Source: a virus. Taken from it: a stretch of 21,210 bases of DNA. The position numbers and the translations under genes are program-made. This document shows, one piece after another, positions 1 to 21,210 of this stretch. The stretch covers positions 1 through 21,210 of the IMG/VR virus record IMGVR_UViG_3300031772_000344; one strand, given 5' to 3'. Every line of letters begins with the position of its first letter. Within the stretch, counting starts at the first letter, position 1. Under the pieces are notes generated by a model. That model had not been told where the DNA came from, did no database searches, and saw only the letters and a program-made list of their open reading frames with translations.

Positions 1-436
1 ATAGCACCATACCCACTTCAAACTGAGTGACCTGTGCCGAGTTAGCTAGAGTAATCGTAACAGTCGGAGTACCACCTGTTACAGTAGACCCCACCTGCCC
101 ACGAGAACCAGTGCCAGACGAGAACAAAGACGCTGCCAAGTCGTTACTCAGATTGCGAAATCCGGTATCTACGTTGAGCTTCGCTTCATCTACGAACGCG
201 CCGGCCTGGTCCTTCGTGGCCTCAAGTAGTTCGTTCGTGATACTAACTAGCTGGTAATTCGAGACTCTATAGACGAAGAACGACGCAAGCGCAGGTGCCG
301 TTTGGTTGTTCTGGGCATTCGCAAACGTCGCAGAACGACCTTGCGGAGTGCCATACACAGTTGGGACGGGAATGTATTTCCCTGCAAAACCACTTGGACT
401 CTCGTCCTTTGGGAGCAGACTGAGTAGCGGATTTTT
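1..436 (-). CDS. Major capsid protein, exon 2 (partial, runs off window)
   Basis: Read on the minus strand from 436 down, this frame stays open to the window edge (145 full codons). It begins KNPLLSLLPKDESPSGFAG and continues with KYIPVPTVYG and PQGRSATFANAQ. That layout (NPLL, K-Y-I-P-V-P, Y-G-x-P-Q-G-R-S-A-T-F) is what I recognise from the N-terminal region of major capsid proteins in one group of short-genome tailed phages, where it follows a start like that of exon 1. The product would form the icosahedral shell. The gene follows the scaffold-like gene, the usual portal-scaffold-capsid order. The N-terminus is split by the sequence at 437-758. The start of exon 2 is provisional: 436 is the only in-frame boundary preceded by a G, but the codons just upstream (TGC TAT AAG, reading C-Y-K) also resemble the family consensus. 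The C-terminal part lies outside the window. Confidence 0.85.
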
Positions 437-758
437 CTTATAGCAAGTTTGTTACCCTAGAGGCTTTTTATCCCCTAGTTCAATCGGTTCGTTTCCCGAT
501 TGTTCGGCGTACATTTTCATCTCTTTCGAGTGTTGGGCACTCTTGGTGGTTTATATTCTGTTCGTTAAAACAGGTTCACCCACTACGCTCTACGATGTCC
601 GTTCTGTTTTGATGGGACGGATTATCTCGGTATTAGCAGTTTCAGCCTCCACCGATATTGCCCAATTTTAATTTGGCCTATAAGTAGTTGACCAAATCCT
701 TCATGTAATCCATTTAATATGAAGGGATCATCTCTATCGCTAGAGAGGGTGGCGATTA
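437..758 (-). ncRNA. Group I intron inside the major capsid gene
   Basis: The two capsid halves are separated by about 322 non-coding bases with stops in the capsid frame; TAA comes immediately after exon 1. On the minus strand the RNA folds as a group I intron. P1 pairs exon end GGUGGU (764-759) with GCCACC (753-748), the last pair being the diagnostic U.G. Hairpins follow: UCUCUA-GCGA-UAGAGA, a 7-bp stem CCUUCAU/AUGAAGG and an 8-bp stem AUUUGGUC/GGCCAAAU. P3 is UUGGGCA (665-659) with UGCCCAA (539-533). P7 is GCGUA (588-584) with UACGC (511-507). P8 is CUC-GAAA-GAG (530-521). Stems between P7 and P3 (GUGG/CCAC and CUGUU/AACAG) resemble P7.1/P7.2 of subgroup IA. P9 is CAAUCGG/CCGAUUG (502-481), followed by CUAGGGG/CCUCUAG (478-457). 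No homing endonuclease is encoded. The 3' splice site is the least certain part. Removing 758-437 keeps the frame. Confidence 0.82.
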
Positions 759-821
759 ACCACCAGAGTAAAGCTCCTTTAAAGCTGCTACTTGGTTGGC
801 TACGTTAGCAAAAGTTGCCAT
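759..821 (-). CDS. Major capsid protein, exon 1 (21 codons)
   Basis: ATG at 821 follows a strong Shine-Dalgarno (GGAGG at 828-832, spacing about 6). It encodes MATFANVANQVAALKELYSGG and then meets TAA at once. The peptide matches the usual opening of this capsid family (a short Ala-rich helix then L-K-E-L-Y), which normally continues into the sequence seen in exon 2. The U at 759 closes a 6-bp P1 helix with the intron guide sequence, so the exon most likely ends here. Without splicing only a 21-residue peptide would be made, so splicing should be essential for making capsid. One caution: homologues as I recall them have several more residues between LKELY and the NPLL motif than the spliced product would have. 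Confidence 0.8.
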
Positions 822-843
822 TTTATACCTCCGAATGGACTGT

Positions 844-857
844 CAGCGTCGTCGCTG
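844..857 (-). other. Small hairpin between scaffold and capsid genes
   Basis: On the minus strand CAGCG-ACGA-CGCTG forms a 5-bp stem with a four-base loop, between the end of the scaffold-like gene and the capsid Shine-Dalgarno. No U-run follows, so it is not an obvious terminator. It could be an mRNA processing or stability element, or chance. Confidence 0.25.
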
Positions 858-881
858 TTCCAATCCGGTTATAATTCGCCT

Positions 882-1796
882 TCAGAGTCTTCCCTGAAAG
901 GCTAGGATAGCCCGCTCCCGTCTTTGCTTCTCGGTTAACTTCTCCGCAGCTGGTGCAGATTGCGTGTGCCGATTAGAAAGGGTGGGTGGTGCCTCTCTAT
1001 TAATGGTCTGACGCGAGTTATTCAGAGGAGGTTGAGTTTCGATGGACATAGCAGCGACGGCCTCTTTGGGCGGTAAAAGGCTCGCGAGGGTCTGTATTTC
1101 GGTGCGTAAATAATTTTCTACCTCTTTAGCCGCTTCATTTACGGTCATAAGGTAGCCCCCGCCCTCACTTTCAGGACGCTTGAATACGTCTTCGATGAGA
1201 TCCACCACCGCTTGCGCTTGTCCACTTTTTTTAATGAATGGAAACGCGTCTGAATTGTTTAGGAGGCGCTGGGTCTCTCCTAGGAACTGGCGCTTAGTCT
1301 CCTGGTAAGTAGTCTCGCTATTTTTAGTCTGGCCGTTGATAAGCTCGTCAATGCGAGCCTCGAGCTTCCTAATGCGCATTTCATCGGCGGATGGGGCGTT
1401 GAGGATGCTTTCGGTGATTTGGTCGCCGGTAATCCCCATTTCAGTGAGCTTAGAGAGTGGGTCCTGCCCAAGACCTTGTTTCCATGAGGCAAGCTCTGCA
1501 TTCTCAGCCCTGAGGCGCGCCAGTTCTGCTTTCTCCGCGCGGTATTGGTCCTGTGCGGCCCTTCTACGCTGGTGCTGTTCAGCGATTTTAGCGGCTTTTA
1601 GTGCGATTTGATCGGTGTTATCGGGCGGCGGTAAATCATGGCCACCCGCTTCAACATTGTCGGTGGGTTGTGTAGTGATGCGCTGTGCTGCCTGTAGGTT
1701 ACTGATAACACGAGCAGTTTTCTGGTCTCTAGTCTCTGCCTGACTTTGCTGAGGTGCGTGAGTATTTACAATTGGTGTTTCTAGTGCGGTGTTCAT
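882..1796 (-). CDS. Probable capsid scaffolding protein
   Basis: This 304-residue protein lies directly upstream of the capsid gene and downstream of the portal on the same strand, the classic place for a scaffold. It has no recognisable catalytic motif. Residues 1-60 are polar and low in structure, residues about 65-105 are a charged Ala/Glu/Arg/Lys-rich helix likely to form a coiled coil, residues 140-180 form a second charged helix, and the C-terminal end is basic. A long helical polar protein of about 300 residues fits scaffolds that drive procapsid assembly and then leave or are degraded. The start ATG follows AAGGGGA. The role rests on position and composition, not on a specific motif. 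A capsid-decorating or assembly-protease role is less likely, since no protease motif is visible. Confidence 0.65.
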   Translation of the reverse strand: MNTALETPIVNTHAPQQSQAETRDQKTARVISNLQAAQRITTQPTDNVEAGGHDLPPPDNTDQIALKAAKIAEQHQRRRAAQDQYRAEKAELARLRAENAELASWKQGLGQDPLSKLTEMGITGDQITESILNAPSADEMRIRKLEARIDELINGQTKNSETTYQETKRQFLGETQRLLNNSDAFPFIKKSGQAQAVVDLIEDVFKRPESEGGGYLMTVNEAAKEVENYLRTEIQTLASLLPPKEAVAAMSIETQPPLNNSRQTINREAPPTLSNRHTQSAPAAEKLTEKQRRERAILAFQGRL

Positions 1797-1840
1797 TAAA
1801 AATCCCCTTTTTAATGTTTTTTCTAGTTGCGCACCGCAAG

Positions 1841-1898
1841 AAACTAAGTAAACTAAGTTAATAGAGTAACAAATGCACTATTTCACGATGAAACAGTG
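1841..1898 (+). promoter_or_regulatory. Direct and inverted repeats upstream of the plus-strand cassette
   Basis: The divergent gap between the scaffold gene and the plus-strand cassette holds two elements. One is a perfect tandem direct repeat AAACTAAGT at 1841-1849 and 1850-1858. The other is a dyad, CACTATTTC (1876-1884) against GAAACAGTG (1890-1898), with 8 of 9 positions pairing around a five-base spacer. Both look like regulator-binding sites for the genes starting at 1936. A promoter should lie here, but no strong -35/-10 pair stands out; TTGCGC with TAAACT at 16-base spacing is the best I see and is weak. Confidence 0.4.
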
Positions 1899-1935
1899 TT
1901 AAACCAGCCTAAGAAGCACTAATAAGGACGTTTTT

Positions 1936-2283
1936 ATGACTAAGAGATTTACCCCCGTAAGATGCAACCAAATGCCAGACTACTCTCCTTCATGGAAGGC
2001 GTTCGCAGTGAACCTAATTAAGGAGGAGTTAAAGTTTTACACCGATGAGTTGGATGACGAGGATATCAGCCTAGCTGCTACAGCGCTTCAAGCGTGGTCT
2101 CTTCTTATAGACGTACCTCTTCCTAAGTACAGCTTTGAGCCGTCGTTCCCAGCTTACCTTTTCCTTGGCGACCCTAATGGAGGATTTTACTTAGCCCCCT
2201 TCAGTGTTCGTTGTGCGACAATAGAGCAATGGAGCAATGTGCAGTCGGAGCGTTTTGAGTCTCGCATGAAAGCGGTGTCCTAA
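1936..2283 (+). CDS. Hypothetical protein, first gene of plus-strand cassette
   Basis: I do not recognise this 115-residue protein. It starts with ATG after AAGGAC and has a helical, acidic middle (D-E-L-D-D-E-D near residues 37-43). The C-terminal half is rich in Pro, Phe and Tyr and looks like a small mixed alpha/beta fold. No membrane segment, cysteine motif or catalytic signature is visible. Its stop TAA shares a base with the ATG of the next gene (TAATG), so the two are translationally coupled. It lies on the strand opposite to all neighbouring structural genes, in a three-gene insertion that looks like a moron (a self-contained extra cargo unit). The function is unknown. Confidence 0.65.
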   Translation: MTKRFTPVRCNQMPDYSPSWKAFAVNLIKEELKFYTDELDDEDISLAATALQAWSLLIDVPLPKYSFEPSFPAYLFLGDPNGGFYLAPFSVRCATIEQWSNVQSERFESRMKAVS

Positions 2284-2534
2284 TGTCGAAATCTATTTTC
2301 AGAGATAACCGGCCTTCTGCACAAACCGTGAAACATTGCCGCTACGATGCGTGTGGCAACCCAGCGTGTGACCGCCCTACGCTGCATAAAAGCGGGTTTT
2401 GCGTGGAGTGCCGCACTAGAACATGCTCGCGTTGTAAACGGGTTTTTTCGTTTAACGACATGGGGCCATCTCTCAAGTGCGGTACGTGCCGCCATGAGAC
2501 AAAGGACGCCCGCCTTACTAGGGAGAATACTTAA
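2283..2534 (+). CDS. Small cysteine-rich zinc-ribbon-like protein
   Basis: This 83-residue protein has nine cysteines, at positions 19, 24, 29, 40, 43, 48, 51, 66 and 69. The last six form three CxxC knuckles (CVEC, CSRC, CGTC), as expected of one or two structural zinc sites. It is basic between residues 44 and 54 (RTRTCSRCKRVF), so RNA or DNA binding is possible. The ATG overlaps the preceding stop, and the next gene, a CsrA-like protein, starts one base after its TAA. A tightly coupled zinc-ribbon and RNA-binding protein suggests a shared role in regulating gene expression, which is inference. No specific family is assigned. Confidence 0.7.
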   Translation: MSKSIFRDNRPSAQTVKHCRYDACGNPACDRPTLHKSGFCVECRTRTCSRCKRVFSFNDMGPSLKCGTCRHETKDARLTRENT

Positions 2535-2535
2535 C

Positions 2536-2784
2536 ATGCCAAAACCACTCGAGTCCTTGTTACCTGGTATTGGTCGCCTGACACGCTCTGTAAAAATGGG
2601 TCAGTCCTACCGCATCGGGGATGATATTGAGATTAGGTTTAACAAGATTACGGGTCACAACACTATCTCGGTGACGTTTGTGGCGCCTAAATCTCTATTT
2701 ATCTCGCACTCGGATATGGGTCCTAACCTTTCGGCTGTCACTATGTTACCTAGCTCTAAAATAGAGTGTGACAGAGAAGACTAG
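2536..2784 (+). CDS. CsrA-like RNA-binding protein
   Basis: This is an 82-residue protein. The start at 2536 is chosen because of AGGGAG just upstream and the coupling to the preceding stop; the frame is open further upstream, but that stretch overlaps the cysteine-rich gene. Residues 15-61 align with CsrA: LTRSVKMGQSYRIGDD matches the LTRRVGETLMIGDD opening with two inserted residues, then a glycine turn at 40, then FVAPKSLFISHSDM against the APKEVxVHREEI end. CsrA dimers bind GGA motifs in mRNA leaders, usually to block translation. The equivalent of Arg6 is kept (R17), but the position of the critical Arg44 in VHREE appears to be His or Ser. There is an 11-residue N-terminal extension and a C-terminal tail of about 20 residues. 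The stop overlaps the convergent portal stop in a shared CTAG. Confidence 0.72.
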   Translation: MPKPLESLLPGIGRLTRSVKMGQSYRIGDDIEIRFNKITGHNTISVTFVAPKSLFISHSDMGPNLSAVTMLPSSKIECDRED

Positions 2785-4685
2785 CTTGCTACGGGCATAA
2801 GGTCAGAAACAGGCGGTGCAATCGGTTGTCCTATTGGAGCCGGTTCTCCGCCTGTCTGCCCCGTACCTGGAGGCGGCAGCGTCATGGCCGCTGCTAGATC
2901 GTTCACCTGAGTAATGAACCGTTCAATCTGAGTTAAGCGGTCAGGCTCCACGTCAGTCACGCTGTACATATTATAGTACTGCGTCGCAATTTTAAGCGCT
3001 TGGGCTAAGTCCATAAATTGGTCGGGCGACGTGTAGTCGCCTGTCTCAATAATGTCGTCGAGTACCTTGTAGATACGCTCCTCGGCTGCGGAGTCTAGTT
3101 TATCAATTTGAGAAATATCAGGGAAGTCGAGGAGACGCCTACCCTCTTGTGGACTCACTAGGCCCGCTTGCATCATTTCAGTGACACGCTCTAGTCGTGC
3201 AGCTGGCTCCCTTGGGAGGGAGGATGAGTTAAAGCACTGAATGACGTAAGGGTCATCCAGTGCTTTATAATCCTCAAGAGATATCTCTTGAATGCCCTGC
3301 GCCTTATCCACAAAGATCGTGTTATATTCGCCTTCTCGCTTCACAATATCTTTAGCGAGGTCAATCATTTGGTAGGCCATTTTAGTGTAGAACTGGTCAT
3401 ACCGTCTAGATAGGTCGGCAAAGCGGTCAGTTTGAATATCGTCGTACTCTCTAAGTGCCGCTCCTGAGTTCAGGCCAGAGGGTTTCTGGCTATTGGCCGC
3501 TAACTGAGAGATTCCTATCTGCTGATAGGCGTAGGTAACCAGGCGCTCAAGTTGCCCGTACATTTCCACAGGTACGCAAGGAGCCACTTCGTAGCTAGGT
3601 TTGGTGCCACGGTACTCAACGATGGTGCCGACTGAGCTGTTGAGTGCAGCCTTGAGGACCTTGCTACCGGCCTCGACAAACACGCGCGGTACACCGACCA
3701 GGTTCATGGAGTCTGTAATGGTTTTTAGGATGGAGTTGATTTCCATCTGAGTGCCAAAAATCTGGTAAGGAACGCCCCACCCGAAGAAACCAGTCAGCTC
3801 CGTGCTGTAGTCCATAACGACAAATGGGAATGACTCCTTTTCCCACGGCTCCTCAAATAGCACACCTTCGTCACACGCAATTACCCGCATCCCATCGGTC
3901 GCGTCTGGTCCGCTTGGAAGATGCCACCCTTCGTAGACGACGATCTGGTCCGCTACGTTAATGGAGTCACCCGAGACGTGCTCGCTGAAATTGGAATTGA
4001 GGCGGTCAATCATCGCGCCCTTACCTGAGAACATGGAGCGCGCCACGCTACGGGCAATGTATTTCTGCTCGTAAAGCTGACGTGGTTCACCATGGAACGC
4101 GTCAATCGGGTCAACAAACAGCTCGTGAGGTAGCCTACGCTCCAGGGTTATCTTGTGGTCCTGACCTTCTAGTACCTTCAAGATACCAGACCCAAACACG
4201 CATGCGTCTTTAAGGGTTTTTAAACCTAATTCATAGGCGTTAGTCCGGTAGAACTCGCCATTAATGAAGTTGGAAAGCTTCTTTGCTAAGTTGCGTTGCC
4301 TATATTTTCCGTTATCCGTCAGGAACACAGGCCTAGGCCGCTGCATGGACAACTTAGACACGAGTGTATCAATGCCGCTCGTCACCACCGACATGGTGGG
4401 TCTGTTTTTTGCTGGCCCTCCACTCATAGAGGAGGACCGCACCGACGGACTTCTTACGTTACGAAACAATGGGCTACCGCCGTACATCGTGGCGAATATT
4501 TCATACTTACGACGCCTAAAGTCCGCATCCGCCCGAACCGACACAACACTAGAGAGAAACTTTTCGTGAAGTTCGGCCTTACTCCCAGAGTTCCACCAAT
4601 CGTTCACTTGCGGCGTAATTTTGGACTTGGCGCTGGTAGTGACTTTAATCGTATCCGATGAGGCCCGTGGTGTAATTTTGTGCAT
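2781..4685 (-). CDS. Portal protein
   Basis: This 634-residue protein would form the dodecameric ring at the capsid vertex through which DNA is packaged and ejected. Support includes its length, its place two to four genes after the large terminase, and typical portal features: an N-terminal helical region, a segment SNFINGEFYRTNAYELG (138-154) followed by DACVFGSGILKV (160-171), a GFFGWGVPYQIFGTQMEINS stretch (299-318) like the wing/stem of podovirus-type portals, and SGAALREYDDIQTDRF (407-422). The C-terminus is Pro/Gly-rich. The start lies two bases after the upstream stop with no clear Shine-Dalgarno, implying coupled translation. The family is the large portal type often paired with capsids carrying a KYIPVP motif. 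Confidence 0.85.
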   Translation of the reverse strand: MHKITPRASSDTIKVTTSAKSKITPQVNDWWNSGSKAELHEKFLSSVVSVRADADFRRRKYEIFATMYGGSPLFRNVRSPSVRSSSMSGGPAKNRPTMSVVTSGIDTLVSKLSMQRPRPVFLTDNGKYRQRNLAKKLSNFINGEFYRTNAYELGLKTLKDACVFGSGILKVLEGQDHKITLERRLPHELFVDPIDAFHGEPRQLYEQKYIARSVARSMFSGKGAMIDRLNSNFSEHVSGDSINVADQIVVYEGWHLPSGPDATDGMRVIACDEGVLFEEPWEKESFPFVVMDYSTELTGFFGWGVPYQIFGTQMEINSILKTITDSMNLVGVPRVFVEAGSKVLKAALNSSVGTIVEYRGTKPSYEVAPCVPVEMYGQLERLVTYAYQQIGISQLAANSQKPSGLNSGAALREYDDIQTDRFADLSRRYDQFYTKMAYQMIDLAKDIVKREGEYNTIFVDKAQGIQEISLEDYKALDDPYVIQCFNSSSLPREPAARLERVTEMMQAGLVSPQEGRRLLDFPDISQIDKLDSAAEERIYKVLDDIIETGDYTSPDQFMDLAQALKIATQYYNMYSVTDVEPDRLTQIERFITQVNDLAAAMTLPPPGTGQTGGEPAPIGQPIAPPVSDLMPVAS

Positions 4686-4687
4686 CG

Positions 4688-4966
4688 TTAAACGGGAGGA
4701 TTATTCCAAGTTAGAATCTTGTACTCTTCCACGCTCATACCGAGTCTCTGCGCCTCGGAAACTACCTCTGGAGAGTCCTGGTCCTGCTCGTCATCCTCTT
4801 CCGCCTCCCTCAGTTTTAAATTTTTTCGGCGCTTCCTTGGAACGAGAACAAGCGCCTGAGGTGACAGCGTAATCTCCATGTCGCCGCTCTTATAGTTTAA
4901 AATACCCAGCCGCTTCATTTTAGACGCAAGTCTGCCAATACGTCTTAATTCGCTGTCTGCTATCAT
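4688..4966 (-). CDS. Small hypothetical protein upstream of portal
   Basis: This 92-residue protein is unrecognised. The first 25 residues are basic (RRIGRLASKMKRLG), followed by a beta-like stretch, then VPRKRRKNLKLR, then a highly acidic segment (EAEEDDEQDQDSPE) and a helix ending EEYKILTWNNPPV. The ATG overlaps the previous stop as ATGA. Alternating basic and acidic blocks in a tiny protein between terminase and portal suggest a virion accessory or assembly factor, but this is positional inference only. Confidence 0.6.
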   Translation of the reverse strand: MIADSELRRIGRLASKMKRLGILNYKSGDMEITLSPQALVLVPRKRRKNLKLREAEEDDEQDQDSPEVVSEAQRLGMSVEEYKILTWNNPPV

Positions 4967-5463
4967 CTCTTATCCTTCCACGCGCTGCGGAGTGAGTTTT
5001 TAATGGTTTCTTTACGCCGAAGCTCCGCGTCCGGCTCATGGTAGTCAAAGATGTTTAAATGGGCGTACTCGGTATCTTCCTCATCCGATAGGAAGTCATT
5101 GTCTGGGTGTTCCTCGTAACCAAAGTTATCAATGGACTCATCCCCTTCTGGTCTAGAGTCTCTTGAGCGCTCATTTAACTTCTTTTCAAGGATCTTTTCT
5201 ACTAAACCACCTAAAGCAAAGGTTTTAGGTGTTACGTCGGAATAAGGCGCAACGGTGGGAGTTCGCCCCATTTTCATATTGGCGTGCTCTGGCCTGCCCA
5301 TATTATGGGAAGCGATAGTACCCCTGTTAGCAATTTCACCCGCTAGTCCACCATCTGCTAACTTTTGTGGTGCTCCATCGTCCTCGTCTTTTCGCCCGCG
5401 TCTCTGCATTAGATAGGCGATTGCCATTCGTTTTTTGTGGTCACTTCCAGTTTCTTTATTCAC
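4963..5463 (-). CDS. Hypothetical acidic protein in packaging block
   Basis: This 166-residue protein is predicted to start at GTG (5463), overlapping the preceding stop as GTGA. Residues 1-25 are basic, residues about 30-75 are Gly/Ala-rich (KLADGGLAGEIANRG, then TPKTFALGGLVEK), and residues 95-150 are very acidic. The GGL/ADGG phrasing is common in poorly described phage proteins encoded beside portals. No enzyme motif or membrane segment is visible. It probably belongs to the packaging or assembly transcript together with its overlapping neighbours. Confidence 0.6.
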   Translation of the reverse strand: MNKETGSDHKKRMAIAYLMQRRGRKDEDDGAPQKLADGGLAGEIANRGTIASHNMGRPEHANMKMGRTPTVAPYSDVTPKTFALGGLVEKILEKKLNERSRDSRPEGDESIDNFGYEEHPDNDFLSDEEDTEYAHLNIFDYHEPDAELRRKETIKNSLRSAWKDKR

Positions 5464-5726
5464 TCGTAACTCCCTTCATCATCGTCCATGTCGAACTCCT
5501 CATGGGGCTGTGTTTCGAGGTGTCGGAAGATTGCTTGAAGCGCCGCCGATAGTTTGATGACGGATTTTTCTTGAATAGCACTCAACATGTCGGTGGCGAG
5601 AGACCTCATCATAGGGTCATCCTCACCTTCTGGCTCTATTTGTTCGGACGCCAGCTCTACGCTTGGTTTTTTTTGGCGCATAAGAACTGCACCGGATAGC
5701 TTTTTGGAATCAAAAAACGGCAACAT
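5460..5726 (-). CDS. Small hypothetical protein after large terminase
   Basis: This 88-residue protein starts at ATG 5726 after AGGAAGG. A central amphipathic helix (SLATDMLSAIQEKSVIKLSAALQAIF) is flanked by a polar N-terminus and an acidic C-terminus ending in MDDDEGSYE. This helix-plus-acidic-tail form recurs in small proteins between terminase and portal genes in many phages, with unknown function. It shares a GTGA overlap with the next gene. The short gap after the terminase (5727-5762) contains an imperfect stem, CACGCC against GGCGGGTG, around its ribosome binding site. Confidence 0.6.
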   Translation of the reverse strand: MLPFFDSKKLSGAVLMRQKKPSVELASEQIEPEGEDDPMMRSLATDMLSAIQEKSVIKLSAALQAIFRHLETQPHEEFDMDDDEGSYE

Positions 5727-5762
5727 TGCACACCCGCCTTCCTAATGGTAGGCGTGTTGACG

Positions 5763-7151
5763 CTAGGAGTTACGCTCTAACTCTGAGAAGTAAGCCTCAG
5801 CGCTAGCCTCTAGGTCGCTTACTTCTCGGTCAATCCAAGGTTGTGAGCCTGGTTTCAGAGTAGGTGCCGGGTCCTGGTAGGACCATGAAGGGCATTTCTT
5901 GAACGCGTAAAGTACTGCGTCGATAATATCGGAGTGAAACCCGCTCTTAACTACTAGTCGGTCAGGGGTGCTTTTATCGTAGTCTATTTGCACCTGGTAG
6001 GAGTCCGAAACGAAACGCGAAGAGGCCTTCGCTTTAAACGTTCCACACCTAAGTGAGTCATTTAAGAGCGCCACGTTCTCCATTTTCCTGGATTTATCTG
6101 CGGCCTCAACAGCTATACCCTTGCGCCGCCTAAACTCCTCGCCAATCTTTTTCCCTAATCCACCCTCGTCCATAATAATGGAGTGTGGGTGGTACTTTTC
6201 AATTAAAGTGTTGAGCTGGCGCTCTAGTTCACTTAAGTCTTGACGCGCCGTAATAAGCTCATCCACTAGGTATGCCGTTTTGGATTTCTCACTATAAGCT
6301 ATCACTGCGATGGCGTCTGAGTCCTTGTGGCCTATATCAACACCCAAGATATGGTGCCACTCGGTACTTTCTGGAATGGCAGCAAAGTTGTTAAGCGCCT
6401 CATCATATTGAATAAGGAGAGACTCAACGTCCAGTACCCATTTTCCGTAATACTCGCGCTGGATGGTAGGGTGTTCATCGGTTAGTCCGCGCTTGTTTTT
6501 AATCTTCTCGACAAAGCCGCGAGGGTCAGGAAGGTATGGGTTTTGGAAGAGAGACCAGCGATGAACGGAATAACCGTACTTTTTCTGTTCACTCATCTCG
6601 TAAAAAAGTCCACGAGGAAAAGGCCCTGGAGTCCCAGTTAAAGAAAGCCATGACCCATTGAAATCAGCTAAGGATGGTTCCAAAACATCATAAATAAGAG
6701 ACTCTAGATGTGGTCCAAAATCCTGTGCCTCATCAATTGCGATAGCTGGGCACTTCACACCTTTTAAGCGGTTAATGAAGTTTTTCATATCCGCACCAAA
6801 CAGCCTTAACGATGAGCCATTAGGGAGCTTCATAGTTAGGTTACTCTCAGTAAAAATAGCGCGCAGCTGAAAACGTTTATCTAGATCAAGTAACACTGGC
6901 CACATAATTTCATGTGCCGAATCAAAAGTAAGCGCAATATACCGACTACGTGTGTTTGGATAGGTAAGCATAGCGCGAATCAAGCGAAGCGCTACTCCAG
7001 TAGTTTTTCCAGCTCGCCGCGTACAGAGCGCCACTAACCTATCCGCTGGGTCGGTCACAAAGAGATGCTGTTGAAGATATTTACGATCATAGATGCGCGA
7101 CGGGTGGCCTTGAGCCGCAACATGTTTAAAAAACGTGTCGTAACTATGCAT
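5763..7151 (-). CDS. terL: Terminase large subunit (packaging ATPase-nuclease)
   Basis: This is the motor that cuts concatemeric phage DNA and pumps it through the portal into the procapsid. Counting from the longest possible start (TTG at 7187, 474 residues), the Walker A is CTRRAGKTTG (55-64), Walker B with catalytic Glu is CPAIAIDEAQDF (146-157), and the coupling motif is SLTGTPGP (182-189). The RNase H-fold nuclease acids are D284 in LGVDIG, D340 in IIMDEGG and D420/D423 in HSDIIDAV. All motifs are intact. I give ATG 7151 (462 residues) as the start because it overlaps the upstream gene by only 8 bases. TTG 7187 has a better-spaced AGGA and remains possible. Portal and capsid follow on the same strand. 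Confidence 0.93.
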   Translation of the reverse strand: MHSYDTFFKHVAAQGHPSRIYDRKYLQQHLFVTDPADRLVALCTRRAGKTTGVALRLIRAMLTYPNTRSRYIALTFDSAHEIMWPVLLDLDKRFQLRAIFTESNLTMKLPNGSSLRLFGADMKNFINRLKGVKCPAIAIDEAQDFGPHLESLIYDVLEPSLADFNGSWLSLTGTPGPFPRGLFYEMSEQKKYGYSVHRWSLFQNPYLPDPRGFVEKIKNKRGLTDEHPTIQREYYGKWVLDVESLLIQYDEALNNFAAIPESTEWHHILGVDIGHKDSDAIAVIAYSEKSKTAYLVDELITARQDLSELERQLNTLIEKYHPHSIIMDEGGLGKKIGEEFRRRKGIAVEAADKSRKMENVALLNDSLRCGTFKAKASSRFVSDSYQVQIDYDKSTPDRLVVKSGFHSDIIDAVLYAFKKCPSWSYQDPAPTLKPGSQPWIDREVSDLEASAEAYFSELERNS

Positions 7152-7584
7152 CCTCCTCGCTCGCAATGTCTTTGGTGTTAACTTCAATGGAGTCCTGTTC
7201 GTAGGATTGACGTCCCCTAGCTTGAATAGATTTTTGTCTCCAGAGGAAAATAATATTCCGCTCGTCCTCGGTTAAATCTAAATCAGACGGGACGTCATCC
7301 ATTTTACCATAAATGGTGTCTAGTAACTTAAAAAAAAGAAGCGAGTTCCCTGGAAGTTTCGAGTCCTCAATCGTCACCAGGAGTGACTTCACGATATTAG
7401 GTAGGTTTGGCTCCTGGAGGAGCTTGCGCGTTACATCTTCCGATAACCACAAAAGAGCATTACCCTTTCGTTTGGTCTCTAGCTTCTGGGCGCGTAAATC
7501 TTCGTTACTACTGGGGACAACACGATTATTATTAACCCCTGTAAGGTTGGTTTTTTTACGGGATTTACGGTTTATCGGTTTCAA
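7144..7584 (-). CDS. Hypothetical protein directly upstream of terL
   Basis: This 146-residue protein has a TTG start (7584) with weak CAGGAA upstream. Residues 1-15 are strongly basic (KPINRKSRKK). The middle (residues about 45-110) is helical and amphipathic, with PNIVKSLLVTIEDSKLPGN, and the C-terminus is acidic and polar. The position immediately before terL is where small terminase subunits normally sit, and a basic N-terminus with a helical core could suit one. No helix-turn-helix is evident, so the call is tentative. The HTH protein at 7803-8243 is the competing candidate. Confidence 0.6.
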   Translation of the reverse strand: MKPINRKSRKKTNLTGVNNNRVVPSSNEDLRAQKLETKRKGNALLWLSEDVTRKLLQEPNLPNIVKSLLVTIEDSKLPGNSLLFFKLLDTIYGKMDDVPSDLDLTEDERNIIFLWRQKSIQARGRQSYEQDSIEVNTKDIASEEDA

Positions 7585-7822
7585 ACCAGATTTCCTGCAA
7601 ATTACCGATAGGAACTAACCCCTCTTGCCCCTGGTAGGTAATATATACACCCTCGTTAGGTACATATTCCATAACAGCTCCATGAATTTTATGAAGCGTG
7701 GTGGCCATGGTGTTCCCAAGTTGAATAGCTTTATTAGAATAGACCCGCGTGCAAACCCTTCCTCGTGACAGTGTCTTAAGTGTATCAGTTGTAGAGTCTT
7801 TTTTAATCTGTTGACTGGTCAT
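7565..7822 (-). CDS. Small hypothetical protein
   Basis: This 85-residue protein is unrecognised. The C-terminal half (from MATTLHKIHG, residue 39) reads like a small beta-barrel, with alternating hydrophobic strands VMEYVPNEGVYITYQGQEGLVPIGNL broken by Gly turns. The N-terminal 38 residues are basic and polar. The ATG at 7822 overlaps the upstream gene by 20 bases and its end overlaps the next gene by 20 bases, so it is packed into the same transcript. An internal start at residue 39 cannot be ruled out. Confidence 0.55.
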   Translation of the reverse strand: MTSQQIKKDSTTDTLKTLSRGRVCTRVYSNKAIQLGNTMATTLHKIHGAVMEYVPNEGVYITYQGQEGLVPIGNLQEIWFETDKP

Positions 7823-8243
7823 ATTTTAATCTCCGCAAAAATGTTTTTACAGTCGTATGAGCACGGTACAAAGTGATTTTCAACCGTTTGGAAATTGTCT
7901 GAATAGGAACACCTGTAATAAAAAGACCCCAAATCTGTTTTTCCAAATCGTTAATGAATCTTAAACGTGATGTAGCCTGCTCTAATTTAGTAAAGTAAAT
8001 TTGTGTCGCCTCGATTGTGATATTGTCCGATTGTCGATGTATTTTGTCACTAAAGTCATTTTTCAAACGGTTAAATTTAAATGAATCCCAGTGCTTTAGA
8101 GTCATTGTTTTAGAAGGATTTGCATCCGTCTCAATATCGTTAAAACCCTCATCCTTGAGGTGCCGATACCACTCATCCCGTAACTTCAGAAAATCCCGTG
8201 TCCCCGTCGTGGTCCTTATTTTGTGACGTTCGCCGTGGCTCAT
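7803..8243 (-). CDS. Helix-turn-helix DNA-binding protein, possible small terminase
   Basis: The chosen start is ATG 8243, preceded by GGAGGAAG; the frame is open 15 bases further but the Shine-Dalgarno would then lie inside the gene. The 146-residue product has a motif EWYRHLKDEGFNDIE near residues 24-38, a helical middle, and a C-terminal helix-turn-helix (residues about 108-138: FITGVPIQTISKRLKITLYR and following), with the spacing of a LuxR/sigma-region-4 type HTH. A DNA-binding protein two genes upstream of terL could be the small terminase subunit that recognises packaging sites, or a late-gene regulator. Small terminases usually carry the HTH at the N-terminus, so the first option is uncertain. 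Confidence 0.65.
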   Translation of the reverse strand: MSHGERHKIRTTTGTRDFLKLRDEWYRHLKDEGFNDIETDANPSKTMTLKHWDSFKFNRLKNDFSDKIHRQSDNITIEATQIYFTKLEQATSRLRFINDLEKQIWGLFITGVPIQTISKRLKITLYRAHTTVKTFLRRLKYDQSTD

Positions 8244-8457
8244 TATCTTCCTCCACAACTGCGTGTGCTGACAGGACTGCGTTCACCGAGTTTAGTCCTA
8301 AAATCTCAGCCTCCACCGCCGCCGCATCCTTGGACCACTGTTTAACCATAAGGGTGGCATGTGCATATTTGGCGCATAATTGAGAGTATTTTTCATTAAG
8401 GACGTTCGGGTCAAGTTTAAACACGTTAGATAGCTCCTGATAAGAAGGTTCGCTCAA
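8173..8457 (-). CDS. Small hypothetical helical protein
   Basis: This 94-residue frame uses a TTG start at 8457 with no clear ribosome binding site and overlaps the previous gene by 32 bases. The first 65 residues are predicted helical (LSNVFKLDPNVLNEKYSQLC and then an Ala-rich helix); the last 25 are polar and charged. It also overlaps the start of the next gene by 71 bases in another frame, which is long for a phage. The helical part does not look like random translation, but the exact ends are uncertain. Confidence 0.45.
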   Translation of the reverse strand: MSEPSYQELSNVFKLDPNVLNEKYSQLCAKYAHATLMVKQWSKDAAAVEAEILGLNSVNAVLSAHAVVEEDNEPRRTSQNKDHDGDTGFSEVTG

Positions 8458-8611
8458 ATGGACGTAAATCAGCGTTAGGATTTTTTAAGTTTGACTTTAC
8501 GGACGATAACTGCGTTAGCGTTCTCTCCAATTGCAATTGGTAGGTTCTAAGGGCGTCGAGCGCAACCTGGAGCCTGTCTCTGAGTTCATCCACTTCGTCT
8601 TGCGTTGTCAT
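8426..8611 (-). CDS. Small coiled-coil protein
   Basis: This is a 61-residue product from ATG 8611, which overlaps the stop of the preceding gene as ATGA; an upstream in-frame GTG (8620) has worse spacing. Residues 3-45 form one continuous amphipathic helix with leucines at heptad-like spacing (VDELRDRLQVALDALRTYQL, then LERTLTQLSSVKSNL), so a coiled-coil dimer is likely. No function can be given. Confidence 0.55.
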   Translation of the reverse strand: MTTQDEVDELRDRLQVALDALRTYQLQLERTLTQLSSVKSNLKNPNADLRPFERTFLSGAI

Positions 8612-8859
8612 AAATACCACGCTCCGTTTCCTTCTGTTTTCATTTCAAAAGTTTTTTCCCTTGTAATTTTATCGAAACTAGTTGGGATAAAAGCAGCGCA
8701 CCACTTTTCATCACCAAAGGCTATGGACTCTAGAAATGTCCCACGTTCGTTATTACGAAACGACAAGAGCGCATACTGCCCTACTGGTTCATCTGAAATG
8801 TCAACTAGTTTAAGTAATTGATAGGAAAGTAAATTATCACGATCTTTAAAAGCCGACAT
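8608..8859 (-). CDS. Hypothetical protein, first gene of packaging block
   Basis: ATG 8859 is preferred over the in-frame TTG 21 bases upstream because AAGGGG lies five bases before it. The 83-residue product begins MSAFKDRDNLLSYQ and has a run of predicted beta strands (YALLSFRNNERGTFLESIAF, then KWCAAFIP). It looks like a small compact domain, similar in style to single-domain phage replication or anti-host proteins, but I assign no family. It heads the run of six overlapping minus-strand genes leading to terL. Confidence 0.55.
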   Translation of the reverse strand: MSAFKDRDNLLSYQLLKLVDISDEPVGQYALLSFRNNERGTFLESIAFGDEKWCAAFIPTSFDKITREKTFEMKTEGNGAWYL

Positions 8860-9302
8860 ACACACCCCTTGAGGCACCAAGGTGCAGCTAGCGTGCCAAC
8901 CTTAACACGACTCTAGGCGGTGTAAAATGGTTTAGTCGCATTGCATAACGCACTGAGTGTGCATTTTGGTCGATCGTTTTGAGAGCTGGCAGTTTACCGC
9001 GTCTCTAGGTTTCATCTCTAGGTTTCATCTCTAGGTTTCATCTCTAGGTTTCATCTCTAGGTTTCATCTCTAGGTTTCATCTCTAGGTTTATGGTTGTGT
9101 CTCTAGGTTTCGGTGGCCGCGTCGAGGTGGTTACACCAACTATTTTTCAAATTAGGACAAAACTTCGTATCGACTCCTGTTTTATGACGCTCCGGAGACG
9201 AACGTAAAGGCACCGCCAGTTGATTTTGTAGGTCTCAAACGACCGTAGGCCTCAGAGCGCCCACTAAAACGCTCATAAGCCAACCTGCTGCGTCTAAATA
9301 AT
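8860..9302 (-). other. Non-coding region with repeat array, candidate replication origin
   Basis: No gene is supported in these 443 bases. They contain the 8-copy repeat array (9002-9110); a near-palindrome GCACC-AA-GGTGC at 8874-8885 just before the first packaging gene, a possible operator; and a lone partial repeat core CTCTAGG at 8911-8917. The stretch 9130-9170 is AT-rich. For transcription toward 8859, TTTACA with TAAGGT at 16-base spacing is a weak promoter candidate. Lying right after the Rep-like and zinc-motif genes, this is the best origin or partition-site candidate in the window. Confidence 0.5.
9002..9110. repeat. Intergenic iteron-like array (8 copies)
   Basis: Eight perfect copies of TCTCTAGGTTT (minus strand AAACCTAGAGA) start at 9002, 9015, 9028, 9041, 9054, 9067, 9080 and 9100. 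The first seven are spaced by exactly 13 bases with CA between them; the last is offset to 20. The same 11-mer fills two stretches of the Rep-like gene at 9748-11055. Short head-to-tail repeats beside a Rep-like gene are typical of iterons that bind an initiator, or of centromere-like sites for a partition complex. There are no unique spacers, so this is not CRISPR. Confidence 0.85.
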
Positions 9303-9737
9303 TTAATCGTCACCTAAACCGAGGTCAATAGTGAGAAAAGGTTGCTCATGGTAAGGACCTTCGCAATGGTGTGTGCAATAAAACTGCGCCGTAAATTTTC
9401 TGGCTGGTTCGGGCCACTCGCCATGGTTGTCGCGCGCCCACTTCGCTAGTTCGCGGCACCGACTCCCTTTGGCTGTTTGTCCGTAACACCGGTTATTCTC
9501 TGGACTTCTAAACCATGCGAAAAAACGCTCACATTGCTGGACTGTAAGACCCCGTCTGGAAGCGGCCAGCTCCACCGGACGCGCTCCATTGGCTAGCGAA
9601 CAAACTTCAGAGACGGTTAGTGGGCCGCCGTTAGTCCCCGAGAACGACACCTGTTCGCAAATAAACTCCACTCCAAATGCTTGAAGGCGTCTAAACAGGT
9701 TAACGATTGCTGGTTGCTCTGCTGCAGTTGTTTGCAT
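9303..9737 (-). CDS. Zinc-motif protein of the ParA-Rep unit
   Basis: This 144-residue protein starts 10 bases after the Rep-like stop, with TAGGAG before ATG 9737. The C-terminal half carries RCYGQTAKGSRCRELAK, with C84 and C94, followed by FYCTHHC, with C121, H123/H124 and C125. This resembles the small zinc-binding motif Cys-x(n)-KG-x-R-C ... Y-C-x-x-H of DUF5763-like proteins, though with a longer insertion between the halves. The first 80 residues are helical, with TVQQCERFFAWF. The gene is the last of the ParA transcript and sits next to the intergenic repeat array, so a role in replication or plasmid maintenance is plausible but not shown. Confidence 0.65.
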   Translation of the reverse strand: MQTTAAEQPAIVNLFRRLQAFGVEFICEQVSFSGTNGGPLTVSEVCSLANGARPVELAASRRGLTVQQCERFFAWFRSPENNRCYGQTAKGSRCRELAKWARDNHGEWPEPARKFTAQFYCTHHCEGPYHEQPFLTIDLGLGDD

Positions 9738-9747
9738 TAGACATCTC

Positions 9748-11055
9748 CTAGTTTACGTTAACTTCCGTTTCCCACGCTGTCCGTAACTTGAGAGCTGCTG
9801 GGACATAGCTGGAAACACGAGCACACCAGACCGCTTTATCAGCGTCCGATAGGGTGGCCTCCCATGCCGTAAACCTCCGCTCTGCGTCGTTATCTTCGTT
9901 TGGTCGTTCAAAGAGACGAGGCTGGCATTGCTTTGGGGTGGGTGGGTCCATCGAAACATATTCTAGCCCCTTGCCAAGGGTCGCTAAAAACACTTTCACT
10001 GGCTCTCGCATGTTACCGCGCTTCGCTTTGACATCGGCTGACCACGCGGTAGCAAATTTAAAAATAGTAGCGGCGTCAAAATGACGCGCCCTGATAAGAT
10101 TGCGAATATGAGGGAGCTTCAAACCATGCGAAGCAAAGTCCGACCAAGGGTATTTGGACAGCTCAAAATCACCCTCACCTGTGTCCGTTTCTGCGATTTT
10201 GTTTCCTGCTGTAGTAGTATTAGATTTACTACTACTACTACTACAGGGAGCCGCATCTCTAGGTTTATCTCTAGGTTTGTCTCTAGGTTTATCTCTAGGT
10301 TTCATCTCTAGGTTTCCTTGGTTAAGCGACTGACATTTAATGTCGGTTATTAACGCATTAGATAGCCTGTATCTAGTCCAACCACCCCTGCCAACCTTAA
10401 CTTCCACACGCTCAACCGCAGAATCTAAAACAAGTTCTTTAATGGCGTTTTGTACTGTTAAAACACTTGCTTCGCATTTAATAGCCATCTCAGAACCAGG
10501 GAGAGGACGTGTTGCTAGAGCCTCACTTAGGATGCATTCCTTATAGATGAATAAAACGATACGTTTTTGAAGTCCTTGAAGTAAAGTAAGGCGCGTCTTA
10601 TCTCTAGGTTTCCTCTCTTTTTTGGTGGTTTTTATCTCTAGGTTTATCTCTAGGTTTGTCTCTAGGTTTATCTCTAGGTTATCTCTAGGTTTCATCTCTA
10701 GGTTTAGAGCCGTGTCTCTAGGTTTATCTCTAGGTTTCTCTCTAGGTTTATCTCTAGGTTTCATCTCTAGATTTAGAGCCTCTAAATTGGATGTTTTTAG
10801 CACCTCATCTCTAGGTTTATTTGGACCTTCTTTAGTGGTATTTTCGACCACTAAAACAGGTTCATTCGGAACCAAACCCACCGTCTCATCTCTAGGTTTA
10901 GTCTCTAGATTTCGCTTCTCATGGTTTTTAAGTGCTATGGGTTTGTCGTATTTTCCATCCTGGAAATGGCCATCGTTCTCCATAAACTCATCCATTAAAG
11001 ATAAGCCGTGGTTTTTTTTCCGTGGTTTTTTTACGTCGTCAGGAATGGTCAACAC
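9748..11055 (-). CDS. Rep-like winged-helix protein with embedded iteron repeats
   Basis: This 435-residue protein starts at GTG 11055 after GGAGG, just downstream of parA. Residues about 155-235 look like a winged helix-turn-helix (LLQGLQKRIVLFIYKECILS, then an S-V-L-T-V-Q-N-A-I-K-E-L recognition helix, then a wing around VKVGRGGWTRYRLSN). This domain is flanked by low-complexity segments (residues about 48-151 and 247-266) made of KPRD and NLEI/NLEM units, which are the translation of 20 copies of the 11-base repeat also found outside the gene. A Ser run (SSSSSK) follows. The C-terminal domain (280-435) is helical, with WSDFASHGLKLPHIRNLI. I infer an initiator-like or partition-partner protein binding its own repeats, by analogy with lambda O and plasmid Rep proteins. 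No family was identified with certainty. Confidence 0.72.
   Translation of the reverse strand: MLTIPDDVKKPRKKNHGLSLMDEFMENDGHFQDGKYDKPIALKNHEKRNLETKPRDETVGLVPNEPVLVVENTTKEGPNKPRDEVLKTSNLEALNLEMKPRDKPREKPRDKPRDTALNLEMKPRDNLEINLETNLEINLEIKTTKKERKPRDKTRLTLLQGLQKRIVLFIYKECILSEALATRPLPGSEMAIKCEASVLTVQNAIKELVLDSAVERVEVKVGRGGWTRYRLSNALITDIKCQSLNQGNLEMKPRDKPRDKPRDKPRDAAPCSSSSSKSNTTTAGNKIAETDTGEGDFELSKYPWSDFASHGLKLPHIRNLIRARHFDAATIFKFATAWSADVKAKRGNMREPVKVFLATLGKGLEYVSMDPPTPKQCQPRLFERPNEDNDAERRFTAWEATLSDADKAVWCARVSSYVPAALKLRTAWETEVNVN
10209..10246. repeat. Perfect inverted repeat with (TAC)6 run inside rep gene
   Basis: CTGTAGTAGTA (10209-10219) is the exact complement of TACTACTACAG (10236-10246); the loop contains three more TAC units. 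It encodes the poly-Ser segment and following Thr residues of the Rep-like protein and lies 10 bases from the second repeat cluster. It could extrude a cruciform, or simply be a slippage-prone microsatellite. Confidence 0.6.
10256..10315. repeat. Intragenic iteron-like cluster 2 (5 copies)
   Basis: Five perfect copies of TCTCTAGGTTT start at 10256, 10268, 10280, 10292 and 10305 (spacings 12, 12, 12, 13). On the coding strand they read as NLEM followed by repeated KPRD, the one 13-base step shifting the repeat from the NLE frame into the PRD frame. They lie after the winged-helix part of the gene. Confidence 0.85.
10601..10912. repeat. Intragenic iteron-like cluster 1 (about 15 copies)
   Basis: Copies of TCTCTAGGTTT start at 10601, 10635, 10647, 10659, 10671 (one T short), 10682, 10695, 10715, 10727, 10739, 10751, 10764 (one mismatch), 10808, 10889 and 10902 (one mismatch). 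Spacing inside the dense part is 11-13 bases. They encode alternating KPRD and NLEI/NLET units in the N-terminal part of the Rep-like protein. The outer copies are more scattered and degenerate, as expected of decaying or founding units. Confidence 0.85.
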
Positions 11056-11083
11056 TAAATCCTCCAGGGGTTAAAGGTGGAAC

Positions 11084-11896
11084 TCACTTCGTTAGACTTT
11101 GGAGTCTTTCAATTTCTGAAGTCACATCATCGGCTAATGTGCGATAGGCTTGCGCCGCCTTGCATTTTCCGAACCCTTCTGAGAGTAATTTTCTCTTAAC
11201 TTGCGCTGTTTTTACTTTTACGTCCTTTGGAATAGGGGAGAAGCACCGCGATATTAACCCTTTCTCAGCTAAATCCTCTAAATCACTAAACACACTCTGA
11301 TCTAGGGTTTGAGCCGCACAATACTGAGTGAGAACCACACCAAGTACGCGCGCCACTGGGTAGTTCAACGCCCCGTAAGGTTTCCTCATTTGATCAATGA
11401 AGTTGTTAGTCTGTTTGCATCCAACAAACGCTAGCAGCTCTGGTAAACATGGGATTAGAATATAATCACAGAATGTTATAGCATTAGCACTAAGTAGGGA
11501 GATGGCTGGTGGGCAATCCATAAGGATGTAATCGTACTCAGACACATCTCCTATATTGGCATTTAGGAGCATCTCAGCACCCTCAACGCAGGAGTTCCTA
11601 GATTCAAAATCTCTCAACTCACGGCCACCAGAAAGAACTAGATCTATATTTGGCCGCACCCGCACCCTAGCGGCCGCTAGGGTAATTGTTCCATCTAGGA
11701 TAGACGCTAGACCACCGCGAGTGTCTGTCAGTTTCACACCGAAGATCGTTCGTTGGCAATTCTGTTCGTCGCCATCTAAAATGAGAATGCGTTTAGAGGG
11801 ATCTTTGAAAGATATGGCGTCAGCAAGTCCAGCCACCGTAACAGTTTTACCGACCCCGCCCTTATGGCACATGACAGCAATTTTTTTTGGTTTCAT
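11084..11896 (-). CDS. parA: ParA-type partition ATPase
   Basis: This is a 270-residue deviant-Walker ATPase of the ParA/MinD family. The P-loop is CHKGGVGKTVTVAG (residues 10-23), with the signature lysine in KGGVGKT; the switch I region is LILDGDEQN (38-46, equivalent to D-x-D-x-Q-x-N) and Walker B is YDYILMDCPPAISL (121-134). No N-terminal DNA-binding domain is present, so it is the short plasmid type. Such proteins dimerise with ATP on nucleoid DNA and move or space plasmids together with a ParB partner bound at a centromere. No ParB is recognisable; the following repeat-associated protein could fill that place. It has its own promoter and is separated by a terminator from the recombination genes. 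Confidence 0.9.
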   Translation of the reverse strand: MKPKKIAVMCHKGGVGKTVTVAGLADAISFKDPSKRILILDGDEQNCQRTIFGVKLTDTRGGLASILDGTITLAAARVRVRPNIDLVLSGGRELRDFESRNSCVEGAEMLLNANIGDVSEYDYILMDCPPAISLLSANAITFCDYILIPCLPELLAFVGCKQTNNFIDQMRKPYGALNYPVARVLGVVLTQYCAAQTLDQSVFSDLEDLAEKGLISRCFSPIPKDVKVKTAQVKRKLLSEGFGKCKAAQAYRTLADDVTSEIERLQSLTK

Positions 11897-11946
11897 TTAA
11901 AGTCTCGCTTTTTTTGTTTTGTGTGTTTATTTTTTGACTGAATAAA

Positions 11947-11974
11947 ATCGTAACGTAAATTCGCACTACGTCAA
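11947..11974 (-). promoter_or_regulatory. Predicted parA promoter
   Basis: On the minus strand TTGACG (11974-11969) is followed after 16 bases by TACGAT (11952-11947), about 50 bases before the parA start. The motif TTACGATT occurs twice around it (overlapping the -10 and near 11995), which could be operator sites for autoregulation by ParA or its partner. The leader is very A-rich. Confidence 0.5.
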
Positions 11975-12016
11975 TATTTAATCGTAAATAGTTGGTCGAA
12001 AAACCTTTATTAAAAC

Positions 12017-12044
12017 TAGGAGCCACCGTTTCCAGCGGCTCCTA
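12017..12044 (-). terminator. Hairpin terminator after recombination operon
   Basis: TAGGAGCC (12017-12024) pairs with GGCTCCTA (12037-12044). Four further pairs, two of them G.U on the minus-strand RNA, extend the stem to 12 bp around a GAAA loop there. On the minus strand it starts 4 bases after the ATPase stop and is followed by GTTTTAAT. On the plus strand it is followed by six T residues. It can therefore work in both directions and separates the recombination operon from parA. Confidence 0.8.
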
Positions 12045-12048
12045 TTTT

Positions 12049-13149
12049 TTAACCGACCATGTAGTTAGGTACTGGGAGCCTGTGTTTTTTCATTGACTCC
12101 TCGATGGCCGCCCTCTGGAGGCGTGTTGCTATCTCACTAGCTGTCTCAGCTACCTTCAATTGACTGATTGGTGTATTGTGCGATTGTGCATCCTCAGTTA
12201 CTCGAATCGCGGTCGCACCAAAGATATCCTCAGCAACACCCACGATAGGGTGGATGAGCGTCCCAAGATATTCCCTGAACGCAGCAGCTCCCTCCGACGT
12301 CAAGTCACGCATGGTTTGAAGTCCTGTGAACTTCTTAAACACCTCCACGAACTCAACTTGACCTAACCCCTTACTCACACCCAGCGCTGCCAAGTCGTTC
12401 AGGTCTTTAACCGTCGGCTTAGTTATATCCTGACTTCTCGGCTGAGGTTTTACGGCCTCTGGTTTCCGTTCCTCCTGTCCACCATCTAACCACTCCACCA
12501 ACTTCTTACCAGTCGCCTCAGTCACCACACCGTTAAATCCGTCAAATAGACCCGTTCGGTCTTTTGAGCATATAGCGGTGTGATCAACGGCCACGTCTAG
12601 CACTACCGTGAATTCATACTCCATGCCGTCGCGCTGAATGGGAGCCATACCCACCTTGCGCGGCGCTTGTTTGCCGCGTTCAGTGCTTTCGATTATGTAC
12701 TCCTGTTTAGAGCGCATGGTGCATATCGTGTGGATAGGGGCGTTAAGAAGTGCTGCTTTGAACAGCTCGTGCTTCTTAGTAATAGAGCCCCAATTAGTGA
12801 ATGAGTTGCCACCTCTGGAGTCAAGCGCCTCCTTTTCCGCAAGTAACCCACCTTCACCAGACCAGCAGTGAGTAATAGAGTCAATTAACAGGACATCGTA
12901 ACCACCAGCCACCGCTGCATTAATAGCGTCAATGTATTTATTAACGGTATAAGGTGCAGCGATCTCCAGAGTGTCGAACGCTACTTTATCTGAGTAAAGA
13001 GACGCTGACCCGTTCTCCGTATCAATGACAGCAATCTTTTTCCCGATGCCCGCCGCAAGTCTGAGTGCTGACATTGTTTTTCCAGACCCTGACGGTCCTA
13101 TGATTGCGCTTTTCAGTTTAACTTTCTTCTTTACTGCTGTCTTAAACAC
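12049..13149 (-). CDS. RecA-fold ATPase (phage AAA_24 / Sak4-like recombination protein)
   Basis: This 366-residue protein starts at GTG 13149 with AGGAGGTGG upstream. Walker A is IIGPSGSGKTMSALRLA (16-32), then AVIDTENGSASLYSD (40-54) and Walker B YDVLLIDSITHCW (84-96). This order and wording match the single-domain RecA/RAD55-like phage ATPases (PF13479-like, including Sak4-type proteins) found in phage recombination loci. They act on single-stranded DNA with an exonuclease and SSB. The C-terminal third (from about 230) is a charged linker plus helical domain. The gene lies two small genes after a PD-(D/E)XK nuclease, which supports a recombination or replication-repair role. It is the last gene before the terminator. 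Confidence 0.82.
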   Translation of the reverse strand: MFKTAVKKKVKLKSAIIGPSGSGKTMSALRLAAGIGKKIAVIDTENGSASLYSDKVAFDTLEIAAPYTVNKYIDAINAAVAGGYDVLLIDSITHCWSGEGGLLAEKEALDSRGGNSFTNWGSITKKHELFKAALLNAPIHTICTMRSKQEYIIESTERGKQAPRKVGMAPIQRDGMEYEFTVVLDVAVDHTAICSKDRTGLFDGFNGVVTEATGKKLVEWLDGGQEERKPEAVKPQPRSQDITKPTVKDLNDLAALGVSKGLGQVEFVEVFKKFTGLQTMRDLTSEGAAAFREYLGTLIHPIVGVAEDIFGATAIRVTEDAQSHNTPISQLKVAETASEIATRLQRAAIEESMKKHRLPVPNYMVG

Positions 13150-13456
13150 TTACCACCTCCTGTTTCGCTTCTTTAAGTGCTTCCATTTCTTCCAAAAACG
13201 AGAAGTAGCCAAACCGGAAATGATACTCCAAACCCTCCTCCTCAACGTCGGTCCTGTAATCCAACTGCATAAGCGCAACCTTAGCGTGGTCTGACGCGCG
13301 GTCTTTTAGGAGTCTATATGGTTCTGGTTCGGTGTGTTGTCGTTTTGCCCACCTATAACCGGCGTCGTAAGCGCGCTCTAGCACTGCCTCATCATTGCGC
13401 TTACTTTCTGCTTTCGAGACCTGAAACTGAGTAGCTAGATATCTTCTGTTTAACAT
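13142..13456 (-). CDS. Small hypothetical protein in recombination operon
   Basis: This 104-residue protein starts at ATG 13456 after GAAGGA, immediately following the stop of the gene upstream, and overlaps the ATPase start by 8 bases. It is charged and helical, with aromatic-rich patches (YRWAKRQHTEPEPYRLLKDR, then YHFRFGYFSFLEEMEALKE). No motif is recognised. Its tight placement between nuclease and ATPase genes suggests it is co-translated with them. Confidence 0.6.
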   Translation of the reverse strand: MLNRRYLATQFQVSKAESKRNDEAVLERAYDAGYRWAKRQHTEPEPYRLLKDRASDHAKVALMQLDYRTDVEEEGLEYHFRFGYFSFLEEMEALKEAKQEVVSV

Positions 13457-13858
13457 TTAAAAATCCTTCCGTTGTTCGTTGTTAGTTTTTGCTTCTTTAA
13501 ATAAGTGTCGTCTGATTACGGCATCTTCTGTTCTTCTAGTGTGTGTATGTCCACCACTGACCGGCCTTACTCCATTCACGCTATAGACTAAACCACGCCG
13601 GGTCATGTCACACATGCTGGTTGCATAGTGAACATCGGAACCAGGCAGAACCCGAAACTCCAACCCGCACCCACATGCGCAAACCCTTGCTTCTAGTTGC
13701 GCCACGAGGGTAGTGAGGTTGTCCCTTACGGTCTGGTAGGTAGGTCCAACGTCTTTCATCAACCCAGCCGTCACAGCCTCTTTCCATTTCTGGTGCCTTG
13801 CGCGCTCCTGTTGTTCCACTTCTGCGATTCGTCTTCTTTGCTCATTAGTTATGCCCAT
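13457..13858 (-). CDS. Small cysteine-motif protein in recombination operon
   Basis: ATG 13858 is chosen because it overlaps the preceding gene by only 10 bases; the frame is open to 13903 but that would overlap by 55. The 133-residue product begins MGITNEQRRRIAEVEQQERA, a long helix, and has a central RVCACGCGLEFRVL with three closely spaced cysteines and a later MCDM, followed by a His-rich tail (SGGHTHTRRTE). The cysteines resemble the CxCGC knuckle seen in small phage zinc proteins that act on DNA. No family is assigned. Confidence 0.55.
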   Translation of the reverse strand: MGITNEQRRRIAEVEQQERARHQKWKEAVTAGLMKDVGPTYQTVRDNLTTLVAQLEARVCACGCGLEFRVLPGSDVHYATSMCDMTRRGLVYSVNGVRPVSGGHTHTRRTEDAVIRRHLFKEAKTNNEQRKDF

Positions 13859-14724
13859 TTTGGCACCCGCACAGTCTGGATAGCGTTGGAGTAGGATGGC
13901 CACTGATTTTCAGCAACGCACACGCTGTACTCAGCGAGGTACTGACGGTACTTGGCACGACCTAACTCAATATCCTCCGGAGGGAGCTCCATAACCGACA
14001 CCCCGTAAGGCGCCGCTTTCTCAGCGACCACAAACAGGAAGCGATTCACCTGGAACGCACTCGCTAACTCAGGAGAGGCCGCCGCCGCCGCCGTCAAGCC
14101 ATCCAAGTAAAACGCCGCCTGAATATGGTAGCCAAAGTTTGCGACAGCTCTCCCAAAATCCTCGCTCGTGGCATTCCCCGACGTGGTTTTTAGGTCTAGG
14201 ATAGTGCCAGCCGTGTAAGCGTCCAAGCGACCCTTGCAAAACACGCCCGTTTCAGCGTCTGTCCAGAAAAATGCCAGCTCCTTAAGGGAATGTCTGAGCA
14301 TTTCCGCCACCGCACTTTTCGCTACACCATCGGCAATGCCTGTGCAGGTTGCGATGTCACTCACGTTAAGAGGCGTTTTACCCGCGTTAGCCTCCTCCCA
14401 AAGTGCGTACTCCGCTTTTCCTGCGTTGCTGTTGCGCTTAATGTCAGGAGCCACGCAGTATTTCGTTGGAAACAACTCAGGCTCAAGGACCAGTGTGTGT
14501 ACCGCAGTCCCTAATTCCTGCGCTTTCGTTGTCTCATTACCACCCTCCATCGCGGCCTTAGCGTGGGCAGGGGAGTATTTAAATTCCTTTAACAGAGACT
14601 GGCTAACGCCTGGTGCCGCTCTATAGACGGCCTCCTCTAATTCAAAGATTCCTTTCAGATGTCCAGTGCGGTGCAGGTCATTGACCCATTCAAGAGTTAA
14701 TTTGTGTGTCATAAAAAATTCCAT
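13849..14724 (-). CDS. PD-(D/E)XK exonuclease-like protein (DUF3799/RecB-type)
   Basis: This 291-residue protein has GTAVHTLVLEPELF (72-85), typical of the N-terminal part of the phage DUF3799 nucleases, then the active-site series CKGRLDAY (163-170, catalytic D168), ILDLKTTSG (175-183, D177 and K179) and the YHIQAAFYLDGL helix (199-210) with the Y-x-x-Q motif IV. All nuclease residues are present. These enzymes resemble the nuclease domain of RecB/RecE and resect double-stranded ends for single-strand annealing or pairing. It shares an operon with a RecA-fold ATPase. ATG 14712 (MTHKL) is an alternative start with slightly better Shine-Dalgarno spacing. Confidence 0.85.
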   Translation of the reverse strand: MEFFMTHKLTLEWVNDLHRTGHLKGIFELEEAVYRAAPGVSQSLLKEFKYSPAHAKAAMEGGNETTKAQELGTAVHTLVLEPELFPTKYCVAPDIKRNSNAGKAEYALWEEANAGKTPLNVSDIATCTGIADGVAKSAVAEMLRHSLKELAFFWTDAETGVFCKGRLDAYTAGTILDLKTTSGNATSEDFGRAVANFGYHIQAAFYLDGLTAAAAASPELASAFQVNRFLFVVAEKAAPYGVSVMELPPEDIELGRAKYRQYLAEYSVCVAENQWPSYSNAIQTVRVPKWA

Positions 14725-14766
14725 TTCTTTAGTTATTGTTAGGTCGTTATATTGTGCGATTGTCAG

Positions 14767-14874
14767 TTAAGTTAAAAACCATGCAGCGTGAAGTGAGATG
14801 ATAGCTCGGCAAAACGCCTTCAGCAGCGGCTCAAAACTAAATACAAAGGTTGCGAAAATTAATCCTAGTTTCAT
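14767..14874 (-). CDS. Tiny hydrophobic peptide gene
   Basis: This is a 35-codon frame whose ATG overlaps the preceding stop as ATGA. The product begins MKLGLIFATFVFSFEPLLKA and is hydrophobic over most of its length, consistent with one membrane helix. Translational coupling is its main support. It could be a small membrane-active phage peptide or a chance frame. Confidence 0.35.
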   Translation of the reverse strand: MKLGLIFATFVFSFEPLLKAFCRAIISLHAAWFLT

Positions 14875-15017
14875 GATACGGCCTCCTGGTTTGTAGCTCC
14901 AGCCGCGTAAATTTGTTGCAGCAGAGCATCGACGTTAATTTTTACCAGTTCATGGAAAATTTCGTCAGACTCCCTGACGATTTGAGCAATCTCATTAAAC
15001 ATATCTTCGTGACTCAT
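14871..15017 (-). CDS. Small helical protein
   Basis: This 48-residue protein starts at ATG 15017 behind GGAGGG and overlaps the previous stop as ATGA. The sequence starts MSHEDMFNEIAQIVRESDEI and continues as an amphipathic, acidic helix. It sits in a chain of coupled small genes ahead of the nuclease. No function is assigned. Confidence 0.6.
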   Translation of the reverse strand: MSHEDMFNEIAQIVRESDEIFHELVKINVDALLQQIYAAGATNQEAVS

Positions 15018-15181
15018 TTCTTTTTCCCTCCGTTTTCCATAAAAGCCGTAATTCTAGCAACTGTCTCATCCACAGTTTCAAAACCATTTACGAGCGCCTG
15101 GATTCTATTGTAGGTGTCTAGCTTGATACGCACCAGCTTGGTAGCGAGCTCCTTTGTTTTAGTTTTTATTTTCGTGGTCAT
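15014..15181 (-). CDS. Small basic protein, possible ribbon-helix-helix-like
   Basis: This is a 55-residue protein from ATG 15181 with AAGGAAG upstream. After a Lys/Thr-rich start, the segment ATKLVRIKLDTYNRIQALVN and the following GFETVDETVARITAFME resemble a short ribbon-helix-helix (MetJ/Arc-like: one strand then two helices). Such proteins bind DNA as dimers and often repress early phage genes. The resemblance is by eye only and the fold is short. It ends in GGKKK and overlaps the next gene. Confidence 0.55.
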   Translation of the reverse strand: MTTKIKTKTKELATKLVRIKLDTYNRIQALVNGFETVDETVARITAFMENGGKKK

Positions 15182-15197
15182 TTTCTTCCTTTCGTTG

Positions 15198-15227
15198 AGG
15201 GTGGTTTGTTTTAGTTGCTACCACCCT
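15198..15227 (-). promoter_or_regulatory. Inverted repeat just upstream of a ribosome binding site
   Basis: AGGGTGGT (15198-15205) and ACCACCCT (15220-15227) form a perfect 8-bp dyad with a 14-base loop. On minus-strand mRNA it lies directly before the Shine-Dalgarno of the gene starting at 15181. It could be an attenuator, a repressor site or a weak terminator for the gene ending at 15302. A GTTAAC pair near 15258 and 15283 in the same gap may also be a regulator site. Confidence 0.4.
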
Positions 15228-15301
15228 TCCCTTAAAACTAGATTAGTTGATCCTGTTAACGCGCGCAACTAAAAAAACGCAGTTAACAAAATTTATTTAC
15301 G

Positions 15302-15577
15302 TTATTTCAGACGGTTTTTATAAGGATAGACCATGCGCGCAGCCGTAAACTCCACCAGCTCGACGGAAATTTGACGGTCAGCCTCTAAATAGTCGATGGA
15401 CGCATAAAAATCTCCACGAAGTGCGCGCGCATATTTAGCGGAAATAGCCTTCATGGGGCATGGTTTCTTAAAAGTCTCAAAATATTCCGTCACGTCCATC
15501 ACAATCCGGTTAATGATTTTCGTGATTTCCTGCTCTGGTAGCTGAGACGTGAAGGTTTTTGGGTAGTGGGTCGGCAT
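15302..15577 (-). CDS. Hypothetical protein, first minus-strand gene of early region
   Basis: This 91-residue protein starts at ATG 15577 behind AGGAG. It is predicted helical (EQEITKIINRIVMDVTEYFE, then PMKAISAKYARALRGDFYAS) and basic at the C-terminus (YPYKNRLK). The gene is divergent from the plus-strand operon at 15710 and shares a 132-base control region with it. First genes at such divergent switches are often regulators, but no DNA-binding motif is clear here. Confidence 0.6.
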   Translation of the reverse strand: MPTHYPKTFTSQLPEQEITKIINRIVMDVTEYFETFKKPCPMKAISAKYARALRGDFYASIDYLEADRQISVELVEFTAARMVYPYKNRLK

Positions 15578-15634
15578 GTGAGTGCTCCTGTGAGTGTTGA
15601 AGTTACGGCCACAGCTTCAAGCGTCATTGCGCTA

Positions 15635-15663
15635 TTGTCAATCGTAAAACTGTTAGCTATATG
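15635..15663 (+). promoter_or_regulatory. Predicted promoter of the plus-strand operon
   Basis: TTGTCA (15635-15640) and TATATG (15658-15663) are 17 bases apart, a good sigma-70 layout, about 30 bases before the AAGGAG at 15693. The -35 lies in the near-palindrome ATTGTCAAT, whose complement contains TTGACA, so a back-to-back promoter toward 15577 may share this element and be controlled by one regulator. Confidence 0.55.
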
Positions 15664-15709
15664 GTGACTGTGTTGCTGCATTTAACTAACGTAAGGAGCC
15701 AGTGTGACC

Positions 15710-15778
15710 ATGTTTAATTCACCCCCTAAAGATCTTTTGCAGCCGCTGGATGGCCACCGAACTTGTCTACAGAAATGA
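15710..15778 (+). CDS. Leader peptide or tiny first gene of plus-strand operon
   Basis: This is a 22-codon frame, MFNSPPKDLLQPLDGHRTCL and two more residues, with AAGGAG 11 bases upstream and a promoter before it. Its TGA overlaps the next ATG as ATGA. It may be a leader peptide that couples translation into the frameshift-site gene. The peptide itself shows no known motif. Confidence 0.4.
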   Translation: MFNSPPKDLLQPLDGHRTCLQK

Positions 15779-15968
15779 TACCTAATATGACCAAAGTTAA
15801 ACAAGGAATGGAGATTATTAGACGACGTTTAAAGTAGGGGATAAAATTAGAATCTACGGCGTGACGATCGATGGTGTCGAGCAGTCCTATGATGATTGTG
15901 TCGTCGCTATCCGTGAAGACGGCGTCCTCCAAACGACCGCGTTTATGGAGATCTACCCTGGCGAATGA
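15775..15968 (+). CDS. Small protein made by probable -1 ribosomal frameshifting
   Basis: ATG 15775 opens a 20-codon frame ending ...CGT TTA AAG TAG. The heptamer T TTA AAG at 15828-15834 is a canonical X XXY YYZ slippery site, and GGAG lies 14 bases upstream, a spacing known to stimulate -1 slippage in bacteria. A -1 shift continues TTT AAA GTA GGG into a frame open to TGA 15968, giving a 64-residue protein whose second part begins KVGDKIRIYGVTIDG, a small beta-barrel-like sequence. That second frame has no start codon with a ribosome binding site of its own: a stop precedes it and the first candidate is an internal GTG. A sequencing or natural frameshift is the alternative. Confidence 0.5.
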
Positions 15969-16010
15969 CGCAGGCTCGTGAAGAAAAAGGCGCCGCGAGT
16001 GGAGCGGAAG

Positions 16011-16076
16011 ATGGAAGGAGCATTTAACCGCATTGACCAACTCATGATTGAGCTAGTGCAAAAGAAGGGGGAATAA
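16011..16076 (+). CDS. Tiny helical peptide gene
   Basis: This is a 21-codon frame (MEGAFNRIDQLMIELVQKKG plus one residue) with GGAG six bases before ATG 16011. Its stop is directly adjacent to the next ATG (TAAATG). The peptide is one amphipathic helix. The same frame is open back to GTG 15978, which would give a 32-residue basic version (KKKAPRVERK). It is weakly supported by spacing only. Confidence 0.35.
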   Translation: MEGAFNRIDQLMIELVQKKGE

Positions 16077-16391
16077 ATGACTAATGAGGAAAATATGAAG
16101 AAAAAATATGTGATGGTTCGGACTTACGCAATGGGAGTTTTCGCGGGAACGCTGGAGCCGGAAAGCACGGAAACGTGCAAGGTTTTAACGAACGCCCGCC
16201 GTATCTGGCACTGGAGTGGCGCTGCTAGCCTAAGTCAACTCGCAACTGATGGTACGAGTGATCCAGAAAATTGTAAATTTCCGTGTGAGGTTGCCCGCGT
16301 AGAGCTAACCTCGCCGCAGGGATTTGAGGTTTTAGACGTGACGCCAACGGCGCGGAAATCCATCGCGGAGGTGGAAATATGGGCAAAATAA
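16077..16391 (+). CDS. DUF6948-type phage protein
   Basis: This 104-residue protein starts at ATG 16077 behind GGGGGA. It matches by eye a small family common in phages and prophages: VRTYAMGVFAGTLE near residues 14-27, then NARRIWHWSGAASLSQLA (38-55) with the conserved R-R-I-W-x-W-S-G-A-A core, then NCKFP and a C-terminal TARKSIAEVEIWA. The family has no known biochemical role. It is probably a small beta-rich virion-assembly or regulatory protein. The stop codon lies inside the start of the next, Gly-rich gene. Confidence 0.8.
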   Translation: MTNEENMKKKYVMVRTYAMGVFAGTLEPESTETCKVLTNARRIWHWSGAASLSQLATDGTSDPENCKFPCEVARVELTSPQGFEVLDVTPTARKSIAEVEIWAK

Positions 16392-16615
16392 ATTCAGGCG
16401 CGGGCTCGAGTTCGGGTGGGGGCGCGGGCTCGAGTTCGGGTGGGGGTTCGGGTTCGGGCGATGGTGGGGGTTCGAGTTCGGGCGAGGGTGAGGGTGGGGG
16501 TTCGAACTGGTGCGATGGTGGGGGTTCGATCTGGGGTGAGGGCGATGGTGGGGGTTCGAGTTCGGGTGAGGGCTCGGACGATGGCGTGGGTGGAGAAGAG
16601 ATGGATCATGACTGA
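16379..16615 (+). CDS. Gly/Ser-rich low-complexity protein overlapping DUF6948 gene
   Basis: This 78-residue protein starts at ATG 16379, inside the last codons of the preceding gene (13-base overlap), so it is translationally coupled. GGAGGTGGAA lies just upstream as Shine-Dalgarno. It is almost entirely Gly, Ser, Asp and Glu, in units such as GGGSSSGEG, interrupted by NWCDGGGS and IWGEGDGG, and ends in VGGEEMDHD. The DNA is a degenerate minisatellite built from GGTTCGGG-like units. From memory, similar Gly-rich frames occur next to DUF6948 genes in other phages, which argues against chance, but I cannot check that here. The function is unknown; a disordered linker or ligand-binding chain is possible. 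Confidence 0.6.
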   Translation: MGKINSGAGSSSGGGAGSSSGGGSGSGDGGGSSSGEGEGGGSNWCDGGGSIWGEGDGGGSSSGEGSDDGVGGEEMDHD

Positions 16616-16718
16616 ACCGACCTGCCAGCGCCACGCTAAACAGATCGGCCCATCGGCATAGAAGATTCAAATATAGCGAGCTTATTTAGAAAATGATAGG
16701 TTAACATAATAAATCTTA

Positions 16719-17087
16719 TCAGACGTTGATTTTAAACTGTAAAGACTGGAGATGCTCCAGGCTGTAGCGCGGATAAACGCCCATATAAATCGCTAGGACA
16801 CCTGGTCCAAAGGACTTCCATAGTTTCTTCTTTAACCTCCAAACCTCTGTCTCATGGCCTTTATACTCACCCCATGTAGGTGTTTTGTTTTTGCCGTCGA
16901 GGTAAAAAAAATCTGCGACGTATGTAATCCCTGGCAGTAGCTGTACCCGCACCTGAGTCTTAAGCCCCGAAATATGTCCCACGCTTTGAAGTGTTTTCAG
17001 ATAAAGATAGCACTGACCCTCAGCGCGCGAGGCAAACTTTAACCCGTCATGGCTGCACTTGGTCGCCCTTATCCTAGCGCGACCCAT
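16719..17087 (-). CDS. DUF1064-type PD-(D/E)XK nuclease
   Basis: This 122-residue protein resembles DUF1064 phage nucleases: ATKCSHDGLKFASRAEGQCY (8-27) with the conserved S-x-x-E-G/E at E23, GITYVADFFYLDGK (53-66) with D59, and GEYKGHETEVWRLKKKLW (73-90) with the catalytic E-x-K at E74/K76. Members are predicted endonucleases related to Holliday-junction or restriction-like enzymes. The set of acids is intact. It starts with a TAATG overlap after a virion protein gene, so it is transcribed with the structural block. It may process DNA branches before packaging or attack host DNA. Confidence 0.75.
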   Translation of the reverse strand: MGRARIRATKCSHDGLKFASRAEGQCYLYLKTLQSVGHISGLKTQVRVQLLPGITYVADFFYLDGKNKTPTWGEYKGHETEVWRLKKKLWKSFGPGVLAIYMGVYPRYSLEHLQSLQFKINV

Positions 17088-17638
17088 TACTTTACAGCTC
17101 CACCAATGACAGGCACCTCAGTGAAATAGATGCCAGACGCGACCCGCTCTTTCAGTGTGGCGGGGGTAGCAACCACCAAAAGGCTCGATCCCTCATCAAG
17201 TAATAAGGGGACATCGTTCGTGTTAATATCGGTGAACACCGCGTCTAGCGGCTGGTCATACTTAACGCTCGAAAAATGGTACTGCTGCGCAAAGGACGCG
17301 CCACCATCCAGCATAGCCGCAAGCGGAGTAATCGTTCGTGGCACACCGACGTTGTAAATCATGGGATTCAAGAAAAACTGGAAAAAACACCTACCGCCAA
17401 AGCTGTAGTAAAACCGCTTCCAGATATAGATGCGCTTCCCACTCCCTGCGGGGTTAACCAGGAGCTGGAGAGCCACCGCAAGCCCTATAGTCTCCAGGGT
17501 CAGCTCAGAATAGGCGCTGAAATTTTGGCCGTGAGTTAGTCCATCCCACTTGGATTTCACCACGGCGTTGGTGCTAGGAAATCGTGACCCTGCGTCTGTT
17601 TTTGGTTTTTGAGGAAACATATTAAAAACTTCACCCAT
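17087..17638 (-). CDS. Hypothetical virion-block protein
   Basis: This 183-residue protein starts at ATG 17638 with AGGAGAAG. It is rich in beta-forming residues: GKRIYIWKRFYYSFGGRCFF (68-87), then NPMIYNVGVPRTITPLAAML and VPLLLDEGSSLLVVATPATL. The fold looks like an all-beta structural protein, and no signal peptide is present. It follows the two paralogous 219-residue genes on the same strand, so a minor capsid or tail-surface protein is most likely. The start region (FPQKPKTDAGSRFPS) is polar and flexible. Confidence 0.6.
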   Translation of the reverse strand: MGEVFNMFPQKPKTDAGSRFPSTNAVVKSKWDGLTHGQNFSAYSELTLETIGLAVALQLLVNPAGSGKRIYIWKRFYYSFGGRCFFQFFLNPMIYNVGVPRTITPLAAMLDGGASFAQQYHFSSVKYDQPLDAVFTDINTNDVPLLLDEGSSLLVVATPATLKERVASGIYFTEVPVIGGAVK

Positions 17639-17647
17639 TTTCTTCTC

Positions 17648-18307
17648 CTAGGCTCCTGACCCAATTTTCATAAGCTCATTAGTTGCTGCACCTACAACAA
17701 TAGGCCAAGGGTTTAATGACGCCCCAAACGTATCACTAAATTCTATCGATGGGTTTTGTGTGGTGGAGGTGCTCTGAGCTGTATACGATAGGTCCGCTGT
17801 ACCATTGTCGCCAAACCATAAGCGCCCAGTATCACTTGCGTTTGAGATGATAATACCTTGCTCTATCAGTAAAAAATCCCCAATATTCGCTGTTTGCGTT
17901 GTTAATGTGGACGTCTGGTAGTCACTTATGCGTGTTGTGCCGTAGAAAAAAACACCCTGACCAAAAGTCAATAAGTTGGATGTAATCACACCAAGCGAGT
18001 TACACACACTTATAGCGATAGCTAAGTTAACAGTATTAGTGAAGCTGGTGGAGCGCCCTGACGTGGCATACGAAACAGTACCTGTAAATGTAGTTGCTGT
18101 AGCAAAGGTCCTAGTTACAAAGCTTTTGAGTAGGTATTTATTCCCAACAGTGCCAGCTTGGATAAAATTAGTCATCACGGTAGAGGTCTTTGTCGTATCG
18201 GCTCGTATCCAACTATTAGACGCAGTAATTACAGTCCATGTTGCACTAGTCTCTGTTACAACGGGTACGGCAGCGCTTGAAGATGGTAAATAAAAACGCG
18301 TTGCCAT
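17648..18307 (-). CDS. Virion protein, paralogue B of a tandem pair
   Basis: This 219-residue protein starts with MATRFYLPSSSAAVPVVTET. That opening is common in phage structural proteins made of Ser/Thr-rich beta strands, and the rest fits: GTVSYATSGRSTSFTNTVNL, GDFLLIEQGIIISNASDTG (about 142-160), WFGDNGTADL and SIEFSDTFG near the end. The gene just upstream encodes a protein of the same length with the same opening and matching blocks (GDYLIIEFG, WVEFTSNISF), so the pair arose by tandem duplication. The stop of that gene and this ATG share an A (TAATG). It is probably a tail or capsid-surface component, possibly host-contacting. Confidence 0.7.
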   Translation of the reverse strand: MATRFYLPSSSAAVPVVTETSATWTVITASNSWIRADTTKTSTVMTNFIQAGTVGNKYLLKSFVTRTFATATTFTGTVSYATSGRSTSFTNTVNLAIAISVCNSLGVITSNLLTFGQGVFFYGTTRISDYQTSTLTTQTANIGDFLLIEQGIIISNASDTGRLWFGDNGTADLSYTAQSTSTTQNPSIEFSDTFGASLNPWPIVVGAATNELMKIGSGA

Positions 18308-18966
18308 TATGTTCCAATACCTCGCAACATAAGCCCGTTAGTGGAATCACTTGGCGCTGGGGGCGTTGGTTTGAATGATATGTTAGATGTAAACTCCACC
18401 CACGGAGCGTTCGAGGCGGTGTCACCGTTGGTAGCTGTTAAATCAATGTCTGGCAAATCCCCTATTTGTAGGTTTAACGTAGCACTCACGGCATTGTATT
18501 TAACGCATCCGAATTCAATTATTAAATAGTCGCCGTCCTGCACACCACCATTAGTTATAGTTGTGTTGCCTTCTAAGATTCTACTTGCCAGAGACGGAGA
18601 GTTATACTGAGACGCGCCCTCTGCGTTCGAGACCAATATACTTCTTAATGTGCCCGTACTTGTAAAGGACCGCACGATACACTTTGCATATGCGCCACCA
18701 TACGTGTTTTGGCTCCCCCGCAACGAGCTTTGAATGGATCCTGTAATTGTCTGTGCCCCGTTAATCGCTGGAGAACAGAACTGCCAGAAACAATAGTCAG
18801 CCGTTGCTGCGGTGGTTAGTGGAGTTGACACTAGGACAGTACCCGCCTTAATGGTGTTGACATTTATCCTCGAAAGCGTGACGCCAGACCCAGTCCAGTT
18901 AGAGTTAATCGCTGGGCTAATAGGTGTCGCCGTCGATGAAGATGGTAGGTACAGCCTAGTGGCCAC
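18307..18966 (-). CDS. Virion protein, paralogue A of a tandem pair
   Basis: The start is set at GTG 18966 instead of 19005: GGAGG lies seven bases upstream, the product then begins MATRLYLPSSSTATP exactly like its downstream neighbour, and the length becomes the same 219 residues. With this start it no longer overlaps the gene before it, whose TAA is at 18980-18982. Conserved blocks with paralogue B are the N-terminal 11 residues, a GxITxSIQSSLRG-like strand region, GDYLIIEFG and APWVEFTSNISF. The two have diverged strongly in the middle. A structural role on the virion surface is inferred from composition and context. Confidence 0.75.
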   Translation of the reverse strand: MATRLYLPSSSTATPISPAINSNWTGSGVTLSRINVNTIKAGTVLVSTPLTTAATADYCFWQFCSPAINGAQTITGSIQSSLRGSQNTYGGAYAKCIVRSFTSTGTLRSILVSNAEGASQYNSPSLASRILEGNTTITNGGVQDGDYLIIEFGCVKYNAVSATLNLQIGDLPDIDLTATNGDTASNAPWVEFTSNISFKPTPPAPSDSTNGLMLRGIGT

Positions 18967-18979
18967 AACAGGACCTCCG

Positions 18980-20341
18980 TTAGAAGTTGTACATGGACAC
19001 TGCAATAATATTAACTGAGGTAACCGCCGCGCTTAATTGAGCTGTCCATGGGGTGTTAGCAGTCACTTGAGGTAGTGGAGTGATAAAGGGGATAACCGCA
19101 CCACCATTGGCTGCTAGTGAAATAATACCCATCGTTGTGCCACCAGTACCTGACCTAATAGTGACATTCACCGCCGTGGCAGAGGAGTTCGTGAGCACTA
19201 ACTGCGTAAGATCACGAAAGACCGACGCCGTACCGCTCGCAGCGACAATAGCTGTTTCAGTAGTAGATGCTATGGTAGTAGGAGTGACAAACGTCATACC
19301 TCGCGGCGACAAGGTAGTAATTGCACGTCCAACCCTATCTAGTAGAAGGTCGGCCCGCTGTCCATTGGAGCCATTAATAGCCGCCGCAGTCGCGGCCACC
19401 AATCCACCTACTTTAACAGGGTTTCCACTATCAGTAGTGAGGGACGCAACATTACCCACCACCTGTGCATTTAAGTTGGAGGCGGTGGCTTGGCTTACCG
19501 TTAGCCCACCCTGGTCTGTAGGCAGTGTAACAGGAATTGAAAGCGCGGTAGTTTTCGCTCCCAACGTAACAGACGCGCCACCGACTTGTGTAATATCACT
19601 TCTAAGCCCTCCAGATAGGTTCATGGAGAAGGGATTAACTGTTGCCGTCGTGTATGTTGGAGCCGCAGAAGTGGATGACCCCATAACCATAGGTCCAACT
19701 TGGCCGGTAAGCGCCGCTCCCTGAGTTAGACTTAACGCGGTATTTGAGGTGGGTATGGCGCTCTGGTCAGCCGCCATAACAACAGCCAGAGAGCCTGTCA
19801 TTGCCTTCTGGCCTAATGTGGTTGGTAATTTGGCGCTAATTTGGCCGAGTGTTAGTTCGGTCGCTGCGCCAGCTGGCAACGGTAGGGACGCCGCAGTAAT
19901 TGGCAGTGATGTTTGGTTGCTTGCAAATACAACAGGCAGACTCTGTGTCATAACCTGTTGACCTATTAGGACCACACCGGCGGCGTCGCGCAGATTAACA
20001 TGAAGTCCACGCGCCGTGGTAAGGCGCAACGTACCTTGTGTACCCGTCGATAAGTTCGCGGCGGAGTCATTATACACACCGCCCGTAGGAGCAAAAGGAC
20101 TTACGCCTGCGGTCCACGCGCTCGCGTCAAGGACTGAAAACCCTGACCCAGTACCTTGGACGACATTCACGTCTAATGCGTAAGTCGCGCCGACTTGGCT
20201 AAGGTGCGCGATGTTCGTGCCGCCAACATCTACCAATTTCATGAACCACGCGCCCGATGCTGTCCCTGGTGACCCCTGCGTAACTGTCCCAACTGACCCA
20301 CCAGAGCCGCTAGGTGGATAGGTATAATATACGTTTGCCAT
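18980..20341 (-). CDS. Large repetitive virion protein (fibre/appendage-like)
   Basis: This 453-residue protein starts at ATG 20341 behind AAGGAAG. It is composed of beta-rich, Ala/Ser/Thr/Val-heavy repeats of a type I know from phage structural proteins: GQQVMTQSLPVVFASNQTSL, GQKAMTGSLAVVMAADQSAI and LSIPVTLPTDQGGLTV share a G-x-x-x-M-x-x-S-L-x-V-V-x-A-x-x-Q core. The C-terminal 110 residues (from LSPRGMTFVTPTTIAS) look like a separate jelly-roll-like domain with STTETAIVAASG and TAVNVTIRSGTGGT. It is likely a capsid or tail appendage. There is no lyase or depolymerase motif and no coiled coil. Confidence 0.72.
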   Translation of the reverse strand: MANVYYTYPPSGSGGSVGTVTQGSPGTASGAWFMKLVDVGGTNIAHLSQVGATYALDVNVVQGTGSGFSVLDASAWTAGVSPFAPTGGVYNDSAANLSTGTQGTLRLTTARGLHVNLRDAAGVVLIGQQVMTQSLPVVFASNQTSLPITAASLPLPAGAATELTLGQISAKLPTTLGQKAMTGSLAVVMAADQSAIPTSNTALSLTQGAALTGQVGPMVMGSSTSAAPTYTTATVNPFSMNLSGGLRSDITQVGGASVTLGAKTTALSIPVTLPTDQGGLTVSQATASNLNAQVVGNVASLTTDSGNPVKVGGLVAATAAAINGSNGQRADLLLDRVGRAITTLSPRGMTFVTPTTIASTTETAIVAASGTASVFRDLTQLVLTNSSATAVNVTIRSGTGGTTMGIISLAANGGAVIPFITPLPQVTANTPWTAQLSAAVTSVNIIAVSMYNF

Positions 20342-20680
20342 TTAAACTTCCTTTCCTGACGCCCATACTGTGAAGGTGCCAGTTCCACTAGTGGCGGAGT
20401 ATCTAACGAGGAACTGCATTCCGCCCGTCGCTATGATATCTACAAAAAATGTATCGTTACTGCCTGTTGAAGTGAGGGCGGGGGTAAGGGGTAGGGTCGT
20501 CCAGTTTAACCCATCAAGCGAGGACCCAATCGTAAACGTACCGGCGGCGGTAGTCGTTGATGTGGATATCTGAAACACAACTCTATCCATCCACTGAGAT
20601 TGGAGGATCACACTACTGGAGGTGGCCATACTTTGGCCGGTTATAATTCTAACTGGTGTTAAAACATTTTTCCTACCCAT
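20342..20680 (-). CDS. Small beta-rich virion protein
   Basis: This 112-residue protein overlaps the preceding stop by one base (TAATG). Sequence blocks such as WMDRVVFQISTSTTTAAGTF, SLDGLNWTTLPLTPALT and FLVRYSATSGTGTFTVWASG resemble the single beta-sandwich domain (F-x-I-E-x-S-x-D-G-x-x-W) seen in several phage structural proteins. It is probably a minor virion component related in style to the C-terminal domain of the next gene. Confidence 0.65.
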   Translation of the reverse strand: MGRKNVLTPVRIITGQSMATSSSVILQSQWMDRVVFQISTSTTTAAGTFTIGSSLDGLNWTTLPLTPALTSTGSNDTFFVDIIATGGMQFLVRYSATSGTGTFTVWASGKEV

Positions 20681-21210
20681 TAGTGCACCACTTTTCTAGC
20701 CGCTGCGTTTTGCGACGGCGTTCCATAAAGGCTGTTTGTCTTCCCGAGTTTATTTAAACCACTTTGTGTAGTTTTACCGACGGATGGCCTAACCTGTTGT
20801 GGAGCATCGACCGATTGCTTAGTTAAGGCCTCTTGAATTGCCATCATGTTTTCCGGTTTAAGAGACGACACCATTGGAGCCCCCAGAAAGATAGATAACC
20901 CTAACTTATGGCGTGCGGTTAGTTTTACGGGGTTGAACTTAGGCGAGGTAACCTCAGAAATAAGTTTTTCCCGCATCCGACTTACAAACGCAGGATGCAC
21001 CTTCTCGGCAATAGCCATGTCTTCGCGTGTTATGTCGCCAGTCTTTATGCCATTCAGAAGCACCATGGGCTGCATAACCACTTGCAACCGGCGTGTGTAT
21101 TTATCCTTCTGTGATTTAGTCTGCGTACTGGGCGCGTCCATAAGTGAGCGTGGCTGTTGGTTTCTCTCTGGGTTGCTATCCGTCAGGTCAGTAATGGCAC
21201 TACTCGCTAC
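20680..21210 (-). CDS. Virion-associated protein, C-terminal part (partial)
   Basis: The frame is open from the window edge through to 20680, 176 residues in all. An internal ATG at 21141 has no ribosome binding site, so the gene most likely begins outside the window. The visible part is helical and basic: KSQKDKYTRRLQVVMQPMVL, then GDITREDMAIAEKVHPAFVS, then HKLGLSIFLGAPMVSSLKPE, which resembles the C-terminal ends of long internal-virion or tail-associated proteins in podovirus-like phages. A low-complexity tail follows (VGKTTQSGLNKLGKTNSLYG). The start of the virion block therefore lies further right. Confidence 0.6.
   Translation of the reverse strand, partial: VASSAITDLTDSNPERNQQPRSLMDAPSTQTKSQKDKYTRRLQVVMQPMVLLNGIKTGDITREDMAIAEKVHPAFVSRMREKLISEVTSPKFNPVKLTARHKLGLSIFLGAPMVSSLKPENMMAIQEALTKQSVDAPQQVRPSVGKTTQSGLNKLGKTNSLYGTPSQNAAARKVVH

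Follow-up and report, generated by a model that had tools for sequence, protein, structure and literature searches.

Core-less mini-introns in phage capsid genes, probably served by the core of a downstream group I intron

The major capsid gene in a 21,210-nucleotide stretch of viral DNA (IMG/VR record IMGVR_UViG_3300031772_000344, positions 1 to 21,210; hereinafter the window) is interrupted twice near its start, by a 48-nt insert that carries a splice-site guide without a catalytic core (hereinafter designated IVS1) and by a 247-nt group I intron (IVS2). Sequence comparison establishes the two inserts with their ends and guide pairings, the core of IVS2, and the co-occurrence and order of such elements in related phages. 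Inserts of the first kind, hereinafter minis, are most likely core-less group I introns that are spliced in cis by the core of the intron downstream. This phage family probably operates a shared-core system, in which full introns supply the core and guide-only minis of 30–59 nt are removed by the downstream core of the same transcript, such that one ribozyme splices at least two introns at different sites.

The capsid-like frame opens at position 821 on the minus strand and meets a TAA at 758–756, and capsid sequence is back near position 443, much as described in an earlier note on this DNA, which put the resumption at about 436. Upstream of the interrupted gene, on the same strand, are genes for a portal protein (PF23899) and a terminase, and the interrupted gene has a large family of relatives among uncultivated phages. 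Neither Pfam nor PHROGs names it, and its protein, which has no cultured relative, matches none of 50,697 phage records and nothing in bacterial genome contigs; the label ‘capsid’ rests on gene order and sequence features, without a database match. The same layout recurs in a twin contig (L002/L199) whose capsid exon is 99% identical, arguing that the interruption is more than chance. A spliced protein alignment made for this question, with splice-site preference set to none, places IVS1 and IVS2 as follows, one-base ambiguities at the ends being fixed by the group I rule (U before the intron, G at its end).

759–821, minus strand: exon 1, the first 21 codons of the major capsid gene (MATFANVANQVAALKELYSGG), homologous in frame to 58 distinct capsid alleles that have no interruption
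711–758, minus strand: IVS1, core-less mini-intron of 48 nt, preceded by U and ending in G, by spliced protein alignment
691–710, minus strand: exon 2, a micro-exon of 20 nt (GATTACATGAAGGATTTGGT; D Y M K D L plus 2 nt of V) that fits the family consensus DYMKDLV
444–690, minus strand: IVS2, group I intron of 247 nt without an ORF, last base G444
1–443, minus strand: exon 3 of the capsid gene, ending at the contig edge

Across the interrupted region, intron-less homologues read KELYSGDSYMKDLVYKKN. Several of them (L004, L005, L003 and others) contain the seven residues DYMKDLV, which the window encodes at 710–691, and the uninterrupted L004 and L005 (MATFANVTNQVAALKELYSGDSYMKDLVYKKNALLSLLPKDES) imply that about seven residues are needed in the window between LYSGG and YKKN. 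In the spliced alignment a capsid protein of normal length is restored only when IVS1 and IVS2 are both out and the micro-exon is kept. The single 322-nt intron with ends at 758 and 437 that the earlier note proposed resolves into IVS1 (48 nt), the 20-nt exon and IVS2 (247 nt): two intervening sequences had been merged and the micro-exon swallowed, so that both junctions were wrongly paired. Splicing 758 to 437, with GGT followed by AAAAATCCG, would cost the protein nine conserved residues (DYMKDLVYK). Alignment with intron-less homologues, the check suggested at the time, thus bears out the interruption itself and replaces the one intron with two that flank a micro-exon.

Sequence and covariation identify IVS2 as a group I intron with an IA-like architecture, which is predicted to be self-splicing. 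Its elements are listed below.

670–684, minus strand: guide (IGS) of IVS2; 684–678 pairs with exon 3 CUAUAAG (P10, 7 bp)
677 and 676–670, minus strand: P1 part of the guide; G677 wobbles with U691, and 676–670 pairs with the end of exon 2 (8 bp including the wobble)
533–665, minus strand: P3, 665–660 UUGGGC with 538–533 GCCCAA; double changes in 5 of 6 pairs over 26 introns
628–654, minus strand: P4 (654–651/631–628) with P5 inside, from comparison of 26 introns
594–626, minus strand: P6 (626–624/596–594) and P6a (621–617/602–598); 7 of 8 pairs covary
507–588, minus strand: P7 (588–584 GCGUA with 511–507 UACGC), the guanosine site, in a pseudoknot with P3; 100% of cells paired, 2 pairs covary
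546–583, minus strand: P7.1-type hairpin in the interval from P7 to P3′ (IA-like); 4 of 4 outer pairs covary
521–530, minus strand: P8, CUC-GAAA-GAG, by direct reading; the helix covaries
457–502, minus strand: P9 (502–496/487–481) and P9.1 (478–472/463–457), by direct reading

P1 joins the last bases of exon 2, GAUUUGGU, to GCCAAAUU over 8 bp, with a U.G at the cleavage point; P10 joins the first bases of exon 3, CUAUAAG, over 7 bp to CUUAUAG, which directly precedes the P1 guide. When the core was aligned with those of 25 relatives and the P3–P8 structure, including the P3/P7 pseudoknot, was counted over the 26 cores, 96.9% of cells were paired and 29 of 39 pairs showed double changes; the covariation score was 0.60, compared with 0.03–0.11 (maximum 0.106) after sliding partners. 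The empty site is present in the 58 distinct uninterrupted capsid alleles. The claim that a major capsid gene harbours a group I intron lacking a homing endonuclease is thus upheld by P3/P7 covariation, by exact P1 and P10 and by the empty site in relatives, and the stems it named (P3, P7, a GAAA-capped P8, a P7.1-like stem and P9) are present in a stretch that folds well beyond chance (z = –5.2). The P1 with a U.G that it named exists but is that of IVS1; the core is part of IVS2, where a separate P1 is present. No homing endonuclease ORF is present in IVS2; many introns of relatives carry an ORF after P7′, and the one such ORF tested, in the full intron of L166, is of Endonuclease_7 type (PF02945, E = 5e-22).

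The Rfam group I model RF00028 gives no match in the window at E ≤ 10 and none among the relatives at E ≤ 1, while in a positive control it recovers the T4 nrdD intron with 105 bits, suggesting that this intron family is not covered by Rfam. Absence of a match had been named beforehand as speaking against an intron; the search did come back empty, but the model used appears unable to recognise this family. When the window was read as other RNA elements, only spurious snoRNA and miRNA matches (E > 1) came up. In build, IVS2 resembles the T4 subgroup IA introns (nrdD and td), sharing the P3/P7 core, the extra hairpin between P7 and P3′, the P9 hairpins and the terminal G; nrdD is found by RF00028, whereas the family described here is not matched at E = 1. 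Neither intron will be detected by annotation based on Rfam or on ORFs, which will also get the beginning of these capsid genes wrong.

IVS1 has the substrate half of such an intron.

748–758, minus strand: guide (IGS) of IVS1; 758–754 UAAUC pairs with exon 2 GAUUA (P10)
748–753, minus strand: P1 part of the guide; G753 wobbles with U759, and 752–748 CCACC pairs with exon 1 GGUGG
731–746, minus strand: hairpin UCUCUA-GCGA-UAGAGA (GNRA loop) within IVS1, from the minimum free energy fold; other minis are without it

The guide forms a P1 of 6 bp and a P10 of 5 bp (p = 0.003 against shuffles, with IVS1 taken alone), and the P1 hairpin also appears in the minimum free energy fold of the exon plus mini. 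A P3–P8 core of its own is absent: 37 nt are left after P1, 16 of which form the separate hairpin. With no space for P3–P8, the catalyst would have to be borrowed, and from its sequence IVS1 appears to work like a group I intron without the defining core rather than as a self-contained member of the class. The GNRA-capped hairpin at 731–746 (minus strand) could conceivably dock to the neighbouring core. Folding also predicts a stable local hairpin, 723–717/705–699, that would sequester some of the micro-exon in competition with the P10 of IVS1.

We parsed the whole capsid gene in relatives, using the 58 distinct uninterrupted alleles as templates, and obtained 34 distinct interrupted alleles, 24 of which (repeats of the same mini set removed) contain one or two inserts of 30–59 nt. 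These minis group into 22 clusters by sequence and site. A placement with U before the insert and G at its end is possible for all 22 (joint chance about 1.5e-13 for shuffled inserts). Summed over 16 minis, P1 plus P10 pairing reaches 185 positions, compared with 76.6 ± 5.5 for dinucleotide shuffles, a difference of about 20 standard deviations, and the largest sum in 1000 shuffles is 97. Taken singly and with no P1 mismatch allowed, 5 of the 16 (L206, L222, L226 and both of L225) lie at or above p = 0.018. A T precedes the final G in 16 of 22 minis and in 42 of 47 full introns, such that the 3′ ends of the two kinds look alike. The tails of the minis are short and unlike one another, and sites, guides and tails differ between clusters.

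Larger sets of inserts also occur. The capsid gene of L050 reads mini, full, full, mini, full and that of L299 mini, mini, full, full; these two, together with L268, L286 and L015, have three to five inserts per capsid gene, some of them near the 3′ end (template codons 293–424). At capsid codons ~48–55, L194, L044 and L160 have a 6-nt insert, TAACTG, followed by a 14-nt micro-exon, and the next full intron has two guides, GATGCCGG and GTATTTGCCAGC, the second of which fits the upstream site. Read from sequence, this is apparently an extreme variant, with the guide of the mini contained in the following intron. The inserts of L202, L207 and L225 at template codon 15 measure 637–888 nt and start with AAA(C/G)T; the usual 5′ guide is absent, the core pattern is unmatched, and they are possibly another intron type or contain a large P1 insertion.

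The distribution of minis follows that of full introns. Twenty-four alleles have both, nine have full introns only, 58 have neither and none has a mini only; some alleles were found via the core pattern itself, which guarantees a full intron in them, and the main set was found via capsid peptides and is free of that bias. Each mini is followed 3′ by a full intron of its own gene, and the final insert is a full intron in all cases; the exon between mini and full intron measures 20–303 nt. The co-occurrence (Fisher, about 6e-14 or smaller with cases collapsed) and the downstream rule (P = 3.6e-6 with cases collapsed by mini similarity) both have p-values that are optimistic and overstate independence because the alleles share ancestry. 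Two core families are involved. The second is represented in L237, where a mini accompanies an intron of 203 nt; P3 covaries in this family too, indicating dependence on a core and not on one intron lineage. Taken across these genes, the pattern suggests that one RNA catalyst removes several introns.

When 119 loci (2 Mb on both strands) were scanned ab initio for P1/P10 pairing, a weak test of low power, no convincing mini was seen outside capsid genes; the scan gave 33 matches upstream of cores compared with about 16 expected, the excess being the capsid minis. The P4–P5 core pattern lies outside recognisable capsid N-termini in 98 of 125 cases among the matches listed (L047–L165), and the intron family with this pattern may have invaded other genes.

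Under the mechanism that we propose, the capsid pre-mRNA would contain two group I-type introns. IVS2 would remove itself, guanosine attacking after U691 and the end of exon 2 then attacking after G444. IVS1 would provide the substrate part only, namely the terminal G and a guide giving P10 and P1 with U.G at the cut, and the catalyst for it would most likely be the IVS2 core in the same transcript. The P1/P10 helix of IVS1 would dock in that core first, and only afterwards would the core turn to the P1 of IVS2 and excise itself; exon 1 (63 nt), exon 2 (20 nt) and exon 3 would be joined to give ...LYSGGDYMKDLVYKKN... From the features above we infer that splicing occurs, that the IVS2 core carries it out and that it does so in cis. 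Action in cis fits the observed polarity, because a downstream core is still present for an upstream mini, while an upstream core may already be excised. We know of no example of a group I core that splices a neighbouring intron at both ends.

Minis probably arose by loss of the core after a second intron had entered downstream, because phages differ in whether a given site is occupied by a mini or by a full intron. At GAYTTGGT|CTAYAAG, L166 and L168 have a mini where the window and L130 have a full intron; at GCNGGT|AARTA, L218 has the mini, and full introns are present in L166, L055, L146, L244 and L266. Guides match at both sites. In the simplest history, a second intron would home in downstream and the redundant upstream core would then be lost. 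One guess is that a mini persists by blocking re-invasion of its site by the homing intron.

Among other explanations, splicing of the mini in trans fares best, though it is improbable: an excised IVS2 ribozyme, or another group I ribozyme of the cell, would act on the P1/P10 hairpin of IVS1. Group I ribozymes are able to act on substrates in trans, and covalent linkage is not strictly needed because the mini has its own guide. Such action, however, predicts neither the restriction of minis to genes with a full intron nor their constant upstream position, and it does predict minis positioned 3′ of full introns, or in genes other than the capsid gene, where the low-power scan found none convincing.

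Fungal rDNA supplies a precedent for a second explanation, that IVS1 is a self-sufficient degenerate group I intron aided only by exon structure, which we regard as quite unlikely. The degenerate PaSSU introns and those of Arthonia lapidicola and Porpidia are 63–78 nt long, monophyletic, confined to two rDNA sites and end in U, with P7 drawn inside (PMC3160393). PaSSU introns of 63–75 nt, with P1, P7 and P10, are reported to be spliced in vitro via the group I pathway (PMC3160393), and like the phage minis they are very small and have a P10 and a P1 with G.U. By contrast, the minis are shorter still (30–59 nt), lie in a protein gene at many sites between unrelated exons, all fit a terminal G rather than U, and always accompany a full intron; self-sufficiency would not predict so strict a downstream partner.

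Nor does it appear at all likely that the capsid gene is decaying or restarted, with exon 1 as a leader peptide and translation resuming at ATG 713. Although ATGGATTAC could act as a start codon, the restarted frame would still run into IVS2, conservation in the family extends to the N-terminal 25 residues of the protein, and precise guide pairings are kept in the twin contigs and in many relatives.

Programmed bypassing, in which the ribosome would skip IVS1, has very little in its favour. In T4 gene 60 and the mitochondrial byps of yeast, a non-coding insert of about 30–50 nt within coding sequence is passed over in translation, and matched take-off and landing codons are required. The minis resemble these inserts in size, IVS1 recalls T4 gene 60 in the stop codon right after its junction, and hairpins are present. 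Matched codons, however, are absent in the minis inspected (GGT versus ATG in the window, and likewise in other in-phase minis); the conserved features are instead the U.G, P1, P10 and the final G, and co-occurrence with group I introns would go unexplained.

As remote as bypassing is a single 322-nt group I intron with exon 1 joined downstream and the micro-exon lost or a chance match, because, even though the P1 of IVS1 stands ahead of a true core, the 20-nt exon is the exact family consensus with its own perfect P1/P10 junction, and a direct junction of exons 1 and 3 at G444 is out of frame. Exon skipping, considered for the minis generally, would shift the frame in 12 of 27, the window's included.

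Elsewhere in the window, three genes with Pfam matches lie on the same strand.

11084–11896, minus strand: ParA-like ATPase (PF13614)
12049–13149, minus strand: AAA_24 RecA-like ATPase (PF13479)
13849–14724, minus strand: PD-(D/E)XK nuclease (PF12684)

Tandem repeats of 12–13 bp (TCTCTAGGTTT) occur at 9002–9090, 10255–10315 and 10631–10775, and within the ORF at 9748–11055 (minus strand), which has no Pfam match, tandem repeats encode runs of KPRD/NLEIKPRD. The 12–13-bp repeats are possible iterons or part of a repeat-rich replication protein. GC-rich repeats of 24, 30 and 54 bp at 16332–16670 and 16379–16615 leave several frames open, Gly-Ser-rich on the plus strand and His-Pro/Arg-Thr-rich on the minus strand.

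Introns in phage genes have precedents. In phage Twort, several group I introns occur per gene, with exon skipping, and none of them is known to lack a core, unlike the minis. Group I introns occur in the capsid genes of mycobacteriophage LittleE and lactococcal phage Tuc2009, and the tail gene of mycobacteriophage BAKA has one of 265 bp without a homing endonuclease (PMC3706429), so the small size and missing endonuclease that the earlier note called unusual are not exceptional; what is unusual, and escaped the note, is the core-less 48-nt intron next to a full one. Those introns resemble IVS2 in interrupting a structural gene, with U ending exon 1 and G ending the intron, BAKA's also in its lack of an endonuclease; each is treated as complete, a core-less companion is unreported, and the introns described here are missed by RF00028. 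Phage capsid-gene introns, short endonuclease-free introns and several introns per gene are all known (PMC3706429, PMC11878797). The shared-core architecture appears to be new, capsid-gene and endonuclease-free phage introns being known already. The open-access literature yielded no report of core-less group I introns that use a neighbour's core, the fungal PaSSU work aside, which is weak evidence of novelty.

In the accepted view, a group I intron is a self-contained unit equipped with its own ribozyme. In group II chemistry, by comparison, euglenid group III and spliceosomal introns are reduced to recognition elements while another RNA catalyses. To our knowledge, introns served by a shared catalyst have no group I counterpart. 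If the reading proposed here is true, group I introns would have evolved a division of labour so far tied to group II descendants and the spliceosome, and the shared-core system would parallel the group II step toward introns served by a common catalyst. At less than 500 nt the system can be rebuilt in a test tube, making testable the question of how a self-splicing intron becomes the substrate of a shared catalyst, and its short guides and one core would be natural modules for multi-site RNA splicing.
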